Part shown: piece by piece, positions 1 to 64,000 of the stretch
Numbering within the stretch: the first letter of the stretch is position 1
Layout of the letters: each line of letters starts with the position of its first letter
Assembly (NCBI RefSeq): GCF_009707955.1
Contig: NZ_WMDQ01000003.1
Coordinates: 124,001-188,000 of the forward strand
Direction: 5' to 3'
From: Flavobacterium sp. LC2016-13
Lineage (GTDB): Bacteria; Bacteroidota; Bacteroidia; Flavobacteriales; Flavobacteriaceae
Length of the DNA: 64,000 nt
The notes under the pieces: model-generated
Databases searched by the model: none
Seen by the model: only the letters and a program-made list of their open reading frames with translations
Told to the model about the DNA's origin: nothing
Made by a program: the position numbers and the translations under genes

Positions 1-457
1 CTGCATTTCCGTTTAACGAATAAGTTCCTTCACAATACGTTTGATCGTTTCCCGCTTTTGCAATAGTCAATGGCAAAATAGTGTAAGTAACATCATCAAA
101 TACCGTTGAGCCATCACCACATTGCGCTGATAATCTAAAAGTATACGAATTTCCCGGAACTGCTCCTTTTATTAATGTTTGCATTAAATTTGGACTCACA
201 ATCTGAACAGCCCCACCTGAAATTTGAGTCCATTGAGGATTCTGCAAAAAATTAGAACCCGGTTCTGTATTTGCCGTTCCAAGTAAAGTAAACTGATCCG
301 GAGGCAAAGACAAAGCTCCTCCGGGACAAATTGAAACATCTGCGTTTGCATTTACCGTACAGTTTTGCGAAAATCCTAAAAGTGGTAAAAGAAATAAAAA
401 AGATAGTAAAATTCCTTTTGCAGTTTTAGAATCCAAAAATGAGTAAATTAATTTCAT
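1..457 (-). CDS. Secreted Ig-like repeat protein, N-terminal part (truncated by window edge)
   Basis: The reverse strand is open from an ATG at 455-457 to the left edge, about 152 codons, so only the N-terminus is present. It starts with a lysine-poor n-region and a strong hydrophobic stretch ending in LLPLLGFSQ, a typical Flavobacterium signal peptide, followed by NCTVNANADVSICPGG. The rest is polar and rich in Gly, Ser, Thr, Asn and Gln with regularly placed Cys (CTV, ICP, QCG, YCE). This resembles the tandem Ig/PKD-like domains of very long flavobacterial cell-surface or gliding-associated adhesins. The domain type and any C-terminal sorting domain lie outside the window. That it is exported is seen; the adhesin role is inferred. 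Confidence 0.65.
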   Translation of the reverse strand, partial: MKLIYSFLDSKTAKGILLSFLFLLPLLGFSQNCTVNANADVSICPGGALSLPPDQFTLLGTANTEPGSNFLQNPQWTQISGGAVQIVSPNLMQTLIKGAVPGNSYTFRLSAQCGDGSTVFDDVTYTILPLTIAKAGNDQTYCEGTYSLNGNA

Positions 458-1053
458 AAATCTTTTATTTAAAATTTAAAAAATAATTTTCTATGCTATT
501 TGGCAATCAAATAATTATATCAGAAAGAAGCAATTGATATTAGAAAAAGGCGCTTAGAAGTAATTTGCTTTTTAAAATCTGAATTTCATGTTTCAGAAAT
601 AAATATATATATGAAGAATAGTGTAGATAATGATTTTTACGGTTTTGTTTCAATCAATAATTACAAAAAATTAAGCTTTCTAAAATACCTGTATCATCTA
701 AAAATGTTCTTTTCAGGATACAAGATTTGTTGTTAAAACAGGACAGAATTACTATCATTCCATTTAAGATAAAATTAAGAAAAAACTTAAAATCAAATTC
801 TAAAAAGATGTTTCATATTATAAAATGAAACATCAATATTCTTACAATTTAAAATTTTATAAAATATTTTGTTAATTTTAATCAGCCTTATCAATACACT
901 AAAAAACAACACTTTAAATGTGTAATATTTTTCAAAACCATCAAATAAAATAAAAAAAAGATTCAAAAAATATTACAAATAAATAGCTGCAATTGCTTAT
1001 CAACGTTTTGCTTTAGAATACACTAGTTTTTAATAATTAACAACCTCTTTATT
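458..1053. other. 596-bp intergenic region between divergent genes
   Basis: Very AT-rich. The only clear structure is the palindrome at 807-834, listed separately. A weak -7-like TATTTTG occurs at 865-871. A 41-codon ATG ORF starts at 611 but has no supporting signal and I do not call it. The region must hold the promoters of the adhesin-like gene to the left and the sulfatase at 1054, so the sulfatase may have a leader of more than 150 nt. Confidence 0.5.
807..834. promoter_or_regulatory. 28-bp palindrome, candidate operator of the sulfatase gene
   Basis: Ten-base arms GATGTTTCAT (807-816) and ATGAAACATC (825-834) are perfect reverse complements around an 8-bp AT spacer. The inner part, GTTTCAT-N8-ATGAAAC, recurs with one mismatch and the same spacer length at 42416-42437, upstream of the second sulfatase/DUF1254 unit. 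There is no T-tract, so it is unlikely to be a terminator. Confidence 0.5.
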
Positions 1054-3438
1054 ATGAAAAGCAAATTTTTACTTTTGGGAACAATAATATTGCTTCCTCT
1101 TTATTTGATACATGCTCAGGAAAAAACCTCAACAGGAAATTGGCCGGACAGAACTGTTTTACCAATTGAAGCGTATCAGAAAACAGGTAAAATCGAACCT
1201 AATATTAAGGATTCAGATCCTATCGAATGGCCTAAAGAAATTAGTGCGCCAGAAGGAGCTCCAAATGTATTATTGATTCTGATTGATGATGTTGGTTTTG
1301 GAGCAACTTCTACTTTTGGAGGCCCTGTTCCTACACCTAATTTTGATGCTTTGGCAAAAAACGGATTGCAGTACAATCGTTTTCATACCACTGCGGTTTG
1401 TTCTCCTTCGAGAGCGGCACTTATTACGGGTCGAAATCATCATACTGCCGCAACAGGTATTATTATGGAATTTTCTACTCCTTATCCCGGTTATAATAGT
1501 TTAGTACCTAAAAGCGTGGCTACTATCGGAAAAATATTAACAGACAATGGTTATGGTACTTCGTGGTTTGGTAAAAACCATAATGTGCCCGATTGGCAAT
1601 CTACTCCTGCCGGACCTTTTTATTTATGGCCAACGGGTTTAGGTTTTGAATATTTTTATGGATTTCTTGGTGCAGACGCGCATCAATTTAGACCTTCTTT
1701 GATTGAAGGTACAAAACCAATTGATCCTTATTTGGTTGATGGAAAAGTAGATCCTGATTATATTTTAGATAAAGATTTGGCTAATCATGCCATAAAATGG
1801 ATTCAGACTCAAAAAGCGGTTTCTCCAAACAAACCATTTTTTGCTTATTATACTCCCGGAACGGCTCATGCACCGCATCAGGCGCCAAAGGAATGGATCG
1901 CGAAATTTAAAGGAAAATTTGATCAGGGTTTTGACAAACAGCGTATTGCAACGTATGAAAATCAAAAGAAATTAGGTATTATTCCTAAAGATGCAAAACT
2001 GGCTCCAACTCCTGATGATTATCAAAAATGGGATAAGCTTAGTCCGAACATGAAAAAAGTCGTAGCCAGAGAAATGGAAGTTTATGCTGCACAACTGGCT
2101 TTTTGTGATTATCAGATTGGAAGAGTAATTCAATCGATTAAAGATTTGGGAGAGCTTGATAATACGCTTATCATCTATATTATGGGAGATAATGGCGCAA
2201 GTGCCGAAGATCCAACGGGACAAGGATTAACAAGCGAAATTGGAATCATGGTAAACGGCGAAAAAGATACGGAAGAATTCATGCTGAAAAATCTGGATGA
2301 ATTTGGTGGTCCGTGGACACAGGAACATTATTCTCAAAGCTGGGCGCATGCAATGAATACGCCTTATCAATGGGATAAAAAAATAGCATCGCATTTGGGT
2401 GGAACCAGAACCGGAATGGTTATTTCATGGCCAAAAAGAATCAAACAAACGGGACAAATTCGTAGTCAATATACCCATATTACCGATATTGTTCCTACCA
2501 TTCTTGAAGCGGCAAATATTCCTGCTCCAACATCTGTAGACGGATTTAAGCAAACTCCTATGGCCGGAAAAAGTTTGGTATATAGTTTTGATAATGCTTC
2601 GGCACCAGAAACGCATACGACACAATATTATGAAATTATTGCCAACAGAGGTATTTATAAAGATGGCTGGCTGGCCAATACAACACCACGAAATTTACCG
2701 TGGCAAGGACATCCAATTCCGTCAGAAGATCCTATGAAAGATTATAAATGGGAATTGTACGATCTTAAAAATGATTTCAGTCAGGCTGATAATGTAGCAG
2801 CGAAAAATCCGGAAAAATTAAAAGAACTCCAAAAAGCCTTTTTAGAAGAAGGGCGAAAATTCAATGTATTTCCTTTGGATGATCGCTATATTGATCGTGT
2901 AAATCCTGAAAATCGTCCGAATTTAAACAAAGGAAGAACCAGTTATGTGTATCACGAAGGAAATTCCCGAATTACAGAAGGAATGGCTCCAAATATGAAA
3001 AATACTTCTTTCAGTATTACTGCTGATATTGAAGTAAAAGCGGGCGACGAAGGAATGATTATTACGCAAGGTGGCTATTTTGCCGGTTTAGCGTTAATGC
3101 TTCAAAAAGGAAAACCAACTTTTGCCTACGCTTTTTCTCATTATCCACAATCAAAATGGACAATACAATCTCCAACGGCATTAACAGCGGGTAAACACAA
3201 TGTTACTGTTAATTTTGATTATGCAGGCGGCGGCGTTGGTAAAGCCGCAAAAGTTACGTTATTGGTAGACGGAAAAACAGTCGCAAACGGCGATATCCCA
3301 AAAACAGTTCCAAGCCGATTTTCTGCCGATGAAACTTTAGACGTTGGTGAAGATTTTGGTACTCCGGTCGTACGAACTTATGATGTTCCTTTTACTTTTC
3401 AGGGTGAAATTGACAAGGTTACCATTAATTTGAAATAA
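1054..3438 (+). CDS. Exported arylsulfatase-type sulfatase
   Basis: A 794-residue type I sulfatase with an N-terminal signal peptide ending near LYLIHAQ. The metal-binding Asp pair lies in LLILIDDVGFG (about 78-79). The formylglycine signature CSPSR has its modifiable Cys at about 116, followed by AALITGRNHH. A second metal site is MGDNGA near residue 378. About 150 C-terminal residues form a beta-rich extension (FSITADIEV...) resembling a lectin-like sandwich. The enzyme would cleave sulfate esters in the periplasm or at the surface after Cys-to-formylglycine conversion; no formylglycine-generating enzyme is in the window. The gene at 38424-40823 is a full-length paralogue with the same layout. 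Substrate is unknown. It stands alone, closed by a strong terminator. Confidence 0.9.
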   Translation: MKSKFLLLGTIILLPLYLIHAQEKTSTGNWPDRTVLPIEAYQKTGKIEPNIKDSDPIEWPKEISAPEGAPNVLLILIDDVGFGATSTFGGPVPTPNFDALAKNGLQYNRFHTTAVCSPSRAALITGRNHHTAATGIIMEFSTPYPGYNSLVPKSVATIGKILTDNGYGTSWFGKNHNVPDWQSTPAGPFYLWPTGLGFEYFYGFLGADAHQFRPSLIEGTKPIDPYLVDGKVDPDYILDKDLANHAIKWIQTQKAVSPNKPFFAYYTPGTAHAPHQAPKEWIAKFKGKFDQGFDKQRIATYENQKKLGIIPKDAKLAPTPDDYQKWDKLSPNMKKVVAREMEVYAAQLAFCDYQIGRVIQSIKDLGELDNTLIIYIMGDNGASAEDPTGQGLTSEIGIMVNGEKDTEEFMLKNLDEFGGPWTQEHYSQSWAHAMNTPYQWDKKIASHLGGTRTGMVISWPKRIKQTGQIRSQYTHITDIVPTILEAANIPAPTSVDGFKQTPMAGKSLVYSFDNASAPETHTTQYYEIIANRGIYKDGWLANTTPRNLPWQGHPIPSEDPMKDYKWELYDLKNDFSQADNVAAKNPEKLKELQKAFLEEGRKFNVFPLDDRYIDRVNPENRPNLNKGRTSYVYHEGNSRITEGMAPNMKNTSFSITADIEVKAGDEGMIITQGGYFAGLALMLQKGKPTFAYAFSHYPQSKWTIQSPTALTAGKHNVTVNFDYAGGGVGKAAKVTLLVDGKTVANGDIPKTVPSRFSADETLDVGEDFGTPVVRTYDVPFTFQGEIDKVTINLK

Positions 3439-3457
3439 TAAATTAGATTCAAAATAC

Positions 3458-3492
3458 AAAAGTCCCGACTATTAAAAACAGTCGGGACTTTT
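3458..3492. terminator. Bidirectional terminator between convergent genes
   Basis: Perfect 13-bp arms AAAAGTCCCGACT (3458-3470) and AGTCGGGACTTTT (3480-3492) with a 9-nt loop. The A-rich left and T-rich right flanks serve the sulfatase (plus) and the SDR (minus). Confidence 0.9.
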
Positions 3493-3505
3493 ACTTATAT
3501 TTAGA

Positions 3506-4228
3506 TTACACTAACGAAGTACCGCCATCAATAATTAAGGTTTGTCCGGTTCCGTATTCCTGTTCTAAAAGATATACAAATGTTTTGGCAATATCCAGGG
3601 CTTCTCCCACTCGTTTTACAGGCAAGTTGTTTCCAATATTTGCATACATTGCTTCTCTGTCACTTTCTAACATTCCGTTCCATAATGCGGTTTTTACTAC
3701 TCCGGGAGAAACTATATTTACTCGTATTGGCGCTAATTCCATAGCCATAGCTCTTGTAAAACCTTCCATAGCTGCACAAATACTGGCGCCTAATCCCCAG
3801 CCTTTATTTGGTCTGTTGCTTGCAATTCCGCTCGTTAAGACAATAGAACCTGTTGGATTGATAAATGGAGCCGCATATTTTACGGCAGCAAATGCGCCCC
3901 AATATCGAATATTAAAGTAGTTTTTGGCATCTTCTAATGAAGTATCTTCAACATTTGCAAGAATAAGATTTTCTCCTGCAGTAAAAATCAAATGGTCGAA
4001 AGAACCTATTTTTTCAAAAAGATTTTTTACTTGTATTTCATCGGTTACATCGATCGCATAACCAATACTTTCAAATCCTATTTCCTGCAAAGCGCTATTT
4101 ATACGTTCCTGATTACTCGATACAATGCTGATTTGTGCTCCTTTCGAAGCGGCGAGTTTTGCTGTAGCCAAACCAATTCCTGAACTTCCTCCAATAACAA
4201 CTACCTTTTTTCCTTTTAAATTTTCCAT
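3506..4228 (-). CDS. Atypical short-chain dehydrogenase/reductase-like protein
   Basis: A 240-residue Rossmann protein. The dinucleotide motif GGSSGIGLA is present at about 14-22, and the C-terminal part reads MELAPIRVNIVSPGVV, as in classical SDRs. The catalytic YxxxK is missing: aligning on the following MEGFTRA, the segment reads GASIC, so Tyr becomes Gly and Lys becomes Cys. The catalytic-Ser region is LTSGIAS. It therefore probably binds NAD(P) but may not use the classical mechanism; an atypical SDR subgroup or a sensor role are both possible. It lies downstream of, and on the same strand as, a Crp/Fnr-type regulator, with its own promoter and palindrome between them, so it is the likely regulatory target. 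Confidence 0.85.
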   Translation of the reverse strand: MENLKGKKVVVIGGSSGIGLATAKLAASKGAQISIVSSNQERINSALQEIGFESIGYAIDVTDEIQVKNLFEKIGSFDHLIFTAGENLILANVEDTSLEDAKNYFNIRYWGAFAAVKYAAPFINPTGSIVLTSGIASNRPNKGWGLGASICAAMEGFTRAMAMELAPIRVNIVSPGVVKTALWNGMLESDREAMYANIGNNLPVKRVGEALDIAKTFVYLLEQEYGTGQTLIIDGGTSLV

Positions 4229-4261
4229 TTTTATTTCTTTTAAAAATATTATTTAACGGAA

Positions 4262-4306
4262 CAAAAGTAGAAAGCCAAATACGGACGGGGTTTAACAAAT
4301 GTTAAA
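4262..4306 (-). promoter_or_regulatory. Promoter of the SDR gene with a 16-bp palindrome
   Basis: On the minus strand a -7 box TACTTTTG (plus-strand CAAAAGTA, 4262-4269) matches TAnnTTTG and lies about 33 bp upstream of the SDR ATG. Twenty-one bases further upstream is TTTAACAAATGTTAAA (4291-4306), with 7-bp arms around AA. It sits across the expected -33 region, just past the stop of the upstream Crp/Fnr gene. That gene's product is the inferred ligand. Confidence 0.55.
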
Positions 4307-4314
4307 AAGGAAAT

Positions 4315-4887
4315 TTAGAAGGCATTTTTTTTAATTCTGCTCAAAGATTGTTTTGCAATGCCAAGATAAGAGGCAATATCGGTTTGTGAAACTCTGGATG
4401 CAATATTGGATTGTCGCACAATAAATTTTTGATAACGCGAGGTTGCATCTGCGCCAAGATAAAAATTGCGTAACTCTACTTTATTAAGCAAAGCTTGCTG
4501 AAAAATAGTATCCAGCATATTTTCAAAATAAGGTAAAGAATTATAAAGACTAAGTAATTTATTTTTCTGCAAAACAATTACTTCCGCATCACAAGCTGCC
4601 TGGATTCTATCTGTTGTTATTGTATTTTCTGTAAAGCTTTTTAAAATGGTACAAAACTGATCTTCGCTAAAAAAGAAATGGATCACTTCGTTTCCTTTAG
4701 CACTAATAGTTGCTATTTTTAATACGCCTTTGCAAACAAAAAAGATTTCGTTTGCTATTTTTCCTTCTTCCAATAAAATCTCCCCTTCTTTTACGGTTCT
4801 GTATTCTAAGTTTTGCGAAATGATATTTTTATCTTCAGAAGTTATTTTTTGAAGAAGTTCAAAATAATTAAAAAGTGGCTCGAACAT
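4315..4887 (-). CDS. Crp/Fnr-type transcriptional regulator
   Basis: About 190 residues: an N-terminal cyclic-nucleotide-binding-like beta roll (LEYRTVKEGEILLEEGK, then FFVCKGVLKI) and a short C-terminal helix-turn-helix (IASYLGIAKQSLSRIKK). I place the start at 4887 (MFEPLFNYF), as in similar proteins; an upstream in-frame ATG at 4914 would add nine residues. The phosphate-binding cassette of true cAMP-binding Crp (GE...RSA) is not visible, so the ligand is probably not cAMP. The gene precedes the atypical SDR on the same strand. It is one of five such regulators in about 17 kb. Confidence 0.85.
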   Translation of the reverse strand: MFEPLFNYFELLQKITSEDKNIISQNLEYRTVKEGEILLEEGKIANEIFFVCKGVLKIATISAKGNEVIHFFFSEDQFCTILKSFTENTITTDRIQAACDAEVIVLQKNKLLSLYNSLPYFENMLDTIFQQALLNKVELRNFYLGADATSRYQKFIVRQSNIASRVSQTDIASYLGIAKQSLSRIKKNAF

Positions 4888-4999
4888 TATTGTTATATCT
4901 GAAATTTTATTCAAAATTAAGCTATTAAGCTGTTTCGATTATACTAAATGCTGTTATTAAATCATTTTTAAAGGAAAAAAGATGAGAAAAAATTTGCGA

Positions 5000-5039
5000 A
5001 ACCAAATGGTTTCGTATATATTTGCAACCAAATAGTTTC
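5000..5039 (+). promoter_or_regulatory. arsR-type promoter flanked by two operator copies
   Basis: A -7 box TATATTTG (5017-5024) lies 20 bp after a -33-like TTTG (4993-4996). It is bracketed by AACCAAATGGTTTC (5000-5013), whose extended form at 4998-5013 is a 16-bp palindrome with 7-bp arms, and by the near copy AACCAAATAGTTTC (5026-5039). Repeat spacing is 26 bp. This placement fits autorepression by the ArsR-type protein just downstream. Confidence 0.65.
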
Positions 5040-5058
5040 ACAATTATAAAACGAATAT

Positions 5059-5379
5059 ATGAGACGAGATATTTTTCAAGCCATTGCTGATCCGACAAGA
5101 AGATCAATTATAGCCTTAATTTCATTACAGGCGATGACACCCAATGCTATTGCCGAGAATTTTAACACTACAAGACAAGCCGTTTCAAAACATTTACGAA
5201 TACTTACAGAATGCGATTTATTAAAACAAGAGCATCAAGGCAGAGAAATTTATTATTCTCTTGAAATAGAAAAAATGAAAGAGATTGACAAATGGTTAAG
5301 TCAATTCAGAGAAATCTGGGAAATCAGATTTAACCAACTCGATGATGTATTATCAACAATTAAAAAAAATGAAAAATGA
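5059..5379 (+). CDS. ArsR-family winged-helix repressor
   Basis: A 106-residue ArsR/SmtB-type regulator. The helix-turn-helix reads [19 protein letters not shown] and the wing follows in [15 protein letters not shown]. The metal-binding CVC motif of ArsR/SmtB is absent (one Cys only, in TECDLL). It therefore belongs to the metal-independent group commonly paired with SRPBCC/AHSA1 proteins. Its stop overlaps the start of the next gene (ATGA), so the two are co-transcribed. Paired operator-like repeats around the -7 box suggest autorepression relieved by an unknown small molecule. Confidence 0.9.
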
Positions 5380-5879
5380 GCAACAACAGTTTACTATTTG
5401 ATTTTACCGTTGACAAAACAAAAAAAACGGTATTCATAACCAGAGAATTTGCCGCTGAACTTCCGCTAGTTTGGGATGCTTTTACCAAAGCAGAAATATT
5501 GGACCAATGGGTTGCCCCAAAACCGTGGACAGCAAAAACAAAATATATGGATTTTAAAGTTGGCGGAAAAAGATTTTATGCCATGATAAGTCCCGAAGGA
5601 TTAGAAAATTGGTCTATTCAGGAATATACTTCTATTACGCCAAAAACCAATTTTAAAATGCACAATGCTTTTGCTGACAAAGATGAAAATCCTCAATTGC
5701 CGGGTTCTGTTTGGGATTTTAATTTTAGTGAAGAAAACGACATTACAAAATTGAGTTTGATTATTACCAACGAATCTCTTGAGCGTATGGAGAAAATGAT
5801 TGAAATGGGCTTTGTAGAAGGCTTTAAAATGACAATTAATAACTTAGAAGAATTATTGACAACTTTATCAAAAAAATAA
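5376..5879 (+). CDS. SRPBCC / AHSA1-like lipid- or ligand-binding protein
   Basis: A 167-residue soluble protein of the START/SRPBCC fold (activator of Hsp90 ATPase homologue 1-like). Typical features are [18 protein letters not shown] near the N-terminus, the WVAPKPW segment, the central beta strands, and a long C-terminal helix ending [13 protein letters not shown]. These proteins form a hydrophobic pocket and usually accompany an ArsR repressor, as here with a 4-bp overlap. No catalytic residues are recognisable. The ligand is unknown. The gene ends at a strong terminator, giving a two-gene operon. Confidence 0.85.
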
Positions 5880-5901
5880 TTTTAAAATTCTGAAGAAATT
5901 T

Positions 5902-5934
5902 AAAACTCCATTTTCTCAAATGGAGTTTTTTTTT
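5902..5934 (+). terminator. Rho-independent terminator of the arsR/SRPBCC operon
   Basis: Perfect 12-bp arms AAAACTCCATTT (5902-5913) and AAATGGAGTTTT (5918-5929) with a 4-nt loop, then a run of T. Confidence 0.9.
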
Positions 5935-6042
5935 GAATCATAAATAAATTGAAAAGTAACTATTCCCATTATAAAAACTCTGTATAATTAATTAACTTTA
6001 CTGAACTTTTGAATTTACTTCAAAGAATAATAAACATAAAAT

Positions 6043-6534
6043 ATGGAAAATTTAAAAAAAGCATACATTGCCGGAGGTTGTTTTTGGGGAATGGAAGATC
6101 TTTTTCGATTACGACCAGGCATAAAAAATACTGAAGTAGGCTATATTGGCGGACAAAATGAGAATCCTACTTATGCCAATCATCCGGGACATGCAGAAGG
6201 TATAGAAATTATATACGATCCTAATGAAACATCATACAAAGAACTTCTGGATTATTTTTTCAGAGTACATGATCCAACTACAATAGATCGACAAGGCAAT
6301 GATCTTGGATCTAGTTATCGCTCTACTATATTCATACAGAATGAAGAAGAAAAAGAAGATGCAATAGAAGTTATAAAAATTGTAGATGATTCTAAAAGAT
6401 GGCCCGGAAAAGTGGTAACAACGCTGGAACCGTATACTAAATTCTGGCCTGCAGAAGAATACCATCAAGATTATCTTATCAAAAATCCAAATGGCTACAC
6501 TTGCCATTTTGAAAGGTTTGGTACTTTCTTATAA
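6043..6534 (+). CDS. msrA: Peptide-methionine (S)-S-oxide reductase MsrA
   Basis: A 163-residue MsrA. The catalytic [10 protein letters not shown] motif has its Cys at residue 13. Other family features are [32 protein letters not shown], the YRSTIF segment, and [10 protein letters not shown] near the C-terminus. It reduces methionine-S-sulfoxide in oxidised proteins. There is no signal peptide, so it acts in the cytoplasm. It is monocistronic, with its own terminator just downstream. The fused MsrB domain found in some relatives is absent. Confidence 0.96.
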
Positions 6535-6553
6535 ATAAAAGAATCGCTCAACA

Positions 6554-6590
6554 AAAAGCGCAATTGTCCCTGACTTTTGCGCTTTTTTTA
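6554..6590 (+). terminator. Rho-independent terminator of msrA
   Basis: Ten-base arms AAAAGCGCAA (6554-6563) and TTGCGCTTTT (6577-6586) followed by a T-run. Confidence 0.9.
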
Positions 6591-6797
6591 TTTGTGTAAA
6601 TCGTAAATTATATAAACGAATTGTAGTAAAATATGCAAGCTGTAAATGGGTTTATACTTAAATAATTCATGTTAAACTTTTTATTTCAAAAAAAACATAT
6701 AACTATCTGATAATATTACAATTAAATTGTGTTAATTTTATAATATAATCATTTTTCGAATAACTACATTTGACATATAACTTCTAAGAAACTTATT

Positions 6798-6932
6798 ATG
6801 ACTACATCAAATCATAAAAACAATATTTCGAGCACAAGAACTTCAGAGAAAAAATCCGGAGTTAAATCAGCATCATCAAGAACAAATGAAAAAACGACAA
6901 CTGAAATAAAGAAAACAGTTTTACCAAAATAA
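6798..6932 (+). CDS. Small basic disordered protein (44 aa)
   Basis: ATG at 6798 to TAA at 6930-6932. The 44 codons are dominated by Lys, Ser, Thr and Asn (e.g. SEKKSGVKSASSRTNEKTT), with no hydrophobic core, suggesting a cationic disordered peptide or nucleic-acid-binding tail. A perfect TAnnTTTG box (TACATTTG, 6765-6772) stands 25 bp before the ATG, which is the main reason for calling it. It lies alone between msrA and a convergent membrane-protein gene. Function unknown; it could be a chance ORF. Confidence 0.5.
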   Translation: MTTSNHKNNISSTRTSEKKSGVKSASSRTNEKTTTEIKKTVLPK

Positions 6933-6933
6933 G

Positions 6934-6990
6934 TTATGAATTATGAGTTGTTTACCTAAAAGTTACAGTTATAATTCATAATTAACAATT
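6934..6990. repeat. Intergenic AATTATGAATTATGAG-type inverted repeat
   Basis: The 17-mer TTATGAATTATGAGTTG occurs here and again at about 11882. Here it is followed by an inverted partner (ATAATTCATAATTAAC), giving a weak AT-only hairpin between convergent genes. Related strings occur at 11879-11965 and 46108-46155. Confidence 0.45.
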
Positions 6991-6993
6991 CCC

Positions 6994-7650
6994 CTACTCT
7001 CCCGTTTGTGCATGAGGCGCATCTACTGGTTTTGATTGCGATGAACCTATTTGTCGAAGGTAAATAGAAAGAACAATAATAGCAAAGACTGAAAGAAATT
7101 CACTTTGCCAGTTCTGAAATGATTCAAACCAAAATCTTGATGAAGTAATATATTCTGAAGCTGTTTCCAAAGGTTTTCCTTTTAAGGAAAGTTGCTCGTT
7201 TTCGTCTTTCAAACTTCCAAAAAAATGAGCAACAAACGAAATTAAAAATAATAAAAACAATGCAAGCGTAAGCGAATGTTTGTAGATTGCCAAAACTAAT
7301 CCTCCTTTTTTAACCGGCCACGGAACATCTTTTCTATTTGTTGAAGGTTCTCTGTCAACTTTATCATCTTTATCAAAATCTTTAGACTCAGATGAGCCTT
7401 TTTGCTGTAAAAAAATAGTCATTACTACAAGAAGTGCCATTTGCAAAAACTCACTTTCCCAATTCTCAAAAGTAGATTCTACAAAATGTCCGGTTGAAAA
7501 ATACGATAAAAGAGTAACCGATGAAACTCCATTTTCAAGAAGATCTTTATTGTATTCTTTAAATCCAAAAAAAATCTGTCCTGCAAAAGCAGCGACAAAT
7601 AACAGGAAAAAGCAAATAGAGAGTCCGTTATTGTGTATAATTTTTTTCAT
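6994..7650 (-). CDS. DUF6766-like integral membrane protein
   Basis: A 218-residue membrane protein with four predicted membrane segments arranged as an internal duplication. Each half ends with a nearly identical block: FENWESEFLQMALLVVMTIF then QKGSSESK in the first half, and FQNWQSEFLSVFAIIVLSIY then IGSSQSK in the second. A charged linker (DFDKDDKVDREPSTNRKDVP) separates them, and the N-terminus (MKKIIHNNGLSI) has no cleavage site. I recognise the FENWxSEFLQ pattern from proteins annotated DUF6766; no function is known. Neighbours do not help: a small basic ORF on one side and an NAD(P)-binding protein upstream. Confidence 0.75.
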   Translation of the reverse strand: MKKIIHNNGLSICFFLLFVAAFAGQIFFGFKEYNKDLLENGVSSVTLLSYFSTGHFVESTFENWESEFLQMALLVVMTIFLQQKGSSESKDFDKDDKVDREPSTNRKDVPWPVKKGGLVLAIYKHSLTLALFLLFLISFVAHFFGSLKDENEQLSLKGKPLETASEYITSSRFWFESFQNWQSEFLSVFAIIVLSIYLRQIGSSQSKPVDAPHAQTGE

Positions 7651-7776
7651 ACTTTAATTTTGATTAAGAACTTGGCTTTATTAGTAATCATTAAAATTAA
7701 AATACTTCTCAACTATCTGTCTTACATTATTTTGCTGTTTTTATTATATTATTTTGAGTTCTGAATTGTTTTTGAA

Positions 7777-8421
7777 TTACTTCGCAAAATTAAATATTTT
7801 ATGAAGTTCAATAATAGAAGTTCCATTTGGCAAAACTCTTGGTGCTTTTGCTAGTTTTTTTGCTAAAAGAGAGGTTGGCATTGGTTTAAATTTTCTAAAC
7901 AAGCCTATTGCATTGACCATTTTTAAGACATGTACCATTATATTTTCACCAAAACGATCTGAACCTTTTCTTACCAACAAACCCGGTCTGAAAATAATAT
8001 ACTTTTCAAAATTAAGTTCAGCAATGCTGTCCTCGAGTTTTCCTTTTATTTGAGAATAAAAAACCTTGCTTTTTGAAGAAGCTCCGTAAGCAGATAATAA
8101 TACGAATGCAGGAACATTATTTTCTCTTGCTAATTTGGCAAACGTTGCAGGAATATCAAAATCTATCTTTAATTGATTTTCTTTAGATCCGGCTGCTTTT
8201 AGTGTTGTTCCTAAACAAGAAAAAATTACATCTCCAACAATAAGATCTTTATAGGTTTCAATATTCGAAAAATCAATAATTTGTTCTATAAGTTTAGAAT
8301 GTTGTTTTCCTGTTGATCTTCTTACGAAAATCGTAACATTTGAATAATTGTTGTCTGCTAAAAGTTTGTCAACCAGCAATTCTCCGGTCGAACCTGTTGC
8401 GCCAATAACCATTGCTTTCAT
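7777..8421 (-). CDS. NAD(P)-binding oxidoreductase-like protein (NmrA/HTATIP2-like atypical SDR)
   Basis: About 214 residues. The start is set at 8421 because the Rossmann motif follows at once (MKAMVIGATGSTGELLVDKL); an upstream in-frame ATG at 8466 would add an implausible tail. After the GATGSTGE turn come the VDKLL helix, VTIFVRRS, SCLGTTLKAAGSKE, VLLSAYGAS, and IIFRPGLLVRKG. These features resemble the NAD(P)H-binding HTATIP2/CC3-like group. There is no signal peptide. It probably acts as a cytoplasmic oxidoreductase or NAD(P) sensor. It lies 57 bp downstream of the cyclase gene and may be co-transcribed with it. Confidence 0.8.
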   Translation of the reverse strand: MKAMVIGATGSTGELLVDKLLADNNYSNVTIFVRRSTGKQHSKLIEQIIDFSNIETYKDLIVGDVIFSCLGTTLKAAGSKENQLKIDFDIPATFAKLARENNVPAFVLLSAYGASSKSKVFYSQIKGKLEDSIAELNFEKYIIFRPGLLVRKGSDRFGENIMVHVLKMVNAIGLFRKFKPMPTSLLAKKLAKAPRVLPNGTSIIELHKIFNFAK

Positions 8422-8477
8422 AATATCTAAATTTGTTAAGTATAAAGTGTTGAGTCCAAAGTCCAAAATCTAAAAAT

Positions 8478-9533
8478 CTATCCCGAGGTTTCGGGACTAA
8501 AATCAACAGTAAAGAGTTTCATCGGGTTTGCTTTTCCTCTTAAATGTATTTCTCCCTGATGTGTGTAAGTTACGGGTAAATCTTTGGGCAAAACCTCTTT
8601 TATTGCTTCAGAAATGACAAAATCGTGATTAAAATCATTGCATTTGCATTGTATTCTTGAAGTTGTATTGAGAAGATCTCCATGATAAACGATTTCCTTT
8701 TTTACTTCGCCAACCCAAGTTGTTACAGCGGTTCCTATATGCATTCCGGCTTTAAATTTTGGAATTAAATTATAGGTTTTTAAATAATATTCTTCTTTGC
8801 GAATAATGCTTTGCCTTAATAAATAAAAACAATATAAGCAGCGCTGCTCTTTTAGTCCGGTTGAAGTTTTCCAGGTCAGAATAATTTCATCTCCGGCATA
8901 TTGATAAACTTCTGCACGGGAAGCCAAAATTGCATCGGTAAAATCGTTAAATAAATCCTGCAATAATTTACTGTAAAGAATATCGCCTAATTGTTCTGCC
9001 ATCGTAGTAGACGATTTTACATCGACAAACATAAAAATTCGCTCTTCCTGTACGGGACGATGGTATTTTCCTGTAAAATAATTATAAAAAAAACGGCTAC
9101 TCAATAAGGTGCTAATTTCTAAAAATAGTATTAAAAATATAGATGCACCCAGTGAAAAAATAAAATCCTCAAACAAGCGATCTTTAACATAATTGTTTAA
9201 TGCTTCTCTATACGTTAAATGGCTCAGTAATTCAGAAAATATGACCACGAAAAACAATAGAAACATTAAGATATTAATACTGTAAATAAGCGCTTTTAAA
9301 AGCATAGTTCCTATAAAGGAATATTTATTGAGGTTGATTAAAGATTTCTCAAAAGTTATGATAACAAGGCTGATGAAAATTCCGATAATGGTACCCGGCA
9401 ATAATCTTAAATATTCAAAACCAGATCCTGCATCACTAATTTCCGCATATACCAAACCTAATGCCCCGCCGCCAATAATAGCTTTAAAAATTAGATTATA
9501 CTTTTTATAAAAAGGTATTTGTGGCAGTTTCAT
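8478..9533 (-). CDS. Membrane-anchored class III adenylate/guanylate cyclase
   Basis: A 351-residue protein. Roughly the first 155 residues hold four membrane segments; the rest is a class III cyclase domain. Metal-binding Asp residues are visible in MFVDVKSSTTMAE (D171) and QYAGDEIILTW (D215). Further family features are GMHIGTAVTTWVGEV and GDLLNTTSRIQ. It should make cAMP or cGMP at the inner face of the cytoplasmic membrane; the substrate-specifying residues cannot be assigned by eye. Several Crp-like genes follow within 12 kb, but they lack a recognisable cyclic-nucleotide cassette, so a link is speculative. A homologue acting on another nucleotide is possible. Confidence 0.88.
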   Translation of the reverse strand: MKLPQIPFYKKYNLIFKAIIGGGALGLVYAEISDAGSGFEYLRLLPGTIIGIFISLVIITFEKSLINLNKYSFIGTMLLKALIYSINILMFLLFFVVIFSELLSHLTYREALNNYVKDRLFEDFIFSLGASIFLILFLEISTLLSSRFFYNYFTGKYHRPVQEERIFMFVDVKSSTTMAEQLGDILYSKLLQDLFNDFTDAILASRAEVYQYAGDEIILTWKTSTGLKEQRCLYCFYLLRQSIIRKEEYYLKTYNLIPKFKAGMHIGTAVTTWVGEVKKEIVYHGDLLNTTSRIQCKCNDFNHDFVISEAIKEVLPKDLPVTYTHQGEIHLRGKANPMKLFTVDFSPETSG

Positions 9534-9694
9534 ATATGTGACTATTGATGAATTCAGGGCCTTTTCGTCATTTATTTAAAAAATAAAAAACTTTATTTCT
9601 TTATTTCAAATGTACACATCTTTTAACATAACCGTTTCAAAATCTGAAAAATATCCGGATACAAATTGTCTTGATGATGAAAATTCACCAAGTT

Positions 9695-10264
9695 TCAATC
9701 GTTAACTTCAGGCGCAGGAACATCAAAACCGTTTAGTACCGTGGCAAGCAAAACATAAGCTCCTATCAGAAATATAAGTTCTGCAATTCCTTCACTTCCT
9801 AATAATTTTTCGGCATGTGCATAAGCAGAGTCTGAAATGATTCGTTTGTTTGCCAATACTTGTGCAATTTCATAGGCAACGGCTTCTTCTGCGTTTAATT
9901 CATAAGGTCGAAAGCCAGAAGTTAGTGATGCAATTTCAGCTTGGGAAAAACCAAAATGATGTGCCATAATTTCGTGAGCATACAATTCGAAACGTGCACC
10001 AAAAGCGGCACCAACTGTAAGAATTGCAACTTCGCGAACTTTCTTTGGAAGCGTTGCGTGAGAATCTAACGAACGAACAAAACTCAAAGCAGGAATTCCA
10101 AATTGAGGAAAATGAAGCATTGGCGGGAAAGGCCCAATCAATGCTCCTTCTTCATTTAGCATTTTAACGGGACCTTGACTTCGTGTAATAAGATTTACTA
10201 CTTCATCATGCACATAACGAACTTCTTGATTCATTTTTTCCGGGTGAAAGGGAACTATTCTCAT
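9695..10264 (-). CDS. Carboxymuconolactone decarboxylase (CMD) family protein
   Basis: A 189-residue all-helical protein with the CMD/AhpD-like core KKVREVAILTVGAAFGARFE and ELYAHEIMAHHFGFSQAEI, then the second helical pair (EEAVAYEIAQVLANKRI, AELIFLIGAYVLLATVLNGF). The CxxC pair of AhpD is absent, so it is not a disulfide peroxidase-type member. It is closest in layout to 4-carboxymuconolactone decarboxylase-like proteins that act on ring-cleavage products, but the true substrate is unknown. It is the last gene of a three-gene cassette: 2TM protein, cupin (18 bp upstream), CMD. Confidence 0.85.
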   Translation of the reverse strand: MRIVPFHPEKMNQEVRYVHDEVVNLITRSQGPVKMLNEEGALIGPFPPMLHFPQFGIPALSFVRSLDSHATLPKKVREVAILTVGAAFGARFELYAHEIMAHHFGFSQAEIASLTSGFRPYELNAEEAVAYEIAQVLANKRIISDSAYAHAEKLLGSEGIAELIFLIGAYVLLATVLNGFDVPAPEVND

Positions 10265-10282
10265 GATATTATTTTTTTAAAT

Positions 10283-10852
10283 TTAAAGAAGACTTTCATC
10301 AAAACGACCATCTATTAATATAAATGCTACGCGGCAATTTTTTCCTGATCTGTTCGCCCACGCATGGTTTGTACCACGCTGAATAATAATATCTCCGGCA
10401 TTGATTGTTCTTTCGCCACGATCGACGATCAATGTTAGTTCGCCTTCAAGCACAATTCCGTAATCTATCGTTTCAGTGCGGTGCATTAACGGATGTGCCG
10501 CATCCTGACCTGCTTTTGAAGCCTCCTCTCCTCCCATTGACTTAAAGTGTTTGTTGGCTTCATCTTTGGTAAGATTTCGAATTTCTTCGCCTTCCGGTGG
10601 AAAATCAATAACTCTAATGCGTGTTCCGCCTTTAGGTGGCCCTAATACAAGATTATTTTCCTGTGGTTCTTCTAAATTGTTATCAATTAGTGCTGGTGAT
10701 TGTTGTGTGTTCCAAACTTCGTGAAACTTTGCTCCTTTTGGTCCGCCAATCATATAAGTACGTTCCGGAGCTGCATCTGAAATAATAATTGCTTTACCAT
10801 CTGCATCATGACCTGTAACAATACGTCTGAATGCTTTTTGATTTGTTTCCAT
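10283..10852 (-). CDS. Cupin-domain protein
   Basis: A 189-residue cupin. The conserved barrel lies at about 120-185: HRTETIDYGIVLEGELTLI, GERTINAGDIIIQRG, then TNHAWANRSGKNCRVAFI. His and Glu in HRTETIDY plus His in TNHAW would form the metal site. The N-terminal half contains a second beta-rich segment (RTYMIGGPKGAKFHEVWNT). Such cupins may act as dioxygenases or isomerases or bind a small acid. It is translated between the 2TM gene (2 bp away) and the CMD gene (18 bp away), pointing to a shared pathway on a small, possibly aromatic, compound. Soluble; no signal peptide. Confidence 0.85.
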   Translation of the reverse strand: METNQKAFRRIVTGHDADGKAIIISDAAPERTYMIGGPKGAKFHEVWNTQQSPALIDNNLEEPQENNLVLGPPKGGTRIRVIDFPPEGEEIRNLTKDEANKHFKSMGGEEASKAGQDAAHPLMHRTETIDYGIVLEGELTLIVDRGERTINAGDIIIQRGTNHAWANRSGKNCRVAFILIDGRFDESLL

Positions 10853-10854
10853 GA

Positions 10855-11085
10855 TTACAAAGTTTTATGTTGTTTTTTATTAAATACAAATACACCTAAA
10901 TAATGAAAAAGTATTCCGATTGCCCATGCTGGTGTAGACCAAAGTGGCCAAGGATAAGTAGTGTCTGTTAAATACCAAACAATCCAGATTACGGGAGTGG
11001 TAAGTAAAAATACAAGTAAATGAATTCGAAATCCTTTTTTGGGATTTGTTCTGGCTGTTGTGTCAGCATTAAATGTTGTTTTCAT
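10855..11085 (-). CDS. Small 2TM-domain membrane protein (cassette A)
   Basis: A 76-residue protein matching the 2TM domain seen fused to LytTR/histidine-kinase proteins but here free-standing: a basic N-terminus (KKGFRIHLLVF), a first membrane helix, a loop LTDTTYPWPLWSTPAWAIG, a second helix (FHYLGVFVF) and a basic tail. The gene at 14938-15159 is a close paralogue with the same loop. Both are the first gene behind almost identical promoters, so the protein is probably expressed with each detoxification cassette. It may act as a small membrane anchor or sensor partner. The cupin start follows after 2 bp. Confidence 0.85.
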   Translation of the reverse strand: MKTTFNADTTARTNPKKGFRIHLLVFLLTTPVIWIVWYLTDTTYPWPLWSTPAWAIGILFHYLGVFVFNKKQHKTL

Positions 11086-11130
11086 GATTATTTAATTTTT
11101 AGTTGTTAATATTGGTTTGAATTTTATTTT

Positions 11131-11214
11131 GTAAAAGCTTGTTTTTCAACCTTTTTACATAGCAAAGATAAAAACACAATCTCTTAAAAATCATTGACTT
11201 TGGTTAAGAACGAT
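11131..11214 (-). promoter_or_regulatory. Cassette A promoter with inverted-repeat operator and 5' hairpin
   Basis: On the minus strand the -7 box is TATCTTTG (plus-strand CAAAGATA, 11163-11170). Nineteen bases upstream is an inverted repeat ATCATT (11190-11195) ... AACGAT (11209-11214) embedded in a 31-bp stretch (11185-11215) that differs at one position from 15264-15294. The operator replaces a normal -33 TTTG, which suggests an activator-dependent promoter. Near the start of the leader a hairpin (GTAAAA 11131-11136 with TTTTAC 11153-11158) can form. The divergent Crp/Fnr gene at 11302 is the obvious candidate regulator. Confidence 0.7.
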
Positions 11215-11301
11215 GTATAAATTTTGGTGTAACGAAATAATTATTTTGCTATTTATCAGGATTAAAACTAATTTTAAAGTGGTTATTTTAAATTCACTTT
11301 T

Positions 11302-11877
11302 ATGGATCAGTTTAAAACCGTTATCACGTCGTTTGTTCCTATGTCTGATGAAGAATTTGACTTAGTTTTACCTATCATCAATAGAGCAACGATAAAAAAA
11401 GACACCAATCTTTTAGAACAAGGACAAGTGTGCCAGCATGTTTACTTTGTAGAAAGCGGTTTTTTCAGAATGTTTTATGTTGATTTAAAAGGAAATGAAA
11501 TCAACAGCAGGTTTGTAAAGTCCGATGACTTTATGGTTGATTTTGCGAGTTTTATTACCAAAAAGGCCTCCCTCTATTATTGGAAGGCCATGGAAGATTC
11601 TAAAGTAATCGTATTGGAACACGAAGATGTTGAAAAACTTTATAATAAATCACCCGCATGGGCAAAATTTGGCAGGCTTATAGCCGAGTTTGGGTATCTT
11701 CTAATTATTGAACGACAGGAAATACTTCATTTTCAAACTCCTGAAGAACGATACAAAACCATTCTCAAAAAACAACCGGAACTTTTTCAATTGGTTTCTC
11801 AAAATCATCTCGCCTCTTATATCGGTATCAAACCAGAATCCTTAAGCCGACTTCGTAAAAGAATGATAGGGAAATAA
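11302..11877 (+). CDS. Crp/Fnr-type transcriptional regulator (divergent to cassette A)
   Basis: A 191-residue regulator with a cNMP-binding-like barrel (DTNLLEQGQVCQHVYFVESG, FFRMFYVDLKGNEINSRF) and a helix-turn-helix (LASYIGIKPESLSRLRK). The barrel lacks the GE...R(S/T)A phosphate cassette; the corresponding region reads DFMVDFASFITKKASLYYW. It is divergent from the 2TM/cupin/CMD operon and separated by 216 bp holding the shared inverted-repeat operator, the usual arrangement for a local regulator. Ligand unknown. Confidence in family is high; in target, moderate. Confidence 0.88.
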   Translation: MDQFKTVITSFVPMSDEEFDLVLPIINRATIKKDTNLLEQGQVCQHVYFVESGFFRMFYVDLKGNEINSRFVKSDDFMVDFASFITKKASLYYWKAMEDSKVIVLEHEDVEKLYNKSPAWAKFGRLIAEFGYLLIIERQEILHFQTPEERYKTILKKQPELFQLVSQNHLASYIGIKPESLSRLRKRMIGK

Positions 11878-11878
11878 A

Positions 11879-11965
11879 ATTATGAATTATGAGTTGCTAT
11901 GCGAATGTTTTACTTTAACTCTGAACTTCAAATTCATAACTTATAACTCATAATTTATAATTCAT
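11879..11965. repeat. AT-only inverted/direct repeat cluster between convergent genes
   Basis: Contains AATTATGAATTATGAG near the left end and degenerate inverted copies (AACTCATAATTTATAATTC) near the right end, capable of an imperfect hairpin. It shares a 17-mer with 6934-6990 and the AATTCAT unit with 46108-46155. It may act as a weak bidirectional terminator. Confidence 0.4.
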
Positions 11966-11968
11966 AAC

Positions 11969-13063
11969 TTAATTATAAGTTTTCCAATCTGTATATCCGT
12001 GATTGCCTAAACCATAATGCAAATCACGATTTGGCGGTGTCAATTCCCAATTATTCTGCAAGCGTTCTACTAAATCCGGATTGGATATAAAAGGTTCACC
12101 AAATCCTGCAATATCGATAGTTCCGGCATTGATCAGTTTTTCAGATTTTTCTCTGTCCATACTTCCTGCAAGAATAATTACACCCTTATACCAAGTACGG
12201 AAACGTTCTATAAAACCTTCAGGTAAAGCGTGACTTCCTTTAGACTGCTGATCCATAAGATGAATGTATACAATATCTCTTTTTTCTAATTCTTTTGCCA
12301 GATATTCATAAGTAGCTTCTATCTCGTCATAATGTGGTAAATCACCCAAACCTCCATAAGGAGTAAGCCTGATACCAACTTTATCTTTCCCAACCGCTTT
12401 TATTGAGGCATCAACAGCTTCTAATAAAAACCTTGAACGGTTTTCAATACTTCCGCCATATTCATCGGTACGTGTGTTTACAAACGGATTTAAAAATTGT
12501 TCAATCAAATAACCGTTTGCTCCGTGCAGTTCTACGCCATCAAAACCGGCTTCAATTGCGTTTTTGGCAGCATTGGCAAAATCTTTTACAACATCTTTAA
12601 CATCAGTTGTAGAAAGCGCTCTGGGTTTTGAAGAAATTACAAAACCTTCATTTCCATTTTCATCAAATCCCCACGCAAAAGAACTCGAAGCCTGAATATC
12701 AGATGGTCCCACAGGAGCGATTCCATTTGGTTGATTTGACGTATGCGATACTCTTCCCACATGCCATAATTGTGTAAATATAGTTCCGCCTTTTTGGTGC
12801 ACAGCATGCGTTACTTTTTTCCAGCCTTCTACTTGCTCTGCCGTGTATAAACCCGGAATATACAATACTCCTTTTGCAGTGTCTGAAATAGCAGTTCCTT
12901 CAGTAATAATCAATCCTGCAGCTGCGCGTTGTGCATAATATAAAGCATTGTTCTCGTTCGGAATTCCATCCTCATTTCTTGCTCTTGTCATTGGCGCCAT
13001 AGAAATGCGGTTTTTTAATTGTAAAGAACCAATACGTGCTGGTTCAAAAATATTCTTTTTCAT
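11969..13063 (-). CDS. Old Yellow Enzyme-type alkene reductase (cassette B)
   Basis: A 364-residue FMN TIM barrel: N-terminal LKNRISMAPMTRARN, TEGTAISDTAKG, the WHVGRVSH segment, the active-site HGANGYLIEQFLNPF (His and Asn for carbonyl binding, Tyr as proton donor), then TRTDEYGGSIENRSRFLLE, and VDIAGFGEPFISNPD-like FMN phosphate site near the end. It reduces activated C=C bonds of enones, maleimides or nitro compounds using NAD(P)H. No signal peptide, so cytoplasmic. It is the fourth gene on this strand after 2TM, monooxygenase and PfpI genes. A second enzyme of this type is at 32289-33395, so the two likely differ in substrate or induction. Confidence 0.94.
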   Translation of the reverse strand: MKKNIFEPARIGSLQLKNRISMAPMTRARNEDGIPNENNALYYAQRAAAGLIITEGTAISDTAKGVLYIPGLYTAEQVEGWKKVTHAVHQKGGTIFTQLWHVGRVSHTSNQPNGIAPVGPSDIQASSSFAWGFDENGNEGFVISSKPRALSTTDVKDVVKDFANAAKNAIEAGFDGVELHGANGYLIEQFLNPFVNTRTDEYGGSIENRSRFLLEAVDASIKAVGKDKVGIRLTPYGGLGDLPHYDEIEATYEYLAKELEKRDIVYIHLMDQQSKGSHALPEGFIERFRTWYKGVIILAGSMDREKSEKLINAGTIDIAGFGEPFISNPDLVERLQNNWELTPPNRDLHYGLGNHGYTDWKTYN

Positions 13064-13104
13064 ACGTTTTAATCAAATTTTAATCTTCATTTTTTGTGGT
13101 TTTT

Positions 13105-13140
13105 GATAACGGGAAACAGAAATTCTAATCTCCCGTTATC
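13105..13140. other. Intercistronic hairpin without T-tract
   Basis: GATAACGGGA (13105-13114) and TCCCGTTATC (13131-13140) are perfect 10-bp arms with a 16-nt loop between the PfpI and alkene reductase genes. There is no T-run on either strand, so it may be an mRNA processing or stability element that lowers reductase expression rather than a full terminator. Confidence 0.5.
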
Positions 13141-13179
13141 ATAAAACCTGTTTTAGTTCTTCTGTATTTTCGAACTAAA

Positions 13180-13995
13180 TTATTTTTTTGCAATCCAGCT
13201 TTCTACAGCTCTCGAAAAATCTGCAACATCAATTGGGTGTCTGCTTGTTATTATGTTACCATCAACAACTACAGGTACATCAGATACAATTCCTCCTGCA
13301 TTAGTCAAATCGCTTTGAATATTCCAATATCCGGTAAGTTTTCTTCCTTTAAGAATATCTGCAGAAGCAAGAACAACGGGCGCATGACAAATAGCGGCAA
13401 TAAGTTTTCCTGATTTATTAAAATCCTGAATAAATTTAATAACATCTTTATCATAGCGAAGGTTATCAGGATTCCATGCTCCACCGGGAATAAATACAGC
13501 ATCATACTCGTTTACCTTTATTTGGTCTGCAGTACGGTCTACTTTTATCCATCCCACAGGTTGTAAATACTGTATGGCCATAATGTGATCTTTTGCCATT
13601 TCCGGCGCACTTAAACCATATCTTGCAGGAGCCGGATTGTATTTTGGAGCAACAATATCAACCTGAGCGCCAAGTTCTCTAAAATACCACACTGGTCCTG
13701 TTAGTTCTATTTCTTCAAAACCATCTGCAGCAATTACTGCAATTCTTTTTCCTTTTAAAACCGTTCTGTCTTTTACAGGAGTAAAAAAGAAATCTCTCAT
13801 AGCTTCATTTCCCGGTGCATTCAATAACTGAGATACCGGCATAACCGATGCTACAGTTGGTGTAGACAATTTGTTGATCACATCCAGTTTATGATCGATC
13901 ACATTTTCAGCTTTAACTCTAACCTGAGCATCTGAATTAAATACGGCAAGCATCATCATTGTGCCTGCAAGAGCAATTTGTTTTAAATTTTTCAT
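13180..13995 (-). CDS. Exported DJ-1/PfpI family protein
   Basis: A 271-residue protein with a signal peptide (MKNLKQIALAGTMMMLAVF, cleavage near SDA). The DJ-1/PfpI domain follows from about 83: GKRIAVIAADGFEEIELTGP (conserved Glu about 95) and, at the nucleophile elbow, AAICHAPVVLA (Cys about 203, His 204). Family members act as glyoxalase III/deglycases or chaperone-proteases; which applies here is unknown. Periplasmic placement is unusual for glyoxalase-type members. It lies between the exported monooxygenase-like gene (24 bp) and the alkene reductase gene, suggesting a joint role against reactive carbonyls. Confidence 0.88.
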   Translation of the reverse strand: MKNLKQIALAGTMMMLAVFNSDAQVRVKAENVIDHKLDVINKLSTPTVASVMPVSQLLNAPGNEAMRDFFFTPVKDRTVLKGKRIAVIAADGFEEIELTGPVWYFRELGAQVDIVAPKYNPAPARYGLSAPEMAKDHIMAIQYLQPVGWIKVDRTADQIKVNEYDAVFIPGGAWNPDNLRYDKDVIKFIQDFNKSGKLIAAICHAPVVLASADILKGRKLTGYWNIQSDLTNAGGIVSDVPVVVDGNIITSRHPIDVADFSRAVESWIAKK

Positions 13996-14019
13996 TTTTT
14001 TAAGTTTTAGATTATTTAT

Positions 14020-14778
14020 TTATTCGCGTGTTAGCGGGGCAAATTCTATTAGATTGTGTAGGCCATTTTGAAATGGAGGATTTTGTGTACCGGTTTCTAA
14101 ATATTCGATTACGGGTTTTATAGGCGGAAATCTAAGATGGTACTGGAATGCATCATTGCTTCTGAATTTTTCGTAGGTAACAAATTGGGTTTCGTTTCCT
14201 TCAATTTCCGAAAGCTGATAAGTTACAACTCCGGGCTCACTGCGAAATTCAGGCATTGCTTTATGATACGTGTTTTTAAAATATTGCTGTGTACCTTTTT
14301 TAGCATCAACAAATAAAATTACAATTAGCTGATTATCTTCTTTCTTTGCTGTTTTGCGCCATTGCTCTTTTGTAAGAGGCTCAAGATCTTTAAGATAATA
14401 GGATTTTGAAGACTTAACAAGTGCTGTTTTTTCTAATGAAAATAGTGCTTTTGCTTGTTTGCTTTTCGTAATATCTTTTAGCTGTTCTTTACTTGTCCAT
14501 CTTTCCATTAACCATAATACTGATGGTTTATCCTGCTCATAATGAGCTTCAGACATAATATTTCCTTCCTGAACTAAAGCTTGTGTAACGTAATCTGCCA
14601 AAACCTGGCGAAATTGTTTTTCATATCCTGCTTTAACTTCATACTTAGTTAATTTGGCAATCACTTCGTTGTTAGATAAATACTTCATTTCTTTTGCATG
14701 GCTTTGTGCCAGCATAAAAACTACTGCCGAAAACATTAAAGTTTTCCTGATAATTGATGATACTGATTTTGTTTTCAT
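14020..14778 (-). CDS. Exported protein with two antibiotic-biosynthesis-monooxygenase (ABM) domains
   Basis: A 252-residue protein with a signal peptide ending near LAQSHA. Two ferredoxin-like ABM repeats follow. Repeat one: KLTKYEVKAGYEKQFRQVL, then MSEAHYEQDKPSVLWLMERW. Repeat two: VILFVDAKKGTQQYF, then VVTYQLSEIEG and TYEKFRSNDAFQYHL. ABM domains occur in quinol monooxygenases (YgiN) and cofactor-free oxygenases; tandem exported forms are less common. Catalytic residues cannot be assigned by eye. The gene sits between the 2TM gene (159 bp upstream) and the PfpI gene, in cassette B. A role in oxidising or binding a quinone-like compound in the periplasm is an inference. Confidence 0.78.
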   Translation of the reverse strand: MKTKSVSSIIRKTLMFSAVVFMLAQSHAKEMKYLSNNEVIAKLTKYEVKAGYEKQFRQVLADYVTQALVQEGNIMSEAHYEQDKPSVLWLMERWTSKEQLKDITKSKQAKALFSLEKTALVKSSKSYYLKDLEPLTKEQWRKTAKKEDNQLIVILFVDAKKGTQQYFKNTYHKAMPEFRSEPGVVTYQLSEIEGNETQFVTYEKFRSNDAFQYHLRFPPIKPVIEYLETGTQNPPFQNGLHNLIEFAPLTRE

Positions 14779-14937
14779 AATGGTTGATTTTTAAAGTTTA
14801 TAAAGAATTTAGAAGCCCTTTTTAAGATCCTTAAAATGAACTTAATGACAAGACAAATTTCTAAACTTGACACGTCAAAAAGATTGACGGCGGTCACTAT
14901 TAAAATGTGATTCAAATCACTTTTTAGCGAATGTGAT

Positions 14938-15159
14938 TTATGCTCTTTGCTTTTTAAAAACAAATGCACCTAAATAATGAAATAAGATTCCCAAAGCCCA
15001 TGCAGGTGTTGACCAAAGCGGCCACGGATAAGTTGTATCGGTTAAATACCAGATTAACCAAATTGCCGGAGCAATCAGTAAGAATACTAAAAAGTGAATT
15101 TTGAATCCTAACTTTACATTTTGAGGTGTTGTTGCAGCACCATTAAAATTTCGTTTCAT
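14938..15159 (-). CDS. Small 2TM-domain membrane protein (cassette B)
   Basis: A 73-residue paralogue of the protein at 10855-11085. It has the same design: basic start (KLGFKIHFLVF), helix one, loop LTDTTYPWPLWSTPAWALG, helix two (FHYLGAFVF), basic end (KKQRA). The central loop is almost unchanged, so Trp, Pro and Asp there are probably functional. As in cassette A it is the first gene after a promoter with the shared operator. Its stop is 159 bp before the ABM gene, so the downstream genes may also have their own promoter. Confidence 0.85.
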   Translation of the reverse strand: MKRNFNGAATTPQNVKLGFKIHFLVFLLIAPAIWLIWYLTDTTYPWPLWSTPAWALGILFHYLGAFVFKKQRA

Positions 15160-15195
15160 GACTTAATGATTTAATTGTTACTAATGTTTCATAAA

Positions 15196-15293
15196 AACCT
15201 AAAATCGAAAACTAACTTTCCGTTTTAGGTTATTACCATGGCAAAAGTAAAATCGCAATCAGCTAAAAATCATTGACTTTGGTTAAGAATGAT
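15196..15293 (-). promoter_or_regulatory. Cassette B promoter with inverted-repeat operator and 5' hairpin
   Basis: On the minus strand the -7 box is TACTTTTG (plus-strand CAAAAGTA, 15242-15249). Nineteen bases upstream lies the perfect inverted repeat ATCATT (15269-15274) ... AATGAT (15288-15293), inside a 31-bp block (15264-15294) matching cassette A at all but one base. A 9-bp hairpin, AACCTAAAA (15196-15204) with TTTTAGGTT (15223-15231), forms at the very start of the transcript. The same three-part design occurs at 11131-11214. Confidence 0.72.
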
Positions 15294-15408
15294 GATCGAG
15301 GGTTTTCTATACCAATTTTTGTAGAGATAATTTAAATTGGAAGAAGTATAAAGATAATTATAAAATTAAAAACTTTTATTCGCTGTTACAGGCAAACAAA
15401 AGCATAAA

Positions 15409-15435
15409 AAAAGTGTGATGAAATATCACACTTTT
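15409..15435 (-). terminator. Terminator of the Crp/Fnr gene at 15454
   Basis: AAAAGTGTGAT (15409-15419) and ATCACACTTTT (15425-15435) form an 11-bp stem with a 5-nt loop; the minus-strand transcript ends in a T-run. Confidence 0.85.
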
Positions 15436-15453
15436 AGGTTATCAATAATAAAT

Positions 15454-16023
15454 TTAATGGCTATTTGAATAAAGCCTGCTTAACGTTTCCCGCGAAACGC
15501 CCAGATATTCTGCTATATATTTTTTAGGCACTTTTTGCATGATATTGGGATAAAGATTACCAAATTCTTCATACCGTTGTTTCGGATTTCCTGATAGCAA
15601 TGAAATAATCCTGCGTTGTTGTGCGGCATAACCACTGGTTAGTTTCATCCTGAAAAAATGCTCCATTTTGTGAAGTTCTGATGCTAATTTTTCTCTCGCC
15701 GTTAAAGTCAGACAAAACACTTCAGCATCTTCCATGCAAACAATATTAATTTTAGATTCTGCCTGATTAAAAAAAGCATTATAGTCTGATAGCCACCAGT
15801 TTTCGAGCGCAAACTGCACAATATATTCTTTGCCTTCATTGTCGAGATAAAAAGCCCTGAAAACGCCTTTCGCAATCCAGTATTCGCAAGTCACATTATC
15901 ACCTTGCTGAATAAGATATTGATGTTTTTTTACTTTCTTTTCTGTAAAAAACGTTTTAATATAATCAAACTCTTCATTACTTACCGGACTGATTTCTTCA
16001 ATATGTTTTCGTAGTTTATCCAT
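15454..16023 (-). CDS. Crp/Fnr-type transcriptional regulator
   Basis: A 189-residue regulator: barrel with KKHQYLIQQGDNVTCEYWIA, the segment QFALENWWLSDYNAFF in place of the cAMP phosphate cassette, and a C-terminal helix-turn-helix (KYIAEYLGVSRETLSRLY). The ENWW.SD signature is shared with the regulator at 20519-21097, so the two form a subgroup distinct from the other three in this window. It lies upstream of cassette B on the same strand but ends at its own terminator, so it is transcribed separately. It is divergent from the aldo/keto reductase genes and could control either side. Confidence 0.87.
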   Translation of the reverse strand: MDKLRKHIEEISPVSNEEFDYIKTFFTEKKVKKHQYLIQQGDNVTCEYWIAKGVFRAFYLDNEGKEYIVQFALENWWLSDYNAFFNQAESKINIVCMEDAEVFCLTLTAREKLASELHKMEHFFRMKLTSGYAAQQRRIISLLSGNPKQRYEEFGNLYPNIMQKVPKKYIAEYLGVSRETLSRLYSNSH

Positions 16024-16208
16024 CTATAGTATTTTCAAACTCTTTTAAGATTACGAGTTTAAAGTTAAGTAAAAACAATTAATGAATAAATTTTGTCTTT
16101 TAAATGCCTTTTATTGACAAATTACTTTTAGTACCTTTAAATCATAAAAAAATCTTTATGATACAACGCTTAATTCCTTCTTCCTGAGAAGAACTGCCTG
16201 TTATAGGA

Positions 16209-16976
16209 TTGGGAACCTGGCAAACTTTTGATACCTCAAATAAGGAAAAACATTTGCAGCTTACAGCCGTTTTGGGCGAAATGCAAAAATCAGGCGCAAA
16301 ACTCATAGACAGTTCTCCCATGTATGGGAAATCAGAAAAAGTAATTGGAGAACTCACTCCATCAATTGAGAATCATAACGACTTTTTTTATGCCACGAAA
16401 GTCTGGACAACGGGCTTAAAATCAGGAATTGAACAAATGGAAAAATCAATGCGTTTGATGCAACGTCAATCTATTGATTTAATGCAGATTCATAATCTAA
16501 AAGATTGGAAAACCCATATTAAAACATTGCGTGAATGGAAAGAAATTGGTAAAATAAAATACATCGGAATCACACATTATACCGATTCGATGCATGAAGA
16601 TCTGGAGAAAATCATTAAAAGTGAAAAAATAGATTTCGTACAATTTAATTATTCCATAGAAGATCGAAATGCCGAAAAAAGTTTGTTCGCCACCGCGGCA
16701 GATCACGGTGTTGCTACGCTTATAAATCGTCCTTTTGGCGAAGGTCGTTTATTTAAAAAAGTACGAGGGAAAGCACTACCGGAATGGGCAATTGAAAACG
16801 GAATTGATAATTGGAGTAACTTCTTTTTACAATATATTATAGCAAATCCGGCAGTTACCTGCGTAATTCCAGCAACTTCAAATCCGTTGCATGCAACAGA
16901 TAATTTTAATGCAGGAAAGGTTATTATTGATGAAAATCTAAAAGAAAAAATGGTGGGTTATCTCACTCATTTATAA
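16209..16976 (+). CDS. Aldo/keto reductase with an in-frame stop near its natural start (possibly broken)
   Basis: The body is a typical aldo/keto reductase: tetrad residues are visible in LIDSSPMYGKSE (Asp, Tyr), FFYATKVWTTG (Lys) and LMQIHNLKDWKTH (His). The expected N-terminus is encoded upstream, from ATG 16158 (MIQRLIPSS), but a TGA at 16185-16187 interrupts it before EELPVIGLGTWQ. The only in-frame start after the stop and before the conserved Trp is TTG at 16209, which would lose the first beta strand. The gene may be a recent pseudogene, may be expressed weakly from TTG, or the stop may be a sequencing error. It precedes a second aldo/keto reductase by 49 bp. Confidence 0.7.
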   Translation: MGTWQTFDTSNKEKHLQLTAVLGEMQKSGAKLIDSSPMYGKSEKVIGELTPSIENHNDFFYATKVWTTGLKSGIEQMEKSMRLMQRQSIDLMQIHNLKDWKTHIKTLREWKEIGKIKYIGITHYTDSMHEDLEKIIKSEKIDFVQFNYSIEDRNAEKSLFATAADHGVATLINRPFGEGRLFKKVRGKALPEWAIENGIDNWSNFFLQYIIANPAVTCVIPATSNPLHATDNFNAGKVIIDENLKEKMVGYLTHL

Positions 16977-17025
16977 ATATTAAACATTGAACATTTCACT
17001 ATAAAATAAACTAAAAAGAAACATT

Positions 17026-18063
17026 ATGGAATATAGACAATTAGGAAACTCCGGACTTAGAGTTCCTGTTTTAAGTTTTGGAACCGCAACTTTTGGTGGA
17101 GGAAATGATTTTTTTAAAGCTTGGGGAAGCACTCAGGTTGATGAAGCAACGCGTATGGTCAATTTGTGTCTGGATGCCGGAGTGAATCTTTTTGATACCG
17201 CAAATGTTTATTCTGATGGAATTGCTGAGGAAATTCTGGGAAAAGCCATCGTTGGTTTGCGTGATAAAGTACTGATTTCAACCAAAGCTGTTTTTCCAAC
17301 TTCAGATGCGGTGAATAATTTTGGAGCTTCCCGCCATCATTTGGTAAAAGCCTGCGAAGATAGCCTTAGAAGACTCGGAACAGATCATATTGATATTTAC
17401 CACATGCACGGTTTTGATGCCAATACGCCTGTTGAAGAAACGCTTAAGGCACTTGATAATTTGATACAATCAGGAAAAGTAGGCTACATTGCCTGTTCTA
17501 ATTATTCAGGCTGGCATTTAATGAAATCACTTTCAGTATCCGAGCGTTATGGCTGGTCTAAATTTGTGGCACATCAGGCGTATTATTCTTTGCTTGACCG
17601 TGATTTCGAATGGGAATTAATGCCACTTGGAATTGATCAAAATATTGGTACTATTGTTTGGAGTCCTTTATCTAGCGGAAAATTGAGCGGAAAATACAAA
17701 CGAAACCAACCTTTACCGGAAAATGCCAGAGTCGCTCAAGGCGGAAGCCCAGTTCCGGATTCTGATATTGAAAGATTATACAATATTGTTGATGTTCTTG
17801 AAGAAGTAGCGCAGGAAGTGAACAAAACGGTAGCGCAGGTTTCGCTAAACTGGCTTTTGCAACGACCTACAATTGCTAATATTATTATTGGTGCGCGTAA
17901 CGAAGAACAGCTGAAACAAAATCTGGAAGCGGTTGGCTGGAACTTAACTATCGAACAGGTTAAAAAACTGGATGCGGCGAGTGAAGTATTACCAACGTAT
18001 CCGTATTGGCATCAACGTCAGTTTCCTATGCTGAATGCAGCACCAAAACTTTACGGAATTTAA
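17026..18063 (+). CDS. Aldo/keto reductase
   Basis: A 345-residue TIM-barrel reductase with the N-terminal strand YRQLGNSGLRVPVLSFG. The tetrad is visible in FDTANVYSDGIAEEILGKAI (Asp, Tyr), ISTKAVF (Lys) and IYHMHGFDANTP (His). The C-terminal NADP phosphate-binding part includes NIIIGARNEEQLKQNL. The VSLNWLLQRP segment marks the Tas/YdhF-like (AKR11/12-like) side of the family. It reduces aldehydes or ketones with NADPH in the cytoplasm. It follows the damaged aldo/keto reductase gene and precedes a Crp/Fnr-type gene by 11 bp, so these are probably one operon. Confidence 0.92.
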   Translation: MEYRQLGNSGLRVPVLSFGTATFGGGNDFFKAWGSTQVDEATRMVNLCLDAGVNLFDTANVYSDGIAEEILGKAIVGLRDKVLISTKAVFPTSDAVNNFGASRHHLVKACEDSLRRLGTDHIDIYHMHGFDANTPVEETLKALDNLIQSGKVGYIACSNYSGWHLMKSLSVSERYGWSKFVAHQAYYSLLDRDFEWELMPLGIDQNIGTIVWSPLSSGKLSGKYKRNQPLPENARVAQGGSPVPDSDIERLYNIVDVLEEVAQEVNKTVAQVSLNWLLQRPTIANIIIGARNEEQLKQNLEAVGWNLTIEQVKKLDAASEVLPTYPYWHQRQFPMLNAAPKLYGI

Positions 18064-18074
18064 TCAAAAAATAT

Positions 18075-18659
18075 ATGAGCAAAGAAGCTATAGTCCTATA
18101 TCTTAAAAGTACAAATCTGATTTCATTAGATGTTGCAGTAGAAATAGCCAATCATTTTGAAAGCAAACTTATACTGAAAAATCAAAAGATACTTGAAGAA
18201 GGAATGGTTTCTGATGAATACCTTTTTCTCGAAAAAGGATTTATGCGTTCATTTGCTCATGATACCGAAGGAAATGAAGTAACTACAAATTTCTATTCTC
18301 CTGGGGATGTGATTTTTGAAGTTGCTTCCTTTTTTAATCGAACAAAATCAAAAGAAAATATTCAGGCTCTCACAGATTGTGAAGCCTGGTATATTACCTA
18401 TGAACAATTAAATGATTTATTTCATGCTTTACCGGAATTCAGAGAATTTGGAAGATCTATACTCGTCAAAGGCTTTTCCGGACTAAAAATCAGAATGCTT
18501 TCTATGATTACAGAAACGGCTGAAGAGCGTTATATTTATTTATTAAAAGCCAATCCTGAAATTTTTCAGCAAGCTTCTTTAAAAAATATTGCTTCGTTTC
18601 TTGGCATTACAGATACATCTTTAAGCAGAATCAGAAAAGAGCTTTCAAAAAAGCACTAA
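18075..18659 (+). CDS. Crp/Fnr-type transcriptional regulator
   Basis: A 194-residue regulator. I place the start at ATG 18075 (MSKEAIVLYLK), 11 bp after the aldo/keto reductase stop; an upstream ATG at 18006 would overlap that gene by 58 bp. The barrel contains KNQKILEEGMVSDEYLFLEK and FYSPGDVIFEVASFFN; the helix-turn-helix is IASFLGITDTSLSRIRK. The GD-E segment is closer to a normal nucleotide cassette than in its paralogues, but the Arg-Ser/Thr pair is still absent. Genetic linkage suggests it regulates the aldo/keto reductase operon and perhaps the following membrane gene. Confidence 0.87.
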   Translation: MSKEAIVLYLKSTNLISLDVAVEIANHFESKLILKNQKILEEGMVSDEYLFLEKGFMRSFAHDTEGNEVTTNFYSPGDVIFEVASFFNRTKSKENIQALTDCEAWYITYEQLNDLFHALPEFREFGRSILVKGFSGLKIRMLSMITETAEERYIYLLKANPEIFQQASLKNIASFLGITDTSLSRIRKELSKKH

Positions 18660-18736
18660 CATTTTCATTTCTTGCCATTTGCTAAGATTATTCCATTGCA
18701 TAATATATTCCTTTGTTTAACTAAAAAATAAACAAA

Positions 18737-19414
18737 ATGGATACTTTACCACTTTACATCGCTTTGGTTTTTGGAGTTACACTTCTAACCTCAATTGTTC
18801 TTTTTTATAAAGCAACACATTTCTCTAAGACAGTTTTAGCCGTAATTCTTTTGTGGATTATTGTACAATCAATTATCAGCTTAACCGGTTTTTATAAAAC
18901 TGAAAACACATCGCCACCACGTTTTGCCTTATTATTAATGCCGCCTTTACTAACTATTATTTTACTTTTTATTACAGAAAAAGGAAAGCAGTTTATTGAT
19001 GGTTTAAATATTAAAATACTTACGATTATTCACATTATCAGAATACCTGTAGAATTGGTTTTATTCTGGCTTTTTATGCAGAAAGCTATTCCGGAATTAA
19101 TGACTTTTGAAGGTAGGAATTTTGATATCGTATCCGGAATTTCAGCACCACTTGTCTATTATTTCACTTTCGTGAAAAAGAAAACCAATACCAAATTTTT
19201 ATTAATATGGAATTTCATTTGTCTGGCTTTAGTGATTAATATTGCTATTAATGCTGTTTTGTCTTTATCAACACGATTTCAGCAATTTGCTTTTGATCAG
19301 CCAAATGTTGCTCTCTTAGAATTTCCGTTTACGCTGCTGCCAGCGGTTTTAGTGCCAATTGTTGTTTTCTCGCATTTAGTTTCCATCAGACAATTATTAT
19401 CTGAAAAAGATTAA
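18737..19414 (+). CDS. Integral membrane protein of unknown function (about 7 TM)
   Basis: A 225-residue hydrophobic protein with about seven membrane segments (e.g. YIALVFGVTLLTSIVLFY, LLMPPLLTIILLFITE, FPFTLLPAVLVPIVVF). There is no recognisable catalytic motif. A short polar loop carries a conserved-looking TFEGRNFDIVSG, and the C-terminus is charged (SIRQLLSEKD). I do not recognise a named family. Its position 77 bp after a Crp/Fnr gene and 147 bp before a hydrolase suggests a link to the stress region. Transport and signalling are both possible. Confidence 0.7.
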   Translation: MDTLPLYIALVFGVTLLTSIVLFYKATHFSKTVLAVILLWIIVQSIISLTGFYKTENTSPPRFALLLMPPLLTIILLFITEKGKQFIDGLNIKILTIIHIIRIPVELVLFWLFMQKAIPELMTFEGRNFDIVSGISAPLVYYFTFVKKKTNTKFLLIWNFICLALVINIAINAVLSLSTRFQQFAFDQPNVALLEFPFTLLPAVLVPIVVFSHLVSIRQLLSEKD

Positions 19415-19561
19415 ATAACGCATAAATGTGACAAATGTCAATGTCATTTTGCCTCATTTGACTTCGTTTTGAAGAGTAGTTAATAGTCAACTTTGTAAAA
19501 GAATTTCAACGATAAAGTTGAGACAAAACAAAAGATTATAAACTATTTTAAAAACAACAAA

Positions 19562-20440
19562 ATGACAACAACAGAAATTTCAACAGAAAATTTTACAGCA
19601 GCAACTGTACCTACAAATTACGCAGACGTTAACGGAACAAAATTTGCTTATCGCCGTTTTGGCAACAAAGCAGGTTTGCCTTTAGTGCACTTGCAACACT
19701 TTACCGGAACTATGGAAAACTGGGATCCTAAAGTATTAGATGCTCTGGCACTGGATCGTGAAGTAATTATTTTTGATAACAGAGGAGTTGCCGGTACAGG
19801 TGGCGAAACTCCTGATACTATTGCTGAAATAGCAAAAGATGCAGCAGCATTTATTGATGCTTTGGGTCTCAAAAAAATTGACCTTTTAGGTTTCTCAATG
19901 GGCGGTATGGTGGCACAACAGGTTACTCTTGACAGACCGGAACTTATCAATAAATTGATACTACTTGGTACTGCACCACGAGGAGGTCATGATGCTGAAG
20001 ATTTTTCACCGGAAGTATGGGCGATATTTGCAAAAGAATTTCCAACGGAATACGAAATTGTATTAGAAACATTATTTTCTCCTACAGCTTCAAGTCAGGT
20101 TGCAGCCAATGCATTTTTAGATCGTATAAAAAATACCAGAACAGAAAATCGTGATGCTAAGATAACAGAACAGGTTGCTCCTGCTCAAAGCAACGCTATT
20201 ACAAGCTGGGCACGCATGACATCTGGTGATTACAGTTATTTAAAAGCTATAAAACAACCCGTTTTTGTACTAACAGGTCATAACGATATTATTTTTCCAA
20301 CCGTAAATTCTTTCTTATTACAGCAAAATTTACCGGATGCTCAGCTTATTATCTATCCAGACAGTAATCATGGTGCACAATATCAATTTCCTGAACTGTT
20401 TGTAAAACAATTAAACCTGTTTTTAGAAGGTATTAAATAA
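19562..20440 (+). CDS. Alpha/beta-fold hydrolase
   Basis: A 292-residue soluble alpha/beta hydrolase. The nucleophile elbow LLGFSMGGMVAQ puts Ser at about 112. The oxyanion region is LVHLQHFTGTMENWDP; the acid lies in VLTGHNDIIFP and the catalytic His in DSNHGAQYQFPE. The overall pattern resembles 3-oxoadipate enol-lactonase-like or haloperoxidase-like members with a small cap (EFPTEYEIVLETLFSPTAS). The substrate is unknown. It is monocistronic and convergent with a Crp/Fnr gene, separated by a strong terminator. The upstream 147 bp hold CAACTTT/AAAGTTG inverted repeats near 19491-19523 that could be regulatory. Confidence 0.9.
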   Translation: MTTTEISTENFTAATVPTNYADVNGTKFAYRRFGNKAGLPLVHLQHFTGTMENWDPKVLDALALDREVIIFDNRGVAGTGGETPDTIAEIAKDAAAFIDALGLKKIDLLGFSMGGMVAQQVTLDRPELINKLILLGTAPRGGHDAEDFSPEVWAIFAKEFPTEYEIVLETLFSPTASSQVAANAFLDRIKNTRTENRDAKITEQVAPAQSNAITSWARMTSGDYSYLKAIKQPVFVLTGHNDIIFPTVNSFLLQQNLPDAQLIIYPDSNHGAQYQFPELFVKQLNLFLEGIK

Positions 20441-20476
20441 TTTAAATAGATTTTGAAACGTTAGTATCCCATAACA

Positions 20477-20511
20477 AAAATCCCTTAGATCAATATTATC
20501 TAAGGGATTTT
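20477..20511. terminator. Bidirectional terminator
   Basis: Perfect 14-bp arms AAAATCCCTTAGAT (20477-20490) and ATCTAAGGGATTTT (20498-20511) with a 7-nt loop between convergent genes. Confidence 0.92.
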
Positions 20512-20518
20512 GTATTTT

Positions 20519-21097
20519 TCATCTGTTTATAAATTCTCTCCGTATGCGGCTTAAAGTTTCGCGAGAAATACCAAGGTAAGAGGCAACCATATGAAGTGGT
20601 ACACTATTAAAAACGTTGGGATATGTATTTTGAAAATCTAAGTATTTCTCTTGTGCGCTATGGCTTATTAAAGAAAAAATTCGTCTTTGACTTGATTCGT
20701 AGCCACGCGCCAAAAGCTGCTCATTAAACAACCTCATTGCCGGAATAGTATTCATTAATTCTTCCCACGCTACTTTGGTCCACACAATTACAGTACTTGC
20801 TGCAAGTGCTTCTATATTATATTCAGATGGTTTTTGATTATTATAACTTTCCTGATCACTTATCCACCAGTTTTCTATACCAAAACGTGCCGTATGATCA
20901 AAACCTTCTTTATCATAGCGATAGAGTCTAAAACATCCGGATGCTATAAAACAAGTTATTGCCCAAACTTCGCCTTCGTGCAAAATAGATTGTCCTTTAC
21001 GAAGTTTTTTTATAGTACTTGACGCCCGAACCAAAGCAATATCTTCATCGGATATTACTACTTTTTCACGAATATATTTTTCAAAAACTTCAAACAT
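20519..21097 (-). CDS. Crp/Fnr-type transcriptional regulator
   Basis: A 192-residue regulator with barrel features KLRKGQSILHEGEVWAITCF, the ENWWISDQESY segment shared with the 15454-16023 protein, and a helix-turn-helix (HMVASYLGISRETLSRIRR). The nucleotide phosphate cassette is absent. It faces the alpha/beta hydrolase across a terminator and is on the same strand as the HxlR gene, 98 bp downstream of its stop. Neither neighbour is clearly its target. Ligand and target are unknown. Confidence 0.87.
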   Translation of the reverse strand: MFEVFEKYIREKVVISDEDIALVRASSTIKKLRKGQSILHEGEVWAITCFIASGCFRLYRYDKEGFDHTARFGIENWWISDQESYNNQKPSEYNIEALAASTVIVWTKVAWEELMNTIPAMRLFNEQLLARGYESSQRRIFSLISHSAQEKYLDFQNTYPNVFNSVPLHMVASYLGISRETLSRIRREFINR

Positions 21098-21195
21098 AAA
21101 ACTGATTTTGCGCTTTCTTCAAAAGTACATAATTGATTTAACTTTTTTGGATTAATTTGCAGAACAAGGGGCCATACTCACATTTAAATCTGAGT

Positions 21196-21567
21196 CTATT
21201 TCCGCATGCTTTCTTTAATTTTTTCCCTATGTTGCTCGCCCCAGGAACTGAGTTCACGCATAACGCTTTTTAAAGTCCGACTGTAATCTGTCGCTTCATA
21301 AATAATACTAACCGGAGTTGTTGGATAAACATTTCGTTTGATAAAATCATTCAACTCTAAATCTTTGAGTTCATTTGCCAAAACTTTGGGTGAAATTCCC
21401 GTGATTTCTTTCTGAATTTCATTAAAACGTTTGGGCGATTGTATCAAAGTAAGAATTAAAGGTATCTTCCATTTTCCATTTAAAACATAGAGTGCATCAA
21501 GGATATTCTTAAGTGATCCTGCACATTCTTCCTTCGTTGGAAGTGTTTCATATTCAATTGTTTTCAT
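21196..21567 (-). CDS. HxlR-family winged-helix regulator
   Basis: A 123-residue HxlR/MarR-like regulator. It has the family Cys near the N-terminus (PTKEECAGSL), then NGKWKIPLILTLIQSPKRFN, the recognition region ISPKVLANELKDLELNDFI and the wing PTTPVSIIYEAT. The Cys may sense oxidants or electrophiles as in YodB/HypR-type members (family knowledge). It is divergent from an FMN azoreductase gene, the same pairing as YodB with AzoR1 in Bacillus. That suggests it represses the reductase and is released by quinones or diamide-like compounds. Confidence 0.9.
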   Translation of the reverse strand: MKTIEYETLPTKEECAGSLKNILDALYVLNGKWKIPLILTLIQSPKRFNEIQKEITGISPKVLANELKDLELNDFIKRNVYPTTPVSIIYEATDYSRTLKSVMRELSSWGEQHREKIKESMRK

Positions 21568-21571
21568 TTTA

Positions 21572-21616
21572 CAAAGATACAGACTTTCCTAAAAGTAACC
21601 GCTTTCCTTTAGGTAA
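21572..21616. promoter_or_regulatory. Divergent hxlR/azoreductase promoter with direct repeats
   Basis: A minus-strand -7 box TATCTTTG (plus-strand CAAAGATA, 21572-21579) ends 5 bp before the hxlR ATG, so that transcript would be leaderless or nearly so. Two direct repeats, CTTTCCTAAAAGTAA (21584-21598) and CTTTCCTTTAGGTAA (21602-21616), are spaced by 18 bp and are candidate HxlR sites covering both promoters. Confidence 0.5.
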
Positions 21617-21687
21617 GTACTATCTTTTGCATAGTTGATAATTGTAGTTTTGTTTCATATAAAATTAATAACATTAATCATTTTCAT

Positions 21688-22290
21688 ATGAAACACATTC
21701 TTCATTTAATTTCAAGTATACAGGGCGACGAATCGTATAGTGTGAAGCTAGGTCACGCTATCATCGAAAAAATTCAGGATAAATATCCGGATAGTACTGT
21801 TGAAGAATTAAACCTTGTTGATATCGAAATTCCGCATCTTAATGCTGAAGTTCTTCGCACCTTTTTTATTCCTGAAGATCAATTAACCAAAGAAGATAAA
21901 GAGTCAATTCGCTTTTCTGATCAGGTTGTGAAACAGTTGTTGGCCGCAGATATTATTGTTATTGGTGCACCGCTTTACAACTTTACCATACATTCATTCC
22001 TAAAAGCCTGGATTGACCATATTACCAGAGCCGGAATAACTTTTGGCTATGATGAAAATGGTCCGTTTGGAAAAGTAACCGGGAAAAAAGTATATGTTGC
22101 CATGTCTTCGGGTGGAGTTTATTCAGAAGGTCCGGGAAAAGCTAACGATTTTGTTGTTCCTTATTTAAAAGCTTTTCTTGGCTTTTTAGGTATGACAGAT
22201 TTGACAGCTTTCCGTGCTGAAGGACTAAAAGTTCCGGGAATCAAAGAAACTGCTTTTCAAAAAGCAATTGAAAGTATTCAGATAGATTAA
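21688..22290 (+). CDS. azoR: FMN-dependent NADH-azoreductase
   Basis: A 200-residue flavodoxin-fold enzyme of the AzoR/NQO type: ISSIQGDESYSVKLGHAI at the FMN phosphate loop, VIGAPLYNFTIHSFLKAWID (FMN ring site), RAGITFGYDENGPFG, and MSSGGVYSEGPG. It transfers two electrons from NAD(P)H to quinones or azo compounds and so removes thiol-reactive electrophiles in the cytoplasm. It is divergent from the HxlR regulator, which probably controls it. A strong terminator follows, so it is monocistronic. Confidence 0.92.
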   Translation: MKHILHLISSIQGDESYSVKLGHAIIEKIQDKYPDSTVEELNLVDIEIPHLNAEVLRTFFIPEDQLTKEDKESIRFSDQVVKQLLAADIIVIGAPLYNFTIHSFLKAWIDHITRAGITFGYDENGPFGKVTGKKVYVAMSSGGVYSEGPGKANDFVVPYLKAFLGFLGMTDLTAFRAEGLKVPGIKETAFQKAIESIQID

Positions 22291-22331
22291 AAGAGGCTAA
22301 CCTTTTTCAGTTTTTAATAATGATTACATTA

Positions 22332-22371
22332 AACAAAAAATGCTATAATAAATATTATAGCATTTTTTGTT
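22332..22371. terminator. Terminator of azoR (18-bp stem)
   Basis: Perfect 18-bp arms AACAAAAAATGCTATAAT (22332-22349) and its complement (22354-22371) around a 4-nt loop; the symmetric A/T flanks make it bidirectional. Confidence 0.9.
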
Positions 22372-22530
22372 TTCTATCTTTTCTTGTAGTAATCTATTTC
22401 TTGAAATTTTAAATTCCTAAAATATGATTTTTCATGTTTTTAAGATTTTACACTTCTACCCTCAAAATATCTTATAGAATGCCTTTTGATTAAAAAACAC
22501 TTCGGGAGACTAATACTTATTATTGGTCAT

Positions 22531-23088
22531 TCATATTTCTTTGATTCCTCCGACTTGAGAACCAGATAAAAGATCTACTTCAAATGTTTCATTAGCTTCA
22601 TTACGGATATTCCAAAATTGGCCTCTTAAATAACTATCTGTTACCTCTGTTATTTTAAAGCTATCATAAGCAATACGTTCAGTATGCCATTTAATTCCAT
22701 TTTCACCGTAGGCTATCAGATCAGTAAAATCAGCGAACACTATAATGCTTTGAGACTTTATAGAACAAACATCCATAATAGGTATGGAATTCACTTCCTC
22801 CCAATCATTTGGATTAAAAGCTGAAACAATATAACCTGCTCCTCTTGATATTACACAAAATTTATCGTGATTAGGTGTAGTATAAACTCCATATAAACCT
22901 TTATAGCTTATTTCACCAAAAGCAAAGACCCCAATCCACGATTCACCTTTTGAAGGAGTAACTTTTACAATCAATCCGTCTTTTCCTCCATATAATCCCC
23001 CACTCGGATAGTAATATCTCTCCTCTGTCCCAAGTTTTTCTAAAACTTCTAAACTATAACTACTTTGAAAACTTAAATCAATTATCAT
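22531..23088 (-). CDS. Hypothetical soluble protein (185 aa)
   Basis: A 185-residue protein without a signal peptide or membrane segment, rich in aromatic residues and beta-strand patterns: YYYPSGGLYGGKDGLIVKV, WIGVFAFGEISYKGLYGVY, DKFCVISRGAGYIVSAF, GIKWHTERIAYDSFKI. I do not recognise a named family. The regular beta pattern and orphan setting recall immunity-type or uncharacterised accessory proteins, but no toxin gene is adjacent. It is preceded by a gene-poor 384-bp stretch and convergent with azoR. Coding status is well supported by length and codon pattern. Confidence 0.7.
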   Translation of the reverse strand: MIIDLSFQSSYSLEVLEKLGTEERYYYPSGGLYGGKDGLIVKVTPSKGESWIGVFAFGEISYKGLYGVYTTPNHDKFCVISRGAGYIVSAFNPNDWEEVNSIPIMDVCSIKSQSIIVFADFTDLIAYGENGIKWHTERIAYDSFKITEVTDSYLRGQFWNIRNEANETFEVDLLSGSQVGGIKEI

Positions 23089-23472
23089 TATCTTCCTTTT
23101 ACTGGATTAAAAAATCTATGCCATATAACTTCTGTTCTACCTGTATGTAATAGCTAAAATAGAGTAAAATGCTTTTCACTTTTTATTTTCAATTCAAAAA
23201 AATAAAAAAGACTGTTCATAACGAACAATCTTTTTTATTTTTCAATCTAGGCATAAAATTACCATCCCAATCTTCTCGCACCTATTTCTGTAACCAAAAA
23301 CACCTATTCCAATAAAGCTACCAAAAACTACGATAACGTTATTTCGTCAAAGTTTAGCGAAATATAACTTTTTCATTTTTTCCGAAAAATAGAAATCCTT
23401 TAGTATACAATGATTTAACGCAAAGGCACGATAATAGCCTAAAAAGTGGCATAACGATCTAATAGTCTTTTT
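23089..23472. other. 384-bp gap with an orphan terminator and possible gene remnant
   Basis: Holds a strong hairpin at 23198-23242. Just upstream of it on the minus strand (about 23259-23340) is a short coding-like stretch: one frame reads VIVVFGSFIGIGVFGY and another ends TEIGARRLGW followed by TAA at 23259-23261. No start or full ORF exists. I read it as a possible decayed 3' end of a lost gene that kept its terminator. Confidence 0.3.
23198..23242 (-). terminator. Orphan terminator-like hairpin
   Basis: Twenty-base arms at 23198-23217 and 23223-23242 pair with a single mismatch around ATAAC, with A/T-rich outer stems on both strands. No intact gene ends here: the neighbours both start away from it. 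Confidence 0.7.
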
Positions 23473-24261
23473 ATGCAAACTGAAAACCCAAAACAAATTC
23501 TTTTTATTACAGGAGCATTCGTGAGTAATGATTGCTGGAACGAATGGAAAGATTTCTACGAAAGCAAAGGATATAAAACCATTGCTCCGGCGTGGCCTCA
23601 TAAAGATGCGTCTGCAGAAGTACTTCGCAAACGACATCCGGATCCTGAAGTAGCTTCTAATCGATTAGAACACCTTATTGAGCATTATGAAAAAATAGCA
23701 AAATCATTTCCGGAAAAACCAATCATTATTGGGCATTCAATTGGAGGTTTAATTGCTCAGATTTTAAACCAAAAAGGATTGGCTTCCAGCGTTATTGCCA
23801 TACATTCTGTTCCACCGCAAGGCATTTTAAGTTTCAAATTTTCTTTTTTGAAAGCCGGTTGGGGACCACTCGGATTTTTTACTTCGACTAAAAAAACATT
23901 TTTAATGAATTTTTCGCAATGGCAATACGCTTTTACGAATGAAGAATCTTTTGAAGAACAAAAATTAGCATACGAACAATTAGCAATTCCAGAATCAAAA
24001 TTGGTCGTTCGTGACACTATTACAGCTGTTGCAAAAGTAGATTTTAATGCGCCGCACAATCCCCTATTGTTTATTGCTGGCGATATCGATCATACCATTC
24101 CGCATCAATTAAATTACGACAATTATAAAAAATACACCCATAAAAATTCTATTACTGATTATAAGCTTTTTCCAGACAGAAATCACGCTGTTTTAGGACA
24201 ATCTGATTGGCAGGAAATCGCTCTTTATATTTTAATATGGCTTCAAAAACAGAATAATTAA
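23473..24261 (+). CDS. Alpha/beta-fold hydrolase
   Basis: A 262-residue soluble hydrolase. ILFITGAFVSNDCWNEW is the oxyanion region, IIIGHSIGGLIAQ the nucleophile elbow (Ser about 89), LLFIAGDIDHTIP the acid region and DRNHAVLG the catalytic His. The lid segment contains FFTSTKKTFLMNFSQW. This resembles small esterase/lipase-like members; substrate unknown. It is the first gene of a long plus-strand run and has no export signal, unlike its neighbours, with 29 bp to the next gene. Confidence 0.9.
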   Translation: MQTENPKQILFITGAFVSNDCWNEWKDFYESKGYKTIAPAWPHKDASAEVLRKRHPDPEVASNRLEHLIEHYEKIAKSFPEKPIIIGHSIGGLIAQILNQKGLASSVIAIHSVPPQGILSFKFSFLKAGWGPLGFFTSTKKTFLMNFSQWQYAFTNEESFEEQKLAYEQLAIPESKLVVRDTITAVAKVDFNAPHNPLLFIAGDIDHTIPHQLNYDNYKKYTHKNSITDYKLFPDRNHAVLGQSDWQEIALYILIWLQKQNN

Positions 24262-24290
24262 TAATCATTAACATCCTTAAATTAAAAATT

Positions 24291-25301
24291 ATGAAATCAA
24301 TCTCTATTCAAAATGTATGGCAAAAAAACAGACACGCTTTTTTAAGCCTTTTAGCTATTACTTTTTTTACGCTTACCGCTTGTAAAAAAGAAGAAACTAC
24401 TAAAGTTGATGCCGAAAAAACAGAAGAACCAGCCGTTGCATCTGATGTAAAACCAGCAGATCCGCCGTCTAATTTTAAACATCAAACCGCTTTGGTAAAT
24501 GGTGTAAATATTCACTATGTAATTGGCGGACAAGGCGAACCTCTAGTTTTGGTTCATGGTTTTGGACAAAACTGGTATATGTGGAACCGTTTGCTTCCTG
24601 AACTTTCTAAACACTTTACGGTTATCGCACCGGATTTAAGAGGTGTTGGAGAATCTGATAAACCCGAATCTGGTTATGATAAAAAAAACATGGCAAAAGA
24701 TATTCATGAACTGGTAAAAAAATTGGGTTACAATAACATCAATCTTGCCGGACATGACATCGGACTTATGGTGGCGTATGCTTATGCTGCACAATACGGA
24801 AGCGAAGTTAAAAAAATAGCTTTAATGGATGCTTTGCTTCCTGGTATTGAGCCGGTTTGGTCTCAAGTTTCAGCTTCTGCATGGTGGTTTGGATTTTTTG
24901 CTTGGCCAGCTTCAGGAGATATTGTAAAAGGAAAAGAAAAAGAATTCTTAACTAATTTCTGGCCAATGGTTGGACACGTCAAAGATCCTTTTACTGCAGA
25001 AGAAACAGCTGAATTCGTAAGAGCTTATGCAGTTAAAGATGGTGCAAAATCAACTTTTAAATGGTTTGGAGCTTTCCCTCAAGACGGAAAAGACAATCTT
25101 GTTTTTGCTAAAACAAAACTAAAAATGCCTTTGTTGGCAATGGGTGGAGAATATTTTGCGGCTGCATTCTTAAAAGAGCATTCTAAATTGGTTGCAGAAA
25201 ATGTAACAGAATCAAAAATTGCAGGTTCTGGACACTGGTTGGTTCAGGAAAATACAGCTCAGGTGCAAAAAGATTTATTGGCATTTTTCCTTGCAAAATA
25301 A
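24291..25301 (+). CDS. Lipoprotein alpha/beta hydrolase with Asp nucleophile (epoxide hydrolase/dehalogenase-like)
   Basis: A 336-residue protein with a lipoprotein signal peptide (FFTLTACKKEE, lipid Cys at 31), then an alpha/beta hydrolase domain. VLVHGFGQNWYMWNRLLPEL is the oxyanion motif; the elbow NLAGHDIGLMVAYAYA places Asp, not Ser, as nucleophile at about 156, as in epoxide hydrolases and haloalkane/fluoroacetate dehalogenases. The His lies in AGSGHWLVQE. The gene at 34618-35556 encodes a near-identical catalytic domain with a cleavable signal peptide. It would open epoxides or remove halides at the membrane; substrate is inferred only from the family. Amidohydrolase gene follows after 37 bp. 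Confidence 0.9.
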   Translation: MKSISIQNVWQKNRHAFLSLLAITFFTLTACKKEETTKVDAEKTEEPAVASDVKPADPPSNFKHQTALVNGVNIHYVIGGQGEPLVLVHGFGQNWYMWNRLLPELSKHFTVIAPDLRGVGESDKPESGYDKKNMAKDIHELVKKLGYNNINLAGHDIGLMVAYAYAAQYGSEVKKIALMDALLPGIEPVWSQVSASAWWFGFFAWPASGDIVKGKEKEFLTNFWPMVGHVKDPFTAEETAEFVRAYAVKDGAKSTFKWFGAFPQDGKDNLVFAKTKLKMPLLAMGGEYFAAAFLKEHSKLVAENVTESKIAGSGHWLVQENTAQVQKDLLAFFLAK

Positions 25302-25338
25302 AACAGCATACAGAAACAGACCAATTAAATCATAAAAA

Positions 25339-27108
25339 ATGAAACGAATATTTATAATACTATTATTTTTCTTTGGTCTGTTGATGCAGTCCCAGGAAAA
25401 AGCCGATCTGATTATTTACAACGGTAAAATTGCCACGATGCAAAAATCCGGAGAATTTGTTCAGGCTCTGGCATCAAAAGATGGAATTATTCTGGCAACA
25501 GGAACATCAAAAAGTATTTTAGAAACGTATAAAACCACTGCAACTAAAATTGTTGATGCAAAAGGTAAAACCGTTGTTCCGGGTTTAAATGACAGTCATA
25601 TTCATGTTATTCGCGAAGGCTTAAATTATAATTCTGAATTGCGTTGGGATGGTGTCAAAACTTTGAAAAAAGCAATGGAAATGCTGAAAGAACAAGCAGC
25701 AAGAACACCGCCCGGAGTTTGGATCAAAGTAATTGGAGGCTGGAATGAATTTGGTTTTGAAGAAAAAAGACAACCCACAATCGAAGAAATAAACGCAGCC
25801 GTTCCTGATAAACCTGTTTTTATAACCTATTTATACGGCAAAGCTTTTTTAAACAAAAAAGGAATCGAAGTTTTGGGTTATACTAAAGACACACATTATG
25901 AAGGAAGTGTTTTGGAGCAAGATAAAAACGGAAATTTAACCGGATTAATGTTTGCAAAAGAAACTCCAAAAGCGATTTATACCACTTTAGGATTAACAAC
26001 AAAATTGACTCCTGAAGAAAGAATTAATAGTTCTCTTCAGTTTAATCGCGAATTAAATCGTTTTGGTTTAACTTCTGTAATTGATGCTGCCGGAGGTTCT
26101 CAAAACTATCCTGCAGATTATGCAACTTCGATGGAATTAGCAAAACAGGGAAAACTGAACCTTAGAATTTCTTATTACCTCTTTGCACAACAAAAAGGAA
26201 AAGAACTTCAGGATTATGAAAAATGGGTTGCTGAAACGGTTATCAACAAAAACGATAATCTTTTGGTGGCCAACGGTTATACCGAAGAAGGTGCCGGAGA
26301 AAACATTGTCGCTTCTGCTGCTGATTTCGAAAATTTCCTTGAACCGAGAATTGTCCTTTCTGATGACATGGAAAAAGATCTGGAACCTATTATTCGTTTG
26401 CTTGTTAAAAACAAATGGCCATTTCGTTTGCATGCCACTTATGGCGAATCGATTGACAGAATGCTGAACGTTTTTGAGAAAGTAAATAAAGAAATTCCGT
26501 TTGATGGATTACGCTGGTTTTTTGACCATGCTGAAACAATCACAGATCAGGAATTAGAAAGAGTAAAAGCGCTACATGGCGGAATCGCAGTACAATTCAG
26601 AATGTATTTTCAAGGAGAATTATATGAGAAAATGTACGGCGCTCCAAAAACACAATTGCCTCCAATTAAAAAAATGCTTGAAATGGGAATTCCTGTCGGA
26701 ATGGGAACAGACGCTACCCGTATTTCAACATATAATCCGTGGATGGCGTTGCATTGGCTTATTACAGGAAAAACTTTAGGCGGAATGCAGTTCTGGCCAA
26801 AAGATCAGGTTTTGGATAAGTTTACGGCGCTTCAGTTGTATACTTCAGGAAGTGCATGGTTTTCCGGTGAAGAAAAAGACAAAGGAAAATTGATAAAAGG
26901 AATGTATGCCGATTTCTCGATTTTATCTGAAGATTACTTTACAGTTTCAGCAGATAAAGTCCGAAATATAGAATCTGATTTAACAGTTGTAAACGGCAAA
27001 ATTGTTTATGGTGCAAGAGATTTTAAAACGCTAGATCCAGCAATTGCTCCGGTAATTCCGGATTGGTCTCCGGTAAAATACTTTGGTGGCTACACTAAAA
27101 AACTTTAA
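25339..27108 (+). CDS. Exported YtcJ-like amidohydrolase
   Basis: A 589-residue amidohydrolase with a signal peptide (IFIILLFFFGLLMQS). The metal-binding HxH is in PGLNDSHIHVIREGLNY. Further conserved parts are LRWFFDHAETIT, GIPVGMGTDATRIS (metal Asp), NPWMALHWLITGKT, and the C-terminal strand SDLTVVNGKIVYG. It matches the YtcJ/amidohydrolase-3 type, whose members hydrolyse amide or cyclic amide bonds with divalent metals; substrate unknown. Export to the periplasm fits its neighbours. It ends 10 bp before a large nested hairpin element that separates it from the metallo-beta-lactamase-fold gene. Confidence 0.9.
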   Translation: MKRIFIILLFFFGLLMQSQEKADLIIYNGKIATMQKSGEFVQALASKDGIILATGTSKSILETYKTTATKIVDAKGKTVVPGLNDSHIHVIREGLNYNSELRWDGVKTLKKAMEMLKEQAARTPPGVWIKVIGGWNEFGFEEKRQPTIEEINAAVPDKPVFITYLYGKAFLNKKGIEVLGYTKDTHYEGSVLEQDKNGNLTGLMFAKETPKAIYTTLGLTTKLTPEERINSSLQFNRELNRFGLTSVIDAAGGSQNYPADYATSMELAKQGKLNLRISYYLFAQQKGKELQDYEKWVAETVINKNDNLLVANGYTEEGAGENIVASAADFENFLEPRIVLSDDMEKDLEPIIRLLVKNKWPFRLHATYGESIDRMLNVFEKVNKEIPFDGLRWFFDHAETITDQELERVKALHGGIAVQFRMYFQGELYEKMYGAPKTQLPPIKKMLEMGIPVGMGTDATRISTYNPWMALHWLITGKTLGGMQFWPKDQVLDKFTALQLYTSGSAWFSGEEKDKGKLIKGMYADFSILSEDYFTVSADKVRNIESDLTVVNGKIVYGARDFKTLDPAIAPVIPDWSPVKYFGGYTKKL

Positions 27109-27118
27109 TAATAAATAA

Positions 27119-27314
27119 AATTCGTTGGGTATAATTAGAAAAGATTTGACACATAAAAATGATTAGAAAGTCGCCACGAATTTCACGAATGTTTAGGAAT
27201 TATTTTTTTCATCGTTAAAGAAAAAAATTAGAGAAAATTTGTGCAATTCGTGGCAAAAAAGAAACACCATATTTTACACAGCTATGTGTTTAAACCAATT
27301 ACACCCAACGAATT
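27119..27314. repeat. 196-bp nested inverted-repeat (long hairpin) element
   Basis: The spacer folds almost end to end. Outer arms at 27119-27136 and 27297-27314 pair at 17 of 18 bases (core TTCGTTGGGT). Inside them are ACACATA (27149-27155) with TATGTGT (27283-27289), then GCCACGAATTTCAC (27173-27186) with GTGCAATTCGTGGC (27241-27254), then ATTTTTTTC (27202-27210) with GAAAAAAAT (27220-27228) and a 9-nt loop. This is far larger than a terminator. It resembles MITE-like or structured intergenic repeats. No ORF inside; no clear target-site duplication. Confidence 0.7.
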
Positions 27315-27344
27315 CAATCAGACAAAATCTATAAAATTTAGATC

Positions 27345-28364
27345 ATGAAAATTCAAAAAATAATTTCAGGAGTTGTATTATTTTCTTTGTGTTTGCTGGC
27401 AAATACAGCTGCTTATGCACAGTTTCCAATGCCTGACCATGTGCCAATTTGGGACGCCAACAAAGTGACTTTAAAACTGCATAAAATTTCAGAAAATGTC
27501 TATGCCGTTTCGCCAAGTACAACCGAAACAGAAACTACAAAAGGAATAGCTCAGGCAACTTCGGCAGGATTTATTGTAGGCGATAAAGGTGTTTTATTAA
27601 TTGAAACTATGCTAAGCAAAGGACTTTACGATCAGCTTTATAAACTAATTCGATCCGTAACGCCAAAACCTATTATTTATGCCATAAACACAAGCGATCA
27701 TGGCGATCATTGTTTTGGAAATTATTTACTTTCAAAAGAAACAATCGTTATTCAGAACGAATTCTGCAGAGACAATCTTGCTAAAAATTACGACAATATC
27801 AAACAGTTTATGATAATGCTTTTTGGCAAAGGAAGAGGAATTGAAGAAAGTGTTTATCGTCCTGCTGACATTACGATTGCCATAAACCAAACCATGAAAA
27901 TTGATATGGGAAAAGGCAATATTGTAGAAGTAATAAATGTAGGAACAGCACAATCTCCGGCCGATCTTTTTGTGTATTTGAAATCGTCTACAGGAAATGT
28001 ATTGTGGGCAGGAAACCCTTTTATTGCAGAAAGTCCAACAATTCCGTGGTTGTTTGACGGATACTTTTTAGAACCGGTTCAAAATCTGAACAAAATTTAT
28101 AATATGATTTCTGATAAAGATATTGTAGTTCCCGGTCACGGCCGAATTACCAATAAAGCAGGAATTAAATATACTATAGATTATGTGACGGCTTTGCAGA
28201 CCAATGTTGAAAATGCAGTTAAAAAAGGACTCACTTTAGAAGAAACCAAAGCGGCTGTAACCATGAAGGAATTCGACAAAGGTTATGAACTTTTTAATTG
28301 GCTTCATTTCAATTTCAATGTTCCAAATGCTTATAAAGATATTAAGCAAAATGGGGTTAAATAA
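27345..28364 (+). CDS. Exported metallo-beta-lactamase-fold protein with altered metal ligands
   Basis: A 339-residue protein with a signal peptide ending near NTAAYA. The fold is clear: GFIVGDKGVLLIET, INTSDHGDHCFGNYL, VINVGTAQSPADLFVYL, VLWAGNPFIAES, and DIVVPGHGRIT. Three usual ligands are changed: the first His of HxHxDH is Ser, the His of the AHT/AQS position is Gln, and the bridging Asp of AGD is Asn (AGN). The remaining HGDH and PGHG ligands could hold one metal. It may therefore be a mononuclear or non-hydrolytic variant. It sits between two hairpin elements in the export-rich run. Confidence 0.88.
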   Translation: MKIQKIISGVVLFSLCLLANTAAYAQFPMPDHVPIWDANKVTLKLHKISENVYAVSPSTTETETTKGIAQATSAGFIVGDKGVLLIETMLSKGLYDQLYKLIRSVTPKPIIYAINTSDHGDHCFGNYLLSKETIVIQNEFCRDNLAKNYDNIKQFMIMLFGKGRGIEESVYRPADITIAINQTMKIDMGKGNIVEVINVGTAQSPADLFVYLKSSTGNVLWAGNPFIAESPTIPWLFDGYFLEPVQNLNKIYNMISDKDIVVPGHGRITNKAGIKYTIDYVTALQTNVENAVKKGLTLEETKAAVTMKEFDKGYELFNWLHFNFNVPNAYKDIKQNGVK

Positions 28365-28400
28365 TTAAAAATTGAGAATTAAAAATTAAAAAAAATAGAA

Positions 28401-28510
28401 TTACGTAGGGATTTTTTTAACACATAGAAACATAGGTTTTGAAACATCTATACATTTTGCCACAGATTAAAAAAATTAATCATTTAAATCTGTGGCAAAA
28501 AACTACGTAA
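28401..28510. repeat. Second nested hairpin element
   Basis: Outer arms TTACGTAG (28401-28408) and CTACGTAA (28503-28510); inner perfect 14-bp arms TTTTGCCACAGATT (28455-28468) and AATCTGTGGCAAAA (28487-28500). Downstream, AAACCAATTACATCC (about 28529-28543) resembles the right end of the element at 27119-27314. It may also end transcription of the upstream gene. Confidence 0.6.
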
Positions 28511-28572
28511 CTATAAATCTGTGGTGTAAAACCAATTACATCCTGCAAGTTGATAAAAATTAAAATTGAATT

Positions 28573-29946
28573 ATGAAAAACAAAATCCTATTAGTGGTTT
28601 TATTGATTTCATTTTCTGGTTTTGCACAACGATATCCTGATTTTAAATCACTGCGATTTGATGAAAATTATAGTGTTCTAAAAAATGATACCGTGAGCAA
28701 TGATTGGTACAAAACAGTGAAATTCCTGCCAATTTCTTCTTCAAAAGAAACGTATATCAGTTTTGGGGGCGATATACGATTTCAGTACTTCTATGCTAAA
28801 AATGAAAATTGGGGCGACGGACCGCAGGATAATGATGGTTACGTTTTAGGACGCTATTTGGTTCATGCCGATTTTCATGCTGGAAAGTACTTCAGAACTT
28901 TTGTTCAGGTACAAAGCAGTATGGCAGACGGGAGAATTGATCCGAATCCGGTGGAACAAAATCCGCTTGAAGTACATCAGGCTTTTGCTGATTTTAATAT
29001 CGTAAATGAAGGCAGTAAAAAGCTTATTTTAAGATTGGGAAGGCAGGAACTCACTTACGGATCTCAACGTTTGGTTGCCGTTCGCGAAGGTCCAAATAAC
29101 AGACAATCGTTTGACGGAATAAAGGCAATTATTGCCAAACAGAATTTTACAACTGATTTGTTTTATAGTCATTACGTTGTAGCGCACGATGGCATTTTTG
29201 ACGATGCATCGAATCAGGACAGACAATTTTGGGGAAGTTATCTGGTCTTTAATAAAATACCGGTTATTAAAAATATCGATGTTTATTATTTAGGCTATGA
29301 AAGAGCCAAAGCCGCGTTTAATGACGCAACAGGAAAAGAAAACCGACAATCTGTGGGAACGCGAATCTGGGGAAAAACAGAAAACTGGCGTTACGACGGA
29401 GAAGCCGTTTATCAATTTGGTGATGTTGGTGACAAAAATATTAGTGCCTGGACAGCTTCTATAAATGCCGGATATCGCTTTAATAGCGTAAAGTTTCGTC
29501 CCGAAATTGGTTTTAAAGCCGAAGTCATAAGTGGAGATAAAAAAATAGGCGATAACAGTTTACAAACCTTTAATCCGCTTTTTCCGAGAGGTGCTTATTT
29601 TGGATTGGCTTCCGTAATTGGGCCTTCAAATTTGATCGATTTTCATCCGTCATTAAATTTTGAAATTGCCAAAAATGTCGATTGGGTAATTGATTATGAT
29701 ATGTTTTGGAGATACAGCGCCAACGATGGTATTTATGCGCCAAATACTTCTTTGATTTATCCGGGAGATACCACAACCAAAAAGAAAATTGGAAATCAGT
29801 TAGAAAGTGAAATTGTCTGGGAACCAAATCAATATCTGTATTTTAGACTTGAAGCAACCTGGTTTCAAGCCGGAGATTATATAAAAGCTTCTGGAACCGG
29901 AAAAGATATTTTCTTCACCGGAATTACGATGCAAATTCATTTTTAA
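28573..29946 (+). CDS. Alginate-export-type outer-membrane porin
   Basis: A 457-residue protein with a signal peptide (ILLVVLLISFSGFAQ) and alternating amphipathic beta strands to the C-terminal aromatic-type end (ITMQIHF). SKETYISFGGDIRFQYFY, GRYLVHADFHAGKYFRTFVQ, LRLGRQELTYGSQRLV and EGPNNRQSFDGI match the alginate-export (AlgE-like) porin domain widely used for other substrates. It should form an outer-membrane channel for an anionic or aromatic compound handled by the neighbouring periplasmic enzymes. Alginate itself is not implied: no alginate genes are nearby. The next gene follows by 42 bp. Confidence 0.85.
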   Translation: MKNKILLVVLLISFSGFAQRYPDFKSLRFDENYSVLKNDTVSNDWYKTVKFLPISSSKETYISFGGDIRFQYFYAKNENWGDGPQDNDGYVLGRYLVHADFHAGKYFRTFVQVQSSMADGRIDPNPVEQNPLEVHQAFADFNIVNEGSKKLILRLGRQELTYGSQRLVAVREGPNNRQSFDGIKAIIAKQNFTTDLFYSHYVVAHDGIFDDASNQDRQFWGSYLVFNKIPVIKNIDVYYLGYERAKAAFNDATGKENRQSVGTRIWGKTENWRYDGEAVYQFGDVGDKNISAWTASINAGYRFNSVKFRPEIGFKAEVISGDKKIGDNSLQTFNPLFPRGAYFGLASVIGPSNLIDFHPSLNFEIAKNVDWVIDYDMFWRYSANDGIYAPNTSLIYPGDTTTKKKIGNQLESEIVWEPNQYLYFRLEATWFQAGDYIKASGTGKDIFFTGITMQIHF

Positions 29947-29988
29947 CTTCAAAATTGAGTTTACATCAATTAATTTAAAAAGATAATT

Positions 29989-30489
29989 ATGAAACAAACG
30001 GTCTTTACATCAAATCTAAAAACGATAAAATTAATAGCATTATTGTTATTTATTGGTTTTTCAATGCAGGCACAAGTATATTCTGATGAAGAAATTAAAA
30101 CAAAGCAAACTGCAGAAAAGTTCTTTGAATATATTGGAGCCAAAAATCCGGAGAAAATAGCTTCGATGGTTTCAGAAAATGTCGATTGGTACATTTTTGA
30201 ATCTAAATATATGCCATGGACAGGACATCGTTCTAAACGAGAAGAAGTTTCGGAATTATTCAAAATCCTTTTCAGTTATTTTATTGATGGAAGTGAAAAA
30301 CTTGATGTACAATCCTTTATGCTTCAAGGAAATCAAGTTGCTGTTTTTGGAACTATCGAGAGAACCGTTAAAAAAACAGGTAAACATTTTAAAATGCCTT
30401 TGGCGATTCACATCACGGTTGAAAACAATTTAATCAGCAAATTTTCATTGTATGAAGAAACCTTAATTATTGAAAAAGCACTTCAATAA
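29989..30489 (+). CDS. Exported SnoaL/NTF2-like protein
   Basis: A 166-residue protein with a signal peptide (LIALLLFIGFSMQAQ) followed by an NTF2/SnoaL-like cone fold: KTKQTAEKFFEYIGAKNPEK, ENVDWYIFE, WTGHRSKREEVSELFKILF, QVAVFGTIERTV and MPLAIHITVENNLISKF. Such domains bind small hydrophobic ligands and may be isomerases or cyclases; Asp in VDWYI sits where a catalytic Asp often occurs. Substrate unknown. It lies directly between the porin and a hydrolase gene (34 bp). Confidence 0.85.
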   Translation: MKQTVFTSNLKTIKLIALLLFIGFSMQAQVYSDEEIKTKQTAEKFFEYIGAKNPEKIASMVSENVDWYIFESKYMPWTGHRSKREEVSELFKILFSYFIDGSEKLDVQSFMLQGNQVAVFGTIERTVKKTGKHFKMPLAIHITVENNLISKFSLYEETLIIEKALQ

Positions 30490-30523
30490 AATTAAAATCA
30501 ATAAACCACTAAAAACTAAAATC

Positions 30524-31309
30524 ATGAAAAACAATTTAAAAAAAAGAAGATTTTTTGGAATCAATATAATTGCTTTTTTATTATTGATTACAATTACATC
30601 CGTTAACGGAACATTTGCACAAAAAAAAGTAACCAACATTGTACTAGTTCATGGCGCTTTCGCCGATGGATCTGGTTGGGAAGGCGTTTACAAAATTCTA
30701 GTAAAACGAGGCTATAAAGTAAGCGTTGTTGGAAATCCAAATACAGGACTTGCAGAAGATGTAGAAGCCGTAAAAAGAGTTTTAGACCGTCAGGATGGCC
30801 CGGCAATTTTGGTAGGACATTCGTATGGCGGAGCAATTATAACCGAAAGCGGTTTAGATAAAAACGTGGCAGGATTGGTATATGTTACGGCTTTTGTTCC
30901 AGATGCAGGCGAAACATTGGGGCAACTGGCACAATCTGGTCCGCCAGCGCCAAATTCAGGTATTTTGCCTCCACAAAGTGGGTTTTTATGGTATGATAAA
31001 GCAAAATTCCATTCCGGTTTTTGTGCAGATTTAAGTGCTGAAAAAGCTAATTTCCTGTTTGATTCACAAGTTCCTGTTGCTGCCTCTGTATTCGGGACAA
31101 GTATAACAAACGCTGCGTGGAAAACAAAACCAAGCTGGTATGTCGTAGCTTCTCAAGATCAAACAATCCCACCAGATGGACAGCGTTTTATGGCTAAACG
31201 TGCCAATGCCAAGATAACAGAAGTAAAAGGAAGTCATCTTGTTTTTATATCACAACCAGCCGCAGTCGCAGATGTAATCGAAGCAGCTGCAAAAGGGGCT
31301 TTAAAATAG
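30524..31309 (+). CDS. Exported alpha/beta-fold hydrolase
   Basis: I set the start at ATG 30524 (MKNNLKKRRFFG); an upstream ATG at 30470 would overlap the previous gene and add a highly basic 18-residue tail. The signal peptide ends near GTFAQ. The domain shows NIVLVHGAFADGSGWEGVY, ILVGHSYGGAIITESGL (nucleophile Ser about 100), YVTAFVPDAGET, and GSHLVFISQP (His). This pattern is common in small periplasmic hydrolases annotated as alpha/beta hydrolase or haloperoxidase-like. Substrate unknown. The deacetylase gene starts 7 bp after its stop. Confidence 0.88.
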   Translation: MKNNLKKRRFFGINIIAFLLLITITSVNGTFAQKKVTNIVLVHGAFADGSGWEGVYKILVKRGYKVSVVGNPNTGLAEDVEAVKRVLDRQDGPAILVGHSYGGAIITESGLDKNVAGLVYVTAFVPDAGETLGQLAQSGPPAPNSGILPPQSGFLWYDKAKFHSGFCADLSAEKANFLFDSQVPVAASVFGTSITNAAWKTKPSWYVVASQDQTIPPDGQRFMAKRANAKITEVKGSHLVFISQPAAVADVIEAAAKGALK

Positions 31310-31316
31310 TCTGACG

Positions 31317-32273
31317 ATGAAAGACAGAAGAACATTTCTTAAACAAGCAAGCCTTGTCGGGCTTGCTGGTTTTCTTCCAACAAACGTATTGCTTGCAAAC
31401 GATTTACAAACAAACGCATTAGTAAATAATGAAGATTCTGCTTCCAAATGGGCTGACGGATCTCGTTTGGTTGTATCTGTATCAATGCAGTTTGAAGCCG
31501 GCGGTCAGCCTGTAAATGCTGAGAGTCCTTTTCCGCAAAATATGCAAAAAGGATTCGTTGATCTTCCGGGCGAAACCTGGTATCAATATGGATACAAAGA
31601 AGGAATTCCAAGAATGCTGGATAATTGGGATAAGTTTGGCATCAAAGTTACCTCTCACATGGTTGGATCGGCGGTTTTAAAAAATCCGGAACTTGCCAAG
31701 GAAATTGTACAAAGAGGCCATGAAGCTGCCGCTCACGGTATGGATTGGGCAACTGAATATTCTATGCCATACGAAACAGAAAAAAAGTTCATTAAAGATG
31801 GTGCCGATGCAATTAAAAAAATAACCGGTTTTGAGCCTGTAGGCTATAATGCAAATTGGTTAAGACGAGGTCCAAATACACTTGAAATTTTACAGGAACT
31901 TGGTTTTAAATATCATATTGATGATTTAAGCCGCGACGAGCCGTTTTTAATAAAAGTAAAAAGCAATGATTTTGCCGTCGTTCCATACACCATTCGCTGT
32001 AACGATATTGTTTTAATAGAAGGCAAAAATTTTAGCGCAGATCAGTTTGCACGTCAGGTTATATTAGAATTTGACCAGCTTTATAAGGAATCTGAAAAAA
32101 AACGTAGGCAAATGTCCATCAGTTTTCATGATCGTATTGGTGGGACGCCACAAATGGTTGCGGCAACTACAGAAATCCTAAGTTATATCCAAAAACATAA
32201 AGGAGTTAGTTTCAAGCGAAAAGATGAGATTGCTCAAATGGCGTATCAGGATAAGAGCATTATACGCGAATAA
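31317..32273 (+). CDS. Tat-exported polysaccharide-deacetylase-family protein
   Basis: A 318-residue protein with a twin-arginine signal (DRRTFLKQASLVGLAGFLP). The NodB-like domain shows VSVSMQFEAGGQPVNAESP, VTSHMVGSAVLK, IVQRGHEAAAHGMDW, and PVGYNANWLRRGPNTLEIL, which resembles the PuuE/allantoinase-like branch rather than peptidoglycan deacetylases. The usual first Asp pair is replaced by MQFE, and the second His of HxxxH by Trp, so the metal site is unusual. Tat export implies folding before transport, often with a cofactor. It is embedded in the run of exported enzymes, 16 bp before an alkene reductase. Confidence 0.85.
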   Translation: MKDRRTFLKQASLVGLAGFLPTNVLLANDLQTNALVNNEDSASKWADGSRLVVSVSMQFEAGGQPVNAESPFPQNMQKGFVDLPGETWYQYGYKEGIPRMLDNWDKFGIKVTSHMVGSAVLKNPELAKEIVQRGHEAAAHGMDWATEYSMPYETEKKFIKDGADAIKKITGFEPVGYNANWLRRGPNTLEILQELGFKYHIDDLSRDEPFLIKVKSNDFAVVPYTIRCNDIVLIEGKNFSADQFARQVILEFDQLYKESEKKRRQMSISFHDRIGGTPQMVAATTEILSYIQKHKGVSFKRKDEIAQMAYQDKSIIRE

Positions 32274-32288
32274 TAAAATGACATTAAT

Positions 32289-33395
32289 ATGAAGTATCAA
32301 AAATTATTTGAACAGTATGAGTTAAGCGGAAATCAATTAGAAAACCGTTTTTTAATGGCTCCAATGACGCGTTCAAGAGCTTCACAGCCAGGCGATATTC
32401 CAAATGCATTAATGGCTGAGTATTATGCGCAACGAAGCACAGCCGGTATTATTATTACAGAAGCCACTCAAATTTCTTTACAGGGAAAAGGCTATGCGAA
32501 TACTCCCGGAATTTACAGTAAGCAACAAATCGAAGGCTGGAAATTAATAACAAATGCGGTACATAAAAACGGAAGTAAAATATTTTTGCAATTGTGGCAT
32601 GTTGGCCGAGTAAGCAGTTCAAAAGTAAACGGATTGCAACCTATCGCGCCTTCTGCATTAATAGCTCAAAATACCAGTGTTTATATTTTTGATGGCGCTG
32701 CAAACGGAGACGCCACTTTTGTTCCGGTTGAAGAACCCAAAGAAATGAACAAAACTGATATTGATATTGTAATTCAAGAATTCGTTCAGGCTGCTAAAAA
32801 TGCCATTGAAGCCGGTTTTGATGGTGTTGAAATTCACGGTGCAAACGGTTATCTGATCGATCAGTTTTTACGAAGCAACAGTAATAAAAGAACGGATGAA
32901 TATGGCGGAACAAAGGAAAACAGAATTCGTTTGCTAATTGAAATTTCAAAAGCGGTAGCCAATACAATCGGAAAAGAAAAAACAGGAATAAGGCTCTCCC
33001 CTTTTATCAGTTTTAAGGATATGAACGATCCTGAGATTTTGCAAACCATAATGCTGGCTGCAGAAGAAATCAATAAACTTGATGTTGCTTATATTCATCT
33101 TTGCGAAGCTGATTGGGATGACGCGCCACAAATTCCAATTGATTTTAGAATTAAGCTTAGAGCTACATTTAAAAATACCATTATCGCGACAGGCAATAAA
33201 ACGCCTGATGAAGCAGAGAAATTACTTCAGGAAAATTTGGTTGATTTAGTAGGCTTTGGCAGAAAATTTTTGACCAATCCTGATTATCCTGCGAAAGTAA
33301 AACAAAACCTGAGCTTAAATGAAATTTCAGACAATCATACTTTATTTGGTGGCGGTACGGCAAGAGGTTATACCGATTATCCTTTTATAAAATAA
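32289..33395 (+). CDS. Old Yellow Enzyme-type alkene reductase
   Basis: A 368-residue FMN enzyme: LENRFLMAPMTRSRA, TEATQISLQGKGY, LQLWHVGRVSSSKV, the active-site HGANGYLIDQFLRSNSN (His, Asn, Tyr), RTDEYGGTKENRIRLL, and LVDLVGFGRKFLTNPDYP. It reduces electron-poor alkenes with NAD(P)H and is cytoplasmic. It is clearly divergent from the enzyme at 11969-13063, with a longer insert (VYIFDGAANGDATFVPVEE), suggesting a different substrate. Gene order (deacetylase, this gene, SDR, 34 bp) suggests co-transcription. Confidence 0.94.
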   Translation: MKYQKLFEQYELSGNQLENRFLMAPMTRSRASQPGDIPNALMAEYYAQRSTAGIIITEATQISLQGKGYANTPGIYSKQQIEGWKLITNAVHKNGSKIFLQLWHVGRVSSSKVNGLQPIAPSALIAQNTSVYIFDGAANGDATFVPVEEPKEMNKTDIDIVIQEFVQAAKNAIEAGFDGVEIHGANGYLIDQFLRSNSNKRTDEYGGTKENRIRLLIEISKAVANTIGKEKTGIRLSPFISFKDMNDPEILQTIMLAAEEINKLDVAYIHLCEADWDDAPQIPIDFRIKLRATFKNTIIATGNKTPDEAEKLLQENLVDLVGFGRKFLTNPDYPAKVKQNLSLNEISDNHTLFGGGTARGYTDYPFIK

Positions 33396-33429
33396 ACATC
33401 TATTCAACAAACCATTAAATAAACATATT

Positions 33430-34275
33430 ATGAAAAATGAAAATAAAACCTGGTTTATCACAGGAACTTCACAGGGAATTGGTCTTGTTTTAGTGAAACA
33501 ATTATTAGCGAAAGGCTTTAATGTTGTTGCCACAGCCCGAAATGCAGAATCGCTTAAAACTGCGGTTGGCAGTTCATCTGATCAGTTTTTGCCTTTACAA
33601 GTTAATTTAATTGACGAAGAAAGTGTAAAACAAGCTGTTGTTACAGCTATAGAAAAATTTGGTTCAATCGAATATTTGGTAAATAATGCCGGCTACGGTT
33701 TAATAGGCGGAATCGAAGAAAGCTCTGATGCTGAAGTTCGTGCCAATTTTGATGTAAATGTTTTTGGTTTACTAAATGTAACCAGAGCTATTTTGCCACA
33801 CATGCGAGCTGCGAAATTTGGACATGTTATCAATCTTTCGTCTGTTTTTGGTTTGATTGCCGGAGGTGGCTGGGGAATTTATTGCGGAACTAAGTTTGCC
33901 GTTGAAGGTCTTTCTGAGGCATTGGCTCAGGAAGTTAAACCTTTCGGAATCAATGTAACGATTATAGAACCGGGATATGTGCGTACTAATTTCTTAAATA
34001 GTTCTTCATTAATCGCATCAAAAAATCCTATTGAGGCGTACACAACTATTCGCGAAGGTGTAAATGCGCATCAAAACGATATTCCGGGCAAACAATTGGG
34101 TGATCCTGAAAAAGTAGCCGATTTAATTCTAAAAGTGACTCAAAATCCTGAACCTCCGCTTCGTTTGCTTACAGGTTCAGATGCTTATGGATTTGCTAAC
34201 TATAAAATTGATTCGCTTAAAACTGAAATCGAAGCGAATAAAGAACTTACTTTTTCAACAGATTTCAAATCATAA
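33430..34275 (+). CDS. Classical short-chain dehydrogenase/reductase
   Basis: A 281-residue SDR with all key motifs: TWFITGTSQGIGLVLVKQL (TGxxxGIG), VNNAGYGLIGG (NAG), INLSSVFGLIAG (Ser) and WGIYCGTKFAVEGL (YxxxK). Its C-terminal extension (LLTGSDAYGFANYKIDSLKTE) is typical of the SDR group that reduces ketones or aldehydes with NADPH. Cytoplasmic. It follows the alkene reductase by 34 bp and ends at a terminator, so these two probably form the end of an operon. It contrasts with the SDR at 3506-4228, which lacks YxxxK. Confidence 0.93.
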   Translation: MKNENKTWFITGTSQGIGLVLVKQLLAKGFNVVATARNAESLKTAVGSSSDQFLPLQVNLIDEESVKQAVVTAIEKFGSIEYLVNNAGYGLIGGIEESSDAEVRANFDVNVFGLLNVTRAILPHMRAAKFGHVINLSSVFGLIAGGGWGIYCGTKFAVEGLSEALAQEVKPFGINVTIIEPGYVRTNFLNSSSLIASKNPIEAYTTIREGVNAHQNDIPGKQLGDPEKVADLILKVTQNPEPPLRLLTGSDAYGFANYKIDSLKTEIEANKELTFSTDFKS

Positions 34276-34325
34276 CAACATCGCTTACTCTATCAAAAAC
34301 TGATAATTAGTATTTATTAGTTTAT

Positions 34326-34365
34326 ACACCAATTTCAAAACAGCATTGAGATTGGTGTTTTTTTT
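34326..34365 (+). terminator. Terminator after the SDR gene
   Basis: ACACCAAT (34326-34333) pairs with ATTGGTGT (34351-34358), extended on the loop side by imperfect pairs, then eight T. Confidence 0.8.
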
Positions 34366-34551
34366 GTCTTTTAAATTTATTTTGCGATTTAAAAATCCGT
34401 TGTTTTTATTTCATTTTGTAATTATTTTCTTATTCTAAATTAAAACTATTTTAAATTTTTCTTTTTAAGAAATATCCTAATTGCCAGCAAAATCAAGGCT
34501 TATTGATAATTGAAATCTTTATTAAATAGTTTTAACAAACTATTAACACAA

Positions 34552-34588
34552 ATAATAACGGAACGATCGTTCCGTTATTATAAATTTG
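34552..34588 (+). promoter_or_regulatory. 30-bp perfect palindrome overlapping a promoter (TetR-type operator)
   Basis: Positions 34552-34581 form a perfect 30-bp palindrome centred on GGAACGATCGTTCC. It directly abuts and overlaps by one base a perfect -7 box, TAAATTTG (34581-34588), 29 bp before the hydrolase ATG, so a bound protein would cover the -33 to -7 spacer. Core and symmetry are like TetR-family operators. No TetR gene is in the window. Confidence 0.75.
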
Positions 34589-34617
34589 TCCCATAAATCT
34601 TTAACAACAACATAAAA

Positions 34618-35556
34618 ATGAAAACAATAATTAAAACATTGACAACTATTACAGCAGCACTTTTAATAGGCGCTACAAGTCAGGCACAAGATAAATCAGT
34701 AAAAGCAGCAAATCCTCCTGCAAATTTTAAACACGCAACCGTAAACGTAAATAATGTTGACATTCACTACGTTATAGGCGGAAAAGGTGAACCTTTAGTA
34801 TTAGTTCACGGATTTGGTCAAAACTGGTATATGTGGAACAGACTTTTACCGGAACTATCAAAACACTTTACTGTTATTGCTCCGGATTTAAGAGGAGTTG
34901 GTGAATCTGGAAAACCTGAAAGCGGATATGACAAAAAAACAATGGCTTCAGATATTCATGAATTGGTAAAAAAATTAGGTTACAAAAACATCAATATAGC
35001 CGGACACGATATCGGATTAATGGTGGCTTATGCTTATGCTGCACAATATCCCGGTGAAGTAAAAAAACTGGCTTTAATGGATGCTTTACTTCCAGGAGTT
35101 GAGCCAGTTTGGTCACAAGTTTCTGCATCTGCTTGGTGGTTTGGATTTTTTAGCTGGCCATCTTCAGGAGCTATTGTAGAAGGAAAAGAAAAAGAATTTT
35201 TAACTGGATTTTGGCCTGTGGTTGCTTTCGATAAAAATTCATTTACTAAAGAAGAAACTGCTGAATTTATTCGCGCTTATTCTGTAAAAGGTGCAACAAC
35301 AGGAAGTTTCCATTGGTTTGGTGCTTTTGCCCAAGACGCAAAAGATAATACTGAGCTTATGAAAACAAAATTAAATATGCCGGTTTTAACTATGGGCGGA
35401 CAATATTTTGCAGCTGCATTTTTAAAAGATCACACTAAAATTGTTGCGAATGATGTTCGTGAAACTAATATTCCAAACGCAGGACACTGGATCGTACAAG
35501 AAAATACAGCGGCAGTTCAAAAAGGATTATTAGATTTCTTTTTGGAAACAAAATAA
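34618..35556 (+). CDS. Exported alpha/beta hydrolase with Asp nucleophile, paralogue of 24291-25301
   Basis: A 312-residue hydrolase with a cleavable signal peptide (MKTIIKTLTTITAALLIGA, cleavage near TSQAQ). The catalytic domain is nearly identical to that at 24291-25301: VLVHGFGQNWYMWNRLLPEL, then NIAGHDIGLMVAYAYA with nucleophile Asp at about 131, and NAGHWIVQENTA for His. The epoxide-hydrolase/dehalogenase class is inferred from the Asp. Unlike its paralogue it lacks a lipid Cys, so it would be free in the periplasm. It is monocistronic under the palindrome-covered promoter and ends at a terminator. Confidence 0.92.
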   Translation: MKTIIKTLTTITAALLIGATSQAQDKSVKAANPPANFKHATVNVNNVDIHYVIGGKGEPLVLVHGFGQNWYMWNRLLPELSKHFTVIAPDLRGVGESGKPESGYDKKTMASDIHELVKKLGYKNINIAGHDIGLMVAYAYAAQYPGEVKKLALMDALLPGVEPVWSQVSASAWWFGFFSWPSSGAIVEGKEKEFLTGFWPVVAFDKNSFTKEETAEFIRAYSVKGATTGSFHWFGAFAQDAKDNTELMKTKLNMPVLTMGGQYFAAAFLKDHTKIVANDVRETNIPNAGHWIVQENTAAVQKGLLDFFLETK

Positions 35557-35609
35557 TTTGAATTATTAATTGTGAATTATAAATTCTTTCGAAACTTTGG
35601 ATTGAATTT

Positions 35610-35648
35610 AGTAAACCCGACAGGTTTTAAAAATCTGTCGGGTTTACT
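35610..35648. terminator. Bidirectional terminator between convergent genes
   Basis: Fourteen-base arms AGTAAACCCGACAG (35610-35623) and CTGTCGGGTTTACT (35635-35648). It serves the hydrolase and the histidine kinase. Confidence 0.88.
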
Positions 35649-35664
35649 GCATGTTGGAATTTAT

Positions 35665-38100
35665 TTATTTTTTATCAACCAGAAATTCTGCTAAAAATTC
35701 AATCTTTATAATGGTTCCGTTTTGATTTTCTATGGAAAGTTTACCTTCTAAATCATCACTTAAACCTTTTATCAGACTCATTCCAAAAGAGTTTTTTCTC
35801 TCTGAAGTCGAATTAGCATCAAAACCAATTCCGTTATCTGCAATCGTTAGTAAATAATAGCTTTCTTTTACTTTTTCTAATGTCACATTAATTAATCCCA
35901 TACGATCATCAGGAAATGCATATTTGATGGAATTCGTTATGCTTTCGTTTAAAATAAGCCCTAACGGAACTGCATGTGCCACGTCTAATTCTAACGGATC
36001 TACTTTAATTTCAAATCGTACTCTTTGTCCGAGATTAAAAGATTCTTTTAAATATTCAACCAATTCCTTAATGTAATTTGGCATATTAATAGTCGAAATA
36101 TTTTCTGAATTATATAGTTTTTGATGAATCAAAGACATCGAATGAATTCTGTGCTGACTGTTTTTAATGGCCGATAAAGCCATATCGTTATCCAAATATG
36201 CAGATTGTGAATTCAGCAGACTTATTACGGTTTGCAGGTTATTTTTTACCCGATGATGAATTTCTTTTAAAAGCCATTCTTTTTCATTAAGAAGATGTTT
36301 TAAATTTAAATTTTTCTTCTTAATCTCTTTTTCCTTAAGTTCAAGTTTGATATTATTTCGCTGTTTCAATCGGTATCGGTTATAAAGCAAACCGATTATG
36401 ACCAAAAGCAAAATCAAACTCCAAATTGATACCGTATTTAAAAGCTGTGATTTATGTAATTCACTTTTCTGTAATTTTGACTGATTGTTTAAGAGTTTAA
36501 TTTCCTGCTCTTTATTCTGGGTTTCATATTGAATTTTAAGTTCTTCGATTTCTTTGTTTTTAGAAAAATCTACTACTTTATCATTCAGCTTTTTGTAAGC
36601 CTGAAAGTGTTTTAATGCCGAAAGATGATCTCCGTGAACAGAATCAATCTTAGATAACGAAATTTCAAGTTTTTCAGAAGTGTAATTTTGCTTGTATAAT
36701 TTCGCTAAAGACGAAACTTTATCGGCATAAAACTGAGCTTCTTTTACCTTGTTTCTGTAGGCATAAAAAGCACTCATATTAGAATATAAATTTAAAATAT
36801 CAGTTATGGTTTGAGGTGTTATTAATTGCTGTGCTATACGATCCATTTCTTTAAAATTCTGTTCTGCAAGAGCAACATTATTTAAGTGATCGTAACAAAC
36901 TGCTTTAGTGTAATAAAGAATCATTTTATCAAAAGGATTTGTTGGCGGATATTTAGCCGTAATCGAGATAATATAATCTAAAGCTTCCTGATCTTTTCCT
37001 TTTGAAGATATAGCAGCCACAAGGCTCACAAAACTTTTGTACCAGCCACCATTATTGCTCCTTTTTTGTCCTTCTGCAATACTTTTTTTATACGTGTTCA
37101 TGGCTTCTTCAAAATGACCAAGTACCAGATAAACGTTTCCAAGACGGAGGTAATAATCATCTGCAAAACTGTAGTCATGAAGCGTATTCATTGTTTTTAT
37201 ACTTTTTAAGGCATAATACAAAGCACTTTTTGTGTTATGCTGCATAAGCTCAATGTAGGATATCGTGGCTTCAGTAAAATGAGTATGTTTAAAACCAATT
37301 TGTCTTTGATCGTATAAACTTTGATAAAATTCTTTAAGGGCCAATTTAAGATTTCCTGAGTAATAGTGAATCGTAACTAATCTTAAATGGTTTTCTATCG
37401 CTTTTTCTTCTAAGCCTAAAGTTCTGTAAAGTTTTATAGCTTCGTTTAAAATGATTTCTTTTTGAGGATCGAAAACAGGAAGATATTGTGCCTGATTGGC
37501 TAATGCATCGGCAAGGCTTTTTTGATCGTCTTGTTTTCGGCATTCGTTTACAACCAGTGCAAAGCAATTTTTGCTCTCTTTTAAGTTATTCGCCTGGGCA
37601 TAATATTTCCCCAATAACATTAAACCTTGATGCTGCCATTTTTGTATTTTAAGTGTATGGCAAATTTTAAGCGCTTCATTTATATTAGATAAAGCATTTT
37701 GAAGATCAGCAGGTTTTGCTCCCGGTTTAAAAAGATAAAAACTTCCAAGCTGAAGCAATAATTTAACCCGATCAGTATTTTTTGATTTCGCTAAAATTTT
37801 ATTGAAACCCAGGACATTTCCTTTATCTAAAAATTCGCTTCCTACTAAGACAGTATCATTTACATTATAAAACCCTTCGTTATAGCTTAGTGAATGTGGT
37901 AATTTATAAATTTTTGCGGCAAAAACAGTTGCACTATCCTCATCAATTTTCCCTTGGTTTGTTGCGTAAAGAAAAGAGGTACAAAACTGAATTAACAGTC
38001 TTTTTTTCTTTAGATCATAACCACTTACCGAAGAAGTAGTTTGAGAAAAGGATTGAAAGGAAATAAAAATTATTAAAAAGAAACTACAGAAGTTTTTCAT
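35665..38100 (-). CDS. TPR sensor histidine kinase (HisKA_2 type)
   Basis: An 811-residue kinase: signal peptide (FFLIIFISFQSFS), a long periplasmic region of tetratricopeptide-like helices, one membrane helix (VSIWSLILLLVIIGLLY), a coiled linker (LKLELKEKEIKKKN-like) and a HisKA_2 dimerisation domain. Its phospho-accepting HHRVKNNLQTVISLLNSQS lies at about 615, followed by the HATPase part (LILNESITNSIKYAFPD, ITIADNGIGFD, SFGMSLIKGL). TPR/HisKA_2 kinases are common in Bacteroidota and usually act with LytTR regulators. No response regulator is adjacent, so the kinase is an orphan here. The signal sensed is unknown. A TATATTTG -7 box (plus-strand CAAATATA, 38145-38152) precedes it. Confidence 0.92.
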   Translation of the reverse strand: MKNFCSFFLIIFISFQSFSQTTSSVSGYDLKKKRLLIQFCTSFLYATNQGKIDEDSATVFAAKIYKLPHSLSYNEGFYNVNDTVLVGSEFLDKGNVLGFNKILAKSKNTDRVKLLLQLGSFYLFKPGAKPADLQNALSNINEALKICHTLKIQKWQHQGLMLLGKYYAQANNLKESKNCFALVVNECRKQDDQKSLADALANQAQYLPVFDPQKEIILNEAIKLYRTLGLEEKAIENHLRLVTIHYYSGNLKLALKEFYQSLYDQRQIGFKHTHFTEATISYIELMQHNTKSALYYALKSIKTMNTLHDYSFADDYYLRLGNVYLVLGHFEEAMNTYKKSIAEGQKRSNNGGWYKSFVSLVAAISSKGKDQEALDYIISITAKYPPTNPFDKMILYYTKAVCYDHLNNVALAEQNFKEMDRIAQQLITPQTITDILNLYSNMSAFYAYRNKVKEAQFYADKVSSLAKLYKQNYTSEKLEISLSKIDSVHGDHLSALKHFQAYKKLNDKVVDFSKNKEIEELKIQYETQNKEQEIKLLNNQSKLQKSELHKSQLLNTVSIWSLILLLVIIGLLYNRYRLKQRNNIKLELKEKEIKKKNLNLKHLLNEKEWLLKEIHHRVKNNLQTVISLLNSQSAYLDNDMALSAIKNSQHRIHSMSLIHQKLYNSENISTINMPNYIKELVEYLKESFNLGQRVRFEIKVDPLELDVAHAVPLGLILNESITNSIKYAFPDDRMGLINVTLEKVKESYYLLTIADNGIGFDANSTSERKNSFGMSLIKGLSDDLEGKLSIENQNGTIIKIEFLAEFLVDKK

Positions 38101-38423
38101 AAATCAATTGGTGGATAAAATTGTTTTTGGGCTTTTAGGCAAAACAAATATAAAAAAGAAACAGCCATTTTCTTAGTAAAATGTTAAATTATATTCTATA
38201 AAAAACAGAAGGTCAACCATAATGCATAACTGTAAATTATACACTAAAATTATTTGATTATCAATAGACTATAAGTTTTCATATTGCAAAATAATTTGCA
38301 AATCTAAACTTCAAAAGAGAAACTTTTTAATCCTAAAAAAACAGACATTAACTGTACGTTTAAGTTTCGCAGTTAATGTCTGTTTTCTAATAAAAGTTAA
38401 ATTATTAAAGCAATGAACTTTAA
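38101..38423. other. 323-bp intergenic region between kinase and sulfatase
   Basis: Holds the kinase -7 box (38145-38152, minus strand), an 18-bp palindrome TTGCAAAATAATTTGCAA (38284-38301), and the sulfatase terminator (38338-38386). I see no gene. The palindrome might be a regulator site, but a chance AT-rich palindrome is possible. Confidence 0.55.
38338..38386 (-). terminator. Terminator of the sulfatase gene
   Basis: Seventeen-base perfect arms AAAACAGACATTAACTG (38338-38354) and its complement (38370-38386) with a 15-nt loop. The minus-strand transcript ends in a T-run. Confidence 0.9.
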
Positions 38424-40823
38424 CTATTCTCTTGCCATTTTTACTTTAAATTCCTGTTCTACATTTTGGTAAGCATCATTACTTACATCATAAACTACTT
38501 TTTCGATTTTACCACCAGAAAAATCAAATTTGGCGTTGTATTGTTTACTAACGGGATCTCCGGAATCGCGACCAACGCATAATCCTTCGCCTGAAAGTGC
38601 ATAATGACCTGCCTGAGTTCTAAAAGGCTTTTCTTCGACCATTTTTCCATCCACATAAAGTTTCATTTTTCCGAGTACTTCGTTTTTTTCGCTCATTTTT
38701 TCTTTCACAAATTCTACTCCAACAACATGTTTTCCGCTTGCAGGCAATGATGTACTTAAAACCTGTTCAGGCGCGAGACCCAAAAAGTTATATACATAAT
38801 TGAGTTTTCCTTCTTTTACAAATAAGCTGTAACCACCAAAACGTGATCCCTGAGAAACTAAAACACCTTTTGTATCTTTTGTAAAATCAACCTCTGCTAA
38901 AATTTTAAAAGAACGGCCGAGCGTTGGTGCAGCTGAAGCTTCGGGAATTTCTGTTGTTCCGGGATAATATATAAATTTGCCATCAGCCGGAATTTCTTTA
39001 TGATATTCCATGGCGTGAAACTCATTTACCGAAACGTCATTTAATGGCAATACCTTATTTTTTTTAGCTTCATCCATCCATACCTGCGTCAGCTCTTTTA
39101 CCTTATCAGGATATTTTGCAGCAAGATCTGTAGATTCTGAACGGTCTGCATCGACATTGTACAACTCCCATTGATCTTTATCAAAATGTCCAATATTTAC
39201 AGGCAGCGCGCCATGAACAGCGGTCACTTTCCAGCCATCTTTCCAAAGTCCTCTCGTTCCTACCATTTCATAATACTGTACTTTTTTCGTTGTTGGAGCA
39301 TTTGTATTGTCAAAACTATATTTCATAGAAACACCTGCAAGAGGTTCTTGTTTAACACCGTCGACTACATCTGGCATTGTTAGCCCGCAAGCTTCTAATA
39401 TAGTAGGTACAATATCTGTACAATGATGATATTGGTTTCTAATTTCTCCTTTTGCTTTAATTCCTTTTGGCCAGCAAATTACCATAGGATCAGCTGTACC
39501 TCCACTGTATCCTGAATATCTTTTAAACATCTTGAATGGTGTAGAAAAGGCAGCTGCCCATCCTGTTGGATAATGGTTGTAGGTATCTTGTGAGCCAAGT
39601 TTATCAATCATACTTAGATTAACTTTCATATCATCAGGATAGGCATTAAAAAAATTATTTTCATTGACAGAACCATTTGGCGAACCTTCTGCAGAAGCTC
39701 CATTATCCGCACAATACATAATTAAAGTATTATCAAACTGACCTGAATCTTTCAGGTATTTAATGACACGACCAACTTCTACATCTGTAAATTCAGAGTA
39801 AGCCGCATAAACTTCGGCCATACGGCTGAATAATTTCTTTTCATCTGCTGTAAGGCTGCTCCATGGTTTTACCATATCACCTTCAGAAAATTTACCTTTT
39901 GGCATAGGATTTAAAGGTGTCATTTTTGTGCCTTTTGGCAGAATTCCTTTGTCGATCATACGTTTCAGAACCCAATCTCTGTAGGCTTCATAACCATCAT
40001 CAAATTTGCCTTTGTATTTAGCGATATAATCTGCTGGTGCATGATGCGGTGCATGATTTGCTCCGGGATTGTACCACATAAACCAGGGTTTTTCGGGCTT
40101 TGATTGTTTCGAATCCTGAATGTAAGCAATTGCTTTATCGGCCAGATCTTTACTTAAATGATAACCATTTTCTGGCTGATAAGGCTGATCAATAAAGTGA
40201 TTGTCTTCTATAAGTCCCGGATACCATTGATTTGTTTCTCCTCCAATAAAGCCATAAAAACGATCAAAACCAAGACCAAGTGGCCAGCGTTCTTTTGATG
40301 AAGCCATATCAAGCGCATCTACAGGAACGTTGTGATTTTTTCCTATCCAAAATGTCGACCATCCGGCTTCACGCAATACTGTAGCAAGTGTTGCATTTTC
40401 TTTTGGAATATGACCGCTGTAACCCGGAAATCCAACCGCAGATTCAGATATAGATCCAAATCCGTTTTGATGATGGTTGCGTCCCGTTAAAAGTGTAGAA
40501 CGCGTAGGTGAACATACAGATGTGGTATGCCATTGCGTATAAGTGATTCCATTTTTTGCAAGTTCATCCATTGTTGGCATATTAATGCGTCCTCCATAAG
40601 GCGACCATGCAGCAAAACCAGTATCATCGTATAATATTATAAGCACATTTGGTGCATCCTTTGGTGCTTTTGTCTCAAGAAATGCAGGCCAATCTCCTTT
40701 TGAATCCCGGATATCGAGTTTTATATCTCCACTAAAAGTTTTTTCTTCCTGTTTTTTAGGCGGATCTTGTGCCATTGCCATGATACACCAAAACAGTGCT
40801 AATATTTTAAAGATTTGTTTCAT
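38424..40823 (-). CDS. Exported arylsulfatase-type sulfatase
   Basis: A 799-residue sulfatase, paralogous over its length to 1054-3438. A signal peptide ends near MAMAQ. Metal site ILYDDTGFAAW is at about 66-67, and the formylglycine motif CSPTRSTLLTGRNHH has its Cys at about 104. MYCADNGASAEG supplies further ligands, and the C-terminal 150 residues are a beta-rich extension. It likely cleaves sulfate esters in the periplasm. The DUF1254 lipoprotein gene lies 19 bp upstream, so they form an operon. A divergent AraC regulator with a shared palindrome marks the likely control region. The substrate is not evident. Confidence 0.93.
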   Translation of the reverse strand: MKQIFKILALFWCIMAMAQDPPKKQEEKTFSGDIKLDIRDSKGDWPAFLETKAPKDAPNVLIILYDDTGFAAWSPYGGRINMPTMDELAKNGITYTQWHTTSVCSPTRSTLLTGRNHHQNGFGSISESAVGFPGYSGHIPKENATLATVLREAGWSTFWIGKNHNVPVDALDMASSKERWPLGLGFDRFYGFIGGETNQWYPGLIEDNHFIDQPYQPENGYHLSKDLADKAIAYIQDSKQSKPEKPWFMWYNPGANHAPHHAPADYIAKYKGKFDDGYEAYRDWVLKRMIDKGILPKGTKMTPLNPMPKGKFSEGDMVKPWSSLTADEKKLFSRMAEVYAAYSEFTDVEVGRVIKYLKDSGQFDNTLIMYCADNGASAEGSPNGSVNENNFFNAYPDDMKVNLSMIDKLGSQDTYNHYPTGWAAAFSTPFKMFKRYSGYSGGTADPMVICWPKGIKAKGEIRNQYHHCTDIVPTILEACGLTMPDVVDGVKQEPLAGVSMKYSFDNTNAPTTKKVQYYEMVGTRGLWKDGWKVTAVHGALPVNIGHFDKDQWELYNVDADRSESTDLAAKYPDKVKELTQVWMDEAKKNKVLPLNDVSVNEFHAMEYHKEIPADGKFIYYPGTTEIPEASAAPTLGRSFKILAEVDFTKDTKGVLVSQGSRFGGYSLFVKEGKLNYVYNFLGLAPEQVLSTSLPASGKHVVGVEFVKEKMSEKNEVLGKMKLYVDGKMVEEKPFRTQAGHYALSGEGLCVGRDSGDPVSKQYNAKFDFSGGKIEKVVYDVSNDAYQNVEQEFKVKMARE

Positions 40824-40842
40824 GATTGTTTGGGTTATATTG

Positions 40843-42324
40843 TTAGTTCACTTCCTGAAAATCCTCTGGTTTCCAACTTCCGTTAAAAGCTGCCGTTTGG
40901 GGTCCGTAAATTCTGAAATAAGCAAACCAGCCTCTTCCGGGAATGGTTTTAATCCATTGGCCTTCTTTGCCTTGTGGTGCTTTTGGTCCAAAATAAAGAT
41001 CAACACTTTTTCCTCCAATTTTATCTTTCAATTCAAATAAAGATCGAAGCGCTGCCTTATTTTGGTCTGTATTAACCTGACTTCTGGTGTAGGCATCATA
41101 AATAGTAAGCGACCAAAATAATTTGGCAGGAACCGGCGTTGGTATTGTCAGTTTATAGGTTTTACCGCCATCTACATATTTTCCTGTATTATCTTTAAGA
41201 CCAAGCCAGTATAATGAACCTCCGCCCTCTTTTCTTCTAAACATTGATGGTGAAGCACCAATAGCCTGATAAAACCATGTTTCGCGGCCATCAAGATCTA
41301 CATAGTTTGGCGTATTAAAATCTCCGTCTTCAAATCTAAGTGCAACCCACTCCCATTGGCGATCTTTCCAAACTACACGATCCGGACGGCGATCTGCAAA
41401 TGATTGCACTCTCATTTGAGCATTGGCAATTTTGGCTGCTTTTTCAAGAATTGCCTTTAAACGGGCATCAGGGTTAAAGGGTTTGCCTTTTTCTATACCA
41501 AGTACTGCCAGTTCTCCATAATAATCTCTATAGCCATCATACGCTGGTTCGCGCTGAATAACATCATTTAGATTTTCCCAATATTTTATATTATTTTCCC
41601 AATCTAAAGGCGTTGTGTTTTGAGGTTTATTACTGAGTTCAAGCCATGTTGGATCTTTCCAGTCAACAGATTTATTTAACGGATAGACTTTTACAGTTTT
41701 AATACGCTCCATTGCCGCTTTAACATCTCCGCCTACGGGAAGCGAACGTATCCCGACGATAAGATTATATGCCGATGATTTCCAGACATGAAAACCTGAT
41801 GCAGGTACTGCTTCTTTATAATCAGGAGGCAAAAGCAAATGTTTTCCTCCGTTACCCGCATCTGGCCCTGGAATTCCCATATCAGCAACCCAGCGTTGGT
41901 TAACATCCATTGCCACTACTATAAGTGGACCTTTGGGAATATCTATTATCACTGGCCCTTTTGATAAATTAATTGGAATTGGCCCGTAAGGAGTATCTGA
42001 ATTCAATGTAAATCCTACTTGTCCGGGTTTAGTATCCAAAGTTCCAAAAGTCTTATTTGCTATTACACCCACAGGTTCGTTACCCTTGAACATAGCTTCT
42101 CCGGAAACGGTAGGATAGAAAAATTTATAAGCCTGAATGGCTCGGGTTAAATCGGCATCATCATAAGCTTTTTTAATGGTAGCTTCCGTTGGATAACCTC
42201 CCACAAATTCATAATCTTCTGAATTAGACTGGACAGTGTTGGCACCAACATCTTTATTTTCTGCTTCTTTTTTACAACCTGCTGCTAACGAAAGCAAACA
42301 GAGATAAAACAATATTTTTTTCAT
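40843..42324 (-). CDS. DUF1254/DUF1214 lipoprotein
   Basis: A 493-residue lipoprotein (signal ILFYLCLLSLAAGCKKEAE, lipid Cys about 17). An N-terminal DUF1254 part (RAIQAYKFFYPTVSGEAMFK, LNSDTPYGPIPINLSKGPV, WVADMGIPGPDAGNGGKHL) is followed by a C-terminal DUF1214 part (AKLFWSLTIYDAYTRSQV, LYFGPKAPQGKEGQWIKT, GRGWFAYFRIYGP). The biochemical role of these domains is not established, though they often sit beside sulfatases or other exported enzymes. It is first in the operon with the sulfatase and probably held in the periplasm by its lipid. Confidence 0.92.
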   Translation of the reverse strand: MKKILFYLCLLSLAAGCKKEAENKDVGANTVQSNSEDYEFVGGYPTEATIKKAYDDADLTRAIQAYKFFYPTVSGEAMFKGNEPVGVIANKTFGTLDTKPGQVGFTLNSDTPYGPIPINLSKGPVIIDIPKGPLIVVAMDVNQRWVADMGIPGPDAGNGGKHLLLPPDYKEAVPASGFHVWKSSAYNLIVGIRSLPVGGDVKAAMERIKTVKVYPLNKSVDWKDPTWLELSNKPQNTTPLDWENNIKYWENLNDVIQREPAYDGYRDYYGELAVLGIEKGKPFNPDARLKAILEKAAKIANAQMRVQSFADRRPDRVVWKDRQWEWVALRFEDGDFNTPNYVDLDGRETWFYQAIGASPSMFRRKEGGGSLYWLGLKDNTGKYVDGGKTYKLTIPTPVPAKLFWSLTIYDAYTRSQVNTDQNKAALRSLFELKDKIGGKSVDLYFGPKAPQGKEGQWIKTIPGRGWFAYFRIYGPQTAAFNGSWKPEDFQEVN

Positions 42325-42365
42325 ATCATTGATTTAAAGAGTTAAACATTCGAAAAAAACGCTAT

Positions 42366-42437
42366 CAAATTTAAAATGATTCAATATTTTAATTAAAAAT
42401 TAGAAACAGAAACACGTTGCATTATATAAAATGAAAC
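42366..42437 (-). promoter_or_regulatory. Sulfatase operon promoter and shared palindrome
   Basis: The minus-strand -7 box TAAATTTG is at plus-strand CAAATTTA (42366-42373). Forty-two bases upstream is GTTGCAT (42416-42422), eight bases, then ATGAAAC (42431-42437), one mismatch from the perfect palindrome at 810-831; both spacers end in TATAAA or ATAAA. It lies between the divergent AraC gene and the operon, a good activator position. Confidence 0.55.
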
Positions 42438-42570
42438 AAAGTTTTGTAAGATATTAACCCAAAACCTTTGTCAAATAAATTTTTTAAATATCAACTTCTA
42501 ATACAAATTCAAAACTCAAATATTTCACTTTGTATAAGTCTTGAAAAAAACGACAGCAGATTTTTAGAGA

Positions 42571-43494
42571 ATGTCTTATTTTTACATGATCGGTAATACT
42601 AAAAACATGAAAAAAAAGGATAAGGAAATTGCAAGGTTAGATCACGTTGTGCCTGCTGTTGTTTATCAGGAACAATTTCATATCGTTCATCATCCTGAAA
42701 AATATCCTGTTACCGATGTTCCGCATCGACATAATTTTTATGAAATATTATGGTTTCCAAAAGTACAAGGCACGCATTTTATAGATGATGCTTCTTTTGA
42801 AATGACCGGAAATGATCTTTTTATGCTTTCTCAGGGACAAGTACATTATTATCAAAATGTAAGTAACATTAACGGGTACATGCTTATTTTTAAAGATGCT
42901 TTTTGGGAAGAAGCCCTGCAAAGTATTCAAAATTTTAAAACCTCTATTTTTAATCATCTGCTTATTAATGTGCATCTGCATCTTGAAGATGAAGCAGCAT
43001 CAGACATTACTGATTTACTCAATAATATTATAAAAGAATACCATCGTCCGGATTATATTGGGAAAGCAGAATTAATGACTTCTTATTTAAAAATATTATT
43101 AATCCGTATCAGTAGTTTTCAGCAGAATGTTGCAATGCCTTCACCTCTCGCCAACAGAAATGATTATGTTTTATTGCAACGGTTTATTGATCTTTTAGAA
43201 ACTAAATTTGCAGATAATCACGAAGTGACTTTTTATGCAAATGAGCTAAATATCAGCAGTAGAAAATTAGCCGAAATTTGCCGTTTATACAACAATAGAA
43301 ATCCTAAAGAACTTATTGAGAGGCGCGTATTAATTGGTGCTAAACGCCAGCTTCAGTTTGATGCTACTTTAATAAAAGAAATTGCAGCTTCGCTTGGGTT
43401 TTCTGATCAATATCAATTTAGTAAATTCTTCAAAAAAAATACGGGTATATCGCCTGTTGATTATCGCGCGCAATTTGCAAAAATTGACATCTAA
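42571..43494 (+). CDS. AraC-family transcriptional regulator
   Basis: A 307-residue regulator: an N-terminal cupin-like sensing barrel (VPHRHNFYEILWFPKVQGTH, GNDLFMLSQGQVHYY) and a C-terminal double helix-turn-helix (VTFYANELNISSRKLAEICR, then IAASLGFSDQYQFSKFFKKN and GISPVDYRAQF). The first ATG (42571) is used; an ATG at 42607 (MKKKDKEIARL) is an equally good start. It is divergent from the DUF1254/sulfatase operon, 246 bp away, and likely activates it. MFS and repair genes follow on its strand. Ligand unknown; sugar- or sulfated-compound sensing is plausible. Confidence 0.9.
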   Translation: MSYFYMIGNTKNMKKKDKEIARLDHVVPAVVYQEQFHIVHHPEKYPVTDVPHRHNFYEILWFPKVQGTHFIDDASFEMTGNDLFMLSQGQVHYYQNVSNINGYMLIFKDAFWEEALQSIQNFKTSIFNHLLINVHLHLEDEAASDITDLLNNIIKEYHRPDYIGKAELMTSYLKILLIRISSFQQNVAMPSPLANRNDYVLLQRFIDLLETKFADNHEVTFYANELNISSRKLAEICRLYNNRNPKELIERRVLIGAKRQLQFDATLIKEIAASLGFSDQYQFSKFFKKNTGISPVDYRAQFAKIDI

Positions 43495-43636
43495 AACACC
43501 TGTTTTAACATTTCTGAACCTGAAGATTGTCACGACCTTTGATAAACTTTTTTAATGAAGTTTTTACTAAGAATTAATTTAAGAATGTCATGGATAATCA
43601 AACTAAAAATTCATATCTGCCAATAAATACTAAATA

Positions 43637-44830
43637 ATGGAAATCAATCAGGAAACAAACAATAAAAGAGCAATACCAGTTATGGCTTTTGCAGCCGGCG
43701 TGCTAATCGCCAATTTATATTATAATCAGCCTATTTTAAAGGATATTGCGCTTTCTGCTCATGTAAGTGATGCAAAAATTGGAAAAATATCAATGCTTGC
43801 ACAACTTGGCTACGGATTAGGAATGTTTTTCATAATTCCGTTAGGAGATAAATTACGAAGGAAAAATCTAATTCTTACTATTTCAAGCATTTTGTGTGTT
43901 GCATTGGTAGGTATATCGTTTACCAATTCATATCCGATACTTTGCATTTTAAGTTTCCTTATAGGCGTTTTAACAGCTCCGGTTCAGATTATACTTCCAA
44001 TGACGGCGGCTATCAGTAAAGGAAACAGAGGGAAAACGGTTGGGAAAGTTTTTGGCGGGATATTAGTTGGAATGCTTGCCGCGCGAGTAATAAGCGGTTT
44101 GGTGGCAGATGCTTTTGGATGGCGCTATGTCTTTTTACTATCTGCTGCTCTTGTTTTTCTTTCTATAATTTTACTTAAAATGTTTCTTCCGGATATTCCT
44201 TCTAATTTTAAAGGAAATTATTTAAGCTTGTTGAAATCGACTATTACGATAATTCCGAAATATTCATTATTACGTCAGGCAGCATTGTTAGGCGGACTTA
44301 CTTTTGGAATTTTCTGTTCTTTCTGGACTACGCTTACCTTTTATCTTAGCGGTGCACCTTTTCAATACGGATCCGGAACTATTGGCCTTTTGGGACTTGT
44401 AGCTATTGGAGGTGCGTTGGTTGCTCCTTATTTCGGAAAAATAGCAGATAATGGCGGTGCATTCAAATCGCTTCTTTTAAGTGCGGGAGTTATTATGACG
44501 AGCATCATTTTGCTTAAGATATTTCCGTATTCACCTATTGTTATGATTGTGAGTATATTCTTTTTAGATATTGGCGTACAAACAACTCAAATAACCAATT
44601 TTGCGAGAATTTATAGTTTGCCGGATGAAGTTCATAACAGGGTTAATACTGTTTTTATGACTGTTTATTTTATAGGCGGAGCGATTGGAACTTTCTTTGG
44701 GCTTTTATGTTGGCGACTTGGAGGCTGGCAACTTTCGACCTCGCAAATGTTACTTTGGTCTGCGGGTGCTATGTCCGTAATATTAATTTCAGAACGTTTG
44801 AATAAAAAAAGAGTAAAGAGTAAAGAGTGA
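43637..44830 (+). CDS. Major facilitator superfamily transporter
   Basis: A 397-residue protein with 12 membrane segments. The MFS loop signature between helices 2 and 3 is GDKLRRKNLILTI, and helix 1 contains FAAGVLIANLYYNQPILKDI, a motif common in the arabinose-efflux/YbcL-like drug-resistance branch. Helix 4-5 motif RVISGLVADAFGWRYVFLL supports proton-coupled export. It is preceded by the AraC gene (142 bp) and followed by an acetyltransferase-like gene. Efflux of a small organic compound is the likely role; the compound is unknown. Confidence 0.92.
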   Translation: MEINQETNNKRAIPVMAFAAGVLIANLYYNQPILKDIALSAHVSDAKIGKISMLAQLGYGLGMFFIIPLGDKLRRKNLILTISSILCVALVGISFTNSYPILCILSFLIGVLTAPVQIILPMTAAISKGNRGKTVGKVFGGILVGMLAARVISGLVADAFGWRYVFLLSAALVFLSIILLKMFLPDIPSNFKGNYLSLLKSTITIIPKYSLLRQAALLGGLTFGIFCSFWTTLTFYLSGAPFQYGSGTIGLLGLVAIGGALVAPYFGKIADNGGAFKSLLLSAGVIMTSIILLKIFPYSPIVMIVSIFFLDIGVQTTQITNFARIYSLPDEVHNRVNTVFMTVYFIGGAIGTFFGLLCWRLGGWQLSTSQMLLWSAGAMSVILISERLNKKRVKSKE

Positions 44831-44890
44831 AGAGTGAAGTGAGCTATTCTCAATATACTAAATGAACATCAAAATTGACTAATAAAAACC

Positions 44891-45400
44891 ATGGAAAAAA
44901 TCGCTAAATTTGTAGTTAAGAGCACTGAAAACATTAATTGGATGGAAAAAAAAGCCATTCAGTTTTACTCCCATTTATTTGGGCAGTCAGACGTATTGGG
45001 AGAAAAATATGTTGAGGAAAATCTGTCTGTTCAAAAATTAATTAAGTTACAGAATGATTTCTCGATAGAAATACTGGCAGTTTATGATGATGAAACTCCG
45101 TTGAGTTTTATGAAAATGAATTCTTCGAGACTTTCAAATCAAAATCTTGATGCGAATAAAGCATTAGGTCTGGGTAATATTATTTATTTTAATACTGAAG
45201 AATTAATCCCACTTCTTGAACGTGCTGAAGCAATTGCTGTTCAAAGAAAACATGATTTGATTTGGATTAAACTTTTTGAAACGGATACTATTTTATTAAA
45301 TGCATTAGAATCTAAGGGATATCTAAATTTTGATTTTGAAGTCAATAATAATGAGAATCTTTATCCAAAAGAAATCTATTTAAAAAAAGCAATTCATTAA
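44891..45400 (+). CDS. GNAT-like acetyltransferase-fold protein
   Basis: A 169-residue soluble protein with an N-acetyltransferase-like layout: LGEKYVEENLSVQKLIKLQ, a central strand FSIEILAVYDDETPLSFMKM, then NIIYFNTEELIPLLERAEAIAVQ in the expected acetyl-CoA region, IWIKLFETDTILLNALESKGY and a last strand. The diphosphate-loop signature Q/RxxGxG/A is not present, so activity is uncertain. It is 5 bp before the alkyladenine glycosylase gene and translated with it. A role in modifying a damaged base, toxin or protein is only inferred. Confidence 0.6.
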   Translation: MEKIAKFVVKSTENINWMEKKAIQFYSHLFGQSDVLGEKYVEENLSVQKLIKLQNDFSIEILAVYDDETPLSFMKMNSSRLSNQNLDANKALGLGNIIYFNTEELIPLLERAEAIAVQRKHDLIWIKLFETDTILLNALESKGYLNFDFEVNNNENLYPKEIYLKKAIH

Positions 45401-45405
45401 AAATA

Positions 45406-46038
45406 ATGCCTAAATCTTCTGAACAGAAACCCACAAAATTAGCATTCGCTTATTATCTAAATCAAGATGTACTTTTTCTTGCCAAAGATCTTTTGGGAAA
45501 AGTGCTTTACACTCAAATCGATGGAGAAATTACAGCAGGAATAATTGTAGAAACTGAAGCTTATTTTGGTGTTCAGGACAAGGCTTCCCACGCATACGGC
45601 GGACGACGCACCGATCGAACGGAAACCTTATACAGTCAGGGCGGTATTTCGTATGTTTATTTATGCTACGGAATTCATAATCTTTTTAATATCGTAAGTT
45701 CTGTTGAAGGCGAGCCTCACGCTGTTTTAATTAGGGCTATTGAACCTTTGGTTGGAATCGATATAATCGAAGCAAGAAGAAATATGTCGGTTACTAAAGC
45801 AGCTATTTCATCTGGTCCGGGTTCTGCAGCTAAAGCTTTGGGAATTGATCGTTCGTTTAATCAAAAAGATTTAATGGGAGAAGAAATCTGGGTTGAAGAT
45901 CATGGTATTCGATATCCTGAAGATGCCATTATCGCATTGCCACGTGTGGGTGTTGCATACGCTCAGGAAGATGCACTTTTGCCTTGGCGCTTTTTCGTTA
46001 AAGGAAATAAATATGTGAGCAAACCAAATAAGGTTTAA
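45406..46038 (+). CDS. DNA-3-methyladenine glycosylase (AAG/MPG type)
   Basis: A 210-residue AAG-family enzyme: FLAKDLLGKVLYTQIDGEIT, the catalytic IIVETEAYFGVQDKASHAYG (Glu acts as general base), GRRTDRTETLYSQGG, SYVYLCYGIHNLFNIV (intercalating Tyr), GEPHAVLIRAIEPL and SGPGSAAKALGID. It removes alkylated and deaminated purines in base excision repair. It follows the acetyltransferase-like gene by 5 bp and precedes mug, so repair of base damage by reactive chemicals is the local theme. Confidence 0.95.
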   Translation: MPKSSEQKPTKLAFAYYLNQDVLFLAKDLLGKVLYTQIDGEITAGIIVETEAYFGVQDKASHAYGGRRTDRTETLYSQGGISYVYLCYGIHNLFNIVSSVEGEPHAVLIRAIEPLVGIDIIEARRNMSVTKAAISSGPGSAAKALGIDRSFNQKDLMGEEIWVEDHGIRYPEDAIIALPRVGVAYAQEDALLPWRFFVKGNKYVSKPNKV

Positions 46039-46107
46039 AATTTAAGCAAAAAAGGAGTTTGAAAAAATCTAAGTTCTCAGCAAACAACAGATTATTACAA
46101 CTAAAAT

Positions 46108-46155
46108 AATTCATAATTCATAATTCATAATTCATAATTCATAATTCATAATTCA
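46108..46155. repeat. 7-bp tandem repeat AATTCAT, about 6.9 copies
   Basis: Six complete AATTCAT units and one of six bases run from 46108 to 46155, ending 5 bp before the mug ATG (46161). A 7-bp tandem array is prone to slippage, so copy number could change spacing or leader length of mug. Confidence 0.85.
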
Positions 46156-46160
46156 AAAAA

Positions 46161-46664
46161 ATGTTAACCGATTATATAACCAAAGACTTAACGGTTCTTT
46201 TCTGCGGAATTAATCCTGGTCTGAAATCTGCTTTTGACGGACATCATTTTTCCGGAAGAAGCAATAGATTTTGGAAGGTTTTACATCAGGCTGGTTTTAC
46301 GCCTCAACAAATTGAACCTGAGAATGACTTTACTATTCTTGATTTTGGTTATGGCTTAACAACTGCCGTGGCAAGACCAACTGTGCGCGCTGATGAACTT
46401 TCTAAAGATGAATTTAAAGATTCTATTGAAATTTTTAAAACCAAAATAAAGGAATTCCAACCCAAATACATTGCTTTTCTTGGCAAAGCGGCTTATGTTG
46501 CATTTTCAGGAAAAAAACAAATTTCATGGGGAATTCAGCCTGAAGATTTTTGTGGTGCAAAGGTTTGGATTTTACCCAATCCGAGTGGTTTAAACCGCGG
46601 ATTTCCTATTGCTGATCTTGTTACTCATTATGCTGAATTATATCAAGCGATTTCAAAAATATAG
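46161..46664 (+). CDS. mug: G/U mismatch-specific DNA glycosylase
   Basis: A 167-residue Mug-family enzyme: LTVLFCGINPGLKSAF is the active-site GINPG motif, HHFSGRSNRFWKVLHQAG follows, and the intercalation motif NPSGLNRGFPI is near the C-terminus. It excises uracil or ethenocytosine opposite guanine; the latter arises from epoxides and lipid peroxidation, which fits the nearby detoxification genes (inference). Directly preceded by the AATTCAT array. Confidence 0.94.
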   Translation: MLTDYITKDLTVLFCGINPGLKSAFDGHHFSGRSNRFWKVLHQAGFTPQQIEPENDFTILDFGYGLTTAVARPTVRADELSKDEFKDSIEIFKTKIKEFQPKYIAFLGKAAYVAFSGKKQISWGIQPEDFCGAKVWILPNPSGLNRGFPIADLVTHYAELYQAISKI

Positions 46665-46711
46665 TTTCTTTTAAGTTAACCTTAAAGTTCCTGTTGAAAT
46701 GATAATTTAAT

Positions 46712-46756
46712 CGCAAAGTTCGCAAAGTTTTAAAACAAAGCTTTGCGAACTTTGCG
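46712..46756 (+). terminator. Terminator after mug with internally repeated stem
   Basis: CGCAAAGTTCGCAAAG (46712-46727) pairs perfectly with 46741-46756; each arm is itself a repeat of GCAAAG. T-run follows. Confidence 0.85.
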
Positions 46757-47081
46757 TTTTATAAAACATTATTAGTAAAAAAATTTGTGCACTTTGTGGT
46801 TAAATTTTACTGCAAAATACCTTTTTAAAACATCTAAATTGTTTAAACATTTTTAAGTTTTTACTTATAAATCAGAAATGTTTTATCTCATTTTTGTCTT
46901 TTCATAAATCATCAAAAAAAATTAACACGAATTTATGTATTCGATAAGATGAGAATTAAAAAAGTCTGAACTTCTTAAATCCTGAAAGAAATTTACATTA
47001 CAAATAGTTTTTATTTTATTGAAAATCAGTAAAATAAAATTTAATTTCTTATTCCTAAAAATTTCTATTTGTTAAAAAAAA

Positions 47082-47146
47082 GCTACATCAATGCTACATC
47101 AAACCTAAAATTACTTGCTCCTTCTATAAAATTAGTTTTAGATTTG
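47082..47146 (+). promoter_or_regulatory. Promoter of the TonB receptor operon with tandem repeats
   Basis: GCTACATCAA occurs at 47082-47091 and again at 47093-47102, an 11-bp period. A TTG near 47115 and the perfect -7 box TAGATTTG (47139-47146) follow at normal spacing. Repeats one helical turn apart just upstream of -33 suggest an activator such as a response regulator. Confidence 0.6.
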
Positions 47147-47180
47147 CAATCACTATTCTTATTGATTCTAATTAAAAACA

Positions 47181-49850
47181 ATGCGTTTCATTTTATTTTT
47201 CGTTCTAATTTCAAGTGCTGCATTTTCACAAAGAGTAATTACCGGTAAAATTATAGATAAAGAATCTTCGACGCCATTATCTGGTGTTTTAATACGAGAT
47301 ACAAAATCTGAAAACTGGGCAATGTCTGAGAAAGAAGGCAATTTTGAAATTAAAATTCCTTATTACGAAAATGTTGAGTTGAATTTTTCTCTTTTAGGAA
47401 AAATGGAATCTACTATTACATTAAAAAATAACGAAAACTATATTACTGTTTTTCTGGAAGATAATACTTTACGTCTTAAAGAAGTAGTTGTTACCGCGAA
47501 CAAAGAAAGACAATATTCTGAACTTACGTTGGGAAAAAATGCCATAAATAATGTTCAGGCTTTTTCGTTGGATGATGTTTTGAAGCAGCTTCCTGGGCAA
47601 ACTACTGCAAATTTCGAATTAAATTCATTTAAAAACATTGTTTTCCGTACGGCTTCTTCCCTAACTGCCACTAAAGCTTTTGGAACTTCTTTTGTGCTGA
47701 ATGATATTCCTATTTCTAATAATGAGAATATGCAGGCTCTGAACCCAAATGCGTCTACTATTGCGGGAAGTGATTATGGAGTACCGGGAAAAACGTTTAA
47801 TAATCCTGATGTTGGTGTCGACTTAAGAGAAATTTCTACTAATACTATCGAAGATATAAAAGTTATACAAGGAATTCCATCAGCAAAATATGGAGATTTA
47901 ACTTCAGGACTTGTATTAATTACAACCAAAGTTGGTAACAGTCCGTATCGTGTATCTGCTTCTCTACGAGATGCAACTTCAGAGTTAAACTTAACAAAAG
48001 GAGTTAAATTCAATTCTAATAATGCCATGAATTTCGGAATTAACTATCTGGATTCTAATGCTGATCCCAGAGATAATTTACTGGATTTTCAGAGGGTAAA
48101 CGGAAGTTTGTCGTGGCAGGTTAAAAATAATTCATCAAAAATAAAAAATACGATTAGCGCTTCTTTCAGATCAACTCTTGATAATGCAAAATATGATCCG
48201 GATGATATTACTGCATCAGTTGTAAAAAATGAAAAAAAAGGTTTTTCAATTTCTGATAACTTCATGTGGAAACCAAATCATTTATGGATTGATGGTATAA
48301 ACATCAATAGTGGTTTTAGTTATGACAGACAATTTTCAAGAAAAGATAAATGGGCGAATACATCAGCAACAGCCGCATCAAATACTAGCGAAGAAGGAAT
48401 TCATGAAGCTTATATTCTTCCTTCTCAATATACAAGTATAAGCACTGTTGAAGGAATTCCGATTTCGACTTTTGTAAGTTTAGAAACTACTAAAGTAATT
48501 TCTAATAAAGCCAATTGGGTACATAGTTTTGTGTTTGGACTTTCAGGAAGAAGCAGTTCTAATAAAGGAGAAGGAAGAAAAAGTGGTGTTGCGGGATTAA
48601 TTAACTTTTATACGCTGGATACCGGTGGCGAAACAAAGTTGGGTTACAGGGATTATGATTTTAACAAGACAAAAACAGAAATTCAGATCTCTGCTTATTT
48701 GGAAGACAGGATTTATAAAAAATTTGAAGATCATCGCATTTTAAATGTTGATTTAGGAATACGATACGATAATCAGTCCGGATATGTTTCGTTACAGCCT
48801 CGTATAAATTCTTCATTATCATTAAATAAAACGTTTAGAATTCGTGGAGGATTAGGAATGTCATCAAAAGCTCCTTCTTTAAATCAGGTTTATACGGGAG
48901 ATCGTTACATTGACCGATTAATTGGTGATGGAATTTATACGTATCCGGGAGTTTATCAGAAAGCCTGGATTCAGACAATCATAACTTCTGGGGATAATTT
49001 AAACTTAAAACCTTCTAAATCCTACCGAACAGAAGCAGGAATAGATATTAATCTTCCTTTTGCTTCGGTAAATTTTACGGGTTATTATAACAAGCTTTTC
49101 GATGGTTTTTCGTATCAAAAACTTCCGGTTTATAAGGTATTGCCAAAACCTGTCGTAACGGTTATTGGATCCGAAATTCCGACGTATGAAATTAACGGAA
49201 CTGAAAAATTTTATTATTTCACCAACAGTATTGCAAATAGTACTACTTCTGAAGATACGGGTGCTGAAGCTATTATCAATTTTAAAAAAATAAAGGCTTT
49301 AAATCTTGATGTGAGCATGAATGCTTCGTATGTGCGCTCTAAAGATTTTTCAGATGTAAAACAATACATTACTTCGACGAATTTGTCATCAATAGAAAGA
49401 TACGGTGTGTTTAATCCCAGACCCGATATTCAGGATAATATGACGATGAGTTTTAATTTTAGTTATCATATTCCTTCGGTTGGATTATTAATAGGTTTAA
49501 GAAGTGAGCATGTTTTGTATAAAAACTCCAATTCTCTTACGAATAATTACCCAATTGGATACTTAGATAATGAACTGGTTTATCATGAAATTCCAAAACA
49601 AGATCAGACTGATTTACAAAAATACGGGCATCTAATTCAGACTAATAAAGAAACGGATTATAAAATGCAAAACATGCTGCATAATTTTCATTTGCGTGTT
49701 TCCAAAGACTTTCTTAACGGGTTTAGTGTTTCCTTATATGCAACAAATTTCTTAAACGTCAAACCGTATTATTATGATGAAAAAAATATCAAAACGCTAT
49801 CAGATGTAGCCAACTTCTCTTTTGGAACCAGACTTAATTATGAATTTTAA
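47181..49850 (+). CDS. TonB-dependent outer-membrane receptor
   Basis: An 889-residue receptor: signal peptide (FILFFVLISSAAFSQ), a carboxypeptidase-regulatory-like domain (VITGKIIDKESSTPLSGVL, about 20-95), a plug with SLDDVLKQLPGQTTANFEL and the end segment IPSAKYGDLTSGLVLITTKVG, then a 22-strand-type barrel ending in FGTRLNYEF. There is no STN domain, so no FecR-type signalling. It takes up a substrate too large for porins using TonB energy. It starts a four-gene operon (spacings 17, 10 and 3 bp). No SusD partner follows, which argues against a glycan and for a metal complex or small ligand. Confidence 0.94.
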   Translation: MRFILFFVLISSAAFSQRVITGKIIDKESSTPLSGVLIRDTKSENWAMSEKEGNFEIKIPYYENVELNFSLLGKMESTITLKNNENYITVFLEDNTLRLKEVVVTANKERQYSELTLGKNAINNVQAFSLDDVLKQLPGQTTANFELNSFKNIVFRTASSLTATKAFGTSFVLNDIPISNNENMQALNPNASTIAGSDYGVPGKTFNNPDVGVDLREISTNTIEDIKVIQGIPSAKYGDLTSGLVLITTKVGNSPYRVSASLRDATSELNLTKGVKFNSNNAMNFGINYLDSNADPRDNLLDFQRVNGSLSWQVKNNSSKIKNTISASFRSTLDNAKYDPDDITASVVKNEKKGFSISDNFMWKPNHLWIDGININSGFSYDRQFSRKDKWANTSATAASNTSEEGIHEAYILPSQYTSISTVEGIPISTFVSLETTKVISNKANWVHSFVFGLSGRSSSNKGEGRKSGVAGLINFYTLDTGGETKLGYRDYDFNKTKTEIQISAYLEDRIYKKFEDHRILNVDLGIRYDNQSGYVSLQPRINSSLSLNKTFRIRGGLGMSSKAPSLNQVYTGDRYIDRLIGDGIYTYPGVYQKAWIQTIITSGDNLNLKPSKSYRTEAGIDINLPFASVNFTGYYNKLFDGFSYQKLPVYKVLPKPVVTVIGSEIPTYEINGTEKFYYFTNSIANSTTSEDTGAEAIINFKKIKALNLDVSMNASYVRSKDFSDVKQYITSTNLSSIERYGVFNPRPDIQDNMTMSFNFSYHIPSVGLLIGLRSEHVLYKNSNSLTNNYPIGYLDNELVYHEIPKQDQTDLQKYGHLIQTNKETDYKMQNMLHNFHLRVSKDFLNGFSVSLYATNFLNVKPYYYDEKNIKTLSDVANFSFGTRLNYEF

Positions 49851-49867
49851 CCTAAATATATATAACT

Positions 49868-51178
49868 ATGAAAAAAACACTATTCTTTATTATAACATTA
49901 GTGGGATTAATAACGCAATCCTGTAGTAATGACTCTAATGAAACTGAAGCTCTAAAACCTATAGACTTTAGCGTATCTCTTAAATACGACGCAACATTTA
50001 ATAGTTTGGCGACCAAAAAAGCTACTGTTACGCTTGTCAATAACGAAACCGGAAATAAATATACATCAGAATCTGATGAAACAGGTGTGGCAAAATTCAG
50101 CCAGATATTGCCGGGAACTTACTCTTTTTCTGCAACTAAAGTAATGTTATCTGCTGAGTTTACTGAAACTTTTGGCTACACTCCTACTGAGGCTGAAATT
50201 AATTTTAACGGCGCTGTAAGCAGCGTGGTCATTAGCAATACAACTACACCAATTGCACTGGAAATGAAAACCTCAAGAGTGGGTGATTTTGTAATTAAAC
50301 AAATTTATTATGGAGGTTCTGATACTAAAAAAGGTGCTGTTTTTAGAGATCAGTTTATCGAAATTTATAACAACTCTAATGCTGTTCAATACGCAGATGG
50401 CTTATATATGGCACAGCTTACCGGATCTACCACTACTACTGTAGCTGCTTACTCTTTGGCTAATGGGCAGTTTGACTGGAGCAAATCTGAAGGAATGACA
50501 ATTGGCAATGCTGCAAATACGGATTATGTTTATGGAATTAATATTATAAAAATTCCGGGCAACGGAACAGATTATCCTGTACAGCCAGGCGAAAGTATTG
50601 TTATTGCTCAAAATGCAATTAATCATAAATCAAACTATATTGACAATAACGGAAAGTCTGTAAGTATTTTAAATCCGGAACTAACTGTAGATTTAAGTAC
50701 TGCAAATTTTGAGTCGTTTTTAGGAACTTATTTAGGAGATCTTTATCAATATGATATTCAAAATCCAGCTGTTCCGGATGTTGATATTGCCTATTGGGGA
50801 AATACTAATAATGATATGATATTAGATTCAAACGGAAGACAAGCTTATGCAATTTTTAAAATGAATGATGCAGAATTTACAGCGCTGAAAAAATATAAAA
50901 ATCCTAAAGGAGACAAGAATTTTTTTCTTCAAATTCCTAACTCGGTTCTTATTGACGGTGTTGATACTACAAAAGATTTAGCATCTGGTTTAATACCTAA
51001 AAAATTAGCTTCAGAAATTGATGGGGGAAATACGTATTTGCCTTCGGGAGCTTACACTTCAAAATCTGTAATTAGAAAAACTAAAACTACAATTGCCGGA
51101 AGAATCATTTTGCAGGATACTAATAATTCCAGTAATGATTTTGTAGAAATAACTGCAAACCCAAGAGGATTTAACTAA
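49868..51178 (+). CDS. DUF4876-like surface lipoprotein
   Basis: A 436-residue lipoprotein (LVGLITQSCSNDSNETEA, lipid Cys about 19, with acidic residues after it as in flavobacterial surface-export signals). An Ig-like beta domain (VSLKYDATFNSLATKKATVT, GKYTSES-type strands) is followed by a large lamin-tail-like region (FVIKQIYYGGSDTKKGAVF, FIEIYNNSNAVQYADGLYM). The pattern fits proteins annotated DUF4876. It probably sits beside the TonB receptor at the cell surface as a binding partner. Function is not established; no SusD-like helices are seen. Confidence 0.82.
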   Translation: MKKTLFFIITLVGLITQSCSNDSNETEALKPIDFSVSLKYDATFNSLATKKATVTLVNNETGNKYTSESDETGVAKFSQILPGTYSFSATKVMLSAEFTETFGYTPTEAEINFNGAVSSVVISNTTTPIALEMKTSRVGDFVIKQIYYGGSDTKKGAVFRDQFIEIYNNSNAVQYADGLYMAQLTGSTTTTVAAYSLANGQFDWSKSEGMTIGNAANTDYVYGINIIKIPGNGTDYPVQPGESIVIAQNAINHKSNYIDNNGKSVSILNPELTVDLSTANFESFLGTYLGDLYQYDIQNPAVPDVDIAYWGNTNNDMILDSNGRQAYAIFKMNDAEFTALKKYKNPKGDKNFFLQIPNSVLIDGVDTTKDLASGLIPKKLASEIDGGNTYLPSGAYTSKSVIRKTKTTIAGRIILQDTNNSSNDFVEITANPRGFN

Positions 51179-51188
51179 AATTTCATTA

Positions 51189-52787
51189 ATGAAAATTAAT
51201 ATCATTAAAACTTTTCTATTAAGAAGTAATGCCGGATATTTTCGGGCATTACTTCTTATTTCTATCTTTTTTACCAATACTATGCAAGCGCAGGATAGTA
51301 TATTGGTGAGTAATCATATTGTTGATTCGCAAGTTAAAAATCAAATTTTTAAATACCCAATTGCTTTCACAAATCAATATATTAAAGATTTTACTTTTAC
51401 TGAAGTTTCGTATGAGCATCAAAAAAATGAATTTGCGCGAACCCAAATTGCAAATGAGATAAATACATACCAGTTTTTAGCTCAGGGTTATTTTACAACC
51501 GCTAATAAATGGAAATTATTTGGCGATTTATCGATTCGTAAAATAGAAGAAAAAGATTTAGGCTGGGTACTTTCAGACGATCGTGCAGAAGAACAGGAAG
51601 TTATAATGCCTCATTATTTTTTTGTTCCGAGAAAAGCCGATTGGTCCAATCAGCAATACCGATTAAATGCAGGATTTTCTAAAAATATTACCAACCGCAT
51701 TTCAATAGCTACAAAGATTAGTTATGATGCTGAAAAATATAGTCGAAGCTTAGATCCAAGACCTGAAATTATTGTAGGCAAGTTAGGCGGAGAACTACAG
51801 CTTGGTTATCAGTTAGCCGAAAATCATAAAGCTTTTGCTTTGGCGGGTTATACTACCAAAAGCAAAGATTTCACTTATAAATACAAAGATAACCATTTAA
51901 ATTTTGAAGCTTATCCGGATACTTATTTACGTTTTAACACCGGATACGGCAGAGTTCTTAACTATTTTAAATCGAGTTATTATAACAGTACAAGATTTCT
52001 ATACAAGGATAAGATTACCAAAGTTGGTTTAGGATATACTTTTAGCAATCAAAACACTACCGTAACAGCTTTGTTTTACAATCAAAAAACGAACAATAAT
52101 TTTTACACCAGCGTATTTGGAACTGAAGATAATGCAAGATTTAAGTTTACAATAAAAACCAATCATGCCGAAGTATTTGCATTACATAAATGGAATGAAA
52201 AGGAATTAAAAACGACATTAAAATTTGATAATAGCAATGGTATTAATTATGATGTAAATAGTAAAGGTCATAATTATAAAAACACTTTAAATACTCTAAA
52301 CTGGGTAACTTCAATTTCTAAAAAAACAAAATCTCATATTGATTATTTGTTTGGTTTAGATGTAAATTATCAGCAAAATACATACAATGATATTCTGGCA
52401 ACCAGCGATATGGAATTGAATTCGCTAAACACGGGAATATTTGGAAGCAAAGATTTTTCTTTCGGAAAAAGCAAATTAAACACTACAGTGAGTTTTAATA
52501 TGTATTTCCCGCTTCCTTCTAAATTAGACTATTACGATACTTCGGGAGGAACTAATTCTACTTTTTTTAATGAAGTTATTATACATGATTATGCAGTAAG
52601 CACCACTAATTATTTTGCACCCGCAATACGATTGGAATATAGTTATCCGGTAAAAAATAATAAAACGGTGGTCTTTTTTACTCATTTGAAAGAAAAAATT
52701 GCGTTGAAAAAACAAAGTGATTATCCTGTCGATATCAATACAAATAATACCGCTTGGGTTCAGTTTGGTATTCAATTAAATTATTAA
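51189..52787 (+). CDS. DUF6850-like outer-membrane beta-barrel protein
   Basis: A 532-residue beta-rich protein with an extended signal peptide (IIKTFLL... to FFTNTMQAQ). Alternating aromatic strands run to a C-terminal VQFGIQLNY, typical of outer-membrane barrels. Landmarks include FTEVSYEHQKNEFARTQIA and WSNQQYRLNAGFSKNI. I match it, with moderate confidence, to DUF6850 family barrels that occur with DUF4876 and cytochrome c peroxidase genes. An inverted repeat lies inside its signal-peptide codons. It is expected to form a channel or a docking barrel for the operon's substrate. The peroxidase gene starts 3 bp after it. Confidence 0.8.
   Translation: MKINIIKTFLLRSNAGYFRALLLISIFFTNTMQAQDSILVSNHIVDSQVKNQIFKYPIAFTNQYIKDFTFTEVSYEHQKNEFARTQIANEINTYQFLAQGYFTTANKWKLFGDLSIRKIEEKDLGWVLSDDRAEEQEVIMPHYFFVPRKADWSNQQYRLNAGFSKNITNRISIATKISYDAEKYSRSLDPRPEIIVGKLGGELQLGYQLAENHKAFALAGYTTKSKDFTYKYKDNHLNFEAYPDTYLRFNTGYGRVLNYFKSSYYNSTRFLYKDKITKVGLGYTFSNQNTTVTALFYNQKTNNNFYTSVFGTEDNARFKFTIKTNHAEVFALHKWNEKELKTTLKFDNSNGINYDVNSKGHNYKNTLNTLNWVTSISKKTKSHIDYLFGLDVNYQQNTYNDILATSDMELNSLNTGIFGSKDFSFGKSKLNTTVSFNMYFPLPSKLDYYDTSGGTNSTFFNEVIIHDYAVSTTNYFAPAIRLEYSYPVKNNKTVVFFTHLKEKIALKKQSDYPVDINTNNTAWVQFGIQLNY
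51220..51258 (+). repeat. 14-bp perfect inverted repeat inside signal-peptide codons
   Basis: TAAGAAGTAATGCC (51220-51233) pairs with 51245-51258 around an 11-nt loop, within codons 11-23 of the DUF6850 gene (SNAGYFRA region). A T-rich stretch follows in the message, so it could act as an attenuator or block ribosomes. It may also be a small hairpin insertion in the signal peptide. Confidence 0.75.
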
Positions 52788-52790
52788 AAA

Positions 52791-53933
52791 ATGAAAACAA
52801 AATTTATTGCTGTTGCGGCAATGCTATTTTCTCTTATTATCGTTTCCTATTCTAAGATTGAACCAGGTTATGTTTCTATTTCAGAATTAAAAAAATTATA
52901 CAGTAGCGGCGATTATTCAAAATGGCCAAAACCCGAAGTTGATTCGCTTGTTTATGCACAAGGTTTTGAAGATATTGGAACTTTGGGCAAACCCGAATTT
53001 CCTGTTGACAATCCATATTCTGAAGAAAAAGCTGCTTTGGGTAAAGTCTTATTTTTTGATCCGAGGTTATCAAAATCCGGACAAATTTCCTGTGCCAATT
53101 GCCACGATCCTGAACTTAATTGGGGCGACGCGAGAAGGGTTTCGTATGGAGAAGGAAGATTACAAGGCATCAGGAATTCGCCAAGTTTAATGAATATTGC
53201 GTATTCTAAAGTTTTCTTTTGGGATGGAAGAGCGAGTACGCTTGAAGATCAGGCGAGTTTCCCTATAAAAGATTCTAAAGAAATGAATTTTCATATTGAT
53301 CTGGCAACAAAAAGGCTCAATAAAATTAAAGGTTACAGGCCTTATTTTCAAAAAGCTTTTGGCAAAGAAAAAGTTACACAACAGGAAATTTTAAAAGCAA
53401 TTGCCACTTTTGAGAGGACATTGATAAGTCCGAAAAGTAAATTTGACAAATTCGTGGCCGGAGATTCCACTCAATTAAACAATCAACAGGTAGAAGGTTT
53501 GCATTTGTTTCGTACCAAGGCACGTTGCATCAATTGTCATAATACGGCTAATTTCTCTGATAATAAATTCCATAATATTGGACTTACTTATTACGGAAGG
53601 GAATATGAGGATTTGGGAAGATATAATGTTACGGGAAAAGCCGAAAATGTGGGCGAATTTAAAACACAATCTTTAAGAGGTGCTGCTCAAAACGCACCTT
53701 ATATGCACAATGGTTTGTTTCCAAATTTACGTGGAGTTCTTAATATATATAACGCGGGAATGCCTCAGCCAAAAAGAAAAGAAAGTCAGCAAAATGATAC
53801 TTTATTTCCTACAACTTCTAAGCTAATAAAAAAATTAAAACTGAACGAATCTGAGCTAAATGCATTAGAAGCATTTATAAGCAGTTTGTCTGCTGGTGCT
53901 TATAAAATGCGTCCTCCTGAAATGCCGCAGTAA
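52791..53933 (+). CDS. Diheme cytochrome c peroxidase (MauG/CcpA type)
   Basis: A 380-residue exported protein (signal FIAVAAMLFSLIIVSYS) with two heme-binding CxxCH motifs: ISCANCHDPE (Cys 101, 104, His 105) and ARCINCHNTA (about 246-250). Other conserved parts are GKVLFFDPRLSKSGQ, RNSPSLMNIAYSKVFFWDGR, LKTPSLR-like FKTQSLRGAAQNAPYMHNG. It reduces peroxide or carries out oxidations at the cell envelope. As the last gene of the operon with a TonB receptor, lipoprotein and barrel, it may oxidise or release the imported ligand, for example a metal complex. The role is inferred. Confidence 0.94.
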   Translation: MKTKFIAVAAMLFSLIIVSYSKIEPGYVSISELKKLYSSGDYSKWPKPEVDSLVYAQGFEDIGTLGKPEFPVDNPYSEEKAALGKVLFFDPRLSKSGQISCANCHDPELNWGDARRVSYGEGRLQGIRNSPSLMNIAYSKVFFWDGRASTLEDQASFPIKDSKEMNFHIDLATKRLNKIKGYRPYFQKAFGKEKVTQQEILKAIATFERTLISPKSKFDKFVAGDSTQLNNQQVEGLHLFRTKARCINCHNTANFSDNKFHNIGLTYYGREYEDLGRYNVTGKAENVGEFKTQSLRGAAQNAPYMHNGLFPNLRGVLNIYNAGMPQPKRKESQQNDTLFPTTSKLIKKLKLNESELNALEAFISSLSAGAYKMRPPEMPQ

Positions 53934-54080
53934 TTTTTATTTTAGATTTTTTTTAAAATAAAGAATCAAAAATAAACTTATAAACAGTTATATATCAAAA
54001 AAATAACTACTTTTAAGTCCCCATTTTTTTAGAACTGTTTTTTATACCTACTTAATCTGACCAACCAAAACCTCAACGAT

Positions 54081-54668
54081 ATGAACTGGTTTATCAATTT
54101 AACGGGAAAATTTAAAGACAAATTTTCGAGCTCGAATGCTACAAATGAAGGTCTTGAAAATTTAGAAAAGGGAAAGCGGCTTTATAATTCCAATCAAATT
54201 CAGGACGCTTTGATTTATCTGGATAATGCTATCAATTTAGGTTTTGATAACGGAGCTTATGAAATAAGGGGCAATTGTTTTCAAAAACTGGATTATCATT
54301 ATAAGGCGATTGAAGATTTTGACAAAGCAATTGAAATGAATCCTTTGGAGTTTTCTTATTATTATAGCCGTGCGGTTTCTAAAAAAGCTATTTTAGATTT
54401 TACAGGACAAATCGAAGATCTTCATAACGCTATTTATTATTACAAAAGAAATAAAAGTGTCGAAAATAATTTCCTGAAAATATTTGAAACGGACTTGCTA
54501 ATCGCGAAAACGTATATCGAAGGTTTAAAGCAAAATATTACTGATTTGCACCATACTCCTTATCTGGAAATTAAAACCCTGATTCGAGATTCTTTGCATC
54601 TTATAAAGAAAGTAAAACTTAAAAACGTAAGACCTAATTTTCAACATAAAGCAGATATCAAAACTTAA
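54081..54668 (+). CDS. Tetratricopeptide-repeat protein
   Basis: A 195-residue soluble protein with TPR helices: LENLEKGKRLYNSNQIQDALI, YLDNAINLGFDNGAYEIRGN, and CFQKLDYHYKAIEDFDKAIEMNPLEFSYYYSR. A C-terminal helical region follows, with a basic end. TPRs mediate protein contacts; the partner is unknown. It lies alone between the peroxidase operon and a small convergent gene whose start is far away, and is not obviously part of either. Confidence 0.85.
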   Translation: MNWFINLTGKFKDKFSSSNATNEGLENLEKGKRLYNSNQIQDALIYLDNAINLGFDNGAYEIRGNCFQKLDYHYKAIEDFDKAIEMNPLEFSYYYSRAVSKKAILDFTGQIEDLHNAIYYYKRNKSVENNFLKIFETDLLIAKTYIEGLKQNITDLHHTPYLEIKTLIRDSLHLIKKVKLKNVRPNFQHKADIKT

Positions 54669-54670
54669 TG

Positions 54671-54952
54671 CTATAAATCGATATTCTTCTGTTTTTCTGA
54701 CGTAAACTTTCTTATACTTTTATGAAGAATGCTTCGTGTATATTTTTTTTTGCTTTCGTAATCTTTTGTACATTTTTCGAGTTCTGCCAATAATGATTTA
54801 AAACTATTGTAAAGTACCGTTAGTTCTGCCATTTCTTTGCGTATTTTATCATCTTCTTCTAATTCTATTTCTTTAATATTAAGCAACATATATTCATATT
54901 TTTGAAATACATCTAATAAATTTCGATGTTCCCTATTATCAATTCCCTGCAT
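54671..54952 (-). CDS. Small coiled-coil protein (93 aa), uncharacterised
   Basis: A 93-residue highly charged, helical protein (VFQKYEYMLLNIKEIELEED, LTVLYNSFKSLLAELEKC), probably a coiled coil. Its stop is only 2 bp from the end of the convergent TPR gene, so the two share a 3' junction with no room for a terminator. No family is recognised. Its codon pattern is ordinary; expression is plausible because it starts from ATG with 43 bp before the S41 protease gene's end. Confidence 0.55.
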   Translation of the reverse strand: MQGIDNREHRNLLDVFQKYEYMLLNIKEIELEEDDKIRKEMAELTVLYNSFKSLLAELEKCTKDYESKKKYTRSILHKSIRKFTSEKQKNIDL

Positions 54953-54995
54953 AATTATGTTACTCCAATATTTTAAAAATTAAGAAAAAGTGATT

Positions 54996-56357
54996 TTACT
55001 GAACCAGAATAAGTAAAGGATCCGCATCAGTATTACTAGTAGAAATAGAAAGCGATTTTAATGTAGTGGTTTTCATTTTACTTGCGTTTCCTGCCATAAC
55101 ATTCAATGCGTTATTCAATAAAACTTCTGAAGTATTTCCTAAGGGAAAAACCTCAAGTTGTTGAATTTCATTTACAGCAATGGTTGGATTTATTCCTTTT
55201 GAATAATTTCCTTCGTTTCTGGCATTGAATAGTTTATAGATTGCCGGATATAAAACCCAACCTTTTTTTCCTGCAATTCGATCATCTTCTATAGAGAAAC
55301 CGGCTACGTCTTTGCCAAACGTTTTTTCTCCAATTGCAATAACTTCCATATAAGGTTTGAGGTTATTAATAATGAGTTCTGATGCTGATGCAGTTCGGTT
55401 TCCGCATAACACATAAATCCTGTTAATTGATGGATGTGCACTTTGTAAAGCTTCAAAACTTACTTTAGTTTCATTGCTTTCTAAGGCTTGTTTAAAAGAC
55501 TGATCGACTTTTCCGCCATTTGCATTTCCTTCAAATTTTATAAAAAGATCACTTGATTTTATGTTTGGTGCCAGAATGATACTTAATGCGGCTGCAGATG
55601 CTACATCTCCTCCTCCATTATATCTTAAATCTAAAACCATTTCTGTTATTGCTTTGCTTTTTAATTCCTTAAATAGCTGTAGATAAAGCTGCGCTTGTCC
55701 TACATCAAAATGAGAAATTTCTATGTAACCAATTTTAGTACTTGCATTGGTAATAACCTGATATGGCATTGGCTGTGTAAAACTAAATCCTTGCGATAAC
55801 GAAATTTCTTTTGGATTGGAAAAACCGGATTGTGCTGAATAAGAAGTCAACTTTAAATTTAACTGGCTTGAAGCAATCATATTTTTGTACAATTGGTCAT
55901 AGTTTCCGGCGTTCAATTCTGTTCCGGATATGTGTGTGATAAGATTACCTCTTTTTAAACCGTTATTTTTAGCCGGAGAATCTGCCAATACATATAATAT
56001 TACAGCATAATATTTTCCTTCAAACTCAAAAAAAGACACATCAAAGCCAAATTTTTGTCTCAGGCTTTGTATTGCTGTCTCCGGCTTTTCAGGATGTATG
56101 GCATAGGAATAAATATCATCTTTCTGGAGTAATTTACCGAAATATTCTTTCGGATTTGCCGACAAATCCCCCTGTGCCGGCATTGTATCACTCCAGCGAT
56201 AATATTTCTTCATTTGCTGATATATCCATTCATTGATATATTCGTTCGTGCCTTCATTATAGAACTGAACCGGATCATCTGAACTGCAAGAAAGAACTGA
56301 AACGTCTATAAAAAAAATAATGCCGTAGAATAGATAGGTGTAAATTTTATTTTTCAT
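54996..56357 (-). CDS. Surface lipoprotein S41-family protease
   Basis: A 453-residue lipoprotein (lipid Cys about 24 in SVLSCSSDDPV, with acidic residues following). An S41 N-terminal helical part and PDZ-like strand (LADSPAKNNGLKRGNLITHI) precede the catalytic core: MVLDLRYNGGGDVASAAALS, then CGNRTASASELIINN (Ser about 324) and IGEKTFGKDVAG (Lys about 349). It is a C-terminal-processing-protease-like Ser/Lys enzyme exposed outside the outer membrane. It is last in the minus-strand operon with T9SS and beta-helix proteins and could process them. The substrate is unknown. Confidence 0.9.
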   Translation of the reverse strand: MKNKIYTYLFYGIIFFIDVSVLSCSSDDPVQFYNEGTNEYINEWIYQQMKKYYRWSDTMPAQGDLSANPKEYFGKLLQKDDIYSYAIHPEKPETAIQSLRQKFGFDVSFFEFEGKYYAVILYVLADSPAKNNGLKRGNLITHISGTELNAGNYDQLYKNMIASSQLNLKLTSYSAQSGFSNPKEISLSQGFSFTQPMPYQVITNASTKIGYIEISHFDVGQAQLYLQLFKELKSKAITEMVLDLRYNGGGDVASAAALSIILAPNIKSSDLFIKFEGNANGGKVDQSFKQALESNETKVSFEALQSAHPSINRIYVLCGNRTASASELIINNLKPYMEVIAIGEKTFGKDVAGFSIEDDRIAGKKGWVLYPAIYKLFNARNEGNYSKGINPTIAVNEIQQLEVFPLGNTSEVLLNNALNVMAGNASKMKTTTLKSLSISTSNTDADPLLILVQ

Positions 56358-56419
56358 TTTAAAATCTATAAATATGAATTTTAATCACTTACAAAAGCAT
56401 AACAATATGTGTATTACTG

Positions 56420-57208
56420 TTATTTAAAAACAAAATAATCAGTTAAATTTAAAGTTCCGTCAACACCTGTAAATACTCCGTTTGCATCACTTTTTTCTTC
56501 AAGCACAATTAATTTTGATTTATTATTTGTCATGGTCATAATTACAGTAATTTTTTGACCCGGAATATAAGATTCTGTTGTGCCGTGTTTTACCAATTCC
56601 ATTAAAATAGTTGGAGGTGAGCTAAAAGGAAATTCAATAAAATTACCAAACTTATCTTTGTTTATATTTTCAATGGTGCCTAAAACTTGTCCGTTAACTT
56701 TACGCAGAATTCCATCTAAGTTTCCTTCATAACCGCTTTTAGAATATTTATTTTGATTAGGGAAAATAAATTTATATCCGCTGTTTCCTGTTTTAGTCAA
56801 AACACCCAATCTTATGGAAGAAACTTTATCAATCCAAAGGTTTTCTTTTGCAAAAAACGAAAGTGTATCTTTCGGTTTTTCTGCCGTAAAATGGTAAGTA
56901 TGTAAAATCTCTTTTGTTACTTTATTGGTGATTTCAACTGTTTTCCCTTCGTCTCCAAAATAGACAAAATCATAATCTTTGTCTATTTTTTTTACAAAAG
57001 CAGTTTTTTTGTCATTTCCAATCAAAATCACTTTACCGTTTATGGTTAGCTGCAAAGAATCACTTACGGCGCTGTAACCGTTGATGGTTATTTTTCCGGG
57101 TTGATTCGTTTCTGCACCGTAATACGGAACTAAATTATCATTGGTACAAGATGTAAAAAGTGTTGTTATAAGCGAAAAAATTAATACACTTGTCAATATA
57201 TTCTTCAT
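56420..57208 (-). CDS. Lipoprotein of unknown function
   Basis: About 262 residues. I start at ATG 57208 (MKNILTSVLIFSLITTLFTS then CTND); an upstream ATG at 57232 would add eight residues. It is beta-rich (TINGYSAVSDSLQLTINGKV, VYFGDEGKTVEITNKVTK, AYHFTAEKPKD-like) with no named domain recognised. The lipid Cys is followed by TND, consistent with surface exposure. It lies between the T9SS cargo gene and the S41 protease gene, in the same operon (spacing 61 and 62 bp). Role unknown; a partner of the exported beta-helix or protease is possible. Confidence 0.75.
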   Translation of the reverse strand: MKNILTSVLIFSLITTLFTSCTNDNLVPYYGAETNQPGKITINGYSAVSDSLQLTINGKVILIGNDKKTAFVKKIDKDYDFVYFGDEGKTVEITNKVTKEILHTYHFTAEKPKDTLSFFAKENLWIDKVSSIRLGVLTKTGNSGYKFIFPNQNKYSKSGYEGNLDGILRKVNGQVLGTIENINKDKFGNFIEFPFSSPPTILMELVKHGTTESYIPGQKITVIMTMTNNKSKLIVLEEKSDANGVFTGVDGTLNLTDYFVFK

Positions 57209-57268
57209 GTTTATTTTTTTTATTGTCGTCATGTTTTGCTAATCTTAAAATGATAAAATTTTAGGATT

Positions 57269-58114
57269 TTACTTTTTAATAAATTTTAATTTTTGAGAAA
57301 CTCCATTATTGGTAACAGAAAGAAAATAGATTCCTTGCGATAATCCTTCAACCGATAAACCTTCTGGTTTGTATGGAGATTCTTTAATTAAAAGTCCGTT
57401 TAAGTTGAAGATTTGTAATTTTGTTTCTTCTGTTTGAAATTCTTCAGCTATTTGTAATTCTAAATTATTCTGAACAGGATTTTGTTTTATTCTGCAAAGC
57501 GATGATTTTAAATCTACATCATTAACTCCTAATAGTGATTCTGCAACTACTGATATTTTATTGATTTCATATCCAATAAAATGTGTTTCAAGTTTATTTC
57601 CCAAGGCAATATATAATGTTGTTTCACCTTTGAATTGTGAAATATCTACAGTATAATCTTTAAACTCTGCTTCATCTCCAGTTAATCTTTCTAAAGTAAT
57701 AGTATTCAAAAGTTTAAATGAAGCCGGGTCCGGCGAAGTAGAAGCATAAATTAATAAATCCTCATTACTATCATAAATAGCAGGTTGTGCATTAAGGATT
57801 AATTTAATTTTTCCTGAATAAAACGATATATCCAGGGCAGGACTTATAGCCAGATTATCTTCATTTGTTTCTAATTGTCCACCTGTAGCAAAATCAATAT
57901 TATAGGTTCCTAAAACATCGATAATACCATCTGTAACAGTTTCTGTAAATTGAATGTTTTTACGTGCCATCCAATTACTGCCGTTTGCATCTTTATCTAA
58001 TAAAGTCCAGTCTGAAGCGTCGGCATCATCAAAATCATCTTCCCAAATTGTATATTGAGCAGATGCTATTCCTGAAATCATAATAAAAACTAATAAAAGT
58101 AAATTTCTTTTCAT
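57269..58114 (-). CDS. T9SS-secreted protein with choice-of-anchor J domain
   Basis: A 281-residue exported protein (MKRNLLLLVFIMISGIASAQ). The N-terminal part reads YTIWEDDFDDADASDWTLLD, typical of the choice-of-anchor J/cleaved adhesin domain, and it ends in a type A type IX secretion sorting domain: NPVQNNLELQIAEEF, LQIFNLNGLLIKES, and GIYFLSVTNNGVSQKLKFIKK. It is therefore delivered to the cell surface. It may bind a carbohydrate or protein. It is second after the beta-helix gene, separated by a hairpin at 58131-58157. Confidence 0.88.
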   Translation of the reverse strand: MKRNLLLLVFIMISGIASAQYTIWEDDFDDADASDWTLLDKDANGSNWMARKNIQFTETVTDGIIDVLGTYNIDFATGGQLETNEDNLAISPALDISFYSGKIKLILNAQPAIYDSNEDLLIYASTSPDPASFKLLNTITLERLTGDEAEFKDYTVDISQFKGETTLYIALGNKLETHFIGYEINKISVVAESLLGVNDVDLKSSLCRIKQNPVQNNLELQIAEEFQTEETKLQIFNLNGLLIKESPYKPEGLSVEGLSQGIYFLSVTNNGVSQKLKFIKK

Positions 58115-58130
58115 TTTTTTAAATTTTAAA

Positions 58131-58157
58131 ACATGGGCAGAAATACTCTGCCCATGT
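58131..58157 (-). terminator. Intercistronic hairpin between the beta-helix and T9SS genes
   Basis: Perfect 11-bp arms ACATGGGCAGA (58131-58141) and TCTGCCCATGT (58147-58157) with a 5-nt loop; only four T follow on the minus strand, so termination may be partial. Confidence 0.7.
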
Positions 58158-58189
58158 AGAATTATAATAACTAACTTATTGTATGCGTA

Positions 58190-59497
58190 TTAGAAATTAT
58201 CAAACTTTGTCCAAGTGTTAGTCCAAAGCGTTTCTGTTTTAAATGCACCTGTATTTCCTGTTAAATCCAATGCTCCATCATTAAAGAATGGTTGAGTAAG
58301 TCCCCATTTTGGAGCTGGAACTGCTGTAGAAGTAGAAGTACCTAAACCTGAAATTGTTGTTCCTACTGGTAGAGCTACATTATCAAACCCGTGGATTGAT
58401 ACTCTAGAATAAGAAGAACCAGCTGGTAATGAAGGAGACTCCCATCTAATTCCTGTGTTATATCCTGTAACAGTAACATCAGTAAGGCTTATGTTACCTG
58501 CTCTACGTACGTGAATAGCATTTTCGTATAAATCAGCTACAGTAGTTGAGCTTACTCCTATGATTGATAATTGAGAAATAACCGGACGTGTGATAAGTGC
58601 TGTAGAAGAACCAGTAGCATTGTTATCTAATTCGATACCATTAGAATCTGGATTTCCACCGCTTAAACTGTGTGTAGAATTACTATCTGCAATTGCAATC
58701 GCTTTTGTAACTGTTCCTGTATATCCAAGATCAAAGTCAAAGTTATCATCATCCGGAGCAAAAGAAACTAAATGCGAAGCATTTACTGTTCCTCCAAAAA
58801 ATTCAAATGAATCATCTCTTCCGTATGATACCTGAACGTGATCGATAGTTGTACCTGAACCAACACCACCTAAAGTTAATCCGTTGATTTCAACTCCAGT
58901 TATAGCATCTAAAATACGTCCTGCAAATTCGATACGAACATAATTTAAAGATCCACCGTTATGAAGATTATTAGAACCTCCATAATAAAAATCAGTAGGA
59001 TTAACAAGCTGATCTCCTAACCCTTCGATTACGTTAGAATCTGATCCGTTATTTACAGCAGCATCACCTAATATAACAAGACCTCCAAAATCACCTGGAG
59101 CAGCTGTTGTTGAAGCACCGTCTAATAAATTGTAACTTGTAAAAATAACTGGTGCAGTTGCAGTACCTTGTGCATCAATTTTACCTGTTTTAGTAATAAC
59201 AAGAACTCCAGTAGCAACTCCTGCAGCTAAAGGTTTAGCTTTAATAAATGTTCCTGCTTCAATTGTTAATGTAGCTCCTGATTTTACACGAACTACACCT
59301 TCAATTTCCCAAACTTTGTCGCTAGTCCAAGTTGTGTTTGTTGTAATATCCCCGCTTACAGTTTGTACTGTTGTAGGATATCCGCTGTAGTCAGCACTAG
59401 CAGATTTCATAGAAAAAGAAGAATCAGCAGATGAATCATCATTTTGGCAAGAGCTCACAGCAAGAGCTACCATTGCACATAAAAAAAATTTTTTCAT
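58190..59497 (-). CDS. Surface lipoprotein with right-handed beta-helix repeats
   Basis: A 435-residue lipoprotein (FFLCAMVALAVSSCQNDDSSA; lipid Cys about 17, acidic run as in surface export signals). A parallel beta-helix follows: VWEIEGVVRVKSGATLTIEA, IKAKPLAAGVATGVLVI, FGGLVILGDAAVNNGSDSNV, NYVRIEFAGRILDAITG, ATLTIDHVQ-like turns. Such proteins in Bacteroidota often sit next to TonB receptors as ligand-binding surface partners. It lies 490 bp downstream of the STN-type receptor, in the same strand, with a structured leader. It could bind a polymer or mineral-like ligand; no enzyme residues are evident. Confidence 0.88.
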   Translation of the reverse strand: MKKFFLCAMVALAVSSCQNDDSSADSSFSMKSASADYSGYPTTVQTVSGDITTNTTWTSDKVWEIEGVVRVKSGATLTIEAGTFIKAKPLAAGVATGVLVITKTGKIDAQGTATAPVIFTSYNLLDGASTTAAPGDFGGLVILGDAAVNNGSDSNVIEGLGDQLVNPTDFYYGGSNNLHNGGSLNYVRIEFAGRILDAITGVEINGLTLGGVGSGTTIDHVQVSYGRDDSFEFFGGTVNASHLVSFAPDDDNFDFDLGYTGTVTKAIAIADSNSTHSLSGGNPDSNGIELDNNATGSSTALITRPVISQLSIIGVSSTTVADLYENAIHVRRAGNISLTDVTVTGYNTGIRWESPSLPAGSSYSRVSIHGFDNVALPVGTTISGLGTSTSTAVPAPKWGLTQPFFNDGALDLTGNTGAFKTETLWTNTWTKFDNF

Positions 59498-59986
59498 AAT
59501 AATTTAATTAATGCTATATTTGCTGCATTACAAACTAGGCCTTTGGAGAGAGCAGCAAAATATCTTTCCTTAGGTCTTTCTCTTTTTTGGTAAAGATCTT
59601 TTCAATAAACGATCCCGCTTTACCATCGGGGTTTATACCTACTAATCCGTCTTTCACTCATAGGATTTTTTTAACGCAGTGAAAGGTTCGCTTTCCATTC
59701 TTTTAAAATCTTATATAAAAGAAGATCTCATTTACTTCCATTTTAAAAGAACATCTTAAAGTACTTTTTTACATTTTTGATTAATGCATTAAACAAAAAA
59801 GAAATCTATTACTTACAACTAAATACATTAGATTTTGAAAAATCAAAATGTCATCCCCAATTTTTATTGTTAACGGTTTCTTAATATATGCTCCCGTTTG
59901 TATCAGGATTACAATGAAATTGTTGAATTAAAGATTAACTAATCTGTAGTCTTTATCATCAAATTTCTTACGACAGATTATCAACC
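59498..59986 (-). ncRNA. 489-bp leader with competing stems (candidate structured RNA)
   Basis: On the minus strand several stems overlap. GAAAG-CTTTC (hairpin with loop CGAAC, about 59681-59695) competes with TTTCACT (59678-59684) pairing AGTGAAA (59652-59658). CCCG-CGGG competes with GGTAAAG pairing CTTTACC farther down. A 40-codon ORF sits at 59535-59657. Mutually exclusive stems fit an attenuator or riboswitch-like leader of the beta-helix gene, but I see no known family. The more distal part (59761-59986) shows only AT-rich DNA and a weak AATCTGT/ACAGATT inverted repeat (59941-59979). Confidence 0.35.
59535..59657 (-). CDS. Possible 40-codon leader ORF (GTG start)
   Basis: GTG at 59655-59657 to TAG at 59535-59537 encodes VKDGLVGINPDGKAGSFIEK and continues with an amphipathic IFTKKEKDLRKDILLLSPKA. 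It looks more like real protein sequence than random AT-rich DNA, but the start codon is GTG, an in-frame TGA directly precedes it, and no family is known. It could be a leader peptide that couples translation to the overlapping stems, or a fossil of a gene. It ends 38 bp before the beta-helix ATG. Confidence 0.35.
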   Translation of the reverse strand: MKDGLVGINPDGKAGSFIEKIFTKKEKDLRKDILLLSPKA

Positions 59987-62900
59987 TTAAAATGAATAAT
60001 TAATTGATAAACTTATAGTTCTTCCGTTTTTGGCTTTAAAAACTTCTTTATCAATATCCTGATCGAATTTGTTTGTTGCACCTGCTCCCAAACCAAATCG
60101 CTCTCTTGGATTTACAACACCCGAGATGTCTTCTATTTTACTGTAACTGTTGGCGTTGTTGTATGTTTCTATACCTGCATCAAATAAATTTTTCATACTG
60201 CACTTTAGCTCCAGATTTTTTTCTTTAAAAAATTTGTAGCTCACCTGAGCATCTGTTACAGCATACGGTTTGCGAATTTCTTCGGCAAAATATTCAAAAC
60301 CTACAAGTATATACTGATCACCTACGGCATTATGTCTAAGACTGAATCCTAAACGTTCGCCTACATAATCAAGACCTAAATTATAAGTATAAGGTGATTG
60401 GCCGTAAAGCGGTCTGTTGGCTTCATAAGTTCCACCTGTACCGTCTAATCTAACATATGAAGTAACTTTTGTATCGTTTACAGATGCATTACCATAAACA
60501 AACAGGTTCTTTAATATATCGCCTTCTCCTAAAAAAGAAAGGTTTTTATAAAACTCTAATTCAAAACCCCAAAGCTTGGCATTGTCTGAATTGGTGTTAT
60601 AGATATCTCTGGCACCAGATGCATTTAAAAAACCTACTGCTTCGATTGGATTATCAATATTTTTATGATAGACACCAAAGGATAAAAGTTCACCGCCTGA
60701 TGGAAACCATTCTAATTTTAAATCATAATTATTGGCAACGCTTGAAACTAATCCGGATGTATAATTATATACTTTAGCAGAACGGATGGGATCGAAATAC
60801 GGAATCGTTAATCGCTCTGCAAATTGTGGACGCAAAACAGATTTGTTATAACCAAGCCTTACGTTCATTTTATTAGTAGGACTTATAATTAAACTGGCTG
60901 ATGGCAGAAATTGCCAAACTTTATCATCTCCCTGAACTTTTGCAAAATCATTAGGAACTTCAGACTGGCTTTCTATTTGTGTATAAATATAACTCTCTGC
61001 TCTTACTCCCCACACGAATCTTACATAGCTGCCAAGTTTGTCATCGAGCATTAAAAATGGTGAATGTATTTTTACATCGCCAACATATCTATTACCATAT
61101 ATTCCGAAATCCTGCCAGCCAAAACCTCCATAATAATAATTTGACCCGTCTAAAAATTTACTCAATGGTTCATAAATTTTAGCTCGCTCAGCAGTTTGTC
61201 CCACCGTAACTAATTTAGCAGACTCCTGTTGGTTTGTTGCTTTTTTATAAGTTCCGAAATAACCTGCTTTGATATCATTTGTAAAAGAATCACTAAAATC
61301 AAAAGAATATTTAAAGTTAATAGCGGCATTATAATCAACTTCATCATTTGAGAAATTACTTCTTCTAAAACTATTTCCTGGATTATAAACATCATAATAC
61401 TGTACTACATCATCACCTACTTTATCTCTTCTTATATCTACAAATGTTGCATCTTTGGTATCTTTTGTAACATTGCCGTAAGCCCCATACCAATTGATTT
61501 CTAATTTGTCGAATTTATGATTTCCTTCAATTTTATTTTGAATAAAAGTGGTGTAAACCGGATAATCAGATTCAGATGTAGTGGCCAGATTACTACCGTC
61601 TAATATATCTGAAGTAGGCTGAGCAATATCCCAGCCTGTAATCTGGGTTAATTGATTATTATAAATGTGCATTACCGTATTACGGGTTGTAATTTTATGA
61701 TTATCCAACTGTATAGATGCATTAAACATTCCGCCAAGAGTTGAGTTATAATTATAACTAGCTCCTGAATTTTTAAATCCATATTGTTTAAAAGTTGAAT
61801 AAGGTGCACCTTGCTTTTCTTCAGTAAACTCAGAATTACTTTTATAAAGACCTCTTTCTGTATGTTCTATATCTAATTTTTCCTGCGTATTCTTAAAAAT
61901 TAATGACCCGACAAACCCCCATTTGTTATTGTCTTTTAATTGATAAGTTCGTCCTATACCAAACTGAAGCGTTGTTCCCGGTGCTCCATACGTTTTATAA
62001 GTACTGAAATTATCCTCAGTAAATTGTTTTGACTGTTGAAGAAACAGACCAGATTCTGCTTCGGTTTTAGGTAACTCTAATGCAACAAGACCTGTAGGAT
62101 AATCGCGTCTTCCGTCATCAAATCCCCAATAATCATGATCGCCTTCTTGTCTTGTAAGTCTTTCTTTAAAAGTGCTTCTGCTATTATAAGAAGTGCTTAT
62201 AGAGAAATTGGTGAAATTTTCTTTTGGAATATCCATCGTTTTAACCTCAACATAACCACCAGCAAAATTGGCGTACATATCCGGAGTTGCAGATTTACTG
62301 ACAACGATACTCTCTACAATTGAAGTTGGAATAATATCAAAAGAAAAATTTTGCTGATAAGCATCTGTACTTGGCAAAGCAATTCCGTCCATAACAGCTT
62401 GGTTCCATCTTTCGCCCATAGAACGCACTACAACATATTTATCGCCTACAGTTGTTACACCAGTAATACGTTTTAATGAACTTGCAACATCTCTGTCCGG
62501 CGTTCTTGCAATTTGTTCTGCCGAAATTCCATCAGAAAACTGAGCCGCTTTTTTTTGCTGCAATAACAATCCCTGAACAGATGCTGTCGCTTTTTTATAA
62601 TCCTGAACAATAACAACTTCCTTTAGCGATTCTGCATCTTCTTTTAAAGAAACAACTAATGGCGTTTCTGAGCCTTCAAGAACTTTTACACCCGTAATTT
62701 TTTGAGTTTGAAACGAAATAGCGCTAATCTCAATTGTATATTCGCCAGGTTCTAATTCTAAAACATAATTACCATCAATGTCAGATTGTGTACCTAAACT
62801 TAGTTCAGCAACCATTACATTGACACCCGGTAACGAAAGTCCGTTTACGTCTACAACTTTACCTGTAATTTTTCCCTTCTTTTTTTTTTTCGAAGCGTCT

Positions 62901-63211
62901 TTACTATTTACGGCTATATTATTTTCATTTCTTCTAAAATTCAGATTTGTCATGTTTTGTAAATCAACCAGAATTTCATCAATCGAAACATTATCTTTTT
63001 TTAACGTAATAAGCGGCACAGTCAGATCCAGGTTTTTTTGATAAATAAACTGGTAAGGCGTGCGCGATTTTAAGTTATCGATAATTTTTTGCGGCGAAGA
63101 ATTTTTAAAATCAACCGAAACAGTTCCGGTTTGTGAATAAATGTTTGTTCCGAAGAAGACTCCGAAAAATAAAATCCAAAAGGCAAATTGCCTGAAAAGA
63201 TTATTGTTCAT
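59987..63211 (-). CDS. STN-domain TonB-dependent receptor (transducer type)
   Basis: A 1074-residue receptor: signal peptide (FAFWILFFGVFFGTNIYSQ), an STN secretin/TonB short N-terminal domain (VSVDFKNSSPQKIIDNLKSR, about 30-105, for FecR contact), a carboxypeptidase-like domain (GKVVDVNGLSLPGVNVMVAE), plug (DVASSLKRITGVTTVGDKYV, SIVVSKSATPDMYANFAGGY) and a large barrel ending in ISLSINYSF. STN plus an upstream FecR gene means ligand binding outside can signal to a FecI sigma factor (gene outside the window). It is followed by the beta-helix, T9SS, lipoprotein and protease genes. Confidence 0.95.
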   Translation of the reverse strand: MNNNLFRQFAFWILFFGVFFGTNIYSQTGTVSVDFKNSSPQKIIDNLKSRTPYQFIYQKNLDLTVPLITLKKDNVSIDEILVDLQNMTNLNFRRNENNIAVNSKDASKKKKKGKITGKVVDVNGLSLPGVNVMVAELSLGTQSDIDGNYVLELEPGEYTIEISAISFQTQKITGVKVLEGSETPLVVSLKEDAESLKEVVIVQDYKKATASVQGLLLQQKKAAQFSDGISAEQIARTPDRDVASSLKRITGVTTVGDKYVVVRSMGERWNQAVMDGIALPSTDAYQQNFSFDIIPTSIVESIVVSKSATPDMYANFAGGYVEVKTMDIPKENFTNFSISTSYNSRSTFKERLTRQEGDHDYWGFDDGRRDYPTGLVALELPKTEAESGLFLQQSKQFTEDNFSTYKTYGAPGTTLQFGIGRTYQLKDNNKWGFVGSLIFKNTQEKLDIEHTERGLYKSNSEFTEEKQGAPYSTFKQYGFKNSGASYNYNSTLGGMFNASIQLDNHKITTRNTVMHIYNNQLTQITGWDIAQPTSDILDGSNLATTSESDYPVYTTFIQNKIEGNHKFDKLEINWYGAYGNVTKDTKDATFVDIRRDKVGDDVVQYYDVYNPGNSFRRSNFSNDEVDYNAAINFKYSFDFSDSFTNDIKAGYFGTYKKATNQQESAKLVTVGQTAERAKIYEPLSKFLDGSNYYYGGFGWQDFGIYGNRYVGDVKIHSPFLMLDDKLGSYVRFVWGVRAESYIYTQIESQSEVPNDFAKVQGDDKVWQFLPSASLIISPTNKMNVRLGYNKSVLRPQFAERLTIPYFDPIRSAKVYNYTSGLVSSVANNYDLKLEWFPSGGELLSFGVYHKNIDNPIEAVGFLNASGARDIYNTNSDNAKLWGFELEFYKNLSFLGEGDILKNLFVYGNASVNDTKVTSYVRLDGTGGTYEANRPLYGQSPYTYNLGLDYVGERLGFSLRHNAVGDQYILVGFEYFAEEIRKPYAVTDAQVSYKFFKEKNLELKCSMKNLFDAGIETYNNANSYSKIEDISGVVNPRERFGLGAGATNKFDQDIDKEVFKAKNGRTISLSINYSF

Positions 63212-63276
63212 AATTGATGATTGTTAGTGTATTAGAATTAATTTTAATGTGATATTTAGTTTAATGTTTTTTAAAA

Positions 63277-63308
63277 ATTTGAATGACAAGTCCCTGTCCT
63301 ATTCAAAT
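63277..63308 (-). other. Hairpin between fecR and receptor genes
   Basis: ATTTGAATGACA (63277-63288) pairs with 63295-63308 (TGTC, bulge, ATTCAAAT). No strong T-run follows, so it is more likely an attenuating or processing hairpin than a terminator; this could lower receptor output relative to FecR. Confidence 0.5.
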
Positions 63309-63359
63309 CCGTTTATCACAGATTCAAATAAGATAATCGTTAAAGCTATTTTGCTTTAT

Positions 63360-64000
63360 TTATTTACTTATGAGATAAGTCCCGTTTCCTGTCGACTGAA
63401 TTTTAATTTCTAAGGCAAAAGCAATAGTCTGAAGCATCTCAAACAAACCTTGTCTCGTGTCAAGTGTTCCTTGTATTTTAAGGTTTTTTAAATCTTCATC
63501 GAGATAATTTACAGAAAATGTATGATCTGATTTTAGCTTCGTTAAAACCTCTTCCAGCGTTAATCCATCTACATAAATCAAAACCTTTTTCCAGTCCGGT
63601 TCAAAAACATTTGTTCTTTGTTTATTTACCATCGATGTTTTTTCTGCGTAAACTGCTTTAAAACCTCTTTCCAGAAAAACACTGTTTTCATCAGTTTCTA
63701 CTTTTACTTTTCCGGTTCTTACATTTACTTCAGGCTCTTTATCGCCGTATGCTTTTATATTAAATGAAGTTCCTAAAACAGTCGTTTTAATAGTTCCGGA
63801 ACTAATAATAAAAGGTCTTGAAGGATCACGTTTTACCTCAAAAAAAGCTTCTCCTTTTAGCGTTACCGTTCTTTTGTCCGGTGAAAATTTTGAAGGATAT
63901 TCCAGTTCAGAATTCTCATTTAGCCAAACACGGGTTCCATCAGGCAAAAACAAAAGGCGTATGTCTTTGGCAAATGTTTTTGTTGCAGTAACTTCTTGTT
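63360..64000 (-). CDS. FecR-family anti-sigma factor (5' end outside the window)
   Basis: Open from the right edge to a stop at 63360, at least 213 codons. The frame is continuous to 64000 without an ATG; a TTG at 63953 is internal, not the start. The FecR periplasmic domain is evident: RLLFLPDGTRVWLNENSELE, TVTLKGEAFFEVKRDPSRPF, TVLGTSFNIKAYG and VRTGKVKVETDENS. A C-terminal DUF4974-like part follows (VDGLTLEEVLTKLKSDHTFS). It should relay the state of the STN receptor to a sigma factor. The N-terminal cytoplasmic and membrane parts are missing here. Confidence 0.93.
   Translation of the reverse strand, partial: QEVTATKTFAKDIRLLFLPDGTRVWLNENSELEYPSKFSPDKRTVTLKGEAFFEVKRDPSRPFIISSGTIKTTVLGTSFNIKAYGDKEPEVNVRTGKVKVETDENSVFLERGFKAVYAEKTSMVNKQRTNVFEPDWKKVLIYVDGLTLEEVLTKLKSDHTFSVNYLDEDLKNLKIQGTLDTRQGLFEMLQTIAFALEIKIQSTGNGTYLISK

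Follow-up and report, generated by a model that had tools for sequence, protein, structure and literature searches.

In FNR, the residues of the ExxSR motif read the DNA, and a site centred in the region of -41.5 is the class II position of Crp/Fnr proteins. Crp/Fnr proteins can also repress. They are numerous in some Bacteroidota and, to our knowledge, few of those in this phylum are known with mapped targets. CrpPg of Porphyromonas gingivalis binds DNA without a ligand, according to a report whose main text does not use the term 'class II' (PMC12040651). On the promoter side, sigma-A promoters of Flavobacterium psychrophilum are described as carrying a TAnnTTTG box from -12 to -5, in a paper whose main text contains none of the terms Crp, Fnr and palindrom (PMC9723704). 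The motif strings occur in 14 papers, of which none is by its title about bacterial promoters, and the Crp/Fnr literature on Bacteroidetes or Flavobacterium, screened by title or start of the abstract and including few subscription journals, did not describe the element reported here.

This element is found upstream of two gene cassettes, A and B (Table 1), in a window of 64,000 nucleotides of Flavobacterium sp. LC2016-13, i.e. the whole stretch analysed. The original prediction was that the two cassettes share an almost identical Crp-type promoter module, and the module was described accurately: positions 11185-11215 and 15264-15294 agree at 30 of 31 bases, an ATCATT-N13-AATGAT inverted repeat is present (perfect in cassette B, at 15269-15293, and with one mismatch in cassette A, at 11190-11214), 19 bases separate this outer repeat from a TAnnTTTG box at both promoters, and TTTG is missing from the -33 region, as read from the sequence of these two promoters only. 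A small 2TM protein does come first in both cassettes, each first gene having a PF13239 match. The stem-loops announced for the two predicted transcript starts are recovered by folding and are modest: -6.0 kcal/mol for A (z -2.1, equalled by 7 of 200 shuffles) and -16.4 kcal/mol for B (z -3.4, equalled by 2 of 200). What did not survive is the outer repeat as recognition element. This candidate was rejected, its free arm bases being intact in 2 of the 107 non-redundant contexts described below, or in 3 if one mismatch is allowed; loose copies of the repeat (at most two mismatches) are not enriched in the 64-kb window, where 18 occur for an expectation of 13.2 and 11 of 100 shuffles reach 18. 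Longer palindromes around other centres were also rejected, with a mean complementarity of free flank bases of 0.28-0.45 and no clear gain. The conserved core is the 18-mer TTCTTAACCAAAGTCAAT, which contains an FNR-like 5-4-5 dyad, TTAAC-CAAA-GTCAA, and extends past it. Genome-wide, the exact 17-mer TTGACTTTGGTTAAGAA occurs only at the two cassette promoters; with two mismatches, 9 places are found against 12 for the reversed control, and no extra sites stand out.

Table 1. Features of the two cassettes, their promoters and the neighbouring regulators (positions in the window)
Feature	Position	Strand	Remarks
Cassette A gene 3, carboxymuconolactone-decarboxylase-like	9695..10264	-	PF02627, 22.9 bits vs cut-off 23
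Cassette A gene 2, cupin protein	10283..10852	-	PF07883
Cassette A gene 1, 76-aa 2TM-domain protein	10855..11085	-	PF13239
Weak stem-loop, predicted transcript start A	11131..11158	-	folding
-7 box TATCTTTG, promoter A	11163..11170	-	22 bases past 18-mer; predicted start ~11158
Operator A, 18-mer TTCTTAACCAAAGTCAAT	11193..11210	-	predicted; 5-4-5 core TTAAC-CAAA-GTCAA at 11194-11207
CRP_A, Crp/Fnr-like, divergent, 191 aa, helix KPESLSR	11302..11877	+	PF00027; model pLDDT 95, no wing; fold matches
Cassette B gene 4, old-yellow-enzyme, N-ethylmaleimide-reductase-like	11969..13063	-	PF00724; NF007899 394 bits, just below cut-off 403
Cassette B gene 3, DJ-1/PfpI protein	13180..13995	-	PF01965; TIGR01382 above cut-off
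Cassette B gene 2, ABM (antibiotic biosynthesis monooxygenase) domains	14020..14778	-	PF03992
Cassette B gene 1, 73-aa 2TM-domain protein	14938..15159	-	PF13239
Stem-loop, predicted transcript start B	15190..15239	-	folding
-7 box TACTTTTG, promoter B	15242..15249	-	22 bases past 18-mer; predicted start ~15237
Operator B, 18-mer TTCTTAACCAAAGTCAAT	15272..15289	-	predicted; 5-4-5 core at 15273-15286
CRP_B, Crp/Fnr-like, helix SRETLSR, upstream of cassette B and in the same direction	15454..16023	-	PF00027
CRP_C, third local regulator, helix TDTSLSR	~18075-18659	+	
Probable operator of CRP_C, TTGCC-ATTT-GCTAA	18672..18685	+	by eye; directly past CRP_C stop

A scan for the exact 18-mer in one genome per species (84,980 species) gave at least 117 stretches (genome_contigs scan). 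Among the matches listed, 78 of 80 names are Bacteroidota, one is Paenibacillus and one an unplaced bacterium, and the 18-mer precedes unrelated genes (DUF4386, zinc-type dehydrogenases, DUF6326 and others). Within the genus, 36 places lie within one mismatch of the 18-mer, as compared to 7 for the reversed pattern; they belong to only 24 of 199 genomes, some are variants, and some lack a Crp gene in the 3-kb stretch. To look for the motif upstream of 2TM genes in Flavobacterium was too narrow, the motif being limited neither to 2TM genes nor to this genus. The 2TM gene is kept at five A-type loci (L015, L020, L021, L026 and L029); at three loci with a B-type site (L008, L014 and L016), it is missing from the interval that separates CRP_B from the ABM gene. 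Phylum scans of 247 genomes in which one half of the 18-mer was allowed to vary returned 6 places in 5 genomes in one case, 5 of the 6 having TTCTTAACC or TTCTTACCC there, and 11 places in 8 genomes in the other, with the full TCAAT in 7 and TCAAC in 1; the remaining 3 look like chance. One could suppose that the two promoters are a recent copy of one promoter plus its 2TM gene, with no wider meaning, since the 2TM proteins of A and B show 70% identity over 71 residues and the flanks outside the 18-mer are similar between the A and B sites in this genome. Such a copy would explain the flank similarity only; as a full account it is refuted by the presence of the same 18-mer before unrelated genes throughout the phylum at a fixed distance from the box, and we give it next to no credence.

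Among the matches listed, a TAnnTTTG box (at most one mismatch) follows the 18-mer after 21 bases in 67 of 107 non-redundant contexts and after 22 bases in 25, i.e. an exact spacing of 21 or 22 bases in 92 of 107, while no other offset exceeds 6. If the box is placed as published for F. psychrophilum (PMC9723704), the dyad centre falls, among these listed matches, at -41.5 in 67 of 107 and at -42.5 in 25 of 107; sites A and B of the window centre at -42.5 relative to the predicted starts, one base off the commonest spacing. Together with the missing -33 TTTG, this spacing is the predicted signature of class II activation, and we put at about 77% the probability that the shared element serves as operator in a class II, FNR-like switch run by CRP_A, CRP_B or both. 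Dimers of wingless CRP_A, CRP_B or both would bind the TTAAC-CAAA-GTCAA dyad, which, once bound and with its predicted centre at about -42.5, would substitute for the missing -33 element, and the bound regulator would bring RNA polymerase to the TAnnTTTG boxes of both cassettes. From the sequence we infer binding, activation rather than repression, and a site common to CRP_A and CRP_B. Another possibility is that a regulator at -42.5 blocks the polymerase until an inducer frees it: the dyad abuts the promoter, and the authors of the study on CrpPg, from the same phylum, suggest that their protein may be a repressor (PMC12040651). However, a repressor site needs no exact spacing, and the fixed -41.5/-42.5 position and the missing -33 TTTG make repression unlikely. 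As for the purpose of a class II switch, our guess from the downstream enzymes is that the cells would respond with it to reactive carbonyls, quinones or other electrophiles.

The anticipated co-occurrence of motif and regulator was found: among the matches listed, the 18-mer has a Crp-like gene at a distance of at most 1.5 kb in 64 of 119 contexts, as against about 2% expected from the density of cNMP-binding (PF00027) matches in this genome (34 in 5.9 Mb). One may object that 55 of the 119 contexts among the matches listed lack a Crp gene within 1.5 kb (45 with none in the stretch and 10 with one farther away, in stretches of at most 8 kb) and that the 18-mer is longer than its dyad, so that it could be read by some other factor, or be an extended promoter element, with Crp genes as merely frequent neighbours. 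Yet, in an internal control by locus, the Crp neighbour goes with the box (64 of 102 with it, 1 of 17 without, among the matches listed), dyads of different sequence keep this geometry past other crp genes, and one helix type is enriched: E[ST]LSR, which aligns with ExxSR of FNR, is found in 57 of the 64 neighbours among the matches listed, compared to 19 of 62 Crp proteins not chosen by the motif (Fisher 1e-11). We therefore hold this objection very unlikely to be correct. The other 7 of the 64 neighbours among the matches listed include two in which no helix was found, and the invariance of E, L, S and R in our alignment A2 is due to the selection of its rows, 52 fetched ones having been chosen for E[ST]LSR. 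Because it recurs phylum-wide, at a fixed distance from the box and frequently beside a Crp/Fnr gene, the 18-mer is a likely docking site of Crp/Fnr regulators that would switch on predicted detoxification genes. The proposal of a Crp/Fnr activator site that replaces a -33 contact and is tied to nearby regulators is thus supported in part: the position, the neighbourhood, the helix type and the paralog rule given below agree with it, and the outer dyad as the element is not supported.

Both CRP_A and CRP_B have a cNMP-binding fold at the N-terminus (PF00027 above cut-off). The CRP_A model resembles FNR and CAP structures in a fold search, and its helix 118-144, followed by helices 147-157, 161-164, 167-174 and 178-190, corresponds to a C-terminal HTH after a long dimerisation helix; the profile alignment of the regulator runs through the HTH of FNR, and the Pfam HTH model has no match in CRP_A and one below cut-off in CRP_B. 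In the CRP_A stretch matching the cAMP phosphate-binding cassette, KKASLYYW, no Arg-Ser pair was seen by reading. A cysteine-based sensor was considered and dropped: 42 of 54 aligned regulators have the cysteine and the other 12, CRP_A included, have alanine in its place, and we therefore propose no shared cysteine sensor. Of the two half-sites, only the downstream TTGAC fits the TTGAY that an ExxSR helix should read; the upstream TTAAC departs from it. CRP_A and CRP_B each have an ortholog, at 74% identity or more, in 7 of 8 genomes examined; in the eighth (G146), CRP_A has no match at E 1e-30 and the CRP_B matches are distant (at most 35%). Separating the regulators by absence fails, no genome seen having one cassette without the other regulator, and assignment by this route is not possible because both orthologs are in all 7 genomes with CRP_A. 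A narrower version of the class II reading is conceivable, at somewhat below even odds: these are Crp/Fnr operators, and each regulator serves only its own cassette, or only one regulator uses both sites, the near-identity reflecting ancestry and a common operator type rather than joint control. CRP_A and CRP_B sit in separate supported clades, each remains near its own site among the relatives seen, and regulator-site pairing is frequent among other paralogs; but, with all 18 bases shared between the operators and an E[ST]LSR helix in both regulators, separate recognition would have to rely on contacts outside the core.

The class II-like geometry generalises to other Crp paralogs with different dyads. 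With the 18-mer excluded, the top of 385 gap-by-distance cells is a 5-4-5 dyad 29.5 from the box (14, for a mean of 1.04). Just past the crp stop codon, a dyad with a gap of 22 to the box is found in 20 of 62 Crp paralogs and absent in 42; other gaps have a mean of 1.69 and a maximum of 5, gap 23 being set apart with 6. In a hold-out, the gap-22 site is present in 9 of 27 and absent in 18, as compared to 8 of 208 in a non-Crp control. Near the cassettes, the CRP_C dyad lies 22 bases before TTCCTTTG at 18708-18715, with only 3 of 5 pairs symmetric; L216 and L246 share its helix and have half-sites TTGCC/TTGTC. Across the paralogs, one helix residue tracks one half-site base: at gap 22, all 8 cases with E at helix position 1 have G at base 3 of the downstream half-site, versus 0 of 9 for Q/V/I/R, and with gap 23 added the counts are 9 of 10 versus 1 of 13, all of them ignoring shared descent. 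The helix rules were written down before the hold-out sequences were retrieved; there, the E/G pairing holds in all 4 E helices having a gap-22 site (L271, L279, L293 and L302), the remaining E helices have no site, and no gap-22 case bears on the Q/V/I rule. LSK went with A at base 5 in the first set (3 of 3, versus 0 of 17), and the sole LSK helix of the hold-out (L272) had no site; K alone does not determine base 5, because the FSK helices L274 and L278 are without A. S or T at position 1 went with TTGCC or TTGTC in 3 of 3 cases of the first set, with misfits in the hold-out (L285, L274 and L278).

On balance we think it probable that Bacteroidota use a modular switch language. In it, many members of an expanded, wingless Crp/Fnr family would be followed, directly past the stop codon, by a class II operator of their own at 22 bases from the -7 box of the gene downstream. 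The operator letters could be read off a few residues of the recognition helix, and the 18-mer would be the most widespread word, shared by several separate regulator lineages. If so, targets of many paralogs could be read from sequence through a 5-4-5 dyad past the stop, 22 bases before TAnnTTTG, promoters without a -33 element would have a concrete activation geometry, and a small set of helix/half-site pairs would become a candidate recognition code.

Among known systems, FNR (E. coli, Aliivibrio fischeri) has in common with the present one a 5-4-5 dyad of the TTGAY type centred at or near -41.5, and the ExxSR recognition helix (PESLSR in CRP_A, RETLSR in CRP_B) aligns with that of A. fischeri FNR. 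In contrast to FNR, the CRP_A model has no wing after the recognition helix, the promoter box it works with is the TAnnTTTG of Bacteroidota at -7, the operator often adjoins the regulator gene, and the four cysteines for an iron-sulphur cluster are missing, CRP_A having a single cysteine and so no FNR-type cluster. The closest solved relative, in both sequence (profile E 1.4e-53 over 189 positions) and fold, is 3dn7, a cyclic nucleotide binding regulatory protein from Cytophaga hutchinsonii, which is likewise short (194 residues) but has the helix PEYLSE and not E[ST]LSR. CrpPg, HcpR and PgRsp of P. gingivalis are, like the regulators of the window, Crp/Fnr proteins of Bacteroidota, and the sigma-A promoters of F. 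psychrophilum share the TAnnTTTG box (PMC9723704).

The original prediction that two cassettes of the window share an almost identical promoter module is borne out: the two 31-base stretches are alike at 30 positions, and the stem-loops claimed at the transcript starts both exist, that of promoter A being weak. Both promoters carry, in gene direction on the minus strand, TTCTTAACCAAAGTCAAT followed by a -7 box (see table). Cassette A, from which the Crp/Fnr-like regulator gene CRP_A diverges, contains 2TM, cupin and carboxymuconolactone-decarboxylase-like genes; cassette B, with CRP_B upstream and codirectional, contains genes for 2TM, ABM and DJ-1/PfpI proteins and an N-ethylmaleimide-reductase-like flavoenzyme. 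Genome-wide, exact TTGACTTTGGTTAAGAA is found at these two promoters only. Allowing two mismatches gave 9 places in the same genome versus 12 for the reversed control, and thus no wider regulon is visible at this stringency.

The 18-mer of these promoters, which holds the 5-4-5 dyad TTAAC-CAAA-GTCAA, is a conserved operator-like element with fixed box spacing, regulator neighbourhood and helix enrichment. Within the genus, ATTGACTTTGGTTAAGAA occurs within one mismatch in 24 of 199 genomes (36 places versus 7 for the reversed pattern), and other Crp-like genes carry the variants TTCTTACCC and TTCTTGACC at their 3′ end. In a one-genome-per-species collection, at least 117 stretches contain the exact 18-mer; among the matches listed, 78 of the 80 named ones are Bacteroidota (assigned by title), the other two being an unplaced bacterium (L034) and Paenibacillus (L079). 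Sites of both A and B type are present in three further Flavobacterium genomes (G053, G108, G118). The 2TM gene is kept in all five A-type loci of relatives; it is absent from the B-type loci L008, L014 and L016, where an ABM gene comes directly after the site. At L030 the site precedes DJ-1.

The 117 stretches listed yielded 119 different contexts, of which 107 are non-redundant. In these 107, the distance from the 18-mer to an exact TAnnTTTG is 21 bases 52 times and 22 bases 20 times (67 and 25 with one mismatch allowed), all remaining offsets accounting for at most 6 contexts each. A dyad centre at -41.5 or -42.5 is the class II Crp/Fnr position. With the box at -12 to -5, as PMC9723704 places it in F. 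psychrophilum, the dyad would have its centre at -41.5 or, for the window promoters, at -42.5.

A Crp-like gene is found within 1.5 kb of the 18-mer in 64 of the 119 contexts listed (26 upstream codirectional, 26 downstream convergent and 12 upstream divergent; L088, counted as convergent, is really a divergent CRP_A, its frame called too long). A further 10 have one beyond 1.5 kb and 45 have none in the examined stretch. The chance rate is estimated at about 2%, from 34 PF00027 matches (33 over the cut-off) in the 5.9 Mb of the source genome. Nine other sampled Flavobacteriaceae genomes have 3 to 17 such cNMP-binding matches each, versus these 34. By locus, again among the matches listed, the neighbour is present in 64 of 102 contexts with a box versus 1 of 17 without. 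The recognition helix of the 64 neighbours reads ESLSR in 47, ETLSR in 10 and otherwise in 5 (not found in 2); E[ST]LSR occurs in 19 of 62 Crps picked independently of the motif. In a tree of 118 rows, 59 of them neighbours of the 18-mer, CRP_A and CRP_B fall in separate, well-supported clades, and 33 of the 34 rows of a third clade are other such neighbours. At five loci (L046, L080, L102, L124, L130) the 18-mer starts a few bases from the regulator's stop codon, so that the operator abuts the coding region.

The downstream gene of a context was defined as the longest frame with its start within 450 bases, a choice by which short 2TM genes are undercounted. It gave 110 proteins among the matches listed (no such protein in 9 of the 119 contexts; no box for 11 of the 110): DUF4386 18, alcohol-dehydrogenase-like 16, DUF6326 12, ABM 9, cupin 6, DJ-1 5 and beta-lactamase-like 5. 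DUF4386 and DUF6326, membrane proteins of unknown function, make up 30 of these 110 and perhaps echo the 2TM proteins of the window.

A more general rule links such dyads to the end of crp genes, and it recurs in held-out genomes. Upstream of exact TAnnTTTG boxes at 97 PF00027 loci from 10 Flavobacteriaceae genomes, the 18-mer being excluded, dyads were counted over 385 cells (gap 0-10, distance 15-49.5). The top cell, gap 4 at 29.5, held 14 versus a mean of 1.04 (sd 1.41), and ranks 2-4 share its centre; some of the 14 dyads are elsewhere than directly behind a crp gene. Of 62 complete Crp genes, 20 are followed beyond their stop codon by a dyad with at least 4/5 pairs whose box stands at gap 22, compared with 6 at gap 23 (other gaps: mean 1.69, maximum 5). 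In the hold-out, made up of 40 stretches from 12 additional genomes of the class, 9 of 27 complete Crp genes have a gap-22 site (gap 23, 1; others, mean 0.61, maximum 2), versus 8 of 208 non-Crp control genes (other gaps, mean 4.22, maximum 9; Fisher, hold-out versus control, 1.2e-5).

The third base of the downstream half-site is G in 8/8 gap-22 sites whose regulator has E at the first helix position versus 0/9 with Q, V, I or R (p 4e-5), and in 4/4 such E sites of the hold-out; helix rules for K and for S/T failed to carry over to it. CRP_C, the third Crp-like gene of the window, has a TTGCC-type half-site directly 3′; its candidate site, picked by eye with the rule already known, and the -7-like box precede a gene at 18737. 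Elsewhere in the window, an aldo/keto-reductase-like frame carries an in-frame TGA ten codons past an upstream ATG; the gene is interrupted, or else it starts further on.

Positions of features in the window
Feature	Position	Strand	Remark
-7 box TATCTTTG of promoter A	11163-11170	-	22 bases after TTCTTAACCAAAGTCAAT
-7 box TACTTTTG of promoter B	15242-15249	-	22 bases after TTCTTAACCAAAGTCAAT
Aldo/keto-reductase-like frame	16158-16976	+	TGA at 16185-16187
CRP_C	18075-18659	+	helix TDTSLSR
Candidate CRP_C site TTGCC-ATTT-GCTAA	18672-18685		gap 22 to -7-like box TTCCTTTG (ends 18715)

CRP_A and CRP_B would bind the 18-mer operators, the bound regulator acting by class II activation, and together they would control the cassettes, which may serve against electrophile or carbonyl stress. 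In the model of CRP_A (pLDDT 95), the predicted recognition helix (178-190) is the end of the protein, without a wing; among solved structures, 3dn7 and A. fischeri FNR come closest to it. The framework already known is class II activation by FNR/CRP. The present case differs from it in that the regulators are wingless, the promoter is of the Bacteroidota type, the operator in many paralogs lies past the stop codon of the regulator itself, and separate regulator clades have one 18-mer in common.
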